A DNA stretch of 64,000 nucleotides, taken from assembly GCA_003635315.1 (NCBI GenBank), contig PYJD01000020.1, positions 1 to 64,000 on the forward strand, given 5' to 3'. The notes under the pieces are model-generated. The model was given only the letters and a program-made list of their open reading frames with translations, did not search any database and had not been told where the DNA came from. Positions 1 through 64,000 of the stretch are shown piece by piece. The translations under genes and the position numbers were made by a program. The DNA comes from Candidatus Poribacteria bacterium (GTDB lineage: Bacteria; Poribacteria; WGA-4E; WGA-3G). The number at the start of each line of letters is the position of its first letter. The first letter of the stretch is position 1.

Positions 1-512
1 CCCAAGACATCAGAACCGAAGTGTATCAAATGAACTTACGGCACCGAAAGTTCACAGAACTTCTAAATATCGTTTGTGTCCGCAAGACAAACTTGCTAAC
101 AAATCAGCAATCCTACATTTTATTGTTTAGTTCTGATTTAGCATTAGATGCAGAAAAAATGGTGGACTATTATTCCCTTCGTTTTCAAATCGAGTTCAAC
201 TTCCGGGATGCGAAACAATATTGGGGATTACAAGATTCTATGAATGTCAACAAAACACCTGTGAATAATGCAGCAAACCTATCAATGTTTATGGTATCGG
301 TCAGTGCGAAACTCAAAAATAGATTTGGTGATGAGAATACACCGTATAGTGTTTTAGATCTGAAATCACACTATAGAGGCTTGAAATATTTAGAGGAAAC
401 ATTAAAAATACTTCCGCAAAAACCTGAACCAATTGTTATTGATGAGATCACGCAACATCTAAGTTCAATCGGTGCTATTCATTACACGCAACCTGATTTA
501 AATCCAGGATAA
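1..512 (+). CDS. IS4-type DDE transposase, C-terminal part (cut by window edge)
   Basis: The frame is open to the first base of the window, so this is only the end of the gene. Counting from the GTG at 21, it shows the IS4-family signature Y(2)R(3)E(6)K: Tyr51, Arg54, Glu58 and Lys65 in the stretch YSLRFQIEFNFRDAK. The Glu would be the third acidic residue of the DDE catalytic triad, which cuts and joins the ends of an insertion sequence. The first two acidic residues lie outside the window. No frameshift is visible in the part present, so the element could be intact to the left. I could not define its right terminal inverted repeat in the bases after the stop. Confidence 0.85.
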   Translation, partial: QDIRTEVYQMNLRHRKFTELLNIVCVRKTNLLTNQQSYILLFSSDLALDAEKMVDYYSLRFQIEFNFRDAKQYWGLQDSMNVNKTPVNNAANLSMFMVSVSAKLKNRFGDENTPYSVLDLKSHYRGLKYLEETLKILPQKPEPIVIDEITQHLSSIGAIHYTQPDLNPG

Positions 513-857
513 TTGGCGAAGGTATTGGAATATAGAAATTCTTATTAATTATTTCAGTAGTAGCTGTTATAAAAAACGAAAACCCTTGATTTTTCGATTA
601 CATCCATAGAATAATCAGATAGTGTTTTGTCTTGCTTCCTTGCATTTGTTTCAAGTTATGTTATTTATGGATTTGTCTTTTCAGTTGTGTGTTTTATCTG
701 TATTTCTGAATTGCCACGGGTTGTCAACGAATGGGATTGTGAAAATGTTATACCATTTCAATTTGATTATATACCATTATATCACTCTCCCTCTGTAGGA
801 GGGAACTCCGATTCCCGATCTTCATTACAACGATTAATGGAAAAACTATTATTTGAA
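513..857. other. Intergenic stretch without recognisable gene
   Basis: It lies between two transposase remnants. An open frame runs through its second half on the plus strand but has no family resemblance. The only recognisable content is one copy of a dispersed palindromic repeat at 794-817. Confidence 0.5.
794..817 (+). repeat. Dispersed palindromic repeat, copy 1 (TGTAGGAGGGAACTCC type)
   Basis: The core TGTAGGAGGGAACTCCGATT continues into CCCG. It can fold as GGGAA/TTCCC around CTCCGA. Close copies sit at 9174-9197 (plus) and 16672-16694 (minus). All three lie outside intact genes, which fits a REP-like intergenic repeat. Confidence 0.6.
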
Positions 858-1079
858 ATGGTATTATCTATTTCCAGTCCTACTATTTTAGGATGGATAC
901 GGCAGTTTGGGATGCAACATGCAAAACCGGTAGAACCAGTGGAAGGTGCTGCTGTTGTTTTAGAACTTGATGATGTGTGGCACTATCTTAAAAAGAAAGT
1001 TGTGGATTTGGAAAGTTTTGCGTCGTTATACAGCAAAATTCATCCTATGGGAATGTTGTTCTTTAATAATACTTATTAG
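858..1079 (+). pseudogene. IS1-family transposase (InsB-like) remnant, frameshifted
   Basis: The readable peptide has the IS1 InsB pattern: a short helix-turn-helix-like segment (ILGWIRQFG) followed by ELDDVWHYLKKK. After the lysines the current frame turns to nonsense. One base over, the translation reads RKLWIWKVLRRYTAKFILW, which matches the conserved IS1 continuation (KLWIWKA...DTG...DWE). A single indel near 990-1000 therefore broke the gene. The last catalytic residues are missing as well. The open frame from 627 to 857 shows nothing transposase-like and includes a dispersed repeat at 794-817. It is a dead fragment. Confidence 0.7.
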
Positions 1080-1138
1080 AAATGGTATTAGTTTGATTTA
1101 GGGGCAGTTTATAGTGTTGGCAACAGTCCGACAAGTTA

Positions 1139-1963
1139 TTATTTTTCCTTCAATTCTACTGTAACCTTTCCTTTAGAATTCTTAAGTGCCATGTCGATAA
1201 GTTTTTTATCCAAAATAATCTTCTGTCCTCCTTTATCGAAACTTATACTTCCCTTACCAGCATTTTTTATGATGGCTTTTAAATTTTTCTGATTTACCTG
1301 ATTAACTTTATTTGTTCTTGATATATTCCTATATCCACTTCTTTTTGTTGCTTCAGATGACTTATCATTGTTGTTCTTTGTGTTTTCATTTTGAACCGAC
1401 CGATCTTGTCTTGGGGATGAACTACCACCTGTTTTGAGAAATTGAATATCCGCAGTTCTGAGTGTGATAGTTTCACCATTTTTATCCAATGTAACTTTCT
1501 TATCTTCAATTTCTTCTATGACCATATCCCCGACGTTTTCACCAATCCTGACTGTATGAAAAGCATCTGAACGTCTTTCCAATACATACGCCTTAGAATG
1601 AATACCTAATGGGTCGATAATAGTGCCAAGTAAGGTATATTCAGGTTCTTTATTGGGTGGTTTCCAACCGAGAGGACGAAAGAGGCTATTATCAATGATG
1701 ACTTGATAGAAATCCGAATTATCATTAGAGTTCTTGTTTTTATAATTCGATTGTGGATGTTTTTTCGGAGAAAATCGCGTGTTCTTAATCTGTATTGTGT
1801 TAGCGGTAAGCATAGGTTTAGTTGCGATTACTTTGGCTTTATTACTTGTTTCTACCATGGTGTTTTTTGCTTGGAGTTTAACACCCAAAACAAATAGTAT
1901 ACCTAAAGTACAACCGAATCCTAATATGGTAAGTGGATTTATATATTTTAATTTTTTCATCAT
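1139..1963 (-). CDS. GspC-like (type II secretion HR-domain) protein, copy 2
   Basis: This bitopic inner-membrane protein has a short cytoplasmic start, one hydrophobic segment (about residues 8-28), a polar linker and a conserved region at about 84-180. That region reads like the GspC/PilP homology region: DNSLFRPLGW, then a LLGT strand, a VGD turn and the strand pair KKVTLDKNGETITL. GspC links the type II secretion outer-membrane secretin to the inner-membrane platform, but no other gsp or pil genes are nearby. I chose the ATG at 1963 over the upstream GTG at 1987, because that GTG lies in a 13-bp hairpin stem. The protein is a diverged tandem copy of its upstream neighbour and extends about 95 residues beyond the HR region as a low-complexity basic tail. 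Confidence 0.6.
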   Translation of the reverse strand: MMKKLKYINPLTILGFGCTLGILFVLGVKLQAKNTMVETSNKAKVIATKPMLTANTIQIKNTRFSPKKHPQSNYKNKNSNDNSDFYQVIIDNSLFRPLGWKPPNKEPEYTLLGTIIDPLGIHSKAYVLERRSDAFHTVRIGENVGDMVIEEIEDKKVTLDKNGETITLRTADIQFLKTGGSSSPRQDRSVQNENTKNNNDKSSEATKRSGYRNISRTNKVNQVNQKNLKAIIKNAGKGSISFDKGGQKIILDKKLIDMALKNSKGKVTVELKEK

Positions 1964-1980
1964 GATCGTTATAATAACAT

Positions 1981-2019
1981 AAATCACACAAGAATCAATA
2001 GGAAAATCTTGTGTGATTT
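1981..2019. repeat. 13-bp perfect inverted repeat between the GspC-like genes
   Basis: AAATCACACAAGA at 1981-1993 pairs with TCTTGTGTGATTT at 2007-2019, with a 13-nt loop. It lies between the stop of the upstream copy and the start of the downstream copy. It could stabilise or partly terminate the shared transcript. There is no long T tract on the coding side. Confidence 0.6.
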
Positions 2020-2052
2020 ATATGAATAAATAGATAAGATATTTGAGGATTC

Positions 2053-2844
2053 TTACCGACCTCCGCGTCTACCTCTACCTCTCTCACGGAATTGCTGTAT
2101 CATTCTCATCCGTTCCTCTGAGGAGGCACTTTGGAACCTTCTTCGCATTTCTGATGCGCCAGACGTTTCTCTTCTATTTCCTTCTCTTGCGGATGCTTCT
2201 CTGTTTCTATTATTTCTTTCTTCATTAGCTTCGTTATTGTTTTCGGCACTTTCCTCACTATTTCCTCTGGAGTTTCCACGATTAGAATTTCCTTTACTCA
2301 GAAACTGTAGGTTTCCACCTTTGAGAGTGATAGTCTCTCCATCCTTATCTAATATAATCTCTTTTTCTTTGATTTCTTTAACAATTGCATCTCCAACTTC
2401 ATCTCCGACATTTACAGTGTAGAAACGGTTTGAACGTCTCTCTAACACATTAGCTTCTGACTTCTTCGTGTCATCGATATAAATGGTAGTTCCAACGAAT
2501 GCGTATTCAGGTTCTTTATTCGGAGGTTTCCAACCGAGTGGTCTGAATAGACTATTATCAATAATTACCTGATAGAATGATGAATTTTCACCAGAATCAG
2601 AATTTCGGGATCGTGCCTGTCCACTCCATCTTGATCCTTGTTGTCGATTCTCTGACCCTCTATTTGATCTTTGTCTACGGTTTTCTAAATTAGCATTTAT
2701 ATTTTCTATGTTAATATTTTTTTCATCTAATTTTGTGGTAATATTGCCATCTTTATTCTGTGCTTGCAGCTTTACGCCAAAGAAAAGCAGAAGGCTTGCC
2801 ACACAAATGATTCCCAAAATAATGAGGATTCTTGAAAATTTCAC
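2053..2844 (-). CDS. GspC-like HR-domain protein, copy 1, with Arg/Gly-rich tail
   Basis: The organisation matches the next gene: N-terminal membrane anchor (about residues 5-25), a linker rich in N, R and S, then the HR-like block with the shared motifs FYQVIIDNSLFRPLGWKPPN and LDKDGETITL. It differs in the tail, which is rich in N, E and R and ends in RERGRGRRGGR, suggesting contact with nucleic acid or an acidic surface. The start is GTG with AAGGAG six bases upstream. The two genes are co-directional and 90 bp apart, so they probably form one transcript. The role is inferred from the HR resemblance only; the secretin partner is not in this window. Confidence 0.6.
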   Translation of the reverse strand: MKFSRILIILGIICVASLLLFFGVKLQAQNKDGNITTKLDEKNINIENINANLENRRQRSNRGSENRQQGSRWSGQARSRNSDSGENSSFYQVIIDNSLFRPLGWKPPNKEPEYAFVGTTIYIDDTKKSEANVLERRSNRFYTVNVGDEVGDAIVKEIKEKEIILDKDGETITLKGGNLQFLSKGNSNRGNSRGNSEESAENNNEANEERNNRNREASAREGNRRETSGASEMRRRFQSASSEERMRMIQQFRERGRGRRGGR

Positions 2845-3003
2845 TATATTCTCCTTATTTTCAGGTGCGCGAACTGGGACAATTCCTCAATGATATCTTA
2901 TATGTGGTTAGACTAAATATCGGTGAAAATGTTCAGTTTTTCTCAATATTATTAGAATTTTAACATTTAAATTTGCTAATGTCAAATTTGTATCTGATTA
3001 AAG

Positions 3004-3046
3004 GTATCAAATCTACCCATCCAAACCGTATGGGTAGATTTGATAC
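3004..3046. repeat. 17-bp perfect inverted repeat
   Basis: GTATCAAATCTACCCAT (3004-3020) and ATGGGTAGATTTGATAC (3030-3046) pair perfectly around a 9-nt loop. It sits just past the stop of the oxidoreductase at 3075 and about 160 bp upstream of the GspC-like gene. It may act as a terminator without a U tract, or as an operator for a dimeric regulator. Confidence 0.7.
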
Positions 3047-3074
3047 GAATATAAAATTAGAAGCACAATTATGC

Positions 3075-4046
3075 TTAATCTATACTTACCTTCGTCTTTT
3101 CACGGGCTGACTCATAAGTAGCAAGGACAACTGCAACAGCGGCTTTACCACCCCTTGCATCTATCATAGGTGTTTTGTTATCTCGGATACAGTTTACGAA
3201 ATGTGTTAGTTCGCCAACTACGTGGCTTGGTCCAGAACGGTCCGGAACAATTTCCTGCCATTCACTGTCTCCTCGTTTTTTAAGGTATGCGAGATCAGCA
3301 CCCATATCAAGTCGGAGAGATCCTTCAGAACCATCAATAATTGTTTCATTTGTACCACGTGCACCCAGAAAACCACCCCAACGTAGGATACCCACAGTTC
3401 CAGTATCATAACGTATCAGAGAAACCGTATAGTCCTCCCAATCGTCATGTCCAGAAAAACTACCTACTTCAGCTGCCACAGTCAGAGGATTACCTCCATA
3501 CCAGTTTATCAAGTCCGATTTATGGATTCCGTTTTCTAACAGTCCACCTACAGTGCCATACCAACTATCAGGACGACCGCGTGGTGCATTGTAGGGGCCA
3601 GTATAGTCTGTCTCTATATATACAATATCACCTATTTCACCATCATCAACCAATTGTCTTCCAAGCTCATGAACAGGATAAAAGCGGAGTACTTGTCCAA
3701 CCATAGTGTGTATGCCGGTTTTATCTGCAGCCTCAATTATCTGGTCCGATTCCTCAAGTGTGAGAGTAAGTGGTTTTTCACAAAATGCATGAATACCAGC
3801 CTCTGCAGCGTCTATCATAACTTTTGTATGAGCAATAGGTGGGGTGGCAACAACAACACCATCAACCAGAGGAAATAGTTCATTGTAATCTTCAAAAGCC
3901 CGGATATTATGTTTTTCGGCAACGGCTTTTGCCGCGTCAAGTCGTAAATCAGCAACACCTACGAATTCACAATTTTCTACGTTTGGGAGTGAGTTACAAT
4001 GGGAATTCCCCATACCACCGACTCCAATAACACCTATTCGAATCAT
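3075..4046 (-). CDS. Gfo/Idh/MocA-family oxidoreductase
   Basis: NAD(P)-dependent sugar or polyol dehydrogenase of the glucose-fructose oxidoreductase/inositol dehydrogenase family. The N-terminal Rossmann fold has GVGGMG at residues 8-13, and the family EKP motif (the lysine contacts nicotinamide and substrate) is at 90-92. The C-terminal half is the usual beta-sheet substrate domain with GGLLENGIHKSDLINWY. The length of 323 is typical. The ribosome site AAAGGA lies eight bases before the ATG. The substrate cannot be read from the sequence. It stands alone, with the hairpin at 3004-3046 downstream. Confidence 0.9.
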   Translation of the reverse strand: MIRIGVIGVGGMGNSHCNSLPNVENCEFVGVADLRLDAAKAVAEKHNIRAFEDYNELFPLVDGVVVATPPIAHTKVMIDAAEAGIHAFCEKPLTLTLEESDQIIEAADKTGIHTMVGQVLRFYPVHELGRQLVDDGEIGDIVYIETDYTGPYNAPRGRPDSWYGTVGGLLENGIHKSDLINWYGGNPLTVAAEVGSFSGHDDWEDYTVSLIRYDTGTVGILRWGGFLGARGTNETIIDGSEGSLRLDMGADLAYLKKRGDSEWQEIVPDRSGPSHVVGELTHFVNCIRDNKTPMIDARGGKAAVAVVLATYESAREKTKVSID

Positions 4047-4230
4047 CTGTTTTTCCTTTAAAAATGGGTTAAGATGCGTTTGTATAGAGAATATACCTTA
4101 ATGTACCGTAACTGTCAATTGGTTATTTCCCACGATAAATCATTTCTTATACCAATTCTCAGAAATGAAGTTGTATTACAAGTTAATGTGTGATGTCATC
4201 TAAAACGGAAATCCAAGCTAAAGCTGATGA

Positions 4231-4856
4231 AAAAAGAGACATTTTTATTTAGAAATTGTAGAAGAATTCATAGTCGTAAATTTAACTTTTAATCCTAATA
4301 TACAGTCAACGAATAGGGTGCAAAAACAACCCTTTAATCCTAAATTCCCTGATGATAAATCGTGAAAATGTTGATTTTCTCCATGCGTCGAAAAAGTGAA
4401 AAAAGTTACACTTTTTCCTACATTTTGTAGGATTAAAATTGGTGTAAATTACCCCTCTAACCTCTGTCATAGACTAACTTTACTCCACTTTGAATTAACT
4501 TTTTAAGAATTTGCAAAATGTGTAATTTTGTGGTTTTGTTGTCGTTCCTGATTTTGACATTTTCAAACGGAGAATAATGTCGGTTTTTTGACGATAAAAA
4601 TATTTTGTATTTAGGATCATTTTTATACATAGTCATCATTTTTTTCTCCTATGAGGATGTCAAAAGCATCATCTATTATCAACTAAATACCTATAATAGA
4701 TTTTGTGGTTTTGTATTCTGTAATATGTATGTTAGATGTTAGGGTTCTATATTTCTTCATTTATTTTATTTTATTATATGCGTATGTTAGATGTTAGGGA
4801 TCTATATTTCTTCATTTTATTTTTATAATGTGAACTATTGAAATAGAGATAGTATT
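4231..4856 (-). mobile_element. Putative three-copy element with small basic ORF, copy A
   Basis: Read on the minus strand, this block matches copies B (19562-20066) and C (63100-63535). The order is AATACTATCTCTATTTCAAT at the left, TTCACATTATAAAAATAAAA, a small ORF (4639-4457), then GGGTAATTTACACCAA, a pair of hairpins, two or more TTAGGATTAAA repeats, and a TCTAAATAAAAA end. The left end touches the stop codon of the TVP38-like gene. A roughly 55-bp segment containing TATGTTAGATGTTAGGG is duplicated in tandem near 4726-4830. No known insertion-sequence family is recognised. Boundaries are approximate. Confidence 0.6.
4457..4639 (-). CDS. Small basic ORF of the three-copy element (copy A)
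   Basis: A 60-residue, lysine/arginine-rich product. It shares the pattern YKNDPKYK-x-SKNR-x-NVKI-x-DNK-x-TK-x-ILKKLIQS-x-VYDRG with the ORFs at 19711 and 63518. The frame is kept free of stops in all three copies although the DNA differs, which argues for real coding. I recognise no family. It could be a DNA-binding accessory protein of the element or a piece of a larger lost protein. Confidence 0.45.
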   Translation of the reverse strand: MMTMYKNDPKYKIFLSSKNRHYSPFENVKIRNDNKTTKLHILQILKKLIQSGVKLVYDRG

Positions 4857-5535
4857 ATACATTCAGTGTCCTACGACTTTTTAATATCCAAATGATAATT
4901 GAAATAGAAATTGCAATTCCAAAACCAAAAAGCAATAACCGAATATGAATAGAGATTTTGTCTCCCAGGAATGTATACACTGCAGTAGCAGGGAGTTGAC
5001 CTATACCAGTAGCTATCCAGAATCCAATAAAACGCATCCGCGTTAATCCCGCCACATAACTAACAACATCAAATGGAATGTAAGGGAGCAACCGTGCTAT
5101 GAGAATAGCCTGATTACCGTATTTGTTAAGGAATTCGTCAGTTTTATCAACTAAAGGTTGGCTAAGAATACGAGCAACATGTTTAGCACCAAGAAACCGT
5201 GCAATGTAAAAACAGATTGCTGCTCCAAGCATAGCACTGCTCCATGATAGCAACATTCCCCAACCAAATCCAAACAGTGCCCCATTTGCTACTGTAATGA
5301 AGAATGCCGGCAAAGGCACAATAGCAATTATACTTTGGAAAATCATAAGGAACGCTGAGATGAGCGGAGCAAATATCCCAAACTGCGATATGTAATCACG
5401 TGCAGAATCAATGCTTTTAAAGGCAGCAACGAGTTCTATGATGAAAGAACTAACTTCTTTATAGAATACTATCACACAAATAAATCCAACAAGGACGAGG
5501 AGAATAGAGACAAGTCGTATATTTCCTATATACAT
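4855..5535 (-). CDS. TVP38/TMEM64 (DedA-like, SNARE-associated) membrane protein
   Basis: Integral inner-membrane protein of 226 residues with about five or six hydrophobic segments. The family core lies at about residues 55-180: PLPAFFITVANGALFGFGWG, AAICFYIARFLG, then ARLLPYIPFDVVSYVAGLTRM. These match the VTT domain, whose members are thought to move or scramble lipids across membranes. The length is typical. It is not clearly in an operon. The repeat element A abuts its 3' end and supplies the bases right after the stop, so any native terminator there has been displaced. Confidence 0.85.
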   Translation of the reverse strand: MYIGNIRLVSILLVLVGFICVIVFYKEVSSFIIELVAAFKSIDSARDYISQFGIFAPLISAFLMIFQSIIAIVPLPAFFITVANGALFGFGWGMLLSWSSAMLGAAICFYIARFLGAKHVARILSQPLVDKTDEFLNKYGNQAILIARLLPYIPFDVVSYVAGLTRMRFIGFWIATGIGQLPATAVYTFLGDKISIHIRLLLFGFGIAISISIIIWILKSRRTLNV

Positions 5536-5630
5536 TACATCAATATCTTTCTAATAAGAACTTGTCTGCGACCATCTATTCTTTATATACCGCAAACTGT
5601 CAGTCTCGGAATATATCAATTTATACATAA

Positions 5631-6581
5631 CTACTCAGACTCCTCATCAGATTGAATTGCTTTGATCAATGCCTGACTCATTCGATTACGAAGTTTTTCC
5701 TGTTTTGCCTCAGTCCACTCATAGAACCCCTCACCAGATTTCACACCAAGTTTTCCTGTTGACACCATCTCTTGGAGAAGAGGATTGATATCTGATGAAC
5801 TATTTAGATCTTTATAGAGTTCTTCAAATGCAGCAACGACCAAATCCCACCCCGCAAGTTCAAATACTTCAAAAGGTCCCGCAACACTGAGCCGTCTTCC
5901 GAAACTGTTCCGCACAACAAGGTCGACAGTTTCTGCACTTGCTATACCTTGTTCGACTATGGAGAACGCCTCTCGAATAAGTGCTGCCTGCAACCTCGGT
6001 CCTACAAACCCCAATGCTTCCTTTTCAATAATTGCGGGTGTCTTACCTATTGCTGTTAGTAAATCGAAAGTAGCAGAAACCGTTTCGTCAGATGTGTTTG
6101 AACTTCGGATGATCTCAACAAGTGGGATCAGGTAAGGTGGGTTAAAATAGTGTGTGTTGAGAATCTTATCTTTTCGGTTGGTTTTAGCACCAATCTGACT
6201 CGGCATGAGAGCCGTTGTATTGCTTGCTAAAATGGAATGGGATGGACAGATATCATCTAAATCTTGAAAAATCTGCTGTTTTAAGGGTAAGTTTTCGCTG
6301 ACTGCCTCAACAACAAAATCGGCATTTTCCGCTGCAATTTTGAGATCGGTCGTTGTATGAAGATGCTGCAATGTTTCTGGGATGCGTTCTTTATCAATGA
6401 TGTGATTTTCTGCAAGCATCTTAAGATTTTTGTCTATCTGTATACATGCGTTATTCAACTGCTCATCCGTTATGTCGTGCAGTTGAACACGGTAACCTGC
6501 AGCAGCAAATTCTTGGGCTATACCGTGTCCCATGAGACCAGCACCGATAACTGCTATGTGTTCTATTTTACTATGTTTCAT
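5631..6581 (-). CDS. 3-hydroxyacyl-CoA dehydrogenase (3-hydroxybutyryl-CoA type)
   Basis: NAD-dependent oxidation of (S)-3-hydroxyacyl-CoA to 3-ketoacyl-CoA, as in fatty-acid or butyrate metabolism. The Rossmann motif GAGLMGHGIA lies at residues 13-22, SNTTALMPSQIG at about 120, and NTHYFNPPYLIPLVEI carries the catalytic His. The C-terminal helical domain has GFVGPRLQAALIREAF and ends in a KSGEGFYEW motif. At 316 residues it is a stand-alone dehydrogenase, not the fused FadB form. No acyl-CoA partner enzymes are next to it. Confidence 0.9.
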   Translation of the reverse strand: MKHSKIEHIAVIGAGLMGHGIAQEFAAAGYRVQLHDITDEQLNNACIQIDKNLKMLAENHIIDKERIPETLQHLHTTTDLKIAAENADFVVEAVSENLPLKQQIFQDLDDICPSHSILASNTTALMPSQIGAKTNRKDKILNTHYFNPPYLIPLVEIIRSSNTSDETVSATFDLLTAIGKTPAIIEKEALGFVGPRLQAALIREAFSIVEQGIASAETVDLVVRNSFGRRLSVAGPFEVFELAGWDLVVAAFEELYKDLNSSSDINPLLQEMVSTGKLGVKSGEGFYEWTEAKQEKLRNRMSQALIKAIQSDEESE

Positions 6582-6761
6582 ATAATATACTATAGTTTGG
6601 ACAGTTTAATCCTCTCAGGACTTGCAACAACCAAAAATATTGTTATGTAAACACTTTTTTTATCTCATTTACTGTTAGAAATCACAACATTTTATACTAT
6701 TTTTGAATAAAATCTTGAAAATACATCACTTTGCATAGGGCATTTCGTATCTTCCACTATT

Positions 6762-7181
6762 TTAGATTTTTGATTGAGTTCTGTTTTGGATTTTACTTGC
6801 AGAAAAATCGTGTTGCTGAATACAATGTCGTAAATAAGCGACCATCAACCCGCGTATTAGATATTTCGGTTTATACCAACGGATACGGAGCGTTTGCAGC
6901 ACTGCCTCTACATTAGGAACTTCATTCTCTATTTCCGATGATTTGTCTGATGGTGTATCCATCGTGTTTAGCCAACAGAGTTGTGTCAGAGCTACTTGTG
7001 AGACACAAACTTGTAGCAACTCTTGAGCACTTGTGAGCATGATGTCTCGTATACGCTCCTCAGCTTCTTCTAATGGGACGCAAGGGGATGATGAAAGTTC
7101 TCCTCAAACATCAGCGATCTTTTCTAAAATTTCCTTGCCTTCAGGTTTATCTGATAGTATGTTCTTATCTATGTTAGACAT
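6762..7181 (-). pseudogene. Interrupted hypothetical gene (in-frame TGA)
   Basis: From the ATG at 7181 the minus strand reads MSNIDKNILSDKPEGKEILE and onward, meets a TGA about 25 codons in, and then continues in the same frame for another 110 codons or so, including EEAEERIRDIMLTSAQELLQ. The tail from about 6890 on looks low-quality. The continuity of a reasonable protein through the stop suggests a recently broken gene. The product is unknown; the helical, Glu-rich start resembles regions ahead of some transposases, but I cannot assign it. Confidence 0.35.
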
Positions 7182-7208
7182 TGGTATCCTCTCTAATAAA
7201 AAAATATT

Positions 7209-7337
7209 ATACCATTTCTAAATGAATTGTTATCATAAATTCTCATGTTATATTATATTCAGAGCTGTTCCAAACCGCTCCTACCGGGTTGTGTGAATGA
7301 TTTTATATGTCATAATATATTTTAAAAATGGTATTAG
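7209..7337. repeat. MITE-like repeat with TACCATTT ends
   Basis: The left end TACCATTTCTAAA and the right end TTTAAAAATGGTA are inverted repeats. The spacing of about 125 bp matches other members at 10306 and 53110, but the interior lacks their CACAAACT hairpin. The block lies directly upstream of the truncated SDR gene and may have taken part in its loss of the N-terminus. Confidence 0.4.
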
Positions 7338-7377
7338 AAGAGGATACCATTTTGTATTTCACAACAACCCATCTCTT

Positions 7378-7440
7378 ACACATCACTATTTCTACAAAAA
7401 CATATACATCCTTTACACATCACTATTTCTACAAAAAAGT
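7378..7440 (+). repeat. Short tandem direct repeat at the broken SDR 5' end
   Basis: CATCACTATTTCTACAAAAA occurs twice, about 36 bp apart, each copy preceded by TTACA. It forms the junction where the normal N-terminus of the SDR has been replaced. Confidence 0.5.
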
Positions 7441-7453
7441 TTACACACCCCAG

Positions 7454-8023
7454 GCGGTGTGTTGTGTTGAAACGGATGTTGCGGATGGAGAATCTGTAAA
7501 GTGCATGGTAGGTAAAACACTTGAAGAATTCGGACAGATTGATATTTTAGTGAATAATGCAGGTGTTTTTAGTTATACCAGAATAGATGCAGTTTCCGAA
7601 GAAGAATGGGATCGTATGCTGGCTGTGAACTTAAAAGGACCGTTTCTCTGTTCTCTGGCAGTTATGGGGACAATGAAAGACCAAAGGTTTGGACGTATTA
7701 TCAACCTTGGATCATTGGCGGGACAAGTTGGCGGTATAGTTGTATCTGCCCCCTATTCTGCTTCAAAGGCAGGAGTGATGTGTCTTAAGAAATCCTTTGC
7801 ACGGGTTTTAGGGGAGTATGGGATAACTGTGAATTCGATTGTCCCAGGGATTGCAGCAACGGAGATGGCGAAAAATCACCTGGATACGACTGACGACATA
7901 CCATTTGGTCATGTTGCAGATCCTTCGGATGTAGCCAATGCAATTCTGTTTCTTGCGTAAGAAGAGGGACAGTATATTGCAGAGGCAATACTTGATGTTA
8001 AGGGTGGTATCCGGATGGCTTAG
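7454..8023 (+). pseudogene. Short-chain dehydrogenase (SDR), N-terminally truncated with internal stop
   Basis: The body is clearly an SDR: VNNAGVF, the serine in INLGSLAG, the catalytic pair YSASK, and the C-terminal VPGIAATEM. The glycine-rich TGxxxGIG cofactor loop and the first two strands are absent; upstream sequence is repeat DNA instead. A TAA at 7958-7960 follows AILFLA, and the same frame continues EEGQYIAEAILDVKGGIRMA to a TAG at 8021-8023, the normal SDR ending. So there are two lesions, a lost 5' end and one nonsense change, and the product cannot bind NAD(P) normally. Confidence 0.8.
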
Positions 8024-8072
8024 GATATGTTGTAAGGAGTATTCTTATGGATTATATTCACCTGAGAATATA

Positions 8073-9080
8073 TCATTTCTTCATTGTACCCCAAGCGGTT
8101 TTCTTCTTCTCAATGGGGGTAACTGGTAGAACGGAATCATTAATCCAATCTGGATGGAAATCGTCCGATTTACCCTCTGTGAGTTTTGTAATCTTATCTG
8201 ATGTAAGGTTATATTTATATATGGTATAGGGAGTATTCTTCTTCAGTTGATTTCCGTCAACAAATTCATAGGCTGCAATGAGTACGTGGTTATTTCCCAT
8301 CCAACAAAAAGAACTTGTAATCCATCCTTTTTTTCCTTTAGGGGTTTTTAATATCCTTTTTCTCTTTGTAAACCAGTTCTGAATGATGACACTATCTGCC
8401 TTGTCTATTTCCCCTTCACCATAGAGTATGTTCTTATTATCAGGTGACCATTGTGGCGAATGGCGTGTGTTACCATCATAGGGAATAAGACTTTTCCTAT
8501 TTGCCCCATCAGAATTCATTGTAAAAATTGTACGCGATGTAAGTGCTCCATTAGGATCTGTCAGAACATAGACTATTTTTCTGCCATCAGAAGATAAGCG
8601 TGGATGATATGCTTCAATGTCTTTATACTTTGTTAATTGTGTTACTTTCTGACTACTGAGATGATACCTAAAGATATTCATTGAGGGTTCTTTTATATTA
8701 TTGTTCCCAGAAAATACGATGGTTTTGCCATTTGGAGACCAACCGGGTTGATAAACGTACGTAAAATCGGGACGACTTGTAAGTTGGCGTTCTGCACTCC
8801 CATCGTTATTCATTACAAAAATCTGTGAATTTGTAATAACAAGACTATTACCTCCCCTTCTCAATAATCTGTAGAAAGCAATTTGTGTGCCATCAGGTGA
8901 CCATACAGGTGCTTTATCCTCAAACTGATTGTTTGTTAGTCTTTGAACGTTTTTACCGTTGTCATCCATCACATAGATTTGATTTTTTCCATCTCGTTTT
9001 GATACAAATACGATTTTGGTATGAGCCAGAATTGGTAAGAATAGGAAGAGGATGAATGTGGTTAGGTAAAGTTTAAACAT
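8073..9080 (-). CDS. Exported TolB-like (PD40/WD40-like) beta-propeller protein, copy 1
   Basis: A Sec signal peptide (residues 1 to about 20, hydrophobic, ending in AHT) is followed by repeated blades with the PD40 signature, for example IYVMDDNGKNVQRLT, VWSPDGTQIAF, WSPNGKTIVFSG and WSPDNKNILYGEG. These resemble the C-terminal propeller of TolB but lack its N-terminal domain, so it is probably a periplasmic binding or scaffold propeller, not Tol-Pal TolB. A paralogue with the same start (IVFxSKR) and ending (DxxLPVxP) is at 30773-31771. No tol or pal genes are near. Confidence 0.8.
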   Translation of the reverse strand: MFKLYLTTFILFLFLPILAHTKIVFVSKRDGKNQIYVMDDNGKNVQRLTNNQFEDKAPVWSPDGTQIAFYRLLRRGGNSLVITNSQIFVMNNDGSAERQLTSRPDFTYVYQPGWSPNGKTIVFSGNNNIKEPSMNIFRYHLSSQKVTQLTKYKDIEAYHPRLSSDGRKIVYVLTDPNGALTSRTIFTMNSDGANRKSLIPYDGNTRHSPQWSPDNKNILYGEGEIDKADSVIIQNWFTKRKRILKTPKGKKGWITSSFCWMGNNHVLIAAYEFVDGNQLKKNTPYTIYKYNLTSDKITKLTEGKSDDFHPDWINDSVLPVTPIEKKKTAWGTMKK

Positions 9081-9102
9081 TGGTTTTAGTCCTTATGAAG
9101 AA

Positions 9103-9127
9103 TGGAGGTCGCTGCTTGCGACCTCCA
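9103..9127. repeat. Perfect 10-bp hairpin upstream of TolB-like gene
   Basis: TGGAGGTCGC (9103-9112) and GCGACCTCCA (9118-9127) pair with a 5-nt loop. It lies 23 bp upstream of the start codon at 9080, so it would be in the 5' leader or promoter of that gene. It is GC-rich against an AT-rich background. Confidence 0.6.
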
Positions 9128-9173
9128 GATTGTAGTTTATGGTAGTTTATATAATTAATTCCACATACTGTCT

Positions 9174-9197
9174 TGTAGGAGGGAATTCCGATTCCCG
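9174..9197 (+). repeat. Dispersed palindromic repeat, copy 2
   Basis: TGTAGGAGGGAATTCCGATT followed by CCCG, one base different from the copy at 794-817. It lies in the non-coding interval between a hairpin and an interrupted gene. Confidence 0.6.
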
Positions 9198-9317
9198 TTT
9201 GTCAAAGGGTTTGATCGCGATTCGGAGATCGAATCAACGGTATGAATGCCTTATTGGCATTCCCCGCCTACAAGTGAGGTGTGTAATTATGTCAATATTT
9301 CACCATAACTGCAATGA

Positions 9318-9854
9318 TTAGTGATCAAAGGGAATCCATGCGTAAGTACTTTTCGTATTTTCATCTACTGTTAAACGAGTGTACGCATTTAATCTATATG
9401 GTTTCTCACGCTGAATTAATCCGTTGAGGGTTAAATGGTTGGTTGTACCATACTCAAATAAGTGTGTGGTATTCGTATCTGGATCATACTTCTTAGCAGT
9501 TCCAGAACCAAAACTTTCTGTCTCTAATTATCCTGCGGGTAGATCAAGAATCTTAGTTACAAACTTATATCGGCAAGTTACATCACTATCTACTAAATAG
9601 TGATAAAAAGACGTGGTATGTCTACTCTCTGCAACCGGTGGAAAATCACCTTCTTGTTGATATACTCCAAGATCACCAACCCAAACATATCCGTATCCAT
9701 ATACTTTTTCACCATTCTCTTCAAATGTTACTGTTAAGAAATCTTCGCTTTCAGGAATAGGATCATTAGAGTGTGAAGAAATACCAAATAATAGTAGACA
9801 GAATAGACAGAAAATTGAGGCAGGTATTCTCATACCTTTAATACTGTTTTTCAT
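9318..9854 (-). pseudogene. Exported hypothetical protein interrupted by one in-frame TAA
   Basis: The gene begins at 9854 with a typical signal peptide (a KNS start, then IFCLFCLLLFGISSHS). It reads through YGYGYVWVGDLGVYQQEG to a TAA at 9528-9530. The same frame then stays open for 69 more codons (LETESFGSGTAKKYDPDTN, later AYTRLTVDENTKSTYAWIPF) to a TAA at 9318-9320. The composition is the same on both sides, so this is one gene of about 178 codons with a single nonsense change. The family is unknown. Sequencing error, recent decay or readthrough are all possible. Confidence 0.55.
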
Positions 9855-10305
9855 TAATTTCTCCTTATAGGATTTGTAGATTTTTTCTTTGAAGGTTGTA
9901 GTAATAAAAGACGATTTATTAGATGATTTTACCTTCTAAATCATACAACTTATATGAATAGAACATTATGCAAAAAAAAAAGTCAACAAATTAAAAATGT
10001 TTCTAACTTCTTCTACAAAGGAGAAATTACAATTGTCTGTTTAAACCGTGATTTAGTGAATATGATACCATATTTAATAATTTTTATCCTCTCAACAATT
10101 GTTATGTATGGGTTGAATTACTGCACCATAAGTTCAATATAGTGATTACATGTCCCCGTAGGGAATCAACGCACCATGCGTCAATGGCAGGCTGCCGGGT
10201 TGAATTGATGGTGAAATCCAACATTTCCAGTATGTACCAGTATATAAAAGGGTCTCATGTTGGGTTTCATCCTTCTCTGCCCTCCATCCTTTCATCCGAA
10301 TATTC
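9855..10305. other. Intergenic region without recognisable gene
   Basis: AT-rich, with only short random open frames on both strands. The end of the interval shows GGGAATCAACGCACCATGCG followed by a CAGGCTGCCGGGTTG segment, but nothing I can classify. Confidence 0.5.
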
Positions 10306-10419
10306 ATACCATTTCTATTGATTTTTGTTCCATTAGCAATTGTTATAAATGATGTGTTGTGTGGCACAAACTAAAAGTTTATGCTACAAAAGAGAGTCGT
10401 GATATATCAGAAATAGTAT
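10306..10419. repeat. MITE-like repeat, copy near-identical to the one at 53110
   Basis: Ends are ATACCATTTCT and AGAAATAGTAT. The interior GTTCCATTAGCAATTGTTAT and the core GCACAAACTAAAAGTTTATG are almost the same as at 53110-53223. The core forms a CACAAACT/AGTTTATG hairpin. About 114 bp, non-coding, with no transposase: the features of a miniature inverted-repeat element. Confidence 0.7.
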
Positions 10420-10471
10420 CACATTCTGCGTAAGTCCTGTTCTATTTGAGTATCAATAGAGGAATTGATGG

Positions 10472-11173
10472 TTAATCCTTATTTTGTTTAGACCCGATAA
10501 TAACAGTAAATTCTCCACGTGGTTCCGTTGAACGAAACTTCTCTAATGCCTGGGTTGTCTTACCCCGGAAAATCTCCTCATAACGTTTTGTGAGTTCACG
10601 TGCAATAACAATATCCCGATCCCCCATCACCTGAAGAACATCTTCGAGTAAACGGCAAATCCGATGAGGGGATTCAAACAAAATGATTGTTCGTTCCGCA
10701 TCAGCGAGATTTGTTAATTGACGTTTACGTTTTCCAGACTTCGGTGATAAGAAACCTTCAAAGGTAAAGTTATGGAGTGGAAGACCAGAGACAGTTGCCG
10801 CAGCGAGAATTGCGGATGCCCCAGGTATCGGTACAATAGACACATCGGCTTTGATACATTCTTGTAGCAGTGGGAATCCGGGATCCGATATAGTCGGAGT
10901 TCCAGCATCTGATACCAATGCAATGGAATCCCCATCTTTTAACCGTGCAATAAGTTTTTCAGATTTAGCATGTTGATTTCCCTCAAAATAACTGGTAACA
11001 GGTGTATTGATATCGTAATGTGTTAGGAGACGACGGGTAATACGTGTGTCTTCAGCTGCGATAAGATCTACCTCTTTTAGAATGCGGATGGCACGTAAAG
11101 TGATATCCTCTAAATTACCGATAGGTGTACTGACGAGATATAGTGTCCCGAAATCTGATTCAGTTGAATGCAT
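10472..11173 (-). CDS. rsmI: 16S rRNA 2'-O-ribose C1402 methyltransferase
   Basis: SAM-dependent tetrapyrrole-methylase-fold enzyme that 2'-O-methylates C1402 in the ribosomal P site. The hallmark motifs are present in order: LYLVSTPIGNLEDITLRA (about 11-28), IAAEDTRITRRLL (about 39-51), LVSDAGTPTISDPGF (about 84-98), IPGASAILAA, FEGFLSPKSGKR and FESPHRI. At 233 residues it is slightly shorter than the E. coli protein (about 286), ending soon after the conserved RGEFTVII strand. It stands alone on the minus strand. Confidence 0.95.
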   Translation of the reverse strand: MHSTESDFGTLYLVSTPIGNLEDITLRAIRILKEVDLIAAEDTRITRRLLTHYDINTPVTSYFEGNQHAKSEKLIARLKDGDSIALVSDAGTPTISDPGFPLLQECIKADVSIVPIPGASAILAAATVSGLPLHNFTFEGFLSPKSGKRKRQLTNLADAERTIILFESPHRICRLLEDVLQVMGDRDIVIARELTKRYEEIFRGKTTQALEKFRSTEPRGEFTVIIGSKQNKD

Positions 11174-11235
11174 TGATTGATACTAACAAGTTTTCAGAGG
11201 AATCGTTGTTTTACTTGTGTTGAAAAAGTAGTCTT

Positions 11236-11378
11236 ATTTGAACGCGTGGATATTTGTAGGTAAACCGACTTGCATAAAGAAACGGACAAAAGCCTGGGAA
11301 AGATGTTCCCGATATGGAGGACGTAATTGAATACAGTTCTCTGCTCTTGCTGCAAATTCTCTACAAACACGATCTATA
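11236..11378 (-). pseudogene. Gene-end remnant of unknown protein
   Basis: The minus strand stays open for about 47 codons with plausible protein sequence, including VCREFAARAENCIQLRPPY and SQAFVRFFMQVGLPTNIHAF, then a TAA at 11236-11238. Upstream (above 11378) the frame meets stops and there is no start. It looks like the last part of a lost gene; no family is recognised. Confidence 0.35.
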
Positions 11379-11443
11379 TCGCTGTTACGATATTATGCAA
11401 TACGATTTTTTATACAGTGTTGGGAATAAATATGGGTATGATT

Positions 11444-11689
11444 CTAAAGTTTTTTCAACAGAGAATCTAAATCGTCAACTGTAAAACTGTTTAATCGTCC
11501 GTTTCTCAGCTGCGTCATTTTGTAACGGCTGATTTCCAAACAATTCGCAGCGTCCTTTTGTGTCATTCCTTGTGCAGCAATTAGATGGTTGATTCTATAA
11601 ACCAATTTTGCTTTTGCTAACCTTTCATCAGGTGTAGGAAGTTCTAAATCTTTAAATACATTGCCTGAACTTAGAGTATAGTTTGCCAT
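11444..11689 (-). CDS. XRE/HigA-like helix-turn-helix protein (orphan antitoxin-like)
   Basis: An 81-residue protein. The C-terminal two thirds is a lambda-repressor-type HTH: IAAQGMTQKDAANCLEIS (about 37-54) then RYKMTQLRNGRLNSFTVDDL. The N-terminus (SSGNVFKDLELPTPDERLAKAKL) matches the short XRE proteins that pair with Gp49/HigB-like toxins. Such antitoxins bind their own promoter and block the toxin. Here the usual upstream toxin gene is missing: only an 18-codon ORF (11752-11696) ending in KRRLKIAQDLAKGE precedes it. It is thus an orphan that may still regulate. Confidence 0.7.
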   Translation of the reverse strand: MANYTLSSGNVFKDLELPTPDERLAKAKLVYRINHLIAAQGMTQKDAANCLEISRYKMTQLRNGRLNSFTVDDLDSLLKKL

Positions 11690-11695
11690 AAATTT

Positions 11696-11752
11696 ATTCT
11701 CCTTTTGCTAAATCTTGAGCAATTTTCAAGCGACGTTTGATAAGATCCATTT
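11696..11752 (-). CDS. 18-codon ORF upstream of the HTH gene, possible toxin tail
   Basis: ATG at 11752, AAAGGA just upstream, stop TAA five bases before the HTH start. The peptide MDLIKRRLKIAQDLAKGE resembles the C-terminal basic helix of HigB/Gp49-type toxins, whose ends carry runs of K and R. Bases above it hold in-frame stops. It is either a decayed toxin tail or a leader peptide that keeps ribosomes coupled to the HTH gene. Confidence 0.3.
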
Positions 11753-11935
11753 CTTTCCTTTAGATCTAATTATAATAGAAAATCAGTATTTGTGCAAACG
11801 ATTTCAATTTATCTACTTGACACTGTCATTTATACACAATACAATAATGAAAGGTTATTAATTCTGTTGGTGATTTGAGTCTGCATTCTCTACAATTGTA
11901 ACAACAATAGGTATAGGGTATTATCTCCGAAATTT

Positions 11936-12799
11936 GTGACGAATTATAACATCCCTCCATATCACAAGATATCTAATGTCAGGTTTCTGATAATTTCTAA
12001 CCTGATTTATATTGTATTTTCACTTCTTTACCTAACACCCCCAACATTTGGACAGACAGAATATCCATTTGAAACAGCTCGTCCCCATTATGTGGGTGCT
12101 CGTGCATTAGCAATGGGGAATGCCTTTACTGCAGTTGCAGATGATGCTACATCCGGGTTTTGGAATCCCGCTGGAATGATCCAATGGGATGGGGTTAAAC
12201 TGTTCGGTGTTATGAAACTACATGATCGTCATTTTTATAGATTTGATCCTAAAGGTATCGGTTTTAGTTGGCGGGGTAATAGTCTTTATTGGGGGAATAA
12301 AATTGCTATTGATGTTCCAAGTGGCGTACCGGATTATAACTATTACAGTATTGCTCGTAAACTGGGACCATATTTTGCTGCAGGTGGTAGTTTAAAATTT
12401 AAACGCAGACATCCTTCCGACTATTATCAATTCTTTGGGTACCATACATCCTATGACTTAGGTTTCCTGTTTAAACCTCGTCCTGAATTGAAGTTTGGCT
12501 GTCTATTGCAAAATCTTGAGGGAAGCAGGATACAATGGGTTACTATTGGTAGTGTATACCTGTATTCTTCATACTTGTTTAGTGCGGATATTGCGATTTC
12601 TACTGAGGAGGCGGAAACAGAGTATTACCTTGGTGCAGAATGGTATCCTTATTCATACTTTTCTATTCGAGTTGGAAGTTCAAACGGGGCAATAACGGGT
12701 GGTTTAGGACTAAGGATCATTGATGTATACCTTCATTATGCCCGAATTTATGAACCTCATTTTGTGTCTCATTACATATCTGCTGAATTGCATTTTTAG
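11936..12799 (+). CDS. Outer-membrane beta-barrel protein, PorV/PorQ-like
   Basis: An N-terminal signal segment (about residues 18-40) is followed by ARALAMGNAFTAVADDATSGFWNPAG, the hallmark of the UPF0164/PorV-PorQ branch of FadL-like barrels. The rest alternates polar and aromatic residues in strands, ending with a terminal aromatic (HYISAELHF), as expected for BAM-inserted barrels. Length 287 from a GTG start; an in-frame ATG is not available before the signal segment. Family members act in transport or as part of type IX-like systems; there are no such partners here. Confidence 0.7.
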   Translation: MTNYNIPPYHKISNVRFLIISNLIYIVFSLLYLTPPTFGQTEYPFETARPHYVGARALAMGNAFTAVADDATSGFWNPAGMIQWDGVKLFGVMKLHDRHFYRFDPKGIGFSWRGNSLYWGNKIAIDVPSGVPDYNYYSIARKLGPYFAAGGSLKFKRRHPSDYYQFFGYHTSYDLGFLFKPRPELKFGCLLQNLEGSRIQWVTIGSVYLYSSYLFSADIAISTEEAETEYYLGAEWYPYSYFSIRVGSSNGAITGGLGLRIIDVYLHYARIYEPHFVSHYISAELHF

Positions 12800-12870
12800 T
12801 TTGAGTTGTAGGTTATTAGTAATACTTCGACATTTTCATATCCACGTTTTTTGTTGTAAAAATAATATAA

Positions 12871-12900
12871 AACAGATATACTCATACAGACATATCTGTT
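12871..12900. repeat. 9-bp inverted repeat in the intergenic region
   Basis: AACAGATAT (12871-12879) pairs with ATATCTGTT (12892-12900) around 12 bases. It lies between a barrel protein gene and a LamG gene, about 80 bp before the latter's ATG. Confidence 0.4.
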
Positions 12901-12978
12901 ATGGTTATGGTAACAATAAAATAAACTTTGTCAGAGCACATTATCCAACTTGTAGTATATCAATAATGGAGAAACACA

Positions 12979-13776
12979 ATGAAATATAATTTACATGGGT
13001 CGCTTATAGTGTATTTCAGTCTGATTCTTTTTACTATAGTAGCGGTCAATTTCACTCATGCAGCTTTGATTGATCTGGATACAGTTGAAGTCCTCTATCT
13101 GTTTGATGAAGGAAAAGGTGAGGTAGCCGTTGATAACTCACCCAATGGACGTGATGGTGCTATTACGGGAGCTAAATATACGGAAGGTGTCTTTGGAACC
13201 GGTTTAGAGTATGATGGAGTTGATGATAATCTCGTCGTGACAGGTTATGCTGGAATTGGTGGTGCAGAACCGAGGACGGTCCTTTTCTGGTTTAAATCTT
13301 CGGGAACAAGGGATCATTCATTGGTAAAATGGGGTACAAATACAACAAGTAAGAAGTATTATGTACGGACACATCCATCAGGGGATAAGTGTTTCTTAAG
13401 GATTGAAGTGAGTGGTGGACAAAATTATGGAAATGATGACATATGTGATGGGGAATGGCACCATTGTGCATTAGTTTTTCCCGACGGAGCAGATTCTGTC
13501 AAAGATCATGATCTCTATGTTGACGGCGTACTCCAAGATAAGGTTGGGAATGATGTTGCCATGGATACAGATGGGGACATCCAAGAAATTAACATCGGAG
13601 CCCGATTAACAGGACATAAATTTCTGTTTGGTTATTTGGATGAACTTGCGATTTTCAGCACGGATTTGGATGTAGATCAAATTAATGCACTCCGAGAGGA
13701 TGGATTACAAACAGCCGCCAGTGTTGACCCGCAAGCGAAATTAGCCACAAGTTGGGCAAGGATTAAGAGATATTAG
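12979..13776 (+). CDS. Exported LamG (concanavalin A-like lectin) domain protein
   Basis: A signal peptide (about residues 10-30, ending FTHAA) leads to a single LamG_3 jelly-roll domain spanning most of the protein: VLYLFDEGKGEVAVDNSPNG, the strand GLEYDGVDD, TVLFWFKSSG, then DGEWHHCALVF, DLYVDGV and GYLDELAIFS. These folds bind carbohydrates or peptides outside the cell. The C-terminus ends ATSWARIKRY, like the common LATTWGxIK ending of related proteins in this kind of genome. GGAG lies eight to nine bases before the ATG. Confidence 0.85.
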   Translation: MKYNLHGSLIVYFSLILFTIVAVNFTHAALIDLDTVEVLYLFDEGKGEVAVDNSPNGRDGAITGAKYTEGVFGTGLEYDGVDDNLVVTGYAGIGGAEPRTVLFWFKSSGTRDHSLVKWGTNTTSKKYYVRTHPSGDKCFLRIEVSGGQNYGNDDICDGEWHHCALVFPDGADSVKDHDLYVDGVLQDKVGNDVAMDTDGDIQEINIGARLTGHKFLFGYLDELAIFSTDLDVDQINALREDGLQTAASVDPQAKLATSWARIKRY

Positions 13777-13855
13777 TCTTCCAATTTAACGTTTTTTATA
13801 CTCTTCTTCTTGAACACTAAAGAAAAGTGCATCCGAAATTACGTATAGGTAGATA

Positions 13856-13883
13856 TTGCTAATATTTATTTTTAGTGTATACT
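13856..13883 (+). promoter_or_regulatory. Candidate sigma-70 promoter for the 13970/14099 genes
   Basis: TTGCTA (13856-13861), 16 bp, TATACT (13878-13883). It lies about 90 bp before a strong ribosome site (AGGAGGT at 13953-13959). Confidence 0.35.
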
Positions 13884-13969
13884 ATTACGAGAAATAATGT
13901 ATTTTATAATGAAATGCTGTTAAGGCATTTCTTAACCAACCAAACAATAATATAGGAGGTACCGGTTCA

Positions 13970-14052
13970 TGTTAGAACTTCAAAACACCACACGTAATCT
14001 GAACATATTGCGTTCAAGACGATGGTGCCTCTGTCCATTCTCAAAACATTAA
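13970..14052 (+). CDS. 27-residue leader-like ORF
   Basis: ATG preceded by ATAGGAGGTACCGGTTC, a near-perfect ribosome site with somewhat long spacing. It encodes MLELQNTTRNLNILRSRRW and ends CLCPFSKH. The regulator gene starts 46 bp past its stop. The strong ribosome site ahead of such a short frame suggests a leader peptide or a decayed gene start; the product itself is not recognisable. Confidence 0.35.
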
Positions 14053-14098
14053 TTTGAATGGCATAGGTACCACGTCTCATCTGAGGGAGTCGTTATCT

Positions 14099-14473
14099 AT
14101 GTCGAATTTTAATCCGGATTTTTGGGAAATTCCGGTCCCACCGGAATATTTTGAGCAACTTACTACGGAAGACCACCTCTGGAATCAAGAATCATCTGAT
14201 GAAATAAAAGGACCGCGTCGGGCGAAAAGAAAAAAGGTTTTACGACAAATTCATCAGATTATTTCAAATGAACTTACAACACGTCAAAATGATTGTGTTC
14301 AACTCTATTTCTACGAAGGGAAAACGCAAGAGGAGATAGGCGTCATCCTCGGTATTTCCAGAAGAGTCGTAAGTCAGCATCTATTTGGTGTAACCCGTGA
14401 CGGGAGGAAGGTCGGCGGTGCGATAAATAAAATCCGAAAAGTGTGCCGCAAAATGGGAATACAATATCCGTAG
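14099..14473 (+). CDS. Sigma-70 region 4-like DNA-binding protein
   Basis: 124 residues from the ATG at 14099, which has GAGGGAG nine bases upstream; a TTG at 14054 in the same frame is less likely. The C-terminal half is a sigma-factor region 4 helix-turn-helix: LTTRQNDCVQLYFYEGKTQE then EIGVILGISRRVVSQHLFG. No sigma region 2 is present, so it cannot bind the -10 element and is not a complete sigma factor. It may be a regulator of the SRP (sigma region 4-like) type. The N-terminal 55 residues are acidic, with a basic RRAKRKK stretch. Confidence 0.7.
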   Translation: MSNFNPDFWEIPVPPEYFEQLTTEDHLWNQESSDEIKGPRRAKRKKVLRQIHQIISNELTTRQNDCVQLYFYEGKTQEEIGVILGISRRVVSQHLFGVTRDGRKVGGAINKIRKVCRKMGIQYP

Positions 14474-14598
14474 CTACATATCTTTACAGTAATGATGAGG
14501 AATTATCACACGATAGTTCCTCATTTTCTTTTTATTTTTTGCAGATCCAGTCATACATAAGATCACCAGAAATTAGCAGATACTACGATAGAATTCTA

Positions 14599-14764
<166 letters not shown>

Positions 14765-14892
14765 TAATGTTCGTAGGCGTCTGTTTCCCTTGGATTAACG
14801 AATTTATCCAAGAGTATCAAAATTGACAACTCATTTCACCTATGGTAATCTGAAGAGCGAAAACTCGACAAAATTTGTAATGAGGAAGAAAA

Positions 14893-16479
14893 TTGAAACG
14901 ATTTGGTACACAAGGACCTGTCCATCCAGATAGGAATTATATTGTCACTCGAACAGAGGAGATTAACGACTTCATTGGTCGTGTTCAAGAAGGACGATAT
15001 ATTGTCGTCTTTGCCCCACGTCAGACTGGTAAGACGACTTTCTTTAGATGGTCTCTTGATAAGATAACATCTCAAGATAATTCTTATGTTACTATACGAT
15101 TAGATTTTCAGGTCATGCGGGATGCATCATCTACTGAATTCTACCGGCGTCTACAATATATGATGTACAAGGAGATGGAACATTCATTTCAAAAGAATGG
15201 TTTTAATCCTGAAAAAGAAGTAATAGAATTCATTAAGAACATAGAATTAACGGATTCATTTTCTTTGATTACTTTTTGGCAAAGGCTTTCAGATATTCTA
15301 ATAAATACAAAGCTTGTAATCATTATAGACGAATTTGATGGTATTCCAACGGAAGTTGTAAGTGATTTTCTATACGCACTCCGTCATATTTATCTGTCTG
15401 ATGAACCAAGGTTTCCACACAGTGTTGGAATTATTGGTGTGAAGAATATTACACTACTCAATTTTGACCGTTCAATTTCTCCATTCAAAGTTCAAGATGA
15501 ATTCTATCTTCCAAACTTTAACCTTGAACAGGTACAGGATCTACTTCAACAATATACCGATGAGGTTGGACAGTCATTTGATCCAATTGTAGTAGAATCT
15601 ATTCACAAACAAACTGATGGTCAACCATTTTTGGTGAATAGATTCGCACAAATACTGACTGAAGAATTAGAAATCTTAAAAACTGAAACGATCTCAAATC
15701 AACATTTTCTTCAAGCACACACGCAGCTACTTCATGAGAGAAATACCAACATTGAACATTTGACAACGAATGTTCGTCGAAATCCAAAATTCGAGAGTAT
15801 ATTGATGAAGATAACGGCTTCAGAGGATAGTGTTCCATTCAACCTAAGGGATGAACTAATAAGTGAACTTTCGACGTATGGCGTCATTCGTAAAGGTACA
15901 GACGGTATGTGTGAAATAGCGAATCCTATTTATCTTTACACCATATTGCAGACATTCAAGCCAACTGTAAACGGTTTAGAACAACAATACCTACCTGAGG
16001 ACACAAATAACGGGTTTCTTGACTATCTGAATTCAGAGGGACATATCCAAATGGGTAGGTTATTGGATAATTTTCGTGATTTTATTGCCCGCGCTGGATA
16101 TAAGATTTTAGAAGTGCCTGATACTCCTCAAGAATCTGTGGGTCGTCATCTATTACTTTCATACCTTGAACAGTTTGTCAAGTTAGTCGGTGGTTTCATG
16201 CACATTGAAGTACAAACAGGACGCGGTAGGCTGGATTTATTAATTACGCACAATCAACGTAAATATATCGTCGAAACCAAGGTATGGAGAGGGGAAGCAA
16301 GATATGATGCTGGTAAGAGACAACTTGCTTCGTATCTCAAAACCGAAGATGCTACTGAAGGATATTATGTTGTCTTTGATCACCGAACAAACCCCGATCC
16401 TCGTTCTGAAACTGATGAACTTGATGGCTATCTTATTAGAAGTTATGTTATTCCAGTTATACAGCAGCAGCCATCTTAA
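14893..16479 (+). CDS. AAA-like ATPase fused to PD-(D/E)XK nuclease domain
   Basis: 528 residues from a TTG start with GAGGAAG five bases upstream; the nearby ATG at 14880 is out of frame. The N-terminal AAA-like P-loop domain has Walker A APRQTGKTT at 41-49 and Walker B LVIIIDEFD at 141-149. A winged-helix-like middle follows (about 270-350). The C-terminal domain (about 410-520) has GRLDLLI then YIVETKVW, the D...ExK pattern of PD-(D/E)XK nucleases, with Glu461 and Lys463. Such fusions are often multicopy in bacteria; defence or mobile-element control is possible but not shown. No partner gene is adjacent. Confidence 0.8.
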   Translation: MKRFGTQGPVHPDRNYIVTRTEEINDFIGRVQEGRYIVVFAPRQTGKTTFFRWSLDKITSQDNSYVTIRLDFQVMRDASSTEFYRRLQYMMYKEMEHSFQKNGFNPEKEVIEFIKNIELTDSFSLITFWQRLSDILINTKLVIIIDEFDGIPTEVVSDFLYALRHIYLSDEPRFPHSVGIIGVKNITLLNFDRSISPFKVQDEFYLPNFNLEQVQDLLQQYTDEVGQSFDPIVVESIHKQTDGQPFLVNRFAQILTEELEILKTETISNQHFLQAHTQLLHERNTNIEHLTTNVRRNPKFESILMKITASEDSVPFNLRDELISELSTYGVIRKGTDGMCEIANPIYLYTILQTFKPTVNGLEQQYLPEDTNNGFLDYLNSEGHIQMGRLLDNFRDFIARAGYKILEVPDTPQESVGRHLLLSYLEQFVKLVGGFMHIEVQTGRGRLDLLITHNQRKYIVETKVWRGEARYDAGKRQLASYLKTEDATEGYYVVFDHRTNPDPRSETDELDGYLIRSYVIPVIQQQPS

Positions 16480-16823
16480 TATACTTTCCATCCACTAAGG
16501 ACACCTGCCCGATTTAGCCCATCAACTCATCCTTACCTATAGACTTTAAATTAACCATTCAGAAATATTTTCGTTAAATACACCACATACTTTTATAAAT
16601 TACGGGATTTATTTATGCACCATCCGATGTCTGGTCGTGGTGGATCTTCTAAGCTGATGTAACGGAATAGTCGGGAAATGGAGTTCCTCCTACAGATAAA
16701 ATTGATGATGATTCAAGGGTCGATATGTGTATAATAATTTCATAATTCACTATAAGTCGTATCTGTGATATTCTAATGAACGTAACTTATATGAACCTAA
16801 GATATTAAATATAGGAGTATCCA
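16480..16823. other. Intergenic region holding only a dispersed repeat
   Basis: No open frame or RNA gene is recognised. The inverted third copy of the TGTAGGAGG repeat lies at 16672-16694, and GGAGT at 16814-16818 is the ribosome site of the next gene. Confidence 0.5.
16672..16694 (-). repeat. Dispersed palindromic repeat, copy 3 (inverted)
   Basis: On the minus strand it reads TGTAGGAGGAACTCCATTTC then CCG, with single-base gaps relative to copies at 794 and 9174. Confidence 0.5.
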
Positions 16824-18011
16824 ATGCCAATACAAATTGCTATCATTGGTTGTGGTGGAATGGCAAACGGACATCTCAACGCCTATCTCACAATTTACAA
16901 CACTGAACCCGGCAAAGTGGAACTCGTCGCAATGTGCGATGAATTCGAAGATAGAGCAGATAATTTTGCAGAAAGAGTCAAAGAAGTAACAGGTAAAAAA
17001 CCTGCTGTATTTTCCGATACAGATACAATGCTTGCAAATACAGATTTAGACGGTGTAGATATTTGTACTTCGCATGCACAACATCATATTAATGCGATTA
17101 AATGTCTCAACGACGGTGTCAATGTCATGATAGAAAAACCGATGGGAATTACTGTAAAAGCAACCCATGCGATTATAGCTGCAGCTAAAGAAAACGGCAA
17201 AATCGCTGCAACAGCCGAGAATATACGTCGGATGCCAAGCCGTCGGACAGCGGAATGGTTAATGAACGAAAAACAGATACTTGGTGATATGCGTATGTTC
17301 AATGCCCAACATGCAAGCCATCGTGAACCAGATCCAGAAAGTGCATGGCACTGGCGACTGGATCTATCCCTCGGTGGTGGTGGTATGGTAATGGATTCAG
17401 GTGCACACTATTGTGATACCCTCCGCTTCCTATTTGGTGATCCAACAACCGTTTATGGACGCGTCTGTCAATTTGAGAATCTTGAAGTTACAAAAAACGG
17501 TGAGATCGTAAAAAATGAACAAGAAGACACATGGGTAGCAACGATTAACTTCGAAAAGGGAGTCATAGGCTTGTGGACGTGTACGTGGGCAGCTGTTGGA
17601 CACAGCTACAACCATGTTGTATATTATGGAAGTGAAGGATGCTTGCTTGATAATGGGGATATCTTCCACGGACCTTTTGATGGTGGTGAAGTAATTCTTA
17701 AAGATGGTACACACCTATCAATGGAAAATCTTATTGCAGAATATATGGCAAGTCTTTCTGATGAGCAGAAAGAAAAACTGTTTCCACACAATTTTACCGA
17801 TGGTGTCGTCCTTGAATGTTATGACTACGTTGATGCAATTGAGAACAACCGACCACCAGAACTTGATGCTGAAGTGGGACTACGTGCGAAATCTATCTGT
17901 GAAGCCATCTACGAATCAAACGCTTGTGGTCAAGCAGTAAACTATGAAGATGTAGTATCAGGAGAAATTGAAGTTTATCAGAAACCGATCAACGCACGGT
18001 GGGGGTTATAG
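16824..18011 (+). CDS. Gfo/Idh/MocA-family oxidoreductase
   Basis: NAD(P)-dependent dehydrogenase of 395 residues. The Rossmann motif GCGGMANGH lies at about residues 10-18; MIEKPMG supplies the conserved Lys; the substrate domain includes GGGGMVMDSGAHYCDTLRFL, with the D-x-G-x-H pattern that often carries the catalytic His. The gene runs straight into the next one: its TAG (18009-18011) is followed at once by the TTG start of an MFS transporter, so the two are probably translated as a unit. This suggests import or export of the sugar-like substrate, which cannot be named. Confidence 0.9.
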   Translation: MPIQIAIIGCGGMANGHLNAYLTIYNTEPGKVELVAMCDEFEDRADNFAERVKEVTGKKPAVFSDTDTMLANTDLDGVDICTSHAQHHINAIKCLNDGVNVMIEKPMGITVKATHAIIAAAKENGKIAATAENIRRMPSRRTAEWLMNEKQILGDMRMFNAQHASHREPDPESAWHWRLDLSLGGGGMVMDSGAHYCDTLRFLFGDPTTVYGRVCQFENLEVTKNGEIVKNEQEDTWVATINFEKGVIGLWTCTWAAVGHSYNHVVYYGSEGCLLDNGDIFHGPFDGGEVILKDGTHLSMENLIAEYMASLSDEQKEKLFPHNFTDGVVLECYDYVDAIENNRPPELDAEVGLRAKSICEAIYESNACGQAVNYEDVVSGEIEVYQKPINARWGL

Positions 18012-19316
18012 TTGTCTGAAAAAGATCAACCTACTGTTCAAACCTCTGAAAAAACCATTCAATATAAGGGGGAATCATCCAAAAAAGAAAGACTGGTAGG
18101 CTACTTTGAATTACTCAGAACAAATGCTAATTTTCGTTGGTTGTGGGGAGGACAACTTGTTAGTCTTTTAGGGGACTGGTTTAATCTCATTGCCTCCGCA
18201 TTACTAATTCGAAGTCTAACGGATTCCAAGTTTGCGTTAGGTATTCTGTTCACAATTCGGATGCTTGCCCCTTTTCTCATAGCACCGATTGCTGGGATCT
18301 GTGCTGATCGTTATAACCGTAAACATATCCTCATTATAAGTGATATAATTCGAGGATTACTGATATTCGGTTTTCTATTCGTCAGAACAGAAGAAGATAT
18401 TCCCCTCCTGTATATTCTCACTACACTTCTGTTTGGTGTCAGCGGGTTCTTCAGTCCTGCGCGTAGTGCCATTCTACCAGATATTACCTCAACAAACGAA
18501 TTGGGTACAGCGAATGCGTTAAGTGCGACCACTTGGTCAATAATGCTTGCGCTTGGTGCCGCAATAGGTGGATTTACAGCAGGTGTGTTTGGTATCCAGA
18601 CAGCCTTTATCATAGATGGGTTTACCTTTTTCCTTTCTGCCGTATTACTGTTACAGATTAAACTCCCCGAAAATACTATTGTTTCAACAAGAGATGATGC
18701 TGGTCGAAAGTTTACAACTCTCCGCTACTTAATGCAGCAACCTGACCTATTCTTTATAGCACTTCATAAAGCATCAATAGCCCTAATACTCTATTCAGGA
18801 TATCAAATTTCTCAGGTTGAAATTGCGAAGAGTCATTTTGTTATAGGCGTGGAAGGTGCATTTAGTTTAGGAATTATGTTGTGTTTCGGTGGAATTGGTA
18901 GTGGAATTGGTCCTATAATTGCGAGAATTTGGACAGGTGATAGTGATAAACCGCTTCGACAGAGCATTAGTCTTGGATATCTAATTGGTTCAGTTGGATT
19001 GGCTGCTACCGCACCACTTACAAGTCTAACAACGGTAGTAATCGGAGGATTTATTCGAAGTGTGGGTGGTGGGATTTCATGGGTGTTTTCGACACAACTT
19101 CTTCTTCAACGTGCACCAAACGAAATAAGGGGAAGAGTCTTCGGTATAGAGTATGCACTCTTTACATTAATGGGTGGTATTGCTTCAGCAGTTGCTGGTA
19201 TCCTCCTTGATCTTTACGGTGTGCAAAAAGTATTATGGGGAATGAGTATACTTCCGTTTATCCCTGCAATATTATGGTGGTTTTGGCAAGCACATTTTAC
19301 AAAAGTTAAATATTAA
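18012..19316 (+). CDS. MFS transporter (MFS_3, enterobactin-exporter-like)
   Basis: 434 residues with about 12 hydrophobic helices after a polar 35-residue N-terminus. The signature loop between helices 2 and 3, GICADRYNRKHILI, and the start FRWLWGGQLVSLLGDWFNLI are those of the MFS_3 group, usually proton-driven exporters. The TTG start follows the previous stop without a gap, which points to translational coupling with the oxidoreductase. Substrate unknown. Confidence 0.85.
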   Translation: MSEKDQPTVQTSEKTIQYKGESSKKERLVGYFELLRTNANFRWLWGGQLVSLLGDWFNLIASALLIRSLTDSKFALGILFTIRMLAPFLIAPIAGICADRYNRKHILIISDIIRGLLIFGFLFVRTEEDIPLLYILTTLLFGVSGFFSPARSAILPDITSTNELGTANALSATTWSIMLALGAAIGGFTAGVFGIQTAFIIDGFTFFLSAVLLLQIKLPENTIVSTRDDAGRKFTTLRYLMQQPDLFFIALHKASIALILYSGYQISQVEIAKSHFVIGVEGAFSLGIMLCFGGIGSGIGPIIARIWTGDSDKPLRQSISLGYLIGSVGLAATAPLTSLTTVVIGGFIRSVGGGISWVFSTQLLLQRAPNEIRGRVFGIEYALFTLMGGIASAVAGILLDLYGVQKVLWGMSILPFIPAILWWFWQAHFTKVKY

Positions 19317-19408
19317 TTGAGTTGGATATAAGCGTTTTTGAAAATATCTCATATATCATATCTATTAAATCCTGAATCAGTTACAAATAAGTAAACTTAT
19401 TATTTAAC

Positions 19409-19437
19409 TTGACAGTTAAATATAAATATGTTATAAT
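19409..19437 (+). promoter_or_regulatory. Full-consensus sigma-70 promoter with no gene close behind
   Basis: TTGACA (19409-19414), 17 bp, TATAAT (19432-19437): an exact match to consensus and spacing. The nearest downstream frame of any interest is the small ORF of repeat element B at 19711, about 270 bp away. A small RNA starting near 19444 is an alternative. Confidence 0.7.
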
Positions 19438-19561
19438 GTATATTGCTAATAATTAAACACAAAAGATAAACCAATGTACGGAATTACATACATTAAATTA
19501 CTAATATCATGAATACACCTATAAATTTACTATAAAAACTCAATATAATTCATCGTCATCA

Positions 19562-20066
19562 AATACTATTTCTATTTGAATAGTTCACATTATAAAAATA
19601 AAATGAAGAAAATATTAATATCTAACAACTAACATGTATCTATTACAAAGCACAAAATTAAATAAAGATATTCAGATGATGTTTTTGACATATTCTTATG
19701 AGAATTAATCATGATTTTCTATAAAAACGATCCTAAATACAAAATATTATTAATGTCAAAAAACCGGCTTTATTACACGGTTGGAAATGTCAAAATCATA
19801 AAGGACAACAAAAACACAAAAACCCGTTTTTTAAAAATTCTTATAAAGCTAATTCAAAGTACTGTAAAGTCAGTCTATGACAGGGGTTACAGGGGTAATT
19901 TTCACCAATTTCAATGACACACAATGTGTCAAAAAGTGTAACTTTTTTCACTTTTTCGACGCAGAGATGAATGCAACATGAACACGATTTGCCCTATGAG
20001 AATTTAGGATTAAATGTCCGTTTTTGTACCATATTTATTGGCTGTATATTAGGATTAAATATGCGT
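19562..20066 (+). mobile_element. Putative three-copy element with small basic ORF, copy B
   Basis: Begins with AATACTATTTCTATTTGAAT, then TTCACATTATAAAAATAAAA as in copy A. It continues through the ORF at 19711-19917, GGGTAATTTTCACCAATTTC, the hairpin TGACACACAATGTGTCA, the hairpin AAAAGTG/CACTTTT, and two TTAGGATTAAA repeats. Copy B ends earlier than A and C, lacking their TCTAAATAAAAA end. Borders are approximate. Confidence 0.6.
19711..19917 (+). CDS. Small basic ORF of the three-copy element (copy B)
   Basis: 68 residues, longer than copies A and C because the shared TAG after VYDRG is TAC here and translation continues to a TGA eight codons on. Shares YKNDPKYKI, SKNR, NVKI, DNKNTK and LIQS with the other copies. 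Net strongly positive. No known family. A consensus promoter at 19409 points toward it. Confidence 0.45.
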   Translation: MIFYKNDPKYKILLMSKNRLYYTVGNVKIIKDNKNTKTRFLKILIKLIQSTVKSVYDRGYRGNFHQFQ

Positions 20067-20279
20067 TTTATACCTTTTATGTATGAGGAAACTCTGACTC
20101 CCAATTTGTAGTGTAATTCGTCACGATTCAAAGCTCAAAGAAACAGAAGATACCTATATCAGGATGTTTCTATTTTCAACAATTGAATACCTTTGATTTA
20201 CTGTATACTGGACATACCTTTTAAAGAAAAAATATGATATAATATTTATAAGTTGTAGCATTAATTGAAAGGAATAAAT

Positions 20280-21110
20280 ATGAGATTGGAAGGAAAAGTC
20301 GCAATTGTCGCAGGGGCAGCCTGGGGTGGAATTGGTGCTGCAACTGCATATAAATTTGCCAGTGAAGGTGCAAAAGTAGTTGTCAATACACGCCATCGAG
20401 AAACGAAACTGGCTGAAACGGTCGAACGAATTGAGGATGCTGGTGGTGAGGCTGTACCTATTATGGGGGATGTTGCTGATGAAAAGACTTGGGAGACGCT
20501 CGTAGATACCGCGCTATCCAATTATGGAAAAATCACTACACTTGTCCACAATGCTGCACACTCCTACACGAAAAAAGCTATTGAGTTCACCACTGAAGAG
20601 TGGAACGAAAGCCTTGGTGTAACCCTCGGTGGTCCTTGGCTTGGAGCAAAATATTGTATACCGGAAATGATAAAAAATGGCGGTGGGACATTAGTTTTCA
20701 TTTCTACAGTTAATGCTACAATTACGAACCCCGGTTTTGGTCTCTACGGTGCAGGTAAAGGCGGATTAAACGCCTTAACTCGGAGCATTGCCCTCGATTA
20801 TGGAAGAGATGGTATACGTGCGAATGCAATTGCGCCTGGACAAATTGTGGGTGAACGCGGAGAAGCTTCACTTGCAGCGGATACATTAGAGGATCAAGCA
20901 TCCAAAGATTGCTACCCCATAGGACGTTACGGAAAACCGGAAGACATAGCAAATGTTGCACTCTTTTTGGCTTCTGATGAAGCAGATTTTGTAACGGGTA
21001 TCGTACTCACTGCTGATGGTGGATTAACACTACAATCCCCAGAGGCACTTGTCAGACCATCCTTCCGTCTTAGATGGAGAGATGATATTCTGGTACCACA
21101 ACCCAAATAG
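20280..21110 (+). CDS. Short-chain dehydrogenase/reductase (SDR)
   Basis: 276 residues from the ATG at 20280, chosen because AAAGGA sits seven bases before it; an in-frame TTG at 20265 is less likely. The cofactor loop is GAAWGGIG (about 12-19), slightly different from the classic TGxxxGIG; VHNAAHS matches the NNAG strand; the catalytic set is Ser in FISTVNA and YGAGKGGL (Tyr-x3-Lys). It ends in VTGIVLTADGGLTL, the usual SDR close, plus a 22-residue tail. Substrate unknown. Confidence 0.85.
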   Translation: MRLEGKVAIVAGAAWGGIGAATAYKFASEGAKVVVNTRHRETKLAETVERIEDAGGEAVPIMGDVADEKTWETLVDTALSNYGKITTLVHNAAHSYTKKAIEFTTEEWNESLGVTLGGPWLGAKYCIPEMIKNGGGTLVFISTVNATITNPGFGLYGAGKGGLNALTRSIALDYGRDGIRANAIAPGQIVGERGEASLAADTLEDQASKDCYPIGRYGKPEDIANVALFLASDEADFVTGIVLTADGGLTLQSPEALVRPSFRLRWRDDILVPQPK

Positions 21111-21189
21111 GCTAATAGTGACAACTATGTATATAAAAAATGAGTTAAATAGGCGATATACGTCCCAATTATTTATAAGGAGATAAAAA

Positions 21190-21885
21190 ATGTGTGGACG
21201 ATTTACCTGGACAACTCCTCCTGAATTAATGTGGTCAATTCTTGAAGACTTTGAGATTCCCATGGATTTTAAACCACGATACAACATAGCACCAACACAA
21301 GATGTACCAGTCATTCCAAATACCGTAAGTGAGATCGAATCTGATACTGATAGAAGAAAACTGGAATTTTTCAAATGGGGTTTAATCCCGTCATGGGCAA
21401 AGGATGCAAAGATCGGTAGTAGGATGATTAATGCGCGGTCAGAAACACTATCTGAAAAGCCATCCTTTCGCAATGCCTACAAGCGAAGGCGATGTCTCAT
21501 TTTGGCAGACGGATACTATGAATGGGTACCAACCCCCGGTGAAAAAACTAAGCAACCGGTCTACATTCGACTAAAGTCAAAAGAAACCTTTGCATTCGCG
21601 GGATTATGGGAACAGTGGAAACCAGAATGGACGGATAAACCGTTTTTGTCATGTACTATCATCACTTGCTCCCCGAATCCAATCTTGGAAGAAATACACC
21701 ACAGAATGCCTGTAATTCTTCCCCAAGAAAACCATGAAGAATGGTTAGCATCGGGAAAACAACCCAAAGAGAATCTCCAACATCTTCTTACTGCCTATCC
21801 GGGTGAGGAGATGGAAGCATATCCGGTATCCACGTTTGTGAACAAGCCAATGAATGATACTCCTGAGTGTATTGAACCTATATAA
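21190..21885 (+). CDS. SRAP-domain abasic-site DNA-protein crosslink protein (YedK/HMCES-like)
   Basis: Starts MCGRFTW, so Cys2 becomes the N-terminal nucleophile after Met removal and forms a thiazolidine link to abasic sites in single-stranded DNA, shielding them during replication. Other conserved parts: PRYNIAPTQ, WGLIPSWAKD, MINARSET, CLILADGYYEW (Glu) and HHRMPVIL (active-site His). The length of 231 is typical. AAGGAG lies before the ATG. Constitutive or SOS control cannot be told. Confidence 0.95.
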   Translation: MCGRFTWTTPPELMWSILEDFEIPMDFKPRYNIAPTQDVPVIPNTVSEIESDTDRRKLEFFKWGLIPSWAKDAKIGSRMINARSETLSEKPSFRNAYKRRRCLILADGYYEWVPTPGEKTKQPVYIRLKSKETFAFAGLWEQWKPEWTDKPFLSCTIITCSPNPILEEIHHRMPVILPQENHEEWLASGKQPKENLQHLLTAYPGEEMEAYPVSTFVNKPMNDTPECIEPI

Positions 21886-21979
21886 AGTTGTTCAGATACA
21901 ATAATTTCCAAGAAACGTTCTACACATCATAGTTGTGTCTGATACCTAACGAAATGAATTGTGTATTTAGGAAGGAATT

Positions 21980-22963
21980 ATGTCTAAACCTACAAAAGAA
22001 CAAATGATTACAATGTATCGCAAAATGGTAGAGATACGTCAATTTGAAGAAGCCGCAGGTACGTTGTATCAAAGTGGACAACTCCCCGGTTTTCTACACC
22101 TTTATATTGGAGAAGAAGCCACAGCGGTGGGTGTTTGCGTTCATTTAAATGATGATGATTACATCACAAGCACACATCGTGGACATGGTCATCTCATAGC
22201 CAAGGGTGGGAAACGCGACCGAATGATGGCAGAATTGTTTGCACGAACGACAGGATATTGTAAGGGTAAAGGTGGATCTATGCACATTGCCGACAAAGAG
22301 ACCGGTATTCTCGGTGCAAACGGTGTTGTCGGTGCGGGGATACCACTTGCAGCGGGGGCAGCACTCACAGCGAAATTCCGTGCTACAGAACAAATTGCAG
22401 TGTCCTTTTTTGGTGATGGTGCCACAAATCAAGGCGTATTTCATGAAACACTCAATCTTGCTGCGGTGTGGGAACTCCCTGTCGTGTTTGTCTGTGAGAA
22501 CAATCGTTTTGGTATGGGAACACCACAAAAAGAACATCAACGTGTAGAAGATATTGCTGTCCGTGCACCTGCTTATGATATTCCCGGTGTTACTGTGGAT
22601 GGAAATGATGTCCTTAAAGTGTATGCTGCTGCGGGAGAAGCGGTAACACGTGCCCGAAATGGGGATGGTCCAACCTTACTCAACTGTGATACTTATAGGT
22701 TCAGAGGACACCACATAGGAGATCCGGGGACATCCTATCGAGACCGGGAAGAAGTACAGGAGCAGGAACGACAACGTGATCCTATCCGTAGACTTGCACA
22801 AGTTCTCATTGATGAAGAAGGTATGACCGAAGAAGAACTATCAACTATAGACGAAGAACTTGCAGAAGAACTTGAAGAAGCGTTGGAGTTTGCTAAAAAT
22901 AGTCCCGATCCCCTTCCTGAAGACGCACTTGACGATGTTTATGCCGGTTCAATTCAACCGTAA
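21980..22963 (+). CDS. Pyruvate/acetoin dehydrogenase-type E1 component, alpha subunit
   Basis: Thiamine-diphosphate enzyme half that decarboxylates a 2-oxo acid and passes the acyl group to lipoyl-E2. The ThDP motif is present as GDGATNQGVFHETLNLAAVW with the closing ENN (Mg binding), and the E1-alpha start R-x-FEEAAGTLYQSGQLPGFLHL is typical. The 327-residue length fits AcoA/PdhA. The expected beta subunit and E2 are not adjacent: the next gene is an MNT-HEPN protein. It either works with subunits encoded elsewhere or has been separated by rearrangement. Confidence 0.9.
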   Translation: MSKPTKEQMITMYRKMVEIRQFEEAAGTLYQSGQLPGFLHLYIGEEATAVGVCVHLNDDDYITSTHRGHGHLIAKGGKRDRMMAELFARTTGYCKGKGGSMHIADKETGILGANGVVGAGIPLAAGAALTAKFRATEQIAVSFFGDGATNQGVFHETLNLAAVWELPVVFVCENNRFGMGTPQKEHQRVEDIAVRAPAYDIPGVTVDGNDVLKVYAAAGEAVTRARNGDGPTLLNCDTYRFRGHHIGDPGTSYRDREEVQEQERQRDPIRRLAQVLIDEEGMTEEELSTIDEELAEELEEALEFAKNSPDPLPEDALDDVYAGSIQP

Positions 22964-23010
22964 ATCACATATAAATTTTATCAGATTAGAATTTTACCAG
23001 AGAATTAATC

Positions 23011-23946
23011 ATGTCTAACTACACGACAACCAGAGAACTATCCCTTGTTGAACTCGCAAAATGTCGAGAAAATCTAAAACATCAATGGGAAAACAGCCAA
23101 GTTGATGAAAAATTGATTAGACGCGCCTGGGAAGATGTACATCGTGTCGCAACTGTGCTCTATCAAAATTATGGTGCCTCGAAAGTTGCAGTCTTCGGTT
23201 CTCTTACAGACCAAAGACGTTTTACGATGTATTCTGATATCGATATAATCGTATGGGGACTATCGTATAACAGATGTCTTGACGCACTCTGGCAAACAGA
23301 AGGTTTGAGCTCTGAGTTTAAGATTGATATCATTAACTTTAAATCTACAAATATAGCATTCCGTGAGAGGATACTAAATCAAACTATTCACATTGAACCT
23401 GTTGATGCAGACCCGATAAAATTTATCCAAGAAAGTAGTAAAAAAACTGATGCTGATGATGAAGTAATATACTTAGTAGATAGAGAGAAATTGATACAAC
23501 GTATCGCTGATGAAAAACAGAGAATCGGAACAACCGTCGATAGAATTGAGAGAGCTTTGGAGAAAATTGATATATTGCCAGTTGATGCACGTGAATTTGT
23601 TGAAAGGGCTCTTGCAGCTGACCTTGCTGAGTTTTACACGGGTTTAGAAAAGATTTTTGAACAGATTGGAAAAAACATTGACAAACACATCCCAAGTAGA
23701 GGTCGTTGGCATAACGATCTACTGACACAAATGAGTGAACGTCGTCCTGAACGACCACCTGTTGTTACTCAAAGATCCAACGGTAAATTAAGACATTTCC
23801 TTAGGTTTCGACATAAAATTAGAAATATCTATGGTGATGAATTGATTTACGCAGAAGCAGAAAAACAGGCGAAAGAAGTAAGAAAATTGTATACAGATAT
23901 ATCAGATGAACTTGATACTTTTGTCATTTATCTGCATGGAATCTAA
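23011..23946 (+). CDS. MNT nucleotidyltransferase-HEPN (HepT-like) fusion protein 1
   Basis: The N-terminal half is a minimal nucleotidyltransferase: VAVFGSL with Gly63-Ser64, then SDIDIIVWG with Asp76 and Asp78, and a third acid at Asp106. The C-terminal half (about 170-300) is all-helical, with YTGLEKIFEQIGKNID, a GRWHNDLL motif and FLRFRHKIRNIYGDEL, as in HepT-like domains. In MntA-HepT systems these two activities are separate: MntA adenylylates and silences the HEPN RNase. Here both are one chain. At the RX4HXY position the residues are Arg267 and Tyr274 but Asn272 instead of His. Seven bases separate it from the DUF6785 gene. Confidence 0.75.
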   Translation: MSNYTTTRELSLVELAKCRENLKHQWENSQVDEKLIRRAWEDVHRVATVLYQNYGASKVAVFGSLTDQRRFTMYSDIDIIVWGLSYNRCLDALWQTEGLSSEFKIDIINFKSTNIAFRERILNQTIHIEPVDADPIKFIQESSKKTDADDEVIYLVDREKLIQRIADEKQRIGTTVDRIERALEKIDILPVDAREFVERALAADLAEFYTGLEKIFEQIGKNIDKHIPSRGRWHNDLLTQMSERRPERPPVVTQRSNGKLRHFLRFRHKIRNIYGDELIYAEAEKQAKEVRKLYTDISDELDTFVIYLHGI

Positions 23947-23952
23947 GGTGCA

Positions 23953-25896
23953 ATGAAAGAAGATGAACAGCTGAAATCGACCGGTGTCACCTGGAAATCT
24001 GTTGCGATTACCGTTGTATTAATTCCGTTCAATTTCTACTGGATCATCGCGGGTGAAGTTGGTCTTGTCGGTTATGCGCTGAATACATACGCCGTACCTT
24101 TCTACAATGTCGTATTTGTCGTTTTTGCCTTCACCCTAATCAATCTTACCGTTCGATATACATCCAGAATCCAGTTTCTCTCCAACGCTGAACTTCTCAC
24201 CATATACATTCTGCTCAGTACAGCATGTGCGTTTCCATCGATTACCTTGATGACGATCCTCGTAACGACAGTGGGACACGCGTTCTGGTTCGCAACACCC
24301 GAAAATGAATGGAAACAACTCTTTTGGGACTATCTACCGAGATGGCTTTTGGTTGATGATACCAAAGCATTGACAGGATACTATACTGGTGCATCCAATC
24401 TCACAACATTTGAGATCATATGTAAATGGATGGTTCCGACCCTGTCTTGGACCCTATTCATGACGGCACTTGTTCTCGTGATGTTATGTATCAATGTCGT
24501 CATACGGAAACAGTGGATCGAACGTGAAAGACTTGCCTATCCTATCACACAGATAGCATTTCATCTTACGCATAATACCAAATCACTCTTTTCGCATCGT
24601 ATAACCTGGATCGGATTTGGAATAGCGGCATCTATTGCAATTTTGAATGGGTTTAGTTTCTTATACCCGACGATTCCGTCATTACCCATAAAACGTATCG
24701 GTGGTTGGCGTGGATTTGGACATCTGTTTACAGAAAAACCGTGGAATGCCATCGGTGGTATCAGTATGTCTTACTATCCATTTGTCATCGGACTTGGATT
24801 GTTAATGCCGCTGGACCTATCTTTTTCCAGTTGGTTTTTCTTCATTTTTTATAAGGCGCAACTTGTGTTATCAAGTGCTGCAGGACTTTCCAGTATCCCC
24901 GGTTTTCCATACATTGATCGGCAATGTTTCGGTGCAGCGATAGGAATATTCATTTCAGTATTCGTGCTTAATTTACGACATATACGAGGTGTATTCCGAA
25001 TTGCTCGGTACCGTACAGGTGAAGATAAAGACGAACCAGTTTCATACAGATTTGCACTATGGGGTATAGTAGGAGGACTTGTGGCACTCTTCATATTTTC
25101 GGAACGGATTGGAATGTCGTTATGGTTAATTCCTATCTTTTTCGCTATTTATTTTATTATTGTGTTGGTGCTAACGCGTATGCGTGCAGAACAAGGTTTC
25201 CCGGTGCATGCAATGGAGAATATGCCAAACCACCATATCCTCATAGATAGTCTTGGTACACGGATGTTAGGAACGAATAATCTTGTTTCGTTCACACTCT
25301 TCCGTTGGTTTAATCGAAGCTATACCAGCAACCCAATGCCCCATCAGTTGGAAGGATTTAAACTTTCTGAACGATCCGGCATAGATCCAAAACGTCTGTT
25401 TTTCTCTCTACTCGGAATTTCTGCGTTTGCCTCAATTACGGTATTTGGTGTAATTCTCTATCTTTACTATACCTACGGTGCCTTGAATATGAGTGGGAGT
25501 AGTAGTTGGTCAACAGGATTTGGGGAACGTGTGTTCAGTGGACTACAAAGGTGGTTATATTATCCTACCGAGCCAAACTTCTATGCCTCAGGTGGTATTG
25601 CATTTGGACTCCTTTTTTCAACACTCTTGATGTTTATGCGTGCACGATTCTTTTGGTGGCCATTTCATCCAATTGGATTTGTTGTTTCAAGTGATTGGGG
25701 AATGCGGTATTTGTGGAGTTGTATGTTGGTCAGTTCGATTGTAAAATGGTCAGTTTTGAGAATTAGTGGACCGCGTGCCTCACAACAATTGCTCATGTTT
25801 GCCCTTGGATTGATGTTAGGAGACTTCACAGTTGGTGGCATTTGGAGTCTCATCAGTGTTATCACACAACAACCGATGTATAACTTCTGGCCGTAA
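23953..25896 (+). CDS. Large DUF6785/DUF6784-type integral membrane protein, copy 1
   Basis: 647 residues with about 14 or more hydrophobic segments. Motifs shared with the paralogues at 36311 and 51130: WFATPENEWK (about 115), RKQWIERERLAYPITQIAFH (about 179-198), FTEKPWNAIG, RMRAEQGFPVHA, NPMPHQLEGFKL and FFWWPFHPIGF near the end. Topology and charged motif RxQWIxRExLxYP suggest a transporter loosely like OPT, but the function is unknown. Only seven bases separate it from the MNT-HEPN gene upstream, so they are probably co-transcribed. Confidence 0.75.
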   Translation: MKEDEQLKSTGVTWKSVAITVVLIPFNFYWIIAGEVGLVGYALNTYAVPFYNVVFVVFAFTLINLTVRYTSRIQFLSNAELLTIYILLSTACAFPSITLMTILVTTVGHAFWFATPENEWKQLFWDYLPRWLLVDDTKALTGYYTGASNLTTFEIICKWMVPTLSWTLFMTALVLVMLCINVVIRKQWIERERLAYPITQIAFHLTHNTKSLFSHRITWIGFGIAASIAILNGFSFLYPTIPSLPIKRIGGWRGFGHLFTEKPWNAIGGISMSYYPFVIGLGLLMPLDLSFSSWFFFIFYKAQLVLSSAAGLSSIPGFPYIDRQCFGAAIGIFISVFVLNLRHIRGVFRIARYRTGEDKDEPVSYRFALWGIVGGLVALFIFSERIGMSLWLIPIFFAIYFIIVLVLTRMRAEQGFPVHAMENMPNHHILIDSLGTRMLGTNNLVSFTLFRWFNRSYTSNPMPHQLEGFKLSERSGIDPKRLFFSLLGISAFASITVFGVILYLYYTYGALNMSGSSSWSTGFGERVFSGLQRWLYYPTEPNFYASGGIAFGLLFSTLLMFMRARFFWWPFHPIGFVVSSDWGMRYLWSCMLVSSIVKWSVLRISGPRASQQLLMFALGLMLGDFTVGGIWSLISVITQQPMYNFWP

Positions 25897-26094
25897 GAAG
25901 ATCTATCTGCTCCTTCACTCTTAAAACACATCCAAGAACAAGTAAATGTACCGATTCAATTTAGATTGGAATCAATTCATGCTAAATTTTGATAGAATCT
26001 CAGGTGTCACTCGTTGCAATCAGACCTTTTTTCATGATATTCTATACTCAAGGATCTTTAGAAAAAACAGTAGAATAGATTACCAAACAGTGCG

Positions 26095-26150
26095 GAAACT
26101 GTCAGTTTATTCTACAAAGAAAGAGATATTTTCATTTAGAAATGGTATTC
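26095..26150 (+). repeat. Partial MITE-like repeat (right half)
   Basis: AAACTGTCAGTTTATTCTAC, a purine run AAAGAAAGAGA, and TTAGAAATGGTATT, the right half of the TACCATTTCT family. The left end is missing. It ends about 33 bp before the ATG of the second MNT-HEPN gene and artificially extends that open frame upstream. Confidence 0.6.
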
Positions 26151-26182
26151 TTATATTATGCCATCTCCGAAGGAATTGTGAT

Positions 26183-27121
26183 ATGCAACAGCCTACTGAC
26201 ATACGTCACAGCTCAAAAGAGCAATCAATAGAAGAATCAGAGCAGAGCCGTAAAAGCCTTGAAGAACGTTTGAAAAACCGAGTGGTTGATAAGGAATTGC
26301 TGCACCGCGCATGGCACACTGTCCACAAAATTGCAGCGATGCTTTATGAAGATTTTTGTGCGTCCAAGGTTGCTGTATTTGGTTCACTTGCCGAGGGGAC
26401 TTACTTCTCAAAATGGTCAGATATTGATATTGTCGTGTGGGGTATCCCTAATGAGATCTATCTCAAAGCTGTTTCTGAAATTACCGGTCTTAGTCCAGAA
26501 TTTAGAATCGAATTAGTGAAATTTGAAAACTGTAAAGGTGTCTTTCGTGAACGTCTTCAAAACCAGATTGTACCAATAAATAAAGATAAAGTAGGATACT
26601 ACCAAAACGATATAGAATTTGACCAAAATAGAAAGGTAATAGAGATATTGGACAATGATTTATTGATCCAACGAATTTCTGATGGATACGAAAAAGTAAA
26701 AGGCACTGTACAACTCATCAACCATGCATTACACAATATCAAAGATGCTCCTGACAGATACAGACGTAGTATAGAAATTGAAATAGCACGCTATCTTTAC
26801 GATTTCTATAAACAACTGGAAAATATTTTTGAACGAATAGCACGGGAATTTGACCAAGAGTTCCCAACTGGAGAAGAGTGGCATAAGATTCTCCTACAAC
26901 ACATGTGTGAATCTACTTCTACTCGCAATGCTGTTTTTTCTCAAGAAACATGCTCCGAATTACAAATTCTATTAGGGTTTCGACATGTATTCTTATATAT
27001 CTATGGAGATGAATTAGATTACAATGAGATGCTAATAAATGCCAATCGAGTAAACGAGGTATTTCCTAATATCTCCAATGAATTAGAAGCGTTTATCGAT
27101 TATTTAAAGAAAAATAAGTAA
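26183..27121 (+). CDS. MNT nucleotidyltransferase-HEPN (HepT-like) fusion protein 2
   Basis: 312 residues from the ATG at 26183 (AAGGA eight bases upstream). The open frame runs back to 25946, but that part is repeat DNA. Same layout as the protein at 23011 and aligned almost without gaps: VAVFGSLAEG, SDIDIVVWG, a weaker third acid (Glu in FRIELVKF), YKQLENIFERIAREF, EEWHKILL and FRHVFLYIYGDELD. At the HEPN catalytic site Arg267 and Tyr274 are kept but position 272 is Tyr, not His. A diverged paralogue in the same cluster, likely from duplication around the membrane protein gene. Confidence 0.75.
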   Translation: MQQPTDIRHSSKEQSIEESEQSRKSLEERLKNRVVDKELLHRAWHTVHKIAAMLYEDFCASKVAVFGSLAEGTYFSKWSDIDIVVWGIPNEIYLKAVSEITGLSPEFRIELVKFENCKGVFRERLQNQIVPINKDKVGYYQNDIEFDQNRKVIEILDNDLLIQRISDGYEKVKGTVQLINHALHNIKDAPDRYRRSIEIEIARYLYDFYKQLENIFERIAREFDQEFPTGEEWHKILLQHMCESTSTRNAVFSQETCSELQILLGFRHVFLYIYGDELDYNEMLINANRVNEVFPNISNELEAFIDYLKKNK

Positions 27122-27197
27122 TCTGACTCTTCAATCTGTACCAAGTATTGTACTTGTTCATGACGTAGTTAGCGAAGTAAACATCAGAAAAGTTGAC

Positions 27198-28355
27198 ATG
27201 ACTAATTACACACTACAACAACAAATCACAGAATTCTGCAGACTCCTCCGACAGATGGGTGTGAATGTAACAACTACCAATCAGTTGAGTTGGTGTAAGA
27301 GTATCCAACTCATTGACATTTCAGAACGTGAGGCATTTTATCATACAGCACGAACAAATTTAATTGTTAACCAAGTAGACTGTGAGAAATTTGATTTAGC
27401 ATTTAATCTTTTTTGGCAATACCCAAGACCCGAATTCCAATCAGTTGATATGGATGGAGATGGACCTGAACCTTTAGCATTACAAGATCTATATAATGAA
27501 GAAGACACAGAGAACATCCTTGATCAATGGATAGACCATGAGGAAGAGGATGATGTAGAAGGACAGGAAGACGATCCTATTGCTTATAGTGTTGAAGATG
27601 TCTTTACTCAGAAGGATTTCAGTGAGTTTACTATGGAGGATATGGAGAGGGCACGCGACATTGTTGCAAAATTGGCAGCCGTATTGGCAACAAGACTTAG
27701 TAGACGGAAAGTTGTTAGTAGAAAGGGAAAGACCATTGATTTTAGAAAAAGTTGGAGGCAAAGTCTCATCTATGGTGGTGAACCCATCGAACTCAAACGT
27801 AAACAACAGAAAGTAAAAAAGACAAAGATCTTGCTTCTGTGCGATGTAAGTGGTTCTATGGATTGTTATGCTAAATTCCTAATACAATTCATATACGGTA
27901 TGCAGCAAGAATTGAAAGAAGTTGAGGTGGCAGTTTTTAGTACACACCTCACGAACATTACAGGACTACTTCGTCGAAAGGGATTAGCAGAAGGATTAAA
28001 TGAAGTAGCTAATACCGTGCCAGATTGGTCGGGTGGAACAAAAATAGGTGAAAGTCTTTTAGAGTTCTATCGACAATTTGCGTCGTCTTTCTCAGCGTAC
28101 CGTACGGTGGTCATCCTCATCAGCGATGGTTGGGATCGTGGAGATGCAGATATACTTCGTCGTTCTATGGAAATGATACACCAGCAGGCATATAAACTTA
28201 TATGGTTAAATCCTCTGCTTGGGAGTGATACCTATCAACCGATCTGTAGAGGTATCCGTACTGCCCTGCCTTATGTGGATTATTTTCTTCCAGCACATAA
28301 TTTGGAAAGTTTAGCACAATTAACAAAGGTATTAATTCCTCTCTGGTCAAAATGA
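27198..28355 (+). CDS. VWA-domain protein, CoxE-like
   Basis: 385 residues. The N-terminal half is an uncharacterised helical, acidic region (D/E-rich around 105-125). The C-terminal half is a von Willebrand A domain starting KTKILLLCDVSGSMD, with the metal-ion MIDAS triad DxSxS, GGTKIGESL providing the Thr, and ILISDGWDRGD the distal Asp. CoxE-type VWA proteins normally act with a MoxR AAA+ ATPase to mature metalloenzymes or remodel complexes; no MoxR gene is adjacent. It follows the MNT-HEPN gene by 76 bp on the same strand. Confidence 0.85.
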   Translation: MTNYTLQQQITEFCRLLRQMGVNVTTTNQLSWCKSIQLIDISEREAFYHTARTNLIVNQVDCEKFDLAFNLFWQYPRPEFQSVDMDGDGPEPLALQDLYNEEDTENILDQWIDHEEEDDVEGQEDDPIAYSVEDVFTQKDFSEFTMEDMERARDIVAKLAAVLATRLSRRKVVSRKGKTIDFRKSWRQSLIYGGEPIELKRKQQKVKKTKILLLCDVSGSMDCYAKFLIQFIYGMQQELKEVEVAVFSTHLTNITGLLRRKGLAEGLNEVANTVPDWSGGTKIGESLLEFYRQFASSFSAYRTVVILISDGWDRGDADILRRSMEMIHQQAYKLIWLNPLLGSDTYQPICRGIRTALPYVDYFLPAHNLESLAQLTKVLIPLWSK

Positions 28356-28531
28356 CTATTTTCATGGTGAACATAATCTGATAGATACTTTTTTATAATT
28401 GTGGTGTTATTTAAAAACAAGAGCTATAAGAACATCATACAGATATTTTTGTATCATCTTGGGTTATCTTAGAATGTGGATATTGTATTACTGATTCTTA
28501 TATCTCAGTCTAAAAATAAGGAATCTTAATT

Positions 28532-29656
28532 ATGCAAGTTCAGGCTGCGGTGATGCTCCAACCGGGGCAGATAGAAATCCGTGAATATGACAAACCAACA
28601 CCCGATGCCGATTCACTCCTACTACAAGTGGACAAAGTTGGTATCTGCGGTAGTGACAAACACATGTACCTTGGACATACAGCACTTAAATTTCCTGTTA
28701 TCCCTGGGCATGAAGTTGTGGGTACAGTCGCTGAAATCGGAAAAGATGCCAACAAAGTTATGAATGTCATGGGTGGTCCCATCAAAACAGGTGACCGAAT
28801 TACTGTTGTACCCGGTTCAAAGAATTGTGGTAGATGCTACTACTGCTTACATGTACCGGGACGTCCGACTTTGTGTTCAGGGCGTACGATCTATGGGTTT
28901 AGTAATAGCGAAACCCCGCCTTATCTGAATGGCGAATTTTCTGAATATACATATATTCACGGGAACTCTTGGGTCTACAAGATACCTGACAATATCTCAG
29001 AGGAGATTGCTGTACTCACTGAACCTGTTGCTGTAGCGACACGTGCTGTAGAGCGCGCTTGTGCTCCGGGTTTGCCACAGATTGGGGATGGCTATAGTAT
29101 TGGTAGTAGTGTTGCAGTACTCGGATGTGGCCCAATTGGACTTCTTGTGATTGCGGTATTAAGAGAAAGTGGTGCTGGCACAATTATTGCGACAGACCTT
29201 GTCGATAGCCGTTTAGAAATGGCGCATGATATGGGTGCGGATGTGGTTATTAATGTAGGAGATACAACCGCAGAAGAACGGGTTGATCAAATACAAGATC
29301 TTACCAATGGTGTTGGTGTGGACATAGCAATTGAATGTGCTGGGATTCCGGTTGTCTTCTCAGAAGCTTTGGATGTCGTGAGACGTGGGGCAAAAGTCAT
29401 AGAAGTTGGTCATTACACTGATTCAGGGGATACTCAAGTAAGACCTCATCAAATCTGCAACAAAGACCTTGATGTTTGTGGTGTGTGGGCATATCCACAG
29501 ATCCAATTTCAGACAGCCTTAGATTTCCTTCAAAGAACACGAGCACCATTGCACAAGTTAATTACACATCATTTACCCTTAAATCAATTAGAACATGGTA
29601 TTGATATACTTGGGAAAGAGGGTGTCTATAAGGTTGTTATTGAACCACAAACATAA
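28532..29656 (+). CDS. Zinc-dependent alcohol dehydrogenase (MDR family)
   Basis: Medium-chain dehydrogenase with catalytic zinc ligands in GICGSDKHMYLGH (Cys) and PGHEVVG (His, Glu). The structural zinc lobe appears as NCGRCYYCLHVPGRPTLC, four cysteines with one spacing longer than usual. The Rossmann motif is VLGCGPIGLL (about 200). 374 residues, threonine/sorbitol-dehydrogenase-like. AAGGA precedes the ATG. Stand-alone; substrate unknown. Confidence 0.9.
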   Translation: MQVQAAVMLQPGQIEIREYDKPTPDADSLLLQVDKVGICGSDKHMYLGHTALKFPVIPGHEVVGTVAEIGKDANKVMNVMGGPIKTGDRITVVPGSKNCGRCYYCLHVPGRPTLCSGRTIYGFSNSETPPYLNGEFSEYTYIHGNSWVYKIPDNISEEIAVLTEPVAVATRAVERACAPGLPQIGDGYSIGSSVAVLGCGPIGLLVIAVLRESGAGTIIATDLVDSRLEMAHDMGADVVINVGDTTAEERVDQIQDLTNGVGVDIAIECAGIPVVFSEALDVVRRGAKVIEVGHYTDSGDTQVRPHQICNKDLDVCGVWAYPQIQFQTALDFLQRTRAPLHKLITHHLPLNQLEHGIDILGKEGVYKVVIEPQT

Positions 29657-29719
29657 TGAACTGCTAAGAATTCCTATGTTTTGCAAACAGTCAACAATTC
29701 CTATACATAGGAGAAAAAT

Positions 29720-30697
29720 ATGAAAAATCGGAGCTACATATTCAATTTACGTTTTTGTATAATCTTGTTGTGTATGATCGTTTTTAGTACGACGATTACA
29801 ATTGCTCAGGATATACCTAAAAAAGGTTCTTCATTATTTACAACAATTGAAGCAGCTAAGAAATACATTATTAATAGTCAGAATGTAGATGGTGGTTGGC
29901 CACTGATACCTGGAACAGAAAGCGATGTAGAGATTACAGCCCTTGCTATCTGGTCTCTAATTGACGCGGATTGGGGCACAGGATCAAGTATCATTCGTCG
30001 GGGTGTCAGATATTTGGAAAGACATCAGCGTGAAGATGGCAGTTGGAACAATAATACTGCTCATACTATATTCAGTGTCATTGCATTGACAAAGGCTAAA
30101 ACAGCACCTGACATACGATTTAGAGGCTTACAATGGCTGAAAAAAGCGCAAAACCGTAGTGGCAGTTGGGGTAGTGAAACCAGGAATACAGGCCATATCC
30201 TATATACAGCTGCCTCTCTTGTTGGCTTAAAAAAACTCGGATTAACACCGAGACATTTCAGACCTATTCTCACAGGTATGGAATGGATAGCCGATCCTGA
30301 ACGGATTAATTTTGACGGTGGTTGGACATTACCGGGTGGCACACAGTCAGATATTTATGTGACTTCTTGGGTGTTGCAGGCACTATCTCCTGACTACGAT
30401 CTTGATGAGCAGATCGCCTGGATCAAACAATTCCAAAATTATGATGGTGGTTTCGGAAGATATAAAGGGAATTCAAGTGATCCAGAGGTTACAGCTACCG
30501 TAATTATGGGACTTGCAGCAAGTGAAGATCCACTTAATACGCGCCGTATAGCAATTTCTTATTTTGCAAAAGCGCAAACTGAAAATGGTGGTTTCATTAG
30601 CAATATACCTATGGAACTCACAACACCAACCGAAAACTTACAAACTACCTGTTTTGTTCTGATTGCTATCCATTCGAAGCTGAATACTGCTCAATAA
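29720..30697 (+). CDS. Exported prenyltransferase/squalene-oxidase-repeat protein
   Basis: A signal peptide (about residues 10-29, ending TIAQD) is followed by alpha/alpha-barrel repeats with the PSQ motif: NVDGGWPL, HQREDGSWNN, QNRSGSWGS, NFDGGWTL, NYDGGFGRY and ENGGFISN. This is the toroid of terpene cyclases and prenyltransferases, but the acidic DxDD of squalene-hopene cyclase is not seen. A periplasmic location makes cyclase activity unlikely; a binding or polymer-lyase-like role is possible. Followed 75 bp later by a TolB-like propeller gene with its own GGAGG site. Confidence 0.8.
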   Translation: MKNRSYIFNLRFCIILLCMIVFSTTITIAQDIPKKGSSLFTTIEAAKKYIINSQNVDGGWPLIPGTESDVEITALAIWSLIDADWGTGSSIIRRGVRYLERHQREDGSWNNNTAHTIFSVIALTKAKTAPDIRFRGLQWLKKAQNRSGSWGSETRNTGHILYTAASLVGLKKLGLTPRHFRPILTGMEWIADPERINFDGGWTLPGGTQSDIYVTSWVLQALSPDYDLDEQIAWIKQFQNYDGGFGRYKGNSSDPEVTATVIMGLAASEDPLNTRRIAISYFAKAQTENGGFISNIPMELTTPTENLQTTCFVLIAIHSKLNTAQ

Positions 30698-30772
30698 ATT
30701 ATACGTTCTCAATAAAGGCAACATAATTTTGATATTCTGAGTGGCAACTTCAACGAATGAGGAGGTATCACC

Positions 30773-31771
30773 ATGAAACTCCTAAAACCATTGTTTATAT
30801 TCTGCCTTGTGTTGTTTCTACCTACACTTGCCATTCCGAAAATTGTCTTTATATCGAAACGTGAGGGTGGAAACAACATCTATGTAATGGATGACGATGG
30901 TAGTGGTTTACAAAGACTTACGTTTACACAACCTCCCCAATGGGATGCTGGACCTGTCTGGTCTCCAGATGGTAAACGGATTGCGTTTTTCAGAAATATA
31001 TCCAAGATACCGACACGTCAAATTCCAAGACTATTTATCATTGATCAAGATGGGAGCAACGAACAGCAGATTATTGACGATTGGGCAAGTAACTGTTCTT
31101 GGGCACCAGATGGGCGTCATATTGCATTTGGAGGAGACAGTAATATTTATGTGGTGGATATTATTACACGAGAAATTCAACAACTGACTAACAATCAAGA
31201 TTTAGGTGAATGGGCTACGGCTCCGGCTTGGTCCCCAAATGGCAAATACATCGCCTACCGACACAGAAAACCACCGAACGGAGCTACAACAATTTGTGTA
31301 ATGAATGCTGATGGTACAAGACAACACCAGCTTATTCCTGGGGACGAGTGGAATCGTTTCCCACCACGTTGGTCGTCGGATAGCAAATCTGTTTTGTATT
31401 TTGAAGTACATGCTGATCCAGACTTGGGATTTTGGAAGGTTTCTAACAACGTTGTAATTCAGGGTCGCGTTCTAAGAAATCGCCGCATATTAAAAATACC
31501 TGAAAAATGGCGAATCCATAGTGTGTGTTGGTTTGACAATGATAAGCAGGTTTTAATTGCTGCAAGGGAATTTGATGCCGTCATACACAGGCAGATTGAT
31601 ATCTATAAGTATAATCTTGGAAATAATCAGATTACTAATCTCACAAATGATCCAAAGGACGACTTGGCACCTAACTGGATAAGTGACAATATTCTATCTG
31701 TATCACCTGAGGATAAAAAAGGTATACAGTGGGGTAAGGTCAAATCTCTTTTGAAAACAGTCGATCCATGA
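30773..31771 (+). CDS. Exported TolB-like beta-propeller protein, copy 2
   Basis: 332 residues, signal peptide (about 1-21), then PD40 blades: IYVMDDDGSGLQRLTF, WSPDGKRIAFF, CSWAPDGRHIAFGG, AWSPNGKYIAYRH and CVMNADGTRQHQL. Paralogue of the gene at 8073-9080, with which it shares the ending pattern KxWGxxK. Preceded by GAGGAGG. It probably forms one transcript with the PSQ-repeat protein. Confidence 0.8.
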   Translation: MKLLKPLFIFCLVLFLPTLAIPKIVFISKREGGNNIYVMDDDGSGLQRLTFTQPPQWDAGPVWSPDGKRIAFFRNISKIPTRQIPRLFIIDQDGSNEQQIIDDWASNCSWAPDGRHIAFGGDSNIYVVDIITREIQQLTNNQDLGEWATAPAWSPNGKYIAYRHRKPPNGATTICVMNADGTRQHQLIPGDEWNRFPPRWSSDSKSVLYFEVHADPDLGFWKVSNNVVIQGRVLRNRRILKIPEKWRIHSVCWFDNDKQVLIAAREFDAVIHRQIDIYKYNLGNNQITNLTNDPKDDLAPNWISDNILSVSPEDKKGIQWGKVKSLLKTVDP

Positions 31772-31879
31772 TAGGTCAGTTAATTCATCCGATTCCTGCA
31801 GAAGAATAGAGGTCCTATAAATATGGCATTGTAAATGTGATTGGTAGACGAGTGGTAGGAACCCCATCACCCTTTTGTA

Positions 31880-31900
31880 GGGGCTGGGTAACCCAGCCCC
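31880..31900. repeat. GC-rich palindrome between convergent genes
   Basis: GGGGCTGGGT and ACCCAGCCCC flank a single A. It lies between the 3' ends of two convergent genes (31771 plus and 32001 minus). No T tract is present on either side, so it is a REP-type palindrome more than a classical terminator. Confidence 0.6.
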
Positions 31901-32000
31901 ATAGGAGTGCAAAGAATTGTGGGATTTACTATATGTGAAATGTGTAGGTCTTAATCATAATCTTGTCAGAATAAGTAATCAGAAACTCTCTAAATCTATC

Positions 32001-33530
32001 CTAAAATTCAACCAGCAATTGCGGAATGATTCTTGCACTACGTGTTGGTTTTTCAACGTTATCTACTTGATAAACAATCCTTGCTAATGCCCCTTCGGTG
32101 AAATGCCATGTAAATGCTGCACCAAGTGTTGACCATACCTGTTCTTCATCATCCCGATTGAATGTAAATGTGTTGAACTGTGCTGTATTAGGATTCCACA
32201 CATCGTACTTCAATCGAACATCCAAAGTTTCAGATAAGGGTAACTCAGCATGTAGATAATATCCTTCCACCGATGTATTTCGAGCACCAGGTGGTATAGG
32301 AATATGAAGATATTTCAAAAGCTGCGTATCCCTTCCTCTAACCCATTCAGCCGCAAGGTCAAAACGCCATAACTTGAAACTTGTCGCGAAACCGACACGC
32401 CGTTTATATACTAATGTAGAGGGGTTGACATCACCATTAATAGTATTAAATGGATAACTATTTCCATCGAAATAGGATCCACCAAGCCATACTCTTTTAC
32501 CAAAAACAGGTAGTGTTCCGTTAAGATGAACGAACACAGGTGGACTGTTATTTCGGATAGGTTTTACGATGCCACCGCCACTACCGTGTGGACCAATACG
32601 AATGCCTGTAACCACTGTGTCTTCTGTGACAGTACGGAGTGAATCTGGTCCATCCGCCAGGGATACAACATAGGAGACAGGTCCTACAAATCCATTCAGT
32701 TGTAATCCACGATCAGAAATGAAACCGATATTTTTCCTTACCAAATTATATAATGGATTCGCTGCTGCATCTGACTTTGTATCTATACCAAAACCGTGAC
32801 GAAATCTGCCAACTTTTAGAGATGCCCCTTTCGGTAATACAGGAAGTCCAGTCAGAATTGCATATACAAAACCGTGGTCATCAGCGACTTGTGATCCCAA
32901 TGGAGAGGTTGTTAACAACTGCTCACCTAATACACTCACATGATCACCAATACTGGTGGTAACGACAAATTCCGCAACGTGAATGAGTGTAGTTCCAGTA
33001 TCCCAATTTTCCCTATCCGGAATTAGATCTGTTCCACGGGTAATCCGTCGTATATCTAATGCACCACCGAAAATCAGATCTCCGAATGCATCACCAAGAA
33101 GACCTGAACCCCCTGTATCTTCTGCGACATCAGCATCATCGAAACTAAAGACACTGTCATCATCAAGATTGATTTCTTCATCGGATTCAGATAGTTCGTT
33201 TGTTGTTTTGACATTTTCAGGAGTACTGGCAGCATCTCCAGGATAGGAACGAGCAATAAGTTCTTTTATGTTGCTGAACCCATCTTTATCAGAATCCGTT
33301 TCTTCAATACGTGTGAATGTTGACATGTTCATACCGTTATGTAAGAATGCTCTACCGTAAGGATTAGGTGAATCTCCTCCCTTCTTTGAGGAATGGCAGA
33401 CATTACACCCACCTGTCCATTTATATTTAGTTTTGAACATTTTGTAGAATGCAGGCAGGGCATGAACAGATTGGTCTGCGATTAAGGTACAAAAGAGCAA
33501 CATTACGCAGACAAATATTAGTTTACGCAT
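32001..33530 (-). CDS. Exported fusion: CxxCH heme-site domain plus porin-like beta-barrel
   Basis: Start ATG at 33530 with AAGGA seven bases upstream. A signal peptide (about 1-24) leads to a short domain with one c-type heme site, CNVCH (about 42-46), then a calcium-loop-like DSDKDGFSNIKEL (about 79-91), an acidic linker, and about 350 residues of amphipathic strands ending in the terminal aromatic LLVEF, as in outer-membrane barrels. So one chain seems to join a mono-heme cytochrome-like head to a porin. It is the last gene of a four-gene minus-strand set. Electron transfer through the outer membrane is a hypothesis; no second heme site is visible. Confidence 0.65.
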   Translation of the reverse strand: MRKLIFVCVMLLFCTLIADQSVHALPAFYKMFKTKYKWTGGCNVCHSSKKGGDSPNPYGRAFLHNGMNMSTFTRIEETDSDKDGFSNIKELIARSYPGDAASTPENVKTTNELSESDEEINLDDDSVFSFDDADVAEDTGGSGLLGDAFGDLIFGGALDIRRITRGTDLIPDRENWDTGTTLIHVAEFVVTTSIGDHVSVLGEQLLTTSPLGSQVADDHGFVYAILTGLPVLPKGASLKVGRFRHGFGIDTKSDAAANPLYNLVRKNIGFISDRGLQLNGFVGPVSYVVSLADGPDSLRTVTEDTVVTGIRIGPHGSGGGIVKPIRNNSPPVFVHLNGTLPVFGKRVWLGGSYFDGNSYPFNTINGDVNPSTLVYKRRVGFATSFKLWRFDLAAEWVRGRDTQLLKYLHIPIPPGARNTSVEGYYLHAELPLSETLDVRLKYDVWNPNTAQFNTFTFNRDDEEQVWSTLGAAFTWHFTEGALARIVYQVDNVEKPTRSARIIPQLLVEF

Positions 33531-33589
33531 TATCAATTCCTTATGAAATGAATGTATGGATATATGAAAATATCCTTCCTGAACTTGCT

Positions 33590-34567
33590 TTAATACGATT
33601 CAATATCAATCTCTTCACCGGTAAATCGTATATGTGCTTGATTGACCAGTATCAGAATTTGATCCCATTGCTCACGCGTCTCATCTGATATGCCTGACTT
33701 ATCAAGGGTGTCAGCAAATTCTGTCAGCATTTTACCGAACTTTTCCTGCATCTCGGTGTATTCTTCTGTCTGATCAGCATTCAGGGGTGGTTCAAAATCG
33801 GAGATGACTTTTCCATATAGAACAAGTTTTTTAGCAGCAGATACTGCTTCCTCCTTCCCTTCACCTTTGTCAAAGTAATCTATAATAGCATAATAGGCAT
33901 CTACCATCAGAATCATAAGTTCCTTTAAATCCTCAACTTCAGGGATTTCTTCCGTTGGCTCTTCTGGTGCAGGTTTTTCTTCAGTTTCAGGTTTGGGTTT
34001 ACGTTTCAGAAAGAGGGCATAACTCATGACCAGTGTTTTTTTTGGAATTAAAGCTACTGCCTTAGATGCATCTTCTTGTCCTTTAACTGCTTCAACATCC
34101 TTTCCAACAGCGAAAGCATCATCTATACCCTTATCAATGAACTGCTTAAGAAATTTCTCTGAGGTAATTGACTCTGATTCCTTATGATCATAAACAGCAA
34201 CTTTCACCACTTTACCTTTCATGTTGAGCCCAACAGCACCATCAATTATTCCATGTGGTCCCTGGACATCAACGAAAAATACCAGCCCCATAGGTTTCTT
34301 ATTCTCATCAATCGGTATATAGAAAATCGGTTTCAAGTCTTCTTTTCGAAGTTTCGAACCCAAGTCTTTCTCAATAGACTTAATCTTGTCTGTAGTAAGC
34401 ACAACACTTCTCTGAACGAATTTTTTCGCTTTCGGGAAAATACCAGCGAGTTTTTCACCTGGCCACTCAGTTTCATGCGTGATACCGAGTATGGGTGTGA
34501 ATATCATCGCAAAAACAAATATAAATATAAGACTATTTCGGGTAGAAAGGTATTTATTGTATAACAT
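33590..34567 (-). CDS. Exported FMN-binding-like protein with helical cytochrome-b562-like tail
   Basis: Signal peptide to about residue 28. Residues 60-185 resemble FMN-binding (RnfG/NosR/NqrC-type) domains: FVDVQGPHGIIDGAVGLNMK, GKVVKVAVYDHKES and a degenerate SGAT position (VKGQEDASKAV), lacking the Thr used for covalent flavin. After a P/E-rich linker (about 187-210) a four-helix-like tail begins with EDLKELMILM and ends with VNQAHIRFTGE. The spacing matches cytochrome c'/b562 proteins, with His312 kept but both CxxCH cysteines absent. It sits between the YtkA-like gene (60 bp) and the heme-porin gene. Cofactors are inferred. Confidence 0.5.
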   Translation of the reverse strand: MLYNKYLSTRNSLIFIFVFAMIFTPILGITHETEWPGEKLAGIFPKAKKFVQRSVVLTTDKIKSIEKDLGSKLRKEDLKPIFYIPIDENKKPMGLVFFVDVQGPHGIIDGAVGLNMKGKVVKVAVYDHKESESITSEKFLKQFIDKGIDDAFAVGKDVEAVKGQEDASKAVALIPKKTLVMSYALFLKRKPKPETEEKPAPEEPTEEIPEVEDLKELMILMVDAYYAIIDYFDKGEGKEEAVSAAKKLVLYGKVISDFEPPLNADQTEEYTEMQEKFGKMLTEFADTLDKSGISDETREQWDQILILVNQAHIRFTGEEIDIESY

Positions 34568-34627
34568 CTTTTCTCTCCTTTAGATGTGTCTGCTGTCGTT
34601 AAATGCTAACGACAGCACACAGATTAC

Positions 34628-35638
34628 TTACTGGTCTACTTTTACCATGAATGTTGGGAACAGAATCTGATCTTTATGTTTCAACTGTCCAAAAATCTGA
34701 TAAATTCCCGGCTTTGGAAATGTGGTCATAAGCATCACGGTAGGTCCGAATTTCTCAGGTGTGGTACCTTGATGTTTATGTCCGGATGCAGATTCTTTTT
34801 TCTCCATTTTATGTCCTTTGGTGGAGATATCTTTTTTCGTTTTGCTATGATCCATATTCATCATCACAGAACCGTGTGTATGTACTATACCATCTAATTC
34901 TGTATTTACAATAGCAAAATGCATGGGAGCATCCAAAAACGGAACAAGATCGGTTATCGGTTTCCCTGCCTGTGAAAAATGGTAATCGATATGAACCATC
35001 TCTCCTGCTTTAATCTTTTCTTGGACATTCATCTTCACTTTATATGTTGATGTACCTTTTTCATCAGTTAAAACAGTCTTCGTATATCGGTCACCACCCT
35101 CTTCAGTATAACCGTATACGGTTTTCTCTCGACTGAAATCTTCAGCAAGGTCTGTCATTTTCTTTTCACCTGCAATGTCAACAAACAAATATTTAGAATA
35201 TTCAGCATCTGCTGTCATCACATCCAAAGCTAAGATATATCGACCTGCAGTTGGAAAAGTAAAGTGTACCGTATAAGTTCCTTCAAGTTCTGTCATCATG
35301 TCTCGATCATCAAAATCTTCAGGATGGACATGCCCAAGGATCTGTAGATTCTCACTCACGATTAAAACATGGAGAACCCGATCGTGGTGTATCATAAGAT
35401 CTGTAAAAGGTTCACCCATTTTATCGGTGAGATTGAAGATCAATGCTGCTTGCTCACCTGCTGGAATCTCTTGTGGTTCAGTGTATAAGGTTACATTTAA
35501 AGCATCAACCTTCTCTGGTGGATGTGTGTTATGTTCGACATGTTGTGCTGTATGACCTGTATTTACAAAATACAGGACACTAACAAATAATGCAATTGCA
35601 TTTCGGTATGTGTAAAACGTGGAAAATAGGGATTTCAT
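34628..35638 (-). CDS. Exported protein with two YtkA/FixH-like domains, His/Met rich
   Basis: ATG at 35638 chosen because TGGAGG lies six bases upstream; an in-frame ATG at 35665 precedes that site. After a signal segment the protein holds two immunoglobulin-like domains (about 45-155 and 185-330) of the YtkA type: IHHDRVLHVLIVSENLQILG with HVHPEDF, then DAPMHFAIVNTELDGIVHTH. The second is broken by a His/Met/Lys-rich insert (HGSVMMNMDHSKTKK, SGHKHQG) that looks like a copper-binding loop. Such proteins accompany copper or cytochrome modules. It is the second gene of the minus-strand redox set. Confidence 0.65.
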   Translation of the reverse strand: MKSLFSTFYTYRNAIALFVSVLYFVNTGHTAQHVEHNTHPPEKVDALNVTLYTEPQEIPAGEQAALIFNLTDKMGEPFTDLMIHHDRVLHVLIVSENLQILGHVHPEDFDDRDMMTELEGTYTVHFTFPTAGRYILALDVMTADAEYSKYLFVDIAGEKKMTDLAEDFSREKTVYGYTEEGGDRYTKTVLTDEKGTSTYKVKMNVQEKIKAGEMVHIDYHFSQAGKPITDLVPFLDAPMHFAIVNTELDGIVHTHGSVMMNMDHSKTKKDISTKGHKMEKKESASGHKHQGTTPEKFGPTVMLMTTFPKPGIYQIFGQLKHKDQILFPTFMVKVDQ

Positions 35639-35748
35639 TTTATTCCTCCATATAAAATTATACATTCTTATTAAAGAGTTTAAAATACTCTATATATTCC
35701 GTGACTATACAATAGTCCAGAATAAGAATAGTCAATTAAGATAATATT

Positions 35749-36186
35749 CTAAGAATGAAGGTATGGAGGACCGCGGCGGGATAGGTTAAAGCCTAAATTT
35801 AAGAGAGATAGATTGTGTGGAATAGCAATGTTCAACTGTTGTTCTTGACTAACCATTACAAATGAATCAAGTAAGACAGAAGCAATTTTTAAGTGTTCAT
35901 CAGATTGGGGGGAATAGTCAAAACGATATATGAAGTTAGGAAGAATTACTTCGAAACTCGTTAAACAGTATGTGTTTCCATCTTCTGCAGTATTCTCATT
36001 TTTACTTGAAGAATTAGCATCATTATTATGGCAAAAATATGAATTGGATTGAACACCATCCATATTCTGATCAAGTTCGTTACCACAAGACATCTGTTCA
36101 ACAGCTGCACAGTATAACGGACAAATCGAATGAAGGCAAACTAATGCCGTAAGTGAAATGGTCAATAACCAATGTTTTTGGAACAT
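35749..36186 (-). CDS. Small exported Cys/Asn-rich protein, first gene of the redox/metal set
   Basis: 145 residues with signal peptide (about 1-27), then a CPLYCAAVEQMSCG cluster and YFCHNND, followed by an N/S-rich stretch and a helical end closing in SRRGPPYLHS. The RGPP-type ending and scattered cysteines recall DUF2946-like proteins often found beside copper genes, but the match is weak. GGAG precedes the ATG. 110 bp separate it from the YtkA-like gene. Confidence 0.5.
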   Translation of the reverse strand: MFQKHWLLTISLTALVCLHSICPLYCAAVEQMSCGNELDQNMDGVQSNSYFCHNNDANSSSKNENTAEDGNTYCLTSFEVILPNFIYRFDYSPQSDEHLKIASVLLDSFVMVSQEQQLNIAIPHNLSLLNLGFNLSRRGPPYLHS

Positions 36187-36310
36187 TGCTATTATCTCCG
36201 TTGTCTTAATGGAAATAGTTCGTGAATTTATACTTCTATGACATTATACACCATAATTATAAAATGTTGCAAAAAATATAATGCATAGATCGTTTGTTAT
36301 TTGCGTAATA

Positions 36311-38278
36311 TCAACGTGGTAAGGCAAAATAGCCAATCCCGGTGAAAAACCCAACAAACATCCAAATACCCACCATCACATATTCCCCAAAAATCAGACC
36401 AAATGCAATAGGACGAATTTTACGATACGCCATTGGTCCACCAAACTTAAGTGTAATATATTTAATCATCCATCCTATAAGGACAGATGACCATAAATGA
36501 AATGCTGGATATGTTGCACCTAATAGATAACCGATCGGATGTAATGACCACCAAACGAAGCTTTGACGCATCCATAACATGAAACCTGTAAAACCTGCTC
36601 CGGCAATCATACTATAAACTTCACCCCAATTTGTCTCTACCGGAAATTGGATGAGCTTATTCATGCGGTTAAAATAACCGCGTGGGGCATTGACAAATGA
36701 CCAATTCTGTAGGAACAATGCTCCTTTGTTATAGACCAATGTTAATGATGCATAAACTGAAACAACAAGAGCAACTACAATTGAAACACCCAATATCGGA
36801 ACAACTTTACGACGAATAAGTCCCACTTCATCAGCAGCCTTGAAACTATGTAGAAAGTTTGGCATCATGAATTCTCCCCAATCTCGGAGGAATGTTCGTT
36901 GAAAACTGAGAACAGCCAGACTCTTTTGTCCTATTGCACCTGAACCGAGTGTATAAGTAATGTAATCAGAGGGAAAGAATGGAGCTTGTACAAGCAACAA
37001 ACCACCATTTACAACCATCCATGACAATACAACAGAAGTAACAAAGATAGAAAGTAATGTTATGATGGCTACCCATGTTTTTATTCCAGCGATAACTAAG
37101 AACGTTACAAGGATGACGAATCCAAAGACGAATCCGAAGAAAGCGATACGATATGAAAGTGGCTCATTGCTATCATCCACTAAATGTCTGTTTTCAGCGT
37201 TCTTCCAGTTGTTTCTATCCATACCACATGCTCTTTTTATGATGGAGAGTATATGTTCCCGTCCACCCCAGAAAACAGCAGGTACAAAAACAAGGTAACC
37301 ACCCATTACCTGACGACTACAACTCACCCACGGTCCAATGCCTACACCCGTTATATTCATGATGAGATATTGGAGTTTAAAAAAGAGAAAGAAAAACCAA
37401 AGACTGAAAGACACTTCCAATGTAAGCAGTGAAGCTACGCCAATTACTGAGAAATAGATTGCAATATTCATCCCGGGCCACATACCGAGTGTATGCCACG
37501 GTTTTTCAGTAAACGCACGATGTATCTCGAAGATCATAGGAATGCGGGGAACCATTGGGAAATGTGCATGGAGTCCGTTGAGGAAGTGAATCACAAGGGG
37601 TAAGATCATTCCTATCCATAATAGCTTATTTTTGAAAAATGAGTTTAGCAGAGATCCATTCGCTGGTTCAGATGCTAATTGGATAGGAATTTGGATGAGT
37701 GGAAAGGAGAACCTTTCACGTTCTACCCACTGCTTGCGAAGGATGGTTGATAAGCATATTACCGTGAAATAGAAAACAACGACAAATAGTCCCCAGACTA
37801 AGAGAGGATTAATCCATGATACCCAAGGGATATTACCCCCAGGAGAAAGTCCTTCATAGAAATCGGTTACGGCTTGTGTATCCGTAACGACTAACCAGTC
37901 TGGTATTTGGGGTTGGAGTGTTTCTGCCCAATCGTTTACGGGTGTAGTGAAATAACGAAGTGCTACAAGGCAAGGGATAAGAAACTGTAACAGGCCCATA
38001 GATGGAATGCCAACAGCAACGATTAGCATCATCCAAATTACAGTTAATTCGAGTGAAGTGAACGAAAATTGACGACTCCATCTCAAGAAACGTAAGGGAA
38101 GGTTGACAATGAAAACAAGTAGGAGTAAACCTAAGATAGAACCGACTGGAAGGTGATTACCAGCGAGTCTTGAATTCTCTAAGAAATAGTTGTTGTAGGG
38201 TGAGATAGCACAAATTCCACCTACTAATAGCAGTCCTACAAGGATTGCAGAAATACGAATCTTTGGGTGGACAGTCAT
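36311..38278 (-). CDS. Large DUF6785/DUF6784-type integral membrane protein, copy 2
   Basis: 655 residues, about 14 hydrophobic segments. Shares RKQWVERERFSFPLIQIPIQ, FTEKPWHTLGMWPGMNIAIY, FVWWSLHPIGYLL and the glycine-rich last helices with the paralogues at 23953 and 51130. It differs in the central motif: where the others have RMRAExGxP, this one has SWMVVNGGLLLVQAPFFPSD. So it is a distinct subfamily. Downstream of a convergent-free interval and head-to-tail with the sulfatase gene (111 bp). Confidence 0.75.
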   Translation of the reverse strand: MTVHPKIRISAILVGLLLVGGICAISPYNNYFLENSRLAGNHLPVGSILGLLLLVFIVNLPLRFLRWSRQFSFTSLELTVIWMMLIVAVGIPSMGLLQFLIPCLVALRYFTTPVNDWAETLQPQIPDWLVVTDTQAVTDFYEGLSPGGNIPWVSWINPLLVWGLFVVVFYFTVICLSTILRKQWVERERFSFPLIQIPIQLASEPANGSLLNSFFKNKLLWIGMILPLVIHFLNGLHAHFPMVPRIPMIFEIHRAFTEKPWHTLGMWPGMNIAIYFSVIGVASLLTLEVSFSLWFFFLFFKLQYLIMNITGVGIGPWVSCSRQVMGGYLVFVPAVFWGGREHILSIIKRACGMDRNNWKNAENRHLVDDSNEPLSYRIAFFGFVFGFVILVTFLVIAGIKTWVAIITLLSIFVTSVVLSWMVVNGGLLLVQAPFFPSDYITYTLGSGAIGQKSLAVLSFQRTFLRDWGEFMMPNFLHSFKAADEVGLIRRKVVPILGVSIVVALVVSVYASLTLVYNKGALFLQNWSFVNAPRGYFNRMNKLIQFPVETNWGEVYSMIAGAGFTGFMLWMRQSFVWWSLHPIGYLLGATYPAFHLWSSVLIGWMIKYITLKFGGPMAYRKIRPIAFGLIFGEYVMVGIWMFVGFFTGIGYFALPR

Positions 38279-38389
38279 ATATTATTTCCATAGGAAGACT
38301 TGGATTCTTATCTTATAGATATAAAATCGTATATTTTGTGCAAAGTTATTTGTTAACCATTTTATGCCACCATATAACACCTAACTTAA

Positions 38390-39859
38390 TTATCCGTCAG
38401 TTTCATCACGGAGGACAGGGTTATAAAGACAGAGTTCTGCATCGACAATTCTGCCATCTGGTAATGTATATTGATTTGGTGTTCCACCACCCCAGGGTTC
38501 CTTGAATTCTTTACTACGTTCTTGATCGAAATCCTTCTGTTTCTGAACATCATCCCAGGAAAAATCTGCCATAAGTTGTTCATGTAATGTCGATTTTAAT
38601 TCGCTATGTTCAGGTTGTCCTGCGATATTCTGAAATTCACCAGGATCATTTTTTAAATCGAAAATGATGGATTCATCCTCAGGAAAAGCAACATACTTGT
38701 AACGGGGTGTTCTTAACATCCGCATCGGACTTGAAGTTTGATTTGACCAGTATTCACTGATAGCGGTATCACGCCAACCGTCTGAATTGCCGGACATCAG
38801 ATTAGATAGGTCTGATCCGTCCAAATCGTCCGGTGTTGGGATACCTGCCTTGGTACATAAAGTTGGATAAAGATCATTTAATTCTACAGGGGATTTCACG
38901 CGCCTGCCGTGTGAATATTCTGATCGGTTATCGTATATAATCAGTGGAACACGTGCAGCAGCTTCATAGTAACTGGATTTCCACCATTGTCCATGTTCCC
39001 CAGCCATTTCACCATGATCTGTAGTATAAACGATAATTGTGTTGTCTAACAAACCATCCCGTTCCAAAATCGTCAACAGATCCCCGATACACTCATCAAG
39101 AAATTCACAGCATGCATAGTAAATCGCTCGTGCTTTACGCGTTTCTTCTTCTGGCATATCGTTCGTATTGAAATGTTGCCGTAAGCTTTTCGCATACCTG
39201 TGCGTATTTTCAAGATGTCCAAATGGTATATCTGGCATGTCGATGTTATCAGGGTAGTATTTATCAATCAATCTCTTCGGAGCAGTTAATGGGAAATGTG
39301 GACGACTATAACTTGCAAGGAGAAACCACGGTTTGTTTGTAGGATGAGATCGTAAATACTCTATTGTTTCCTCATTGATCACGCGTTCCTGCAGAAGGCT
39401 TGACGGAATTTCAGTGACTCCAGCACTTCGGGTACGACCGCGGTTGCCACCTATATTTCCTTGTAGTGGATCACGTTGATGTCCTGCGCGTCCTCGTAGG
39501 TCACCGTATGGTCTGGATTCGAAACCGTTGTGTTGTTCAATCCCACCAAAATGCATTTTCCCAACGAGTGCAGTACTATACCCATGTTGCACAAAATGTG
39601 CAGGCATTGTAAGATGTTCTGGATATAGAATTGAACCGTTATTCCAAGCTGAACATCGATGAGCATATTTTCCTGTTAGCATACACATACGTGAAGGAGT
39701 GCAAAGTGGGAATTGGCAGTATGCTGCATCAAAGTAAGTGCCAGAATTGGCAAGACGATCTAAATTCGGAGTCTGCACAATATCATTACCTTCACATCCG
39801 ATGGCATGTGGACTGTGTTCATCACTCATAAGAAATAAGATATTAGGTTTTTGAGCCAT
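38390..39859 (-). CDS. Sulfatase (formylglycine-dependent)
   Basis: 489 residues. Starts PNILFLMSDEHSPHAIGCEG, with the metal-binding Asp, and carries the sulfatase signature CTPSRMCMLTGKY, whose Cys is turned into formylglycine by a maturase. The second metal site is YTTDHGEMAGEHGQWWKSS. The N-terminus lacks a signal peptide, so it acts in the cytoplasm unless exported another way; choline-sulfatase-like and heparan-type enzymes are both possible. AAAGGAG precedes the ATG. The C-terminal region ends without an extra domain. Next to a GHL10-like hydrolase, suggesting use of sulfated polysaccharide, by inference. Confidence 0.9.
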   Translation of the reverse strand: MAQKPNILFLMSDEHSPHAIGCEGNDIVQTPNLDRLANSGTYFDAAYCQFPLCTPSRMCMLTGKYAHRCSAWNNGSILYPEHLTMPAHFVQHGYSTALVGKMHFGGIEQHNGFESRPYGDLRGRAGHQRDPLQGNIGGNRGRTRSAGVTEIPSSLLQERVINEETIEYLRSHPTNKPWFLLASYSRPHFPLTAPKRLIDKYYPDNIDMPDIPFGHLENTHRYAKSLRQHFNTNDMPEEETRKARAIYYACCEFLDECIGDLLTILERDGLLDNTIIVYTTDHGEMAGEHGQWWKSSYYEAAARVPLIIYDNRSEYSHGRRVKSPVELNDLYPTLCTKAGIPTPDDLDGSDLSNLMSGNSDGWRDTAISEYWSNQTSSPMRMLRTPRYKYVAFPEDESIIFDLKNDPGEFQNIAGQPEHSELKSTLHEQLMADFSWDDVQKQKDFDQERSKEFKEPWGGGTPNQYTLPDGRIVDAELCLYNPVLRDETDG

Positions 39860-39985
39860 ACTGCAGTTTTCTCCTTTAAAAGTATGTAATAATTATTGAT
39901 TGTTGATGTGATATAAATTGATGAAGATTATACCATAGAGTGAAGTAAAGAATCTATGTTCTCAATGGGTATGAAATTGATTGTT

Positions 39986-42025
39986 CTAATGAACGGGTGT
40001 TGCTTTCTTCTTACCAACACTTAATTCAATGGCAGGCAGAATTGTATTTGAAATATTCGATGAATAATTAAAGACACACCAACCAGAAGCTCCTAAGAAT
40101 CGAACAAGATGAATCTGTCCTATCACTCCGTCAGGTGTTAGAATGGAATTAGAAGCAGTTGCACCAATACCGGGATAAATAGCAACTCCTTTAGGCATCA
40201 AAGCAAGTTGATTCTCTAAAAGGTCCGTAAAATACTTATTGTCTTCAGTATAATTCATTGGACAAACAAAATCAATATATCCAGCCTTTGCCCATGCAAT
40301 CCAATCCTGTCCAATAGAAGTGACACAGGAGGGGTATCCTCCGAATACAGCAGTCGAAAGCTTAATATTCGATTTTATCTTACGGATTCGTTTATGAATT
40401 AGCCGTACTAAACGCGTTATCTGGTCTACCCGCCATTCACTATAAGCTTTACTGTGTTTTCCAGTTCTCGGCAGAACGGATTGAGGCCAGTTTTGAACAT
40501 TTATTCTTGATGAAAGCAGGAATCTTTTTCGACATCCTTGGCAGAAACATGCGTGACTTCCAGGATAACGTATATAATCAAGATGTATTCCATCCACATC
40601 ATACTTTTGGACGATTTCCATTATACTATCCAGTTCCAACTTAACATTATCTGGATGTGAAGGACATAACCAATTTAGCGGATCACCACTTGAAGAAACC
40701 TGTGTCCGTCCAGATTCTTGAAGGTTTTTCACAAAATCCTCTGGAGCACCTTCTAAATTCCATGTTATCTTCCAGATATGTACTTCTAAGTTATATTTTC
40801 TTGCTGCTTGCACACATTGTAGTATCTGGTCACCATATTGTTTGAATTTAGCGCTCTGTGGTAAAACACTGCTGTCGTAGTGTGCAATGCCACCCCAAGC
40901 CATATTCGGGAGAATCATATTTATCCCAGCAGCAGCCAATTCCTTCGCTGAACGTTCCCAATCACCAGGGTAGGCACCGAGTCCAGAATGGTTCCAGAAT
41001 GCACGCCCTTCAGTTGTATCGCTTAAATGAGATAGATTGTATGCTTTTGCTAATTCTTCTCGACTTTGACGTGATGTGGTCATTGAATCATGATATTTCT
41101 TGTCGGCATAGTCTGTTTGAGCCTGAATAGATAATGTCTTTCCAGAATGTAAAGCCTGTTCCGCTTCCGATACCCCTCCATACCCCACAAATTTTGATAA
41201 GTGATCAAAATCACTAATATGACCGATAGTAGCCAACGCATCCAATTCGCGTTTTGCAATTGCATGCTGAAATTCAGGTATCATATGTCCAATCAGAGCC
41301 GCCAGAAGTTGGGTTTTTGTTTGAATATCATCCGGTAGGAAAACATGACTAAAAAACACACCAGCATCCGCTATAAAAAATGCTGGATAGCCTGTAGATT
41401 CATTATCAGAATTATACCAATGTCCAATTACCTTAGTTGTTGGATCTGTTACCTCAGCCACCGTAATATTCCAAGAAACCTGTCTGACAGATTTCGGTAA
41501 TCCCAAAACTTCAGGAGCATCGAATTGAATAGTGGAGAATTGCCCTGGAGATTCTCGACGAAGCCATTTTTTACTCCGTATATTCAAAATCTTTCCGACT
41601 TCATCAGCGAGATTATAGGTAACAAACAGTTTGCCTCCCCCATCAACAAAGGTCTTAAGTAATGGAACAGTATCTGAAGAGATCTTCTGATTGAGTGGTA
41701 GGATTACCAATTTATAAGGATTCGAGGTCGTATTCTGAAGACGATTCACACTTGCAGCAGTAGATTCATCCACTTCATCCGCATTAAACCCTATACTTTT
41801 TAACATACGGACAAGACGTTTGCTAACAGAACGTGCATAGTTTACATCACCTTCGGAGATTCCAGATGCGGTTGATGGTAACAAAATTGCGATATCTGAT
41901 TGTTGTGCGTATACACTGACTACCCAACTAAATAAGAAGAGGGAAATTAAGGTATGGTGAGATATGACTTTAGGTGGGATTGTTTTCAACCACAAGCTAT
42001 ATCGCTTTAAGAACGAATACAACAT
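39986..42025 (-). CDS. Exported GHL10-like glycoside hydrolase (DUF187/YngK family)
   Basis: Start ATG at 42025 (AAGGA before it). After a signal peptide the N-terminal 250 residues form a ThuA/GATase-like domain (ILLPSTASGISEGDVNYA, LVILPLNQKI, GGGKLFVTYNL). From about 355 on comes the TIM barrel: MILPNMAWGGIAHYDSSVLP, YNLEVHIWKITWN, then YDVDGIHLDYIRYPG, with the DYIRYP motif typical of the family, and VCPMNYTEDN. It is expected to cleave polysaccharide or peptidoglycan-like glycans. A CFCQGC pair follows the DYIRYP motif. It lies close to the amidase gene (50 bp). Confidence 0.85.
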   Translation of the reverse strand: MLYSFLKRYSLWLKTIPPKVISHHTLISLFLFSWVVSVYAQQSDIAILLPSTASGISEGDVNYARSVSKRLVRMLKSIGFNADEVDESTAASVNRLQNTTSNPYKLVILPLNQKISSDTVPLLKTFVDGGGKLFVTYNLADEVGKILNIRSKKWLRRESPGQFSTIQFDAPEVLGLPKSVRQVSWNITVAEVTDPTTKVIGHWYNSDNESTGYPAFFIADAGVFFSHVFLPDDIQTKTQLLAALIGHMIPEFQHAIAKRELDALATIGHISDFDHLSKFVGYGGVSEAEQALHSGKTLSIQAQTDYADKKYHDSMTTSRQSREELAKAYNLSHLSDTTEGRAFWNHSGLGAYPGDWERSAKELAAAGINMILPNMAWGGIAHYDSSVLPQSAKFKQYGDQILQCVQAARKYNLEVHIWKITWNLEGAPEDFVKNLQESGRTQVSSSGDPLNWLCPSHPDNVKLELDSIMEIVQKYDVDGIHLDYIRYPGSHACFCQGCRKRFLLSSRINVQNWPQSVLPRTGKHSKAYSEWRVDQITRLVRLIHKRIRKIKSNIKLSTAVFGGYPSCVTSIGQDWIAWAKAGYIDFVCPMNYTEDNKYFTDLLENQLALMPKGVAIYPGIGATASNSILTPDGVIGQIHLVRFLGASGWCVFNYSSNISNTILPAIELSVGKKKATPVH

Positions 42026-42074
42026 AATCAATTCCTTAGTAATCTCGGTTTACTACTATTGTATGTAAATGGAA

Positions 42075-43511
42075 CTATCGATTCGTGGCAGCCAAATACC
42101 TATTGTCTTTAGGTGGGTTTTTATGACTTATAGGTTCATTACTCCCTAAGAACTTTTCAACACCGCGTACAATTGCTGAAGCAATTACCTGTTGATATGT
42201 TTCAGATGAGAGTTTTTGTCCTTCAGAAGGGTTCGTAACAAATCCTGTTTCAATAAGAATTGCAGGAACAGTCGTACCTATTAGAACAACAAAGCGTGCA
42301 TGTTTAACGCCGCGATCAGCAGCACCAGTGGCTTTGACCAATTCGTGTTGAACATGTTGTGCCAATCTACGACTGTCTTTACTCTTACTCTCGACAATTA
42401 TACCTTTTAAGAGTGATTCCAATTCTTGTATACTATATCCTGAGTTGGCATTTTCTCGTGCTGCGATCAGTTCAGAATTTTTATCCGTACTTGTAACATC
42501 TAAATAATATGTTTCAATACCGTGAGCTTTTGAATTTTCACTTGCATTTGCGTGAATGCTCAAAAATAGGTCAGCTTTATGTTTTGTGGCAAATGCTGTA
42601 CGGTCTTTTAATTCGATAAATCGGTCGGTGTCTCGGGTTAACAGAACGGTGTATCCTTTTGCTGATAACAACGCACCTATTTTCTTTGAAATACTAAGGA
42701 CAATTGGTTTTTCTATAAAATTACCAGATGCGCCTCCTCCTGGGTCTTTCCCCCCGTGGCCAGCATCTATGACAATCGTTTTAGCAGTCAATCCGAATTC
42801 ACGAGTCAATGATCCTGGGGTTAAAGTCTCTGGTTTGGAGTTAGTTTGTGCAGGTTTATCTTGTGTTTTTGACTTTTCTGGTGTTTTAATTAATTGTTCT
42901 TTAGGTTTGGGTTCAACCTTCTGACCTTTCAGTTCTTTCAACTCTTTAGATGCAATAGCCACTACCTCTTTTGTGGATTCTGATTCAACGATGTCGAGAT
43001 ACAATGTTTCAGCACGGGTTTTATAACCATGTTGAACATACGATCTCCCCAATTCCAACTTCGCTTCTGCGGCAATATCATCATCAACATACCGGTTAAT
43101 TACTACTTGGTAATGATGGGCAGCACGGACGGAATCACCTACTAATGTATAGCAGCGACCAATCCAGTAATGGGCTTGGGGTAAATGCGGTGAGTCAGGA
43201 TAGGTATAAATTAATCTTCGAAATGCTGAAATTGCTTTTTGAGGTGCTTCAGAATCTCCAGATTTAATGCACCAAACCCAACTGGATGCAATAGCAAATT
43301 GGACATCATCTGCTGATTCATTTTTAGCATCAACCTGAAGTAATTCCTCAAAATCAGAGATCAAGGCATGCCATTCATCAAGTGTTGTTTGTTTTTCTCC
43401 ATTTGTATAGGAGTAATGCTTATCAAGCAATTGATTATGTTTTGGTATGCTAACACAACCTGTGAAGCACAGTATTAATAGGAATACAATACACAGAGAA
43501 TACGATTTCAT
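42075..43511 (-). CDS. Lipoprotein with TPR region and N-acetylmuramoyl-L-alanine amidase (Amidase_3)
   Basis: ATG at 43511 preferred (GAGGA upstream); an open frame extends 33 bases further. The N-terminus is a lipoprotein signal with the lipobox FTGC, then TPR/YbgF-like repeats (about 35-190: YPDSPHLPQAHYWIGRCY), a Pro/Lys-rich linker and Amidase_3 (about 235-460). Zinc ligands and catalytic Glu are present: IDAGHGGKDPG (His), FIEKPIVL (Glu), LSIHANAS (His) and ILIETGFVTN (Glu). It would cut the stem peptide from muramic acid in the periplasm, as AmiC does in cell separation. Confidence 0.9.
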   Translation of the reverse strand: MKSYSLCIVFLLILCFTGCVSIPKHNQLLDKHYSYTNGEKQTTLDEWHALISDFEELLQVDAKNESADDVQFAIASSWVWCIKSGDSEAPQKAISAFRRLIYTYPDSPHLPQAHYWIGRCYTLVGDSVRAAHHYQVVINRYVDDDIAAEAKLELGRSYVQHGYKTRAETLYLDIVESESTKEVVAIASKELKELKGQKVEPKPKEQLIKTPEKSKTQDKPAQTNSKPETLTPGSLTREFGLTAKTIVIDAGHGGKDPGGGASGNFIEKPIVLSISKKIGALLSAKGYTVLLTRDTDRFIELKDRTAFATKHKADLFLSIHANASENSKAHGIETYYLDVTSTDKNSELIAARENANSGYSIQELESLLKGIIVESKSKDSRRLAQHVQHELVKATGAADRGVKHARFVVLIGTTVPAILIETGFVTNPSEGQKLSSETYQQVIASAIVRGVEKFLGSNEPISHKNPPKDNRYLAATNR

Positions 43512-43544
43512 AATGAGAATTCCTCTGTTTCTTAACATTGACAT

Positions 43545-43899
43545 AGCACTATTCTACGTTATGCTATGCGGATATAGAAAATTTAATGTTATTTTTTTAT
43601 TCTTGATTACTTTTTTATTCTTGATTACCAAGATATAAAACGACGAAGATGACATCTTCGTTACTAAATGTCTATTAACTTTCGGTATTCGTTATAGTAT
43701 TCATTTATATCCTGTGTAGTCCAGACGGACATATTTTAGATAAGAACATTGAGTCACAAACTTTCAGGAACTATAATGTTTTAATCTTTAGAATTGGGAT
43801 AAGTCAAGAGAAGATAAAAATTAAATTATCTTGACAAACAGGAACGTTTATATTATACTTAATGGTGTCCTTGAGATGAGACTATTAAAATCTCATTTT
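43545..43899. other. Intergenic region upstream of the tRNA pair
   Basis: T-rich, with TTTTTATTCTTGATTAC repeated in tandem near 43594-43628 and a 9-bp hairpin at 43643-43661 (ACGAAGATG/CATCTTCGT). A strong promoter lies at 43831-43859. No gene is seen. Confidence 0.5.
43831..43859 (+). promoter_or_regulatory. Sigma-70 promoter of the tRNA operon
   Basis: TTGACA (43831-43836), 17 bp, TATACT (43854-43859). The first tRNA starts 41 bp after the -10 box. Confidence 0.75.
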
Positions 43900-43973
43900 G
43901 GGCGGGTAGCTCAGGTGGCTAGAGCGACAGCTTTACACGCTGTAGGTCACAGGTTCAAGTCCTGTCCCGCCTA
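43900..43973 (+). tRNA. tRNA-Val (anticodon UAC)
   Basis: Full cloverleaf: acceptor GGGCGGG/CCCGCCT (with one G-U pair at the end), D stem GCTC/GAGC, anticodon stem ACAGC/GCTGT with loop TTTACAC, variable AGGTC, T arm ACAGG-TTCAAGT-CCTGT. The CCA end is not encoded. Confidence 0.93.
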
Positions 43974-43992
43974 CTTGTTAGAGGTATCTTAT

Positions 43993-44067
43993 GGACTCGT
44001 GGCGCAGTTGGTTTAGCGCGCCTGCCTGTCACGCAGGAGGTCGCGGGTTCAAGTCCCGTCGGGTCCG
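43993..44067 (+). tRNA. tRNA-Asp (anticodon GUC)
   Basis: Acceptor GGACTCG/CGGGTCC, D stem GCGC/GCGC, anticodon stem CCTGC/GCAGG with loop CTGTCAC, T arm GCGGG-TTCAAGT-CCCGT, discriminator G. It follows tRNA-Val by 19 bases on the same transcript. No encoded CCA. Confidence 0.94.
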
Positions 44068-44088
44068 TTTTAATATATAATGAAATAG

Positions 44089-44121
44089 CCACAGGTTGCG
44101 TCTGCAACTCTGTGGTTTTTT
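44089..44121 (+). terminator. Rho-independent terminator of the tRNA operon
   Basis: CCACAGGTTGC, loop GTCT, GCAACTCTGTGG (one bulged T), then six T. It lies 21 bases after tRNA-Asp. Confidence 0.9.
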
Positions 44122-44175
44122 CGTTACAGTAAGTAGGGATGCTATCTATACTAAATTACAATTGGAAAGAGCAAT

Positions 44176-44847
44176 ATGACCGAATACGATGAAATTGTTC
44201 GACTTAACCCCAATTCTGCTGAGGTATATTTCAATCGTGGACTCGCAAGACATCAAGATTCGATGGCGATTGAAGACTTCAACGAAGCAATTCGGCTTAA
44301 CCCTGATTTCGCAGAGGTTTACTTTTATCGAGGGTGTCTGAAGGAGTATTTTGCACATCTGGAACCTGAACCCGTAGATCAACATGAGGGTTTACGTTCT
44401 GCAGTGGCAGATTTTGATGATGCAATACGATTAAATCTCAATCCTAACCATCTTGCTCATGCTTATTATAGGCGTGGAAAAGCACAGTACAATCTGGATA
44501 GGTATGAAGAGGCGGTGTTTGATTTTAATGAAGCTCTCAAACTTGACCCAGAGAATTCTGAAATCCGTTCTTCACTTGATGAAGCAGAAGGTATATTAGA
44601 CTTCTACAATCAAGGTATTACCCACTTTGATGAAACGATACGGTTGAATCCTGATGATGTCAGAACTTACAAGATACGTGGTGAAACACAAGGGTTCTTA
44701 GGACGTATGAAGGAAGCTAAAGAGGATTTCCAGAAAATTTTGGATATTACATCTGACAACCAACTAAAAACAGAAATAGAAACACATCTAACAAAATTAC
44801 ATAATCCTAACTATTGGCAACAGTATAGTTGGCGTACAGGTAATTAA
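44176..44847 (+). CDS. TPR-repeat protein
   Basis: 223 residues of tetratricopeptide repeats, with the pattern YDEIVRLNPNSAEVYFNRGL, EAIRLNPDFAEVYFYRG, DAIRLNLNPNHLAHAYYRRG, EALKLDPENS and ETIRLNPDDVRTYKIRG. No signal peptide, so cytoplasmic. TPR solenoids act as protein-binding scaffolds; the partner is unknown. GGAAAGAG precedes the ATG. It lies between the tRNA terminator and serS. Confidence 0.85.
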   Translation: MTEYDEIVRLNPNSAEVYFNRGLARHQDSMAIEDFNEAIRLNPDFAEVYFYRGCLKEYFAHLEPEPVDQHEGLRSAVADFDDAIRLNLNPNHLAHAYYRRGKAQYNLDRYEEAVFDFNEALKLDPENSEIRSSLDEAEGILDFYNQGITHFDETIRLNPDDVRTYKIRGETQGFLGRMKEAKEDFQKILDITSDNQLKTEIETHLTKLHNPNYWQQYSWRTGN

Positions 44848-44954
44848 GCTGATGAAGTAATGGTATATACTAAGATCCATGTGGTAAGTTATTGTATTGA
44901 CCCAAATAGTTATTTAAAAATGTATAACCCAAATGATTGAGGAGCAGAACCGCG

Positions 44955-46247
44955 GTGCTTGACCTTAAATATATTCGTGAAAATATAGATGCTGTACGCC
45001 AAATGTTAGAAGATCGTAAGACAGAAGCCGATTTAGATAAACTGATTGAATTGGATTCACTTTGGCGAGATAATTTGACCCATACACAAACGCTACAAGC
45101 ACATCAAAACGAAGTTTCACAACAGATAGCTGAGAGAAAAAGAGCGAAAGAAGATGCTTCAGAAACAATAGCCGAAATGCGGAAACTCTCTCAAGAGATT
45201 AAAGAACGTACAGCAGAGGCAACTGATCTAAGGACTGAGATAGACTCCATCCTGTTGATGATTCCAAATATGCCAGAGGGAACAACACCTGTGGGAACGA
45301 GTGAAGAGGATAACCCAGAAATCAAGACATGGGGAGAAAAACCGAGTTATGACTTTGAATTAAAACCGCACTGGGAAATCGCTGAACAGTTAGATATTGT
45401 AGATTTTCAACGTGGAGCAAAAGTCGCGGGAAGCAACTTTGTGGTCTTTAAGGGTTTGGGGGCTCGTTTAGAACGTGCTTTGATTCAGTTTATGCTTGAT
45501 TTACACACCACGCAACACGGATATACAGAAATATCTCCGCCCTTCCTTGCAAATCGTCCGACAATGACTGGCACAGGTCAAATTCCTAAAATGGAATCGG
45601 ATATGTATAGATGCGATAGGGACGAAGAAAATCCAGAAACTGACCTATTTCTGATTCCAACCGCAGAAGTGCCGGTGACAAACCTATTTGCAGATGAGAT
45701 CTTACCTGTAGATGAATTACCTATCTACTATACAGCATATACCCCCTGTTTTCGACGGGAAGCAGGAGCCTATGGAAAAGACACACGTGGATTACAACGA
45801 ATTCATCAATTTGACAAGGTTGAAATGGTGAAGTTTACCACCCCAGAAGCATCTTACACCGAGCATGAATCGTTATTAGAAAATGCTGAGAGTGTGTTAC
45901 AAGCGTTGGGTCTTGCTTATCGTGTGGTGCAACATTGCACAGTTGAATTATCTTTTGCCGCTGCAAAATGTTACGATATAGAAGTATGGGCACCTGCAGG
46001 TGAAAAATTCTTAGAGGTCTCCTCATGTAGCAACTTCGAAGACTTCCAAGCGCGTCGTGCGAATATCAGATACCGTCCAGAAGCAGGGGCAAAACCTGAG
46101 TTCATTCACACCCTTAATGCGTCCGGAACAGCATTACCGCGTGTTGTCATTGCGCTTCTGGAAACCTATCAGAATTCTGATGGGACAGTCCGTGTTCCAG
46201 CGGTGTTACAACCGTATATGGGTGGTTTGAAACTGATCAATTCATAA
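44955..46247 (+). CDS. serS: Seryl-tRNA synthetase
   Basis: Class II synthetase of 430 residues. The GTG at 44955 is the start (GAGGAGC ten bases upstream), giving the usual beginning MLDLKYIRENID. The N-terminal coiled-coil arm (about 30-105) that grips the long variable arm of tRNA-Ser is visible as alternating E, Q, K and R. Class II motifs follow: TGTGQIPKMES, PTAEVPVTNLFADEIL, motif 2 CFRREAGAYGKDTRGLQRIH, and motif 3 HTLNASGTALPRVVIALLE. All catalytic parts look intact. Confidence 0.97.
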   Translation: MLDLKYIRENIDAVRQMLEDRKTEADLDKLIELDSLWRDNLTHTQTLQAHQNEVSQQIAERKRAKEDASETIAEMRKLSQEIKERTAEATDLRTEIDSILLMIPNMPEGTTPVGTSEEDNPEIKTWGEKPSYDFELKPHWEIAEQLDIVDFQRGAKVAGSNFVVFKGLGARLERALIQFMLDLHTTQHGYTEISPPFLANRPTMTGTGQIPKMESDMYRCDRDEENPETDLFLIPTAEVPVTNLFADEILPVDELPIYYTAYTPCFRREAGAYGKDTRGLQRIHQFDKVEMVKFTTPEASYTEHESLLENAESVLQALGLAYRVVQHCTVELSFAAAKCYDIEVWAPAGEKFLEVSSCSNFEDFQARRANIRYRPEAGAKPEFIHTLNASGTALPRVVIALLETYQNSDGTVRVPAVLQPYMGGLKLINS

Positions 46248-46274
46248 CGCTTTTCCAGATCGAGGATTCAAGCC

Positions 46275-46448
46275 ATGAAGCTCAACTATTACCCGGAAAC
46301 CGACTCACTGTATATTAATTTGTCCGAGCAACCCAGTGTGGAGAGTTTAGAAATTTCAGAAGGTATCGTTCTTGACTATGATGCTGAAGGTAAGATTGTC
46401 GGTATTGATATTGATAATGCCAGTAATAAAGTTGAAATGGAAAACTGA
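46275..46448 (+). CDS. DUF2283 small protein
   Basis: 57 residues. MKLNYYPETDSLYINLS, EISEGIVLDYDAEGKIVGID and the IDIDNAS end match the DUF2283 fold (short beta-rich proteins of unknown function, often near toxin-like genes or mobile DNA). GAGG lies nine bases before the ATG. It starts 27 bp after serS, so it is likely on the same transcript. No partner gene is seen. Confidence 0.75.
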   Translation: MKLNYYPETDSLYINLSEQPSVESLEISEGIVLDYDAEGKIVGIDIDNASNKVEMEN

Positions 46449-46505
46449 TTCTCAGTAAGATTCCTGGTAAGATTGAAACGGTGGGTGTATAGGCATTTTA
46501 GTCTT

Positions 46506-47621
46506 CTAACACAACTTTGAATTGTTGGAGTCCAGACGTGGTCGAAGCAGGGGTAGTTCTTTTAGTAGCACACTATTCTGTTTAACTTGTTGGTCCTGTA
46601 GGATATCCGAGATTTTTCCATTTGTTTCTATGGTAAACCCTGCATCTTGTATCATCTGTAGTGTACGTGATGCTGCTGTACCTTCAGCATTCAAATAACC
46701 ATCTATAAACATGGAATTCGCTGGATACAGAGACATTACCTCCATTCCCCGTAGATGATGTTCCCTACCTGCAGCTACACGTATCTCAGAACGAGGATTG
46801 AGAAATCTAAAGAGACATAAAACTCGAAGGCAAAAATCAGGAGTTAGGATAGAAGATCCGTTCTGTTCAACCGATTGTATTTCTGATAGTTGTGTGCCTT
46901 CAATCGGAAGGAAAAAGTTAACCGGTATAGAAGCTACCTCTAATTGCCGTAATTCTTTTGCAACTCGAACTAAATCACTTACTTTTTCCCCCATCCCAAC
47001 AATGACACCTGAACAACATGCCAGTCCAGCAGTCTGTGCAGCATGTAAAGTATCCATCCTGTCTTGATAAGAGTGTGTTGTACATACATTTGGATAATGG
47101 GATTCAGATGTATTCAAATTATGATTCAATCTGTCCAAACCTGCATCTTTTAAAATATGTGCTGCGGGTTCATCAATCAATCCAACGGATAAACATACCT
47201 CAATTGGGAAATGTTCCTTAACCCTTCTTATTGTATTTGCCATTTCCCGGACACGTTTTGATGATGGTCCTCGACCACTCATGACGATACAGTACCGGTA
47301 TGCTCCAGATTGAAAGGCTTTTTCCGCTTCAGCAAGTATTTCAGATTCTGGTTTTAGTGAATAGGTATCAATATCTGTTGTGGCAGTTTTTGCTTGAACA
47401 CAGTAATAACAATCTTCCGGACAATTACCGTTCTGTGCATTATTCAGCATATGTAGTTGGACTGTATTATTATGATAGGTCTTACGGACTTGATAAGCGG
47501 CATTCAACAAAGGGAGTAGTTCTATCTCTGAATCGGAGAATATACTCTCACAGGTTGAATCAGAATGTATCTTATCCTGTAAACTAATGGATGTTAAATC
47601 TTGGTAGAATGAGGAGGACAT
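46506..47621 (-). CDS. bioB: Biotin synthase
   Basis: Radical-SAM enzyme that inserts sulfur into dethiobiotin. The CxxxCxxC cluster site is CPEDCYYCVQ (Cys67, Cys71, Cys74). Other BioB marks: YRYCIVMSGRGP, DRLNHNLNTSE, SGVIVGMGE, IPVNFFLPIEGT and EIRVAAGREHHLR, with the conserved Arg that holds the 2Fe-2S cluster. The length of 371 is slightly long, with extra residues at both ends. It follows pyrK by 47 bp on the minus strand; other biotin genes are not in the window. Confidence 0.95.
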   Translation of the reverse strand: MSSSFYQDLTSISLQDKIHSDSTCESIFSDSEIELLPLLNAAYQVRKTYHNNTVQLHMLNNAQNGNCPEDCYYCVQAKTATTDIDTYSLKPESEILAEAEKAFQSGAYRYCIVMSGRGPSSKRVREMANTIRRVKEHFPIEVCLSVGLIDEPAAHILKDAGLDRLNHNLNTSESHYPNVCTTHSYQDRMDTLHAAQTAGLACCSGVIVGMGEKVSDLVRVAKELRQLEVASIPVNFFLPIEGTQLSEIQSVEQNGSSILTPDFCLRVLCLFRFLNPRSEIRVAAGREHHLRGMEVMSLYPANSMFIDGYLNAEGTAASRTLQMIQDAGFTIETNGKISDILQDQQVKQNSVLLKELPLLRPRLDSNNSKLC

Positions 47622-47668
47622 TGTTCTCTTTTGTTTGGATTGTTAGCGTTGTAATAATAGAATATACT

Positions 47669-48466
47669 TTATATTTCCCATGCAATATCAGTAGCATTAA
47701 ATACTGGTCCTTCAGTACAAACCCGTTGATATTCAATCTGATTTTCATTAACACGAATAGGACAAACACATCCAAGGCACACACCTAATGCACATCCCAT
47801 ACGGTTTTCCATTGCAACTTGTGTAGGAATATTATAGTCGGTTGAAATCTTGCTAACAGCAGCAAGCATACCGTGAGGACCACAAGCGTAGATGGTAGGA
47901 TTCTCATTAAGTGAATTGCTAAGAAAATCACTTAAGATATCTGTAACAAATCCGTGATGTCCTATACTGCCATCATCGGTTGCGATATGCACTAAAACAC
48001 CGATTGCAGTCAAATCATCTATACTCAACAATCTTCGACGGTGTTGTGCCCCTACCAAAGCATGTGTTTCTCTATTTTCATTCCTCAAGGTTGCAGCGAG
48101 TAACATCAAAGAAGCAATCCCAGCACCACCACCAACTAAGATCGCTGGTCCGGAAGATTGCTTGATGTCAAATGTATTCCCAAGTGGTCCCAGTACATGT
48201 AATGGACATCCCTTTCCCATTTTAGAGAGCCGAAGCGTCCCTTCACCGATGATTTGATAGAGCATTGTTATCTCGTGCTTATCAACAGAATAAACTGTGA
48301 AAGGACGTCGAAGCAGAAGACCCGCGCCATCTGAAATTAGTACATGTATGAACTGTCCTGGTTGGGCATGCTTTGCAATTTCTGGACACTCACAACGTAA
48401 TAGATAATGATCTTCAGCTACATTCTCATTTGAGAGAATTGTCGTGTGAATGTCGAATCTATTCAT
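47669..48466 (-). CDS. pyrK: Dihydroorotate dehydrogenase electron-transfer subunit
   Basis: FAD/2Fe-2S protein that passes electrons from class 1B PyrD to NAD. The FAD-binding barrel has LLRRPFTVYSV (R-x-F-S-type motif); the NAD-binding half has LVGGGAGIASLMLLA; the C-terminal cluster loop is MGCALGVCLGCVCP, with a fourth Cys in YQRVCTEGPVF. The 265-residue length is typical. Usually followed by pyrD, but here the next gene is bioB, so the catalytic partner must be elsewhere. Confidence 0.93.
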   Translation of the reverse strand: MNRFDIHTTILSNENVAEDHYLLRCECPEIAKHAQPGQFIHVLISDGAGLLLRRPFTVYSVDKHEITMLYQIIGEGTLRLSKMGKGCPLHVLGPLGNTFDIKQSSGPAILVGGGAGIASLMLLAATLRNENRETHALVGAQHRRRLLSIDDLTAIGVLVHIATDDGSIGHHGFVTDILSDFLSNSLNENPTIYACGPHGMLAAVSKISTDYNIPTQVAMENRMGCALGVCLGCVCPIRVNENQIEYQRVCTEGPVFNATDIAWEI

Positions 48467-48607
48467 GAGTAATAACAGATATATTAGAGTACTTAGGATT
48501 GGAACAAACGTATTGGCACACTTACCTTCAATTGCAAGTCAACAATTCAGTGTGAAATTATACCATTATCAATAAGGTAAGACAATATAAAAGCAGTAAG
48601 ATGAAGG

Positions 48608-48970
48608 CTACAGATTATATGTAGGAGATACTGAAACCTGTTTTTTCAATCGGTTACGTAAAGGTAACCCTCGCCACAGCCCTAAGAGAATGCCGACAAT
48701 AGGCCAGAGTAAGAATCCATACTCCCCTGTTGGTGTGAGAACTAAAACAATCTTTTCTGGAGTAGTTAACATAGTTCCACTATTTGCTTGGTTATGTATA
48801 TCTCTAACAATCCCATAGAATCCAATCAAATCGTCTTTCATCTGTAGTTTCATTTCAGCATCCGCTAATGTACTATAGAAGATAAATGGCATCACTGGAT
48901 AATACCACAAAACTCCTAAAAAAACGAAAACTAAGAAATAGACACAGATAAAAAGTAAAGTTCTCTTCAT
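48608..48970 (-). CDS. Hypothetical two-helix membrane protein
   Basis: 120 residues with a hydrophobic start (about 4-35, FICVYFLVFVFLGVLWYY), a polar middle that would be periplasmic, and a second hydrophobic helix (about 83-103, GFLLWPIVGILLGLWRGLPL) followed by a basic tail. No family is recognised. It lies 141 bp upstream of pyrK and may be in the same transcript. Confidence 0.5.
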   Translation of the reverse strand: MKRTLLFICVYFLVFVFLGVLWYYPVMPFIFYSTLADAEMKLQMKDDLIGFYGIVRDIHNQANSGTMLTTPEKIVLVLTPTGEYGFLLWPIVGILLGLWRGLPLRNRLKKQVSVSPTYNL

Positions 48971-49793
48971 AATATAATTCCTAAGTTATTGATATCGTGT
49001 CTTTAAAACTTGATAAAGTTGATTCCTCTCTATATAGAATAAAGTGGCTATTTACTCTTTTATAGTATATATATGACAATTCTACTATTCCGCTACAATT
49101 TGCATCACGTTAAGTTCTATGCCATACCGAAAACCTTTACTACCATTAATTTTAGCCACTGGTAAAACCAGATCATAACAAAATTGTGCTGATAAAAATA
49201 TCATACATAACTTGACAATAGTAAAAAGTATAATGACGAATATGATAATTCTGTAGATGCACCTTTAATTCCAATTATTTATAGTATGTCTTTAGTATCA
49301 ACATTGGAAATATTCAGGTACACATATCAACCCAATAAAGTAGAATTATCTGCGATAGTCAAGATTGAATCGTATGATAATTTCATCCGCAAATGATGGG
49401 TTGCTTTGTATAGGTTTTTAACGTTACTTTTTTGTAACTGTTTCTATTATTTTTGAAAACATGATTTACTCTGTTGTAGTTGGCAATTGTCAGCAATTGA
49501 CTTAAATTCATTCAGATTTAACTATCTTTACCAAAATTAGCGACTCTATAAGAAGGACGATGAACGGTTTAGTTAAGCTATCAAAAGTATATATAGATTT
49601 ATACTCCTGAAGACTATCTTACTGAATTCAGAAGTTTTTTTATTTAACAGATCTTCGTATGTATGGGGTAATCCTACAGAGGAAACTTATATCAGGATGT
49701 ATCTATATTCGAAAAAGAGAATACCTCTGTCTTGAATTTGCTTGCATATTTTCCTAAATATGATTATATTAACACGGAAAGGAGGATATTAGA
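48971..49793. other. Long AT-rich intergenic region with a divergent-gene promoter
   Basis: No gene or RNA is recognised in about 820 bp. Near its end it holds a promoter (49742-49770) and a segment TATATCAGGATGTATCTAT (49689-49707) that is almost repeated at 20155-20173. CTGAATTCAG followed by AAG and seven T lies near 49624-49643. Confidence 0.5.
49742..49770 (+). promoter_or_regulatory. Candidate sigma-70 promoter of the metallophosphoesterase gene
   Basis: TTGCAT (49742-49747), 17 bp, TATATT (49765-49770). It lies 24 bp before the GTG start, with AAAGGAGGA between. Confidence 0.5.
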
Positions 49794-50738
49794 GTGAAAA
49801 GCAAACTAAAGTTTCGAGAAGATGGTACTTTTAAAATTGTGCAGTATACTGATATTCATTGGCAAAATGGTGATGGTCCAGATGAAGAATCTGGAGAGTT
49901 AATGAGGCAAATTGCCCTTGCAGAATCACCGGATTTAATTGTGATGACAGGTGATATGTTATCTGGTGGAGGCTGTAAAGATGCAGCTGTATCCTTAAGA
50001 CAAATTACGACGATCCTTGATGAATGTGGCTTTCTTTGGACTGCTGTATTCGGAAATCACGATGATGAAGGCACTGCAAGTCGTACGGAATTAATGGATG
50101 TCATGCAAGAAAGCCAACTATGTCTTGCTGAACATGGTCCAGAAGAGATCACAGGTGTGGGTAATTACTCTCTAACGATAGAAGGTGCCAAAACCGCTGA
50201 ACCCACTGCACTATTATATTTTATTGATTCTGGTAGCTATGCCCCAACAGATATTGGAGGGTGGGATTGGATCAGACGTGATCAGATAGCATGGTATCTG
50301 AGTGAGTCAGAAAGACATGCTACAGCGGTTGGATCGAAACTCCCTGCACTTGCTTTTTTCCATATTCCCATACCTGAATATGATGAAGTTTGGGATTTCC
50401 ATACCTGTTACGGATTCAAATATGAGAATGTTTGTCCGCCCAAAATTAATACAGGATTTTTTGCTGCCCTACACGAAGCTGGGGATGTAATGGGGACATT
50501 TGTTGGACATGAACATGTTAATGATTACTGGGGAGAGTTACACGGAATACGTCTTTGTTATGGCAGAACCACTGGCTATAATTGCTATGGTCGAGATGGG
50601 ATGCCCCGCGGTGCACGAGTGATTGAACTCACAGAGAATGAACGCCAATTCGATACATGGGTTCATCTCGCTGATAAGACAATTGTACGCGAACAACAGG
50701 AACATACACCGCTACAACGCACTTTTACTGAAGATTAA
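49794..50738 (+). CDS. Calcineurin-like metallophosphoesterase
   Basis: 314 residues from a GTG with AAAGGAGGA seven bases upstream. The dimetal motifs are present in order: IVQYTDIHW (D-x-H), MTGDML (GD), FGNHDDE (GNHD), AFFHIPIPE (H) and FVGHEHVND (GHxH). It lacks a signal peptide. Related to the PA-phosphatase/YkuE-like phosphodiesterase group; substrate unknown. The STAS gene follows by 42 bp. Confidence 0.9.
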   Translation: MKSKLKFREDGTFKIVQYTDIHWQNGDGPDEESGELMRQIALAESPDLIVMTGDMLSGGGCKDAAVSLRQITTILDECGFLWTAVFGNHDDEGTASRTELMDVMQESQLCLAEHGPEEITGVGNYSLTIEGAKTAEPTALLYFIDSGSYAPTDIGGWDWIRRDQIAWYLSESERHATAVGSKLPALAFFHIPIPEYDEVWDFHTCYGFKYENVCPPKINTGFFAALHEAGDVMGTFVGHEHVNDYWGELHGIRLCYGRTTGYNCYGRDGMPRGARVIELTENERQFDTWVHLADKTIVREQQEHTPLQRTFTED

Positions 50739-50780
50739 TCACTCCATTTTTACGAATTATGGTTCTTTTAGGAGGATAGG

Positions 50781-51125
50781 GTGAGAGCACAACCACAGAT
50801 TACTATTCGACATGAAGGCGATGTCGCAATTTTCGATATTACCGGATACTTAACTAATGAATCTGAAGATGCTATGAATGATGCTTATGCAGAAGATGGT
50901 ATACAGGACATAAAAAAACTATTGCTCAATTTCGACCGACAAAGTTTCATCACAAGTAGTGGTTTTGGTACTATAATAAAACTACTTTGGAAGACACGGG
51001 AAAATGGACAATCATTACGAATAGCACATCCAGCAATGCAAGTAAGGACTATTTTCAACACCATCGGGTTGACACAAAGTATCGGTGTATATGAGTCAGA
51101 AGCACAAGCTTTAGAAGATTTTTAG
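50781..51125 (+). CDS. STAS-domain anti-sigma factor antagonist-like protein
   Basis: 114 residues, GTG start with AGGAGG six bases upstream. The single STAS domain has the phosphorylation-site region FITSSGFGTIIKLLWKT, matching the DSSGxGxLV pattern with Ser residues kept but the leading Asp changed to Thr. This family is switched by a partner kinase (RsbW/SpoIIAB type); none is adjacent. Its stop lies five bases from the stop of the convergent membrane-protein gene. Confidence 0.85.
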   Translation: MRAQPQITIRHEGDVAIFDITGYLTNESEDAMNDAYAEDGIQDIKKLLLNFDRQSFITSSGFGTIIKLLWKTRENGQSLRIAHPAMQVRTIFNTIGLTQSIGVYESEAQALEDF

Positions 51126-51129
51126 TTGT

Positions 51130-53022
51130 TTACGGGAATAGGGTATACATGTTCTTACTAAATATCACGCCTAATAGACTCCATAGACTTCCAGCAAGAA
51201 ATTGACCGAAAATCAAACCTAAGAACAGTGGTAATGCTTTACGATATGATCCTACTCCACCCCCTGTAAATAGTATCCTCTTAAAGAGCCAACCCAAGAA
51301 AATCGAAAACCACATCCAGCCAATTGCCCAACCATTCCCGACGGCATAACCCACAGGATAAAACGGCCACCATAAAAACTGCCGTTTGAGAATGGTTAAC
51401 ACACCCGTTAGAATGAACCCAAAACCCATATGTTGGATAGCGGTGATATTTGGTGCCCGTGGTGTAGTAATCCAGTTTTGTAATCTGTTAAATTCACCCA
51501 CTCCCCACAGTGCAAACCTATATTCATAGTATAAGGCAACATGACCAACAATGGATATGACTGCTCCAACAATTGAGGCTATTATTAAGACAATTACAAT
51601 CCTATTTTCACGCAAACGAAATTGCCGACCAATCTTAAAAGCTTCTAATTGATGGGGCATGGGATGGCACCGATATCCGTAGGCAAGCCAGGACAGTAAT
51701 GTTGTATTTGTAAGATTCTGTGCTCCAAGAGGACGACTTCCCATGAATAACAGCATTATACGGTCCGGATGAACACCATGTAATTCGTGTGTGGGAGGAC
51801 CCAGTTCAGCACGCATGCGTGTCATTCCAATACATAGCACGAAATATATTGCAAAATAACCGAGTGTAACCCAAGGGGACAACCCTGCATAATACCAAAA
51901 TACCAAGACACATCCTAATCCAATTATAAAGCCGAAAACAGCAAGGTTATATAATGGATCCTTTGATTTAAAGGTGAAGACATCTCGTAATACTCTAAGA
52001 ATTTCTCGCCTGCTTGTTATAAGTGCCAGCAACCCTATTCCGATCCATGCCCCTGTCCGTTGTTCCGTCTGAAAACTGATAGCGGTTGTCCATCCTGTTG
52101 CTGTAAATAAGACACGTTGTAAACCCCAGAATAGATAAAACCCCCAGAAAGATAGTGCTAAGTCTAACGGCATTAGATATCCAAGTCCGATTGCAAATGG
52201 GTATACATATATGGGTAACCGTCCGATTGCATTCCATGGTCTATCCGAAAAATAGAGTTGATACTTTATTTTCATTGAAGGAATTACGGGAAAAAGATAA
52301 TTTAACCCAGCAAGCATCTCAAGGGTAAAGGCAATCCCGAATCCTAACCAAATCAGTTTATTCCGGAATAGACTGGATGTGTTTCCGAGTAGTTCAACGG
52401 GAAGTGTTGTTAAGGGATAGCTCAACTTCTCATGGTCAATCCACTGTCTACGAATGATGATATTGACACATAACATCATAAACAGAAGTATGATTACCAA
52501 AGCACTCCAAGCAATTATGGGCCACATCCACGCTTCCATATAACGGGATTGCCAAAAGCTGTCATCTCCTTCAAAGTATCCTTGTAATATCTTACGGTCA
52601 GTAATGGTTAACCATGTTGGTAGGAAACGAAAAAAGATGTCTGACCATTCATTTTCCGGTGTAGCAAACCATCCGGCATTAGCTATCATCGGAACTAATT
52701 GTCTAACGATGTCGTGACCAGCAAGTGCAGTGGCAACCGATACCATGATGTAGGTCATTGCCAGTTCTCGTTTAGTCGGTGCAGCGTTTCTGAATATCCT
52801 TTTAAGTATTGGGGTCAGTGCAGCAAGGAAGAAAAATGTGAATAGAACCGTCGGGAAAATTGAGAAATCTGTGAGTTCCCAAACAACTCGGTTTTCCGCA
52901 GATATTATCCAATAACATGTGAGAATTATGAGGATTGAACCAAAAAGGAGAGTACCAACAACAAAACGGAATGTTGATGATCTATCAACATCCTCATTTG
53001 TGTTGGAAGGGTGATCATGCAT
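51130..53022 (-). CDS. Large DUF6785/DUF6784-type integral membrane protein, copy 3
   Basis: 630 residues, at least 14 hydrophobic stretches. Closest to copy 1: WFATPENEWSDIFFRFLPTW, RRQWIDHEKLSYPLTTLPVE, FSDRPWNAIGRLPIYVYPFA, RMRAELGPPTHELHG, CHPMPHQLEAFKIGRQ and FLWWPFYPVGY. An ordered N-terminus with H, D and S gives no signal. Stands alone between STAS (convergent) and the glycosyltransferase operon (divergent). Transport is the likely role by topology only. Confidence 0.75.
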   Translation of the reverse strand: MHDHPSNTNEDVDRSSTFRFVVGTLLFGSILIILTCYWIISAENRVVWELTDFSIFPTVLFTFFFLAALTPILKRIFRNAAPTKRELAMTYIMVSVATALAGHDIVRQLVPMIANAGWFATPENEWSDIFFRFLPTWLTITDRKILQGYFEGDDSFWQSRYMEAWMWPIIAWSALVIILLFMMLCVNIIIRRQWIDHEKLSYPLTTLPVELLGNTSSLFRNKLIWLGFGIAFTLEMLAGLNYLFPVIPSMKIKYQLYFSDRPWNAIGRLPIYVYPFAIGLGYLMPLDLALSFWGFYLFWGLQRVLFTATGWTTAISFQTEQRTGAWIGIGLLALITSRREILRVLRDVFTFKSKDPLYNLAVFGFIIGLGCVLVFWYYAGLSPWVTLGYFAIYFVLCIGMTRMRAELGPPTHELHGVHPDRIMLLFMGSRPLGAQNLTNTTLLSWLAYGYRCHPMPHQLEAFKIGRQFRLRENRIVIVLIIASIVGAVISIVGHVALYYEYRFALWGVGEFNRLQNWITTPRAPNITAIQHMGFGFILTGVLTILKRQFLWWPFYPVGYAVGNGWAIGWMWFSIFLGWLFKRILFTGGGVGSYRKALPLFLGLIFGQFLAGSLWSLLGVIFSKNMYTLFP

Positions 53023-53109
53023 GTTTATATGATACCATGTTTAGTGGATTTCTGGCAAAATTAATCAAACTTGTATAACCCGATTGGTTCGGTTCATTTA
53101 TATATTGTT

Positions 53110-53299
53110 ATACCATTTCTATTAATTTTTATTCCATTAGCAATTGCTATAAATGAAGTGTTGTTTGGCACAAACTAAAAGTTTATGTTACAAAAGAGAG
53201 TCGTGATATATCAGAAATGGTATTAGAAAGAAAGCGGAATGTAGCACAAACTAACAGTTTTGCTACAGGAGAGTGGCATTATATATCAGAAATGGTATG
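53110..53299. repeat. MITE-like repeat plus an adjacent partial second copy
   Basis: 53110-53223 is a full member (ATACCATTTCT ... AGAAATGGTAT) almost identical to the copy at 10306. Directly after it, 53224-53299 repeats the right two-thirds: GCACAAACTAACAGTTTTGC, then GAGAGTGGC and the same AGAAATGGTAT end. It lies upstream of the glycosyltransferase operon. Confidence 0.7.
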
Positions 53300-53381
53300 A
53301 CAACGGTTTATGATATTTGTCTATAGTAAATTCTTATGATATAATAGCTTCGATGTATTACCCCAGGACAGGTGATAAAGA

Positions 53382-54446
53382 ATGCCACCGCACGATATGA
53401 AAGATGGAAATTTACTTCCTGATATACATAAGATTCTAATCATCCGCACTGATGGTATCGGTGATTTACTGAATTCCACCCCTGCAATCGCATTGTTACG
53501 AAAGAACTACCCTACAGCAGAAATAACTGTATTGGCACGTCCACTCAATGCCCCAATCTTAATTGGAAATCCGGATGTTGACAAAATCCTTATCTTTGAT
53601 AGGCACGGAGAACATCAACAATTATCAAAAAGACTTCGATTCTTTCAAGATTTACGGCGTGAACGGTTTCAACTTGCAGTTGCAATGCAAACTGCATCGT
53701 TTCCACATCTTACGACATTTTTGTCTGGTGCGACCTACCGTTTAGGTCGTTATCAGAAAAGGTTCAAATCTACCCTTACGCATTCTTGGAGAGGAACATA
53801 CAAAAAAGGTGAAACACACGAAGTTGATAGAAACCTTGAACTCGTAAATCTAATTTGTCAAGGTGGAGTTTCAAGAGAACTTGTTTTCAATTTATCGTCT
53901 GAAGAAAAGGATGATGCACAAAAACTTCTTTCGTCTTGGAATATAAATCAAGACACCTATACAATCGGTATTCATCCTGGCGGTAGTTCATTCGATAAAA
54001 GATGGCCTGAAAAGCAATATGCTGAATTGGCAGACAGATTAGTGATGAATTATAACGCGACAGTGCTACTCCTATGTGGACCAGACGAATTGGAATTAGC
54101 ACAGAATATTCAATCAACAATGAAATCCGATTCTATCGTATATGCCCCAAAAACAATTCGTGAATTGGGGGCACTGTTATCATGTTGTAATTTGGTAGTC
54201 TGCAATGATTCAGGTCCAATGCATATTGCTGCAGCACTGGATGTTCCAACAGTTGCGGTCTTCGGTCCTACTGATCATGTAGCGTGGCATCCTATGAGTG
54301 AAAATGCATCTATCGTTAGACGAGACATGCCATGTTGGCCCTGTAGTGCCCACAAATGTAAAATCGGATGGGAGTGTACAAAAAAACTACCGACTGACCT
54401 GGTTTGGAATACTGCTAATATGACAATAGAAGCGAGTCAAAAATGA
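53382..54446 (+). CDS. Glycosyltransferase family 9 (heptosyltransferase-like)
   Basis: 354 residues. N-terminal IRTDGIGDLLNSTPAIALLR (D-x-G-D motif), NPDVDKIL, then IGIHPGGSSFDKRWPEKQYA for donor binding, CNDSGPMHIAAALDVPTVAV and FGPTDHVAWHP at the end: the GT9 pattern of LPS heptosyltransferases. A Cys pair (CWPC, KCKIGWEC) near the C-terminus also appears in related enzymes. It overlaps the next start by four bases (ATGA), so translation is coupled. Probable role in surface glycan or lipid glycosylation. Confidence 0.9.
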   Translation: MPPHDMKDGNLLPDIHKILIIRTDGIGDLLNSTPAIALLRKNYPTAEITVLARPLNAPILIGNPDVDKILIFDRHGEHQQLSKRLRFFQDLRRERFQLAVAMQTASFPHLTTFLSGATYRLGRYQKRFKSTLTHSWRGTYKKGETHEVDRNLELVNLICQGGVSRELVFNLSSEEKDDAQKLLSSWNINQDTYTIGIHPGGSSFDKRWPEKQYAELADRLVMNYNATVLLLCGPDELELAQNIQSTMKSDSIVYAPKTIRELGALLSCCNLVVCNDSGPMHIAAALDVPTVAVFGPTDHVAWHPMSENASIVRRDMPCWPCSAHKCKIGWECTKKLPTDLVWNTANMTIEASQK

Positions 54447-55687
54447 GAATACTCTTGGTGGGTTGGGGAACGACAGGTGATGTGTATCCGTTATTAGCTT
54501 TGTCTGAACGACTCAGTAAAGAGCATCATGTACGTGTGTGTGCACCATCGATTTACAAAGATAGAATTTCACAAATCGGGATAGATTACTATGAAGTGGG
54601 TACAACATTTGATTTAAAAGAATTTCATCAAACAATGGATACGCTCATTAGGATGCGTGACCCCATGGGACCGCTGGTGCTAATTGCTAAGGAGGGAATT
54701 CTTCGCCATGGTGAAAAATGGTATCACGATTGTCTCGAAGCCATGAATGGATACGATTTAGTTATATGCCACTCGATAGATATTCCAGCTCAAGAGGCAG
54801 CAATTCGATTAGGGATACCTTGGATCACGGTAACATATTGTCCGGGATTTATCAAGACACCGGATAATGCTCCATACCCTTTTCCAAATTACAGTCGAAC
54901 ATTCAATCGTTTTGTTTGGGGTTTAGTCAAGCTTCGACTTAGGTATGCTATTGATCCGCTATTCAACCAATTTATCTCATCTGTTGGGGGTAATCCAAGA
55001 TCTTCAGTGGCATCAGAAGAGATGTATTCACCGTATATGAACCTTGTCGCGGCATCTCCTGCCATCTGTCCATCAGCAGAATTATCACCCAACCATAAAA
55101 CCACAGGTGTCTGGTTTCTCTCAGAACAGAACTACACACCACCTTCCGATCTTGTCAACTTCTTAGAAGATGGTCCTCCACCAATAATCATTTCATTCGG
55201 ATCAATGGGAGGAAGTGATGGTTTAGAAACAACTCAGATCCTAATTGATGCGATTAAGATGACAAACCAGCGCGCTGTAATTCAAGCAGGATGGGGGTTG
55301 TTAGGTGCACAAGATACAGAGGAGGATGTCTATTGTACAGAATATGTACCCCACGGTTGGCTATTTCCAAAAGGATCTTGTGTCATACATCATGGAGGGG
55401 CAGGAACAACTGCAGCTGTATGCAAAGCTATAGTTCCATCTATCGTTGTACCGCACATAGGAGATCAATTCTATTGGGGGAAACGTCTTTTTAATATAGG
55501 TGTTGCACCAAAAAGTCTACCACGACGAAATCTAACTGCAAAACGATTAGCAGGTCGAATTCAACAGGTGATGAATTCACATGCTTTCACAGAAAATGCA
55601 GAATCCTTAGGAGCACAAATGGACTCTGAAGATGGATTGACAACTGCAGTAAATCTGATTGAATCTTTCCCTGTATCTCAGCAATGA
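54443..55687 (+). CDS. Glycosyltransferase family 1 (UGT/MGT-like, sterol-glucosyltransferase-like)
   Basis: 414 residues. Starts RILLVGWGTTGDVYPLLALS, the GT1 N-terminus of MGT/sterol glucosyltransferases. The donor end has ISFGSMGG, EYVPHGWLFP and HHGGAGTTAAV (the conserved HHGG nucleotide-sugar signature), then VPHIGDQFYWGKRLFNIGV. Coupled by ATGA overlaps to GT9 genes on both sides, which suggests one glycolipid or oligosaccharide assembled by all three. No signal or membrane helix. Confidence 0.92.
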   Translation: MRILLVGWGTTGDVYPLLALSERLSKEHHVRVCAPSIYKDRISQIGIDYYEVGTTFDLKEFHQTMDTLIRMRDPMGPLVLIAKEGILRHGEKWYHDCLEAMNGYDLVICHSIDIPAQEAAIRLGIPWITVTYCPGFIKTPDNAPYPFPNYSRTFNRFVWGLVKLRLRYAIDPLFNQFISSVGGNPRSSVASEEMYSPYMNLVAASPAICPSAELSPNHKTTGVWFLSEQNYTPPSDLVNFLEDGPPPIIISFGSMGGSDGLETTQILIDAIKMTNQRAVIQAGWGLLGAQDTEEDVYCTEYVPHGWLFPKGSCVIHHGGAGTTAAVCKAIVPSIVVPHIGDQFYWGKRLFNIGVAPKSLPRRNLTAKRLAGRIQQVMNSHAFTENAESLGAQMDSEDGLTTAVNLIESFPVSQQ

Positions 55688-56652
55688 AGAAAATCCTTGT
55701 GTTTAGTTTCAGTTTTATCGGTGATGCAGTATTATCCACTACAGTCATCCACCCCTTACGTCAACACTTCCCAAATTCACATATTACCTTCCTCGTTGGT
55801 CCACACGCAGTTAACCTATTTGCCAACGATCCACAACTAGATACTACGTTTGTATATGACAATCGTGGGGAACATCAAGGGTTTTATGGAAGATTAAAAC
55901 TCATCAAGTCTTTACGAAGTCAGAAATTTGATCTTGTGGTAAATCTACGTGACAGCTTTATTGCAAGATGTATCGGGGCAGAACATTGGGGATTGGTACG
56001 GGGTGATAGAAATAGACATGCAGTTACACGGTATTTAGATGTTCTTACCAATTATGGTGTAGACATTAGGAATGCTCACCCACAGGTACAATTAACTGAT
56101 GCCGAACTTACAGAAGCACAGCGTCTACTGACAGGAGCAGAAATAAATTCGGAAAACTTAATTATAGCTGTTCATCCGGGTGGGAATTGGCAATATAAAC
56201 TCTGGCGTGCAAAGAAATACGCGGCGTTAGCGGATCTTCTAACAGAAAAATATGATGCTACTATTTTACTATTCGCTGGTCCCAATGAACGGAAACTCCA
56301 ATCTGAAGTTGCGGATATGATGAATAGTCAACCCATCATCATAGATACGGATAACCTAAGAGAAGTTGCGGCGTTAATTGCATCCTGTAATATCTACATT
56401 GGTAATGATACTGGACCGATGCATATTGCTTCAGCAGTTGGGACACGTGTGATTGCTCTGTTCGGTTCAACCAACCATATTCGCAGCGGACCCTATGGTG
56501 ACCAGCATACAGTTGTGCAGAGTGGGTTGGATTTGGGATGTAATCCTTGCCATCCTGGACGACATCCCGGCGGATGCGGTGTTGGTAGCTGTGCTGTGAT
56601 TGATGGGATTACAGTGGAACAGGTAGTAGAGTCTATATCAATCGATCAATAA
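55684..56652 (+). CDS. Glycosyltransferase family 9 (heptosyltransferase-like), second
   Basis: 322 residues. FSFIGDAVLSTTVIHPLRQH, NDPQLDTTFVYD, AVHPGGNWQYKLWRAKKYA and GNDTGPMHIASAVGTRVIAL are the GT9 motifs. A cysteine group near the end (CNPCHPGRHPGGCGVGSC) is typical of heptosyltransferase I/II relatives. The first ATG overlaps the stop of the GT1 gene (ATGA). Third and last gene of the operon. Confidence 0.9.
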   Translation: MKKILVFSFSFIGDAVLSTTVIHPLRQHFPNSHITFLVGPHAVNLFANDPQLDTTFVYDNRGEHQGFYGRLKLIKSLRSQKFDLVVNLRDSFIARCIGAEHWGLVRGDRNRHAVTRYLDVLTNYGVDIRNAHPQVQLTDAELTEAQRLLTGAEINSENLIIAVHPGGNWQYKLWRAKKYAALADLLTEKYDATILLFAGPNERKLQSEVADMMNSQPIIIDTDNLREVAALIASCNIYIGNDTGPMHIASAVGTRVIALFGSTNHIRSGPYGDQHTVVQSGLDLGCNPCHPGRHPGGCGVGSCAVIDGITVEQVVESISIDQ

Positions 56653-56736
56653 TAAACCATCAAGTATGCATTCCAAGTACACCTACAATACATTCTGTTA
56701 GACGAAATGTTAATACATGCTGTTTTTGTTATATTA

Positions 56737-56851
56737 TACCATTTCTATTTATGATTATCTCATAACCGGCTGTTAGAAATGAAATAGGGAATACACAAAC
56801 TGAAAGTTTGTGCTACAAAAAAGAGTATTATTCATTTAGAAATGGTATTAT
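56737..56851. repeat. MITE-like repeat inside the tandem duplication
   Basis: Ends TACCATTTCTATT and TTAGAAATGGTATT. The core CACAAACTGAAAGTTTGTG is a perfect 8-bp hairpin with a GAA loop, the best-conserved member in the window. A second copy without the left end is at 56925-57024. Confidence 0.75.
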
Positions 56852-57099
56852 TCCCGTCTATCTACTTTTCAACCGAATGTCACCCGTTGATGTCTGTAAC
56901 TTCAACAATTGTCCTCCACCATTATATGATTATCTCATGACCGGCTGTTAGAAATGAAACATGGAATACACAAACTGAAAGTTTGTGCTACTAAAAAGAG
57001 TATTATTCATTTAGAAATGGTATTATTCCCGACTATCTACTTTTCAAGCGAATGTCACCCGTTGATGTCTGTAACTTCAACAACTGTCCTCCACCATTA
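56750..57099. repeat. 175-bp tandem duplication spanning a MITE and a gene end
   Basis: 56750-56924 and 56925-57099 are equal in length and nearly identical, differing by scattered substitutions. Each unit holds the MITE interior and right end followed by the last 67 bases of the CDS at 57033. The gene uses the distal unit; the proximal unit carries a ghost of its 3' end, with the stop-codon context TCTACTTTTCAA conserved. Confidence 0.9.
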
Positions 57100-58646
57100 A
57101 TAGTGCCGCGTAACCTCTTTTTTTGCATATCAGTCGTCAACACAGGGAAGTCTGTCGAAATATCTCCTACACTTGTTTTGATATCAAGATTCGCTGCAAG
57201 ATCTGATGTAAGAGTCAAAGATATATCTCCAGTAGATGTTTGGATATTCCATGCATGCTGAAGTTGTGAAGGCAAATGCATCCGGATATCTCCTGTCGAA
57301 GATTTGACAGAAATTGATCCTTGACAATTTAACATAGTAATGTCACCAGTGGAGGATCCTCCTGATATATCTCCTATGATTTTTTCAAGGTGTAGATCGC
57401 CTGTTGAGGTATGCACTTGGGTTGGACCCGTTACGGCTTTAACAGTAATATCCCCAGTAGATGTTGATACCTGTAATTCACCTGTTACACCATTTACAGA
57501 AATATCATCTATACGGGTGTTTAAGTCTACATCAAAGTCCTGTGGTACCGTTACCTGAAAATGTATCCTAATGTCATTCAGTTCTCTCTGCCAAAAATCT
57601 CTTCCACGTTGAAACTTTCCAGTGATACTTAAATTAGGACTGTTATGATCATAAGTCACATTGAAATCATTTAAAATGTTCTTCAGGTTGAAAAAATTCT
57701 TCTTTATTTCCTTTATTACTCTAACCTCAACAGTATCTTTGTCGTGAGTTTTTACATCAATTTCACCAGAGTCTGTTTCTATTTTTAGTCGTCCACCTGA
57801 AACAACATCGAATGTTTTGTCTATCCTGTTTGAATCGGTTTTCCGTTCGTCATTTATATCTTCTACCAACTGTATATTGGTTGAATCTTTATTTGAATTT
57901 ACTAATAATTCCTTTAAAACATGAGAAGAAACGGCGAACGCGCTATTTTTTACACCTATAGTAGTATTATTATTTTTTATATTAACATAACTATTCTCCC
58001 CCTTCACAATTACTGAATTACCAGGTCCTCCAAATTTAATAGTTACCTGTCCATCATCGTAATTGATTCCATTTCTTAATTCTGATAGGAGTATGGCTAA
58101 ACCTATAACTTTCCCTTTACTATTCAGAATGGGACCACCTATATTTTTATCGGAGATCGGATTTGTGATTCGTATATAGTCGTTGTTTTTTGAATTACCT
58201 TTTATCTTGCCTTTTTCAACTGATGATTTCGATGTAGTATTTATAGTGTAGGTTGTTCCATTATGTTGAAGTTCATTACTAATTGATAAAGGTTTAACAC
58301 CTGGAATCGAAACATTTAGGAAAGCCAACTCCTGTTTTTCCCCGACAATATTCATATCTTTGACAAAGTATCTTGTTTTCTTACCTACAGATTTTACATA
58401 AATTTCAACTTGATTCTCAGGGGGAATATGGTTATAGAGTTTAGAGAAATGTGTGATGATTTTATTCTTGGATATGAAAAAACCTAATCCGATAGCAGTT
58501 GTATTTCCGTCGTTATCATCTATTTCTACAGCTACGATGGAATTCAGAGCATTCTTCACAGCAGCTGGCGTATATTGGGGAGCTGCAGTATTGATTAGAC
58601 AAGAGAATAACAGGAGAACAAGTGTGAACTGTAAAACACGTTTCAT
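57033..58646 (-). CDS. Exported fusion: catalytically dead trypsin-like domain plus DUF4097 STGDI-repeat domain
   Basis: 537 residues with a signal peptide (about 1-22). Residues 27-205 follow the HtrA/trypsin-like layout: IVAVEIDD, TTAIGLGFFI, IITHFSKL (His66), ELAFLNV (Glu106 at the usual Asp) and SDKNIGGPIL, where Ile169 replaces the nucleophilic Ser of GNSGGP. It should not cleave. After a linker, residues 285-537 form a DUF4097-type beta-solenoid with seven rungs of the STGDI motif (STSTGDITV, HTSTGDLHL and so on). A membrane- or envelope-attached binding role is likely. GGGAG precedes the ATG. The 3' end lies in the tandem duplication. Confidence 0.75.
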   Translation of the reverse strand: MKRVLQFTLVLLLFSCLINTAAPQYTPAAVKNALNSIVAVEIDDNDGNTTAIGLGFFISKNKIITHFSKLYNHIPPENQVEIYVKSVGKKTRYFVKDMNIVGEKQELAFLNVSIPGVKPLSISNELQHNGTTYTINTTSKSSVEKGKIKGNSKNNDYIRITNPISDKNIGGPILNSKGKVIGLAILLSELRNGINYDDGQVTIKFGGPGNSVIVKGENSYVNIKNNNTTIGVKNSAFAVSSHVLKELLVNSNKDSTNIQLVEDINDERKTDSNRIDKTFDVVSGGRLKIETDSGEIDVKTHDKDTVEVRVIKEIKKNFFNLKNILNDFNVTYDHNSPNLSITGKFQRGRDFWQRELNDIRIHFQVTVPQDFDVDLNTRIDDISVNGVTGELQVSTSTGDITVKAVTGPTQVHTSTGDLHLEKIIGDISGGSSTGDITMLNCQGSISVKSSTGDIRMHLPSQLQHAWNIQTSTGDISLTLTSDLAANLDIKTSVGDISTDFPVLTTDMQKKRLRGTINGGGQLLKLQTSTGDIRLKSR

Positions 58647-58751
58647 ATAAAACTCCCTGTAGGGTAATTGAATATTATCTATTTAACGGACACAAGAATC
58701 TCACTCAGCAGATATAATTCAACGTATTTCTAACTATGAGAAATATTTATT

Positions 58752-60983
58752 TCAATATATGCTCTTCCGCCATTGCAAACGCAGACTATTCAACACAACA
58801 GATACACTACTAAACGCCATTGCAAATGCAGCAAGCATTGGATGTAACTGCCTAAGCATTGATGGCAAAAACTCCAAAGGAAATAATACTCCCGCAGCAA
58901 CAGGTATTAATAACACATTATAAAAGAAAGCCCAAAACAGATTTTGTTTTATTGTACGGAGAGTTGTTTGGCTTAAACGAATTGCATCAGGAATAGTCGT
59001 AAGATCCCCGTGCATGAGTGTTAAATCAGCGGTTTCCATTGCAATATCTGTTCCAGTACCAAGAGCCATCCCGACATCGGCTTGTGCTAAAGCAGGGGCA
59101 TCGTTGATACCATCTCCTACCATTGCAACATATCCGTCTGTCTCCTCTTGTACTTCATTAACTGCAGTGGATTTGTCTTCAGGAAGTAGTTCTGCCATCA
59201 CATCCGTAATCCCGACTGTCTTGGCGATTGCCCCTGCAGTTTCTCTGTTATCACCTGTCATCATTGTAACCTTGCATCCAAGTTGCTGGAGTTCGGTGAC
59301 TGCCTTAACTGATTCAGGTTTCACCGTATCCGCGACAGCCAAGAGTCCTTTGATTTTCGAATCAGCTGCTACCCATAATACAGTTTTCGCTTCTGTTTGT
59401 AACCGTGCCGCCTCAGTTTCATACTGCTGTGTTGTAATGTTATGGTTTTCTAATAACGATTTATTACCGATGACAATTTGTTTTCCATTAACATTGGCAA
59501 TAACACCGTTTCCAATGACAGCCTTGAACTCTGATGGAACAGTGGTATCAATTCCACGTTCAGAAGCAGCCTGAACAATTGCTTTGCCAATAGGGTGTTC
59601 ACTACCACGTTCCGCAGAGGCAGCAAATTGTAAGAACGAAGTTTCATCTTCAGCATCTGTAATAATGTCGGTGAGACTAAGTTCTCCTTTGGTTAATGTT
59701 CCTGTTTTATCAAGGACAATTCGCGTCACTTCACCCACATGTTCCAAAGCTTCACTGTTTCTGAAGAGTATTCCGTGTTGTGCTCCAATTCCAGTGCTCA
59801 CCATAATAGCTGTGGGTGTTGCAAGCCCCAATGCACAGGGACATGCAATTACCAACACCGCAACTAAACGAAGTACTGCCGGAGTAAAACCTACATCAAT
59901 AACAAACCACCATAATAGGAATGTTAGAATGGCTATACCTAAGACAATAGGTACAAATACACTTGCCACGGCATCGGCAGTGCGTTGAATGGGAGCTTTG
60001 CTCTGCTGTGTCGCTTGAACTAACTGAACAAGTCGTGCGAGGGAAGTCTCTGAACCAATGCGTGTTGCTTCAATTGTAAGTAGTCCACTCTGATTAATTG
60101 TAGCACTTGCAACCGTATCGTCTAAGGATTTATCAACAGGCATACTTTCACCGGTGAATAGGCTTTCATCAACAGCACTTGAACCTTCCCGTACTATTCC
60201 ATCTACTGGTATGCTTTCTCCGGGACGTACGATAAGCCTATCACCAACTTCTACTTGTGATATTGGAATCTGCTGTTCTTCACCATCTTTGAGTAAACAT
60301 GCTGTTTGTGGAGAGAGTCGCATGAGTTTTTTGAGCGCAGCACTTGTCTGACCTTTGGCACGTGCTTCCAGCAGTTTACCAAGTTTAATAAGGGTGATGA
60401 TAACAGCAGCTGTCTCAAAGTATATATGTTCCCCAATACCTTGTAAATTCAGTTGTGCTGCCATCAAAACAACGAAACTATAGAGGAAGGCTACTGAAGA
60501 CCCCATTGCAACCAGAACATCCATATTTGCAGTGCGATTCTGCAATGACTTGACACTACCGACGTAATAATCCCATCCGACATAGACCTGTACAGGTAGT
60601 GCTAAAAGAAACATGATCCAATTAACCCATGTGTCATGCGACCATTGTCCCAATAACCCCATATCTTTTCCCATACTCAGTAGAAATAGTGGGAGTGTAA
60701 ATAGAATTCCTACGATGAAATGTTGATTTTGTCGTTGGAGTTCTGCTGCGCGTGCCTCTGCTTCAGAATCAGCATCCACGACATCAAACCCGAGTGAACG
60801 GATTTTATCAACGATTGTTTCCTCGGTGAGTGCAGATGGATTATATGTAACCGCTGCTTTTTCTGTAGCAATGCTAACATCAGCATTCAGGATACCATCC
60901 ATCTGTGTGAGATTGCGCGTAATGGTTGCCGCGCAATTCTCACAATGCATCCCTGTTATGGGTAAGGTAAGTTGTTGTTGCAT
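58752..60983 (-). CDS. copA: Copper-translocating P1B-type ATPase
   Basis: 743 residues. One N-terminal HMA domain with the metal site GMHCENC (11-17), then eight membrane helices with the CPC site in ACPCALGLATPTAIM, the actuator TGES, the phosphorylation motif DKTGTLTKG, SERGSEHPIGKAI (the HP motif binding ATP) and MVGDGINDAPALAQADVG. Residues near the end, NLFWAFFYNVLLIPVAAG and MAFSSVSVVLNSLRL (Y-N and M-x2-S-S), fit Cu(I) specificity. It would pump Cu(I) out of the cytoplasm. No CueR-type regulator or chaperone is adjacent. Confidence 0.93.
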   Translation of the reverse strand: MQQQLTLPITGMHCENCAATITRNLTQMDGILNADVSIATEKAAVTYNPSALTEETIVDKIRSLGFDVVDADSEAEARAAELQRQNQHFIVGILFTLPLFLLSMGKDMGLLGQWSHDTWVNWIMFLLALPVQVYVGWDYYVGSVKSLQNRTANMDVLVAMGSSVAFLYSFVVLMAAQLNLQGIGEHIYFETAAVIITLIKLGKLLEARAKGQTSAALKKLMRLSPQTACLLKDGEEQQIPISQVEVGDRLIVRPGESIPVDGIVREGSSAVDESLFTGESMPVDKSLDDTVASATINQSGLLTIEATRIGSETSLARLVQLVQATQQSKAPIQRTADAVASVFVPIVLGIAILTFLLWWFVIDVGFTPAVLRLVAVLVIACPCALGLATPTAIMVSTGIGAQHGILFRNSEALEHVGEVTRIVLDKTGTLTKGELSLTDIITDAEDETSFLQFAASAERGSEHPIGKAIVQAASERGIDTTVPSEFKAVIGNGVIANVNGKQIVIGNKSLLENHNITTQQYETEAARLQTEAKTVLWVAADSKIKGLLAVADTVKPESVKAVTELQQLGCKVTMMTGDNRETAGAIAKTVGITDVMAELLPEDKSTAVNEVQEETDGYVAMVGDGINDAPALAQADVGMALGTGTDIAMETADLTLMHGDLTTIPDAIRLSQTTLRTIKQNLFWAFFYNVLLIPVAAGVLFPLEFLPSMLRQLHPMLAAFAMAFSSVSVVLNSLRLQWRKSIY

Positions 60984-61004
60984 AATCTAAATCCATAGTT
61001 AATT

Positions 61005-61973
61005 TTAAGAGAGATGTACAGGATTCCCAGTTTCCAAAGATTCATTTGCAGCAATAGATAAGATTGCAGTCTTTGCAGCATCAGGATATGGAGAACGGAT
61101 AGCACTACCATCTCCTGAACGGACAGCCTCAATGAAGGTGCGATCCATATCTATGGTGCAGTTATTTTCAGGATTCCATGTTGTTTTTTCATCGGCTGTT
61201 GAGAGAACAAGAGCACGGCGAAGATGATACTCAATGGATCCATCTTCACAGAAGATATCTAATCCAGAACGACGTAGACCGTTGGTTGTAAAGCACGCCG
61301 AGAACATAATACCAAACACCCCGCTCTCGAATTGTAAAGAGACAGCAGACGCTTCTTCTATATCATAATCTGTATCTGGGATGAGGTCGTAACGAGCCAC
61401 AGCATAAACAGTTTTAACTTCACCGAATAGGTATCGTGCCATATCGAATTCATGAGTTGTCTGTTCCATGAGTTGTCCGCCGGATTTTGCTTTTTCACGC
61501 CACCAACCACCTGGCATTCCACCCATCCAATAACCCATGAAGAATCCAACACGACGGTTTTCAAGAAGTTCTTGTGCTTTGTCGATAATATCAAGATAGC
61601 GTTCTTGATAACCTGTTGCTGTTATTATGCCTTTGTCTTCAATTTCAGCTGCGATCTCCATTGCTTCATCAGCATCCATGTGTACAGGTTTTTCAACAAA
61701 CATGGGGAGTCCTGCAGCGACAACAGCTTTTTCCGGTGCGCCGTGAGCGAATGGTGGAATTGAGATATAAACGGCATCCAACTCCTCTTTGGCAAGCATA
61801 TCGTTATAGTCGGCATAGGCATTACCACCGTACTTTTCAACAGCACTTTCGGCTTTTTCAACCACAATATCGCAGAAAGCAACGAATTTGCTTCCACCGA
61901 TATCGGTTAATTCCCTTAGATGACGGTTCATATTACCACCTGTACCGATGATACCTAATCTTACGTCTGACAT
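61005..61973 (-). CDS. Gfo/Idh/MocA-family oxidoreductase
   Basis: 322 residues. GTGGNMNRHL at about 10-19 is the cofactor loop, FVEKPVHMD the EKP motif, and SGGQLMEQTTHEFDMARYLFG the substrate-domain block with the conserved His/Asp. TAGGAG lies seven bases before the ATG. It follows the zinc-type dehydrogenase gene by 76 bp on the same strand, so both may act on the same sugar or polyol. The copA gene begins 21 bases after its stop. Confidence 0.9.
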   Translation of the reverse strand: MSDVRLGIIGTGGNMNRHLRELTDIGGSKFVAFCDIVVEKAESAVEKYGGNAYADYNDMLAKEELDAVYISIPPFAHGAPEKAVVAAGLPMFVEKPVHMDADEAMEIAAEIEDKGIITATGYQERYLDIIDKAQELLENRRVGFFMGYWMGGMPGGWWREKAKSGGQLMEQTTHEFDMARYLFGEVKTVYAVARYDLIPDTDYDIEEASAVSLQFESGVFGIMFSACFTTNGLRRSGLDIFCEDGSIEYHLRRALVLSTADEKTTWNPENNCTIDMDRTFIEAVRSGDGSAIRSPYPDAAKTAILSIAANESLETGNPVHLS

Positions 61974-62049
61974 AAAATCTCCTATATAAATGTTAGTCTT
62001 TACTATAAATATAATGTGAGTGCACTGTAAGAAATGAAGTTATAACACC

Positions 62050-62997
62050 TTACCATTCAAATACTGTTCCGAGCAATCGCATCGGTTCATCCCGTAGCCA
62101 ACGATAGATCTGAGGAACATCATCAAGCGGAACTTTGTGTCGAATTAAGGGTGCGATTCTGATGGAACCTTGACGCAGGAATCGACATAAATTATCAAGA
62201 TCATCCCGTGTGAAATGACTACAATGCAGAATGCTTATCTCCTTAAATTGTCCTACGTTGAAGGTATAGTTCACATCAAATCGTCCTGCCACTAAGAGTA
62301 AACGACCGCGTGTTTTACATGCTTGAACCATCGGTGTGACCATATCAGGAACACCAGCAAAATCCATCACAGCATCATAGCCACCATCACCGATCTGCTT
62401 TTCCCAGCCATCATCACTTGTGTTAATTACCTGTTCGGCAATACCGAGTTCTCTTACCTTCTCCAATCGTGATTCCTCAATATCACAAACAGAAACACGC
62501 GCCCCCATCGCATAAGCAATCTGTGCTGCAAACATACCAATGCATCCTTGTCCTACGATCAGCACTCTTTCTCCAATACGAGGATCAACTCTCCTGCAGC
62601 AGTGCATGGCAACACCTGAAATACCGAAAAGAGCTGCATCAGAAGGTTCAATATCTTCAGGTAATTTCAGTAGCAATCCATTTTCTTGGATTTTAAACCG
62701 TTGGACATGGTCTACACTTGCATATATAAGGTCTCCAACTTGAAGTTGGGTGACATCCGGACCGGCTTCAATTACACGTCCAACGTTCTGATAACCCCCT
62801 CCACAGGGAAGATTTTCATCGGATGGTGCGTAATTTCCACCAATTAACTGATTTCGTTCAGTTCCGTTTGTGAGTCCGGTAAAGACTGCTTCACATAACA
62901 CTTCGTTTCCGACAGGAGATTCAGGTTCATTCCAATCTTCTACGACGATTTTCTCACGACGTTTATCAGGTAGGAGTGTAATGACAATTGCTTTCAC
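62050..62997 (-). CDS. Medium-chain (zinc-type alcohol dehydrogenase-like) oxidoreductase
   Basis: 315 residues from a GTG with GAGGAA eight bases upstream. An MDR fold: GroES-like N-terminal half (CGGGYQNVGRVIEAGPDVTQ, VGDLIYAS) and Rossmann half with VGQGCIGMFAAQIAYAMGA. The catalytic Cys/His of classical zinc ADHs is not clear near the start (FTGLTNGTERNQL sits there), so it may be of the zinc-free BchC/quinone-reductase-like kind. Paired with the Gfo/Idh/MocA gene downstream. Confidence 0.8.
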   Translation of the reverse strand: MKAIVITLLPDKRREKIVVEDWNEPESPVGNEVLCEAVFTGLTNGTERNQLIGGNYAPSDENLPCGGGYQNVGRVIEAGPDVTQLQVGDLIYASVDHVQRFKIQENGLLLKLPEDIEPSDAALFGISGVAMHCCRRVDPRIGERVLIVGQGCIGMFAAQIAYAMGARVSVCDIEESRLEKVRELGIAEQVINTSDDGWEKQIGDGGYDAVMDFAGVPDMVTPMVQACKTRGRLLLVAGRFDVNYTFNVGQFKEISILHCSHFTRDDLDNLCRFLRQGSIRIAPLIRHKVPLDDVPQIYRWLRDEPMRLLGTVFEW

Positions 62998-63099
62998 AAT
63001 AATGATTCCTCAAGGTAAGTTGTTTGATGTATATCCCTTTAATAAGTTAACCCCATCCTACCAATTTGTCAAGGAGTTTGGTGTTAAGGTAATTCAACA

Positions 63100-63535
63100 A
63101 AAATGAGATATTTTTATTTAGAAATGGTATTAGAAATAATAGTCGAAAATTTCACTTTTAATCCTAATATCCGGACAACCTAATAAGGTGCAAAAACAGC
63201 CCTTTAATCCTAAATTCCCTGAGGATAAATCGTGAAAATGTTGAATTTTTCAATTCGATGAAAAAGTGAAAAAAGTTACACTTTTTGACACATTGTGTGA
63301 CATTGAAATTGGTGTAAATTACCCCTCTAACCTCTGTCACAGACTGAGTTTACTCCACTTTGAATTAACTTTTTAAGAATTTCCAAAAAGTGTGATTTTG
63401 TGTTTTTGTTGTCCTTGCTGATTTTGACAATTTCAACCTGTCTATTATAGCTGATTTTTTGACATAAAGTCTTTTTATATTTAGGTTTGTATTTAGGATC
63501 GTTTTTATAGATATTCATCGTTTTTTCTCTTTTTA
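63100..63535 (-). mobile_element. Putative three-copy element with small basic ORF, copy C
   Basis: On the minus strand: small ORF (63518-63327), GGGTAATTTACACCAATTTC, the hairpin TGTCACACAATGTGTCA (same stem as copy B), the AAAAGTG/CACTTTT hairpin, TTAGGATTAAA repeats and the TTTCTAAATAAAAATA end shared with copy A. It lacks the AATACTATTTC left end of A and B, so it is left-truncated or joined to the tandem array at 63581. Confidence 0.6.
63327..63518 (-). CDS. Small basic ORF of the three-copy element (copy C)
   Basis: 63 residues from the ATG at 63518 (AAAAGAG upstream). Reads MNIYKNDPKYKPKYKK, then a diverged middle, then KDNKNTKSHFLEILKKLIQS and a VCDRG end with the stop in the same place as copy A. 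Very lysine-rich. No family recognised. Confidence 0.45.
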   Translation of the reverse strand: MNIYKNDPKYKPKYKKTLCQKISYNRQVEIVKISKDNKNTKSHFLEILKKLIQSGVNSVCDRG

Positions 63536-63580
63536 TATATTTCTCATTAAGGTTATGATTTTGAAGTAGGATCTCTGCAT

Positions 63581-63990
63581 GCACAATCTAACAGAATGTG
63601 CTACAAACACAATCACAATCTAACAGAATGTGCTACATACACGAGCACAATCTAAAAGAATGTGCTACATACACAATCACAATCTAACAGAATGTGCTAC
63701 AAACAAGAACACAATCTAACAGAATGTGCTACAAAACACCAGCACAATCTAACAGAATGTGCTACATACACAATCACAATCTAACAGAATGTGCTACATA
63801 CACAATCACAATCTAACAGAATGTGCTACAAACACCAGCACAATCTAATAGAATGTGCTACAAAACACACAATCTAATAGAATGTGCTACATACACCAGC
63901 ACAATCTAATAGAATGTCCTACAAAACACACAATCTAATAGAATGTGCTACATACACCAGCACAATCTAACAGAATGTGCTACAAACACA
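63581..63990. repeat. 13-unit tandem array of a 29-33-bp hairpin repeat
   Basis: The unit is ACAATCTAACAGAATGTGCT followed by ACAWACAC and a short AATC or CAGC joint. There are 13 copies; differences among them are mainly C or T in the loop (CTAACAG or CTAATAG) and the joint. Each unit can pair CACAATCT with AGAATGTG (one mismatch). The unit is alignable to the MITE core CACAAACTGAAAGTTTGTGC. There are no unique spacers and no cas genes. Confidence 0.9.
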
Positions 63991-64000
63991 ATTCAGCTAT

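Follow-up and report, generated by a model that had tools for sequence, protein, structure and literature searches.

A dispersed, probably MITE-type repeat of Candidatus Poribacteria with a near-constant orientation toward downstream genes

The window analysed here, a stretch of 64,000 nucleotides (contig C20 of a Candidatus Poribacteria genome of 4.33 Mb in 50 contigs, from a sponge-symbiont bacterium), contains three dispersed blocks of related sequence, termed copies A, B and C. Copy A, the complete one, spans 705 bp (4150..4854, minus strand) between the TIRs TACTATCTCT and AGAATTGGTA. The trinucleotide TTA (TAA on the element strand) adjoins it as a target-site duplication (TSD) on the right (4147..4149) and on the left (4855..4857), where it also serves the upstream VTT-domain gene as stop codon. 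Within copy A lie a mini-ORF of 60 aa (4457..4639, minus) and a MITE-like right part with TIRs of its own, TACAATTTCT and AGAATTGGTA (4150..4260, minus); downstream is a gene for a Gfo/Idh/MocA oxidoreductase (3075..4046, minus), preceded by the box pair TTGACA-17-TATATT (4118-4090). Copy B (19564..20063, plus) runs from the left TIR TACTATTTCT to the second of two TTAGGATTAAA motifs, its right border being approximate; the MITE right part was not seen in this copy. It bears a mini-ORF of 68 aa (19711..19917, plus) and precedes a short-chain dehydrogenase (SDR) gene (20265..21110, plus), while a sigma-70-type promoter-like site on its left, reading into it (19409..19437, plus), is a 12-of-12 match by consensus alone. 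Copy C (63101..63535, minus), with approximate borders and a right end cut inside the MITE part, has a mini-ORF at 63327..63584 (minus; 85 aa from GTG, 63 from MNIY) and lies before a zinc-binding dehydrogenase gene (62050..62997, minus). The left end of copy C adjoins a tandem array of a ~32-bp unit (CACAATCTAACAGAATGTGCTACA..; 63541-64000), and similar units also stand beside copies L068 and L076.

The three blocks are mutually homologous (D3, 300 nt at 85%; I1, 353 nt at 81%; I2, 257 nt at 84%), with the places and strands that a preliminary description had given them, and they bear out its order of an AT-rich left part, an ORF, a hairpin, two TTAGGATTAAA motifs and a TCTAAATAAAAA end. The borders proposed there for copy A (4231-4856) gave way to 4150-4854, flanked by TTA/TAA, on the evidence of these flanks and of an empty orthologous site; TCTAAATAAAAA, taken for a terminus, is the start of a MITE of ~111-115 bp that makes up the right part.

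The element had been described as present in three copies, and searches of its own genome and of relatives enlarged this number considerably. Comparison of the mini-ORF peptide with its own genome returned 98 matches, often more than one per copy; 67 loci retrieved with flanks, together with the three window copies and after exclusion of one locus that had no DNA match (L087), gave 69 alignable copies, as judged by DNA match and alignment. Over 293 core columns these copies have a mean identity of 90% to the majority sequence and 84% pairwise, and their right flanks share no similarity. Among 39 relatives searched at the DNA level, with the best 17 or fewer candidates scored per genome, the element core was found in two genomes, its own and that of another species of the same genus (G011), the latter with 18 matches to the core at 70-82%; the remaining matches in relatives, under the same scoring, were 27-37 nt long and confined to the MITE end of the query. 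A search with a peptide profile was likewise positive in two of 82 genomes of the class (75 matches in the own genome, 22 in G011), so that G011 holds about 18-22 copies. Since these genome searches scored part of the candidates (for DNA, at most 17 per genome), absences are relative to that set. A viral origin was rejected, as none of 118 stretches of viral contigs that fitted a pattern encoded a relative.

That the element has moved is documented most directly at copy A. The orthologous site in G011, identified by its neighbours (Gfo/Idh/MocA protein 96%, VTT protein 85% identical), is empty and carries a single TAA: it reads GAATGTATAAATAGTG, where the own genome has GAATGTATAA, the 705 bp, and TAAGAAATG. 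TAA likewise lies on both sides of L031 (788 bp, TACCATTTCA..AGAAATGGTA), which apart from copy A is the sole copy with both TIRs in good condition. Thus both copies whose two TIRs have at most two mismatches are flanked by TAA, though this trinucleotide is common in the genome; none of 21 looser TIR candidates from the same scan had TAA on both sides. Both TIRs were clear in two of the 69 copies in a scan that required the leader motif, the other 67 being ragged or missed by it. TIR-like sites at two or fewer mismatches number 202 in the own genome (control, 1). In the own genome copies also stand upstream of disA and of a cytochrome bd gene; the 320-330 nt preceding the orthologues of these two genes in G011 contain no element. 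No copy contains an ORF of at least 100 codons across the core; the element encodes no transposase and occurs in many dispersed copies, as a MITE does. The TIRs, the TAA flanks, the empty site and the 69 copies together sustain the earlier suggestion of a non-autonomous mobile element. No transposase was linked to the element ends, the sole one seen being a truncated DDE_Tnp_1-like fragment at window positions 21-512 (Pfam E 2.4e-4, below cut-off); an IS1-like reading of ORF 627-1079 was dropped, that ORF having no Pfam match.

The right part of the element opens with the TIR of an abundant MITE of ~115 bp; a listing of TIR pairs, which covered 18 retrieved stretches and the window, gave window copies that are mostly 113-115 bp long. 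Members of this family (ATACCATTTCT..AGAAATGGTAT; ~112-115 bp) lie at 750-864, 10306-10419, 14599-14762 (164 bp), 53110-53223 and 56736-56848. A 175-bp tandem duplication (96%) at 56750-57099 takes in the end of the MITE and extends to the 3' end of the 57033-58646 gene, and the N-terminal extension of ORF 25946-27121 (25946-26184) runs through a MITE end (KKEIFSFRNGI), the true start codon probably lying further downstream. With 30 of 45 matches examined, the MITE by itself attaches to gene 3' ends in a fixed orientation at 23 of 26 resolved loci, a set that includes tandem neighbours (L156/L157, L158/L168, L160/L163/L164).

For the mini-ORF it had been proposed that the reading frame is kept in all copies and that its product is probably under selection. 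The frame is indeed open in the three window copies; across the 69 this does not hold, single-base deletions being frequent (20 in the 3' half and 54 in the 5' half, some of the latter perhaps owing to ambiguous alignment) and the 38-codon 3' half being open in 29. In a neutral simulation, with the same numbers of substitutions scattered at random, 25.8 +/- 3.4 copies stayed open in this half, and 22% of runs reached a value as high. Conservation by codon position in this better-kept half is flat (0.919, 0.895, 0.901) and carries no codon-position signal, and pN/pS against the majority sequence over all 69 copies (0.82 in frame) resembles the values out of frame (0.98, 0.85) and in downstream non-coding parts (0.82-1.05). 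Comparison of own copies with a G011 copy having 64 open codons (L120) gave dN 0.38 and dS 0.46. Ratios near 1 together with frequent frameshifts in further copies, which the preliminary description had held to count against its own proposal, are therefore what prevails over all copies, the open-frame subsets being lower, and the 69 copies as a whole provide no convincing sign of coding selection. The alternative that the blocks are paralogues of a small-protein gene family, with a functional basic peptide of 60-77 aa, draws on the open frames that some copies of both species retain (an ORF of at least 60 aa at this position in 21 of 88 placements), on G011 copies that by eye suggest an open ancestor, on a dN/dS of 0.56 over 28 pairs of eight intact own copies, and on a pN/pS of 0.69 in frame versus 0.90 and 0.84 out of frame in 14 own copies with open frames; the sets yielding 0.56 and 0.69 were, however, preselected for open frames, and with the flat codon positions, the deletions and the neutral expectation against it we regard this alternative as very improbable. 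An ancestral coding phase, from which the G011 copies could derive, is possible. The YKNDPKYK pattern by which the peptide was recognised falls on GATCCTAAAT, a stretch of nucleotides whose conservation is 0.99, and the mini-protein looks to be mostly a by-product of conserved DNA motifs.

What is conserved in the element is a set of short nucleotide motifs, ATCCTAAA, TTAGGAT and GTGTAAC, and the hairpin, rather than the peptide. Conservation in ten-base blocks over the 69 copies ranges from 0.68 to 0.99, with blocks at 0.97-0.99 standing beside others at 0.68-0.80; the best-kept are GATCCTAAAT, TGTAACTTTT and ATATTAGGAT (0.99), AAGTCAGTCT (0.98) and TTAGAGGGGTAATTTACACC (0.97). This unevenness could in part reflect subfamily structure. 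For the hairpin, three own copies (L022, L071, L082) and eight of 19 G011 placements were dropped, and 34 of the remaining 77 were aligned (25 own, 9 from G011), for which RNAalifold predicted a single hairpin. Changes on both sides of a pair occur at three pairs, in 10, 13 and 17 of the 34 sequences, and amount to 40 cells versus 14.0 +/- 5.3 in shuffled alignments (0 of 500 as high); the numbers of such pairs (3 vs 2.6) and of pair types (9 vs 10.8) do not exceed the shuffles, which indicates few independent events. The changes are those of a few haplotypes common to both species. Of two further motifs, both nearly invariant, ATCCTAAAT is the reverse complement of ATTTAGGAT, which lies ~300 nt away at the opposite end; their pairing is kept in 92%, without compensatory change, and the motifs may therefore reflect protein sites. 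A helix with the second TTAGGAT was rejected (95.8% paired, equal to shuffled), and a hammerhead-like reading of CTGATGA..GAAA was dropped on inspection.

These features are those on which an RNA interpretation would rely, in which the element is a structured RNA gene or leader whose transcript, folded into the hairpin and perhaps a long-range ATCCTAAAT/ATTTAGGAT helix, has a role of its own or influences the downstream gene. The excess of both-side cells in the stem and the distant complementary motifs would fit it, as would the promoter-like site left of copy B and the fixed polarity toward the gene detailed below. The few independent events, the uncompensated long-range pairs and a fold of copy B reaching only z = -1.96 argue the other way, as does Rfam 15, which at gathering score matched two tRNAs in the window and nothing of the element. 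We therefore consider an RNA function unlikely. The earlier remark that no known protein domain is recognisable agrees with Pfam, in which the three peptides gave matches below the curated cut-offs only.

Scoring of the longest open frame on each side of every copy, with genes called as open frames on short flanks, revealed an unexpected regularity, a polarity toward the gene that is absent from the preliminary description. In 59 of 61 resolvable own copies the gene on the right starts away from the element (8 of the 69 had no callable downstream gene), while the gene on the left is codirectional in 30 of 42. G011 agrees at 14 of 15 resolvable loci counted by distinct locus, or at 11 of 12 if four loci with shared flanks, hence not independent (L108, L112, L114, L116), are merged. 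The genes concerned differ between the two species, none of 19 downstream proteins of G011 being orthologue-like to the 64 of the own genome (best 24-33%). They are also of many kinds: 31 of 58 own downstream proteins match Pfam at E <= 0.001 (one only below the cut-offs), among them a GTPase, DisA, PurD, Dus, a tRNA synthetase, a peroxiredoxin, an oxidase, sulfatases, dehydrogenases and others. This diversity led us to reject a regulon, allowing for a hidden theme among the 27 proteins that matched no family.

The sequence between element and gene bears on how this polarity arose. Promoter-like boxes stand there at copy A, copy C and the disA copy, so that a promoter role of the element is not required. 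Copy A ends 28 nt before its TTGACA box; at disA, 23 nt separate the final TTAGGATTAAA of the copy from another such box, and G011 has both boxes as well. The disA box, TTGACA in five of six genus relatives examined and TTGATA in the sixth, shows that the element is not in general the sole promoter of its gene. At a score of 6, boxes between element and gene number 20 in sense and 9 in antisense. The left modules of the 69 copies yield 16 promoters in sense, 3 in antisense and 7 in shuffled sequence at a score of at least 6.5 (10, 1 and 0 at 7 or above), so that predicted sense promoters exceed antisense ones only modestly. No terminator-like site was seen around copy A or B. TATTAGGATTAAA was discarded as a general promoter motif, with 67 occurrences in the own genome (control, 5), 12 in G011 (control, 2) and 0-2 in each of 16 other genomes of the genus.

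Boxes that lie so close to the element and that G011 also has, together with a polarity that recurs in two species at different genes, would fit a mechanism in which the machinery directs insertion, always in the same orientation, to the upstream side of promoters, polarity being set at that step and not by selection. Against it, the 20 copies with a score of 6 or more have a strong -35 box anywhere from 2 to 120 nt beyond the element end (rough distances, as local alignment overextends in some). Moreover, about 23 nt separate the end of the cytochrome bd copy from the start codon, and this gap contains no TTGACA; the 115-bp MITE, with like ends, favours the opposite end of genes. We think such targeting improbable on balance, though it is the main rival of the explanation preferred below. 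Some other copies, too, come to within tens of bases of a start codon; copies of this sort favour an effect on the gene, while the boxes retained at copy A and disA speak for mere tolerance.

Related families widen the question beyond the element itself. The own genome has 131 occurrences of the element's 3' signature, AAAAGTGTAACWTTTT (control, 0). In the class, the signature is present in 36 of 82 genomes, 30 of them among the 38 of genus g2, against a total of 2 control hits; a few of these occurrences are probably due to chance, such as one inside a gene (L246). A sister family, with 26 longer matches, has a codirectional downstream gene in 21 of 25 cases, some of its copies adjoining copies of the window element's family and thus not being independent, and a third, longer family with a TTGACA..TACAAT promoter does so in 6 of 8. 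A compact form of ~130 nt, beginning AAAATGTTACAC and ending GTGTAACATTTT, has its arm at 19 of the 28 signature loci listed for other genomes. Of 18 such loci examined, 17 could be resolved, and in 15 of these the left side is turned toward a gene start, opposite to the families of the own genome, which counsels caution against any one simple explanation of polarity. Loci L251-L274, of which at least L251-L259 come from genus g2, show a compact palindromic element, AAAATGTTACACCAGTGTAACATTTT..GTGTAACATTTT, near gene starts; two of them (L257, L260) resemble one place in two genomes. We entertain, tentatively, a broader proposal of a poribacterial superfamily addressed to gene starts: either the machinery or the cell would establish insertions on the 5' side of promoters, always oriented alike, and so seed the genome with interchangeable 5' cassettes (structured hairpin and TTAGGATTAAA sites).

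The explanation that we prefer, at a probability of about 0.66, is that the blocks are copies of a lineage-specific, non-autonomous element of MITE type, mobilised in trans, which persist almost only 5' of genes and read toward them. It is anchored in the copy number, the TIRs and TAA flanks of two complete copies, one clean empty site, the polarity, the uneven conservation and the want of a convincing coding signal, all of which are demonstrated. The unit would measure ~0.7-0.8 kb, with TIRs of ~10 bp (TACCATTTCT..AGAAATGGTA) and a TAA duplication, and would comprise in order an AT-rich leader, a fossil or fortuitous ORF, the hairpin with GTGTAAC beside it, a pair of TTAGGATTAAA motifs and the nested MITE. 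Because its ends are shared with the ~115-bp MITEs, a putative transposase serving these may act in trans on the element as well. On the simplest account, copies decay after transposition, and the insertions that are kept lie 5' of genes and share one orientation; since copies persist almost only there, we take them to be 5' cassettes that the genome tolerates or retains. Polarity may come from selection, and the element may have a regulatory effect on the gene.

A tempting reading as a conserved small protein is thereby replaced by a measurable one, the near-absolute orientation of a repeat to genes that differ between two species. Whether targeting or selection is the source of this polarity matters for understanding how gene control regions of uncultured symbionts can arise from repeats. 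The portions of the literature available to us contain no report of the repeat or of such gene-ward polarity.

Several known systems offer points of comparison. The IS1031 subgroup of the IS5 family generates a 3-bp duplication of the type TNA; the TWA-type duplication of the poribacterial element would fit this, although no transposase is linked to its ends. Mobile promoters, or horizontal regulatory transfer, involve non-coding cassettes dispersed upstream of unrelated genes; the poribacterial element is likewise dispersed upstream of unrelated genes, but the gene often keeps promoter-like boxes of its own, and any effect of the element on expression is putative. Bacterial MITEs such as Correia/NEMIS, RUP, ERIC and YPAL are described, in the part of the source available, as non-autonomous, mainly intergenic and multi-copy, with TIRs, hairpins and some putative promoters; some contain ORFs, for example one of 56 aa in a Yersinia repeat, and for ERIC, orientation is described as decisive for how it affects mRNA (PMC2229807). 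As far as that account extends, the poribacterial element resembles them in being non-autonomous and multi-copy and in its TIRs, hairpin and ORF, and differs in its larger size (705 and 788 bp), in containing a complete second MITE, in its presence in two poribacterial genomes only among 82 of the class, and in a polarity that holds at nearly every resolvable copy (59/61).
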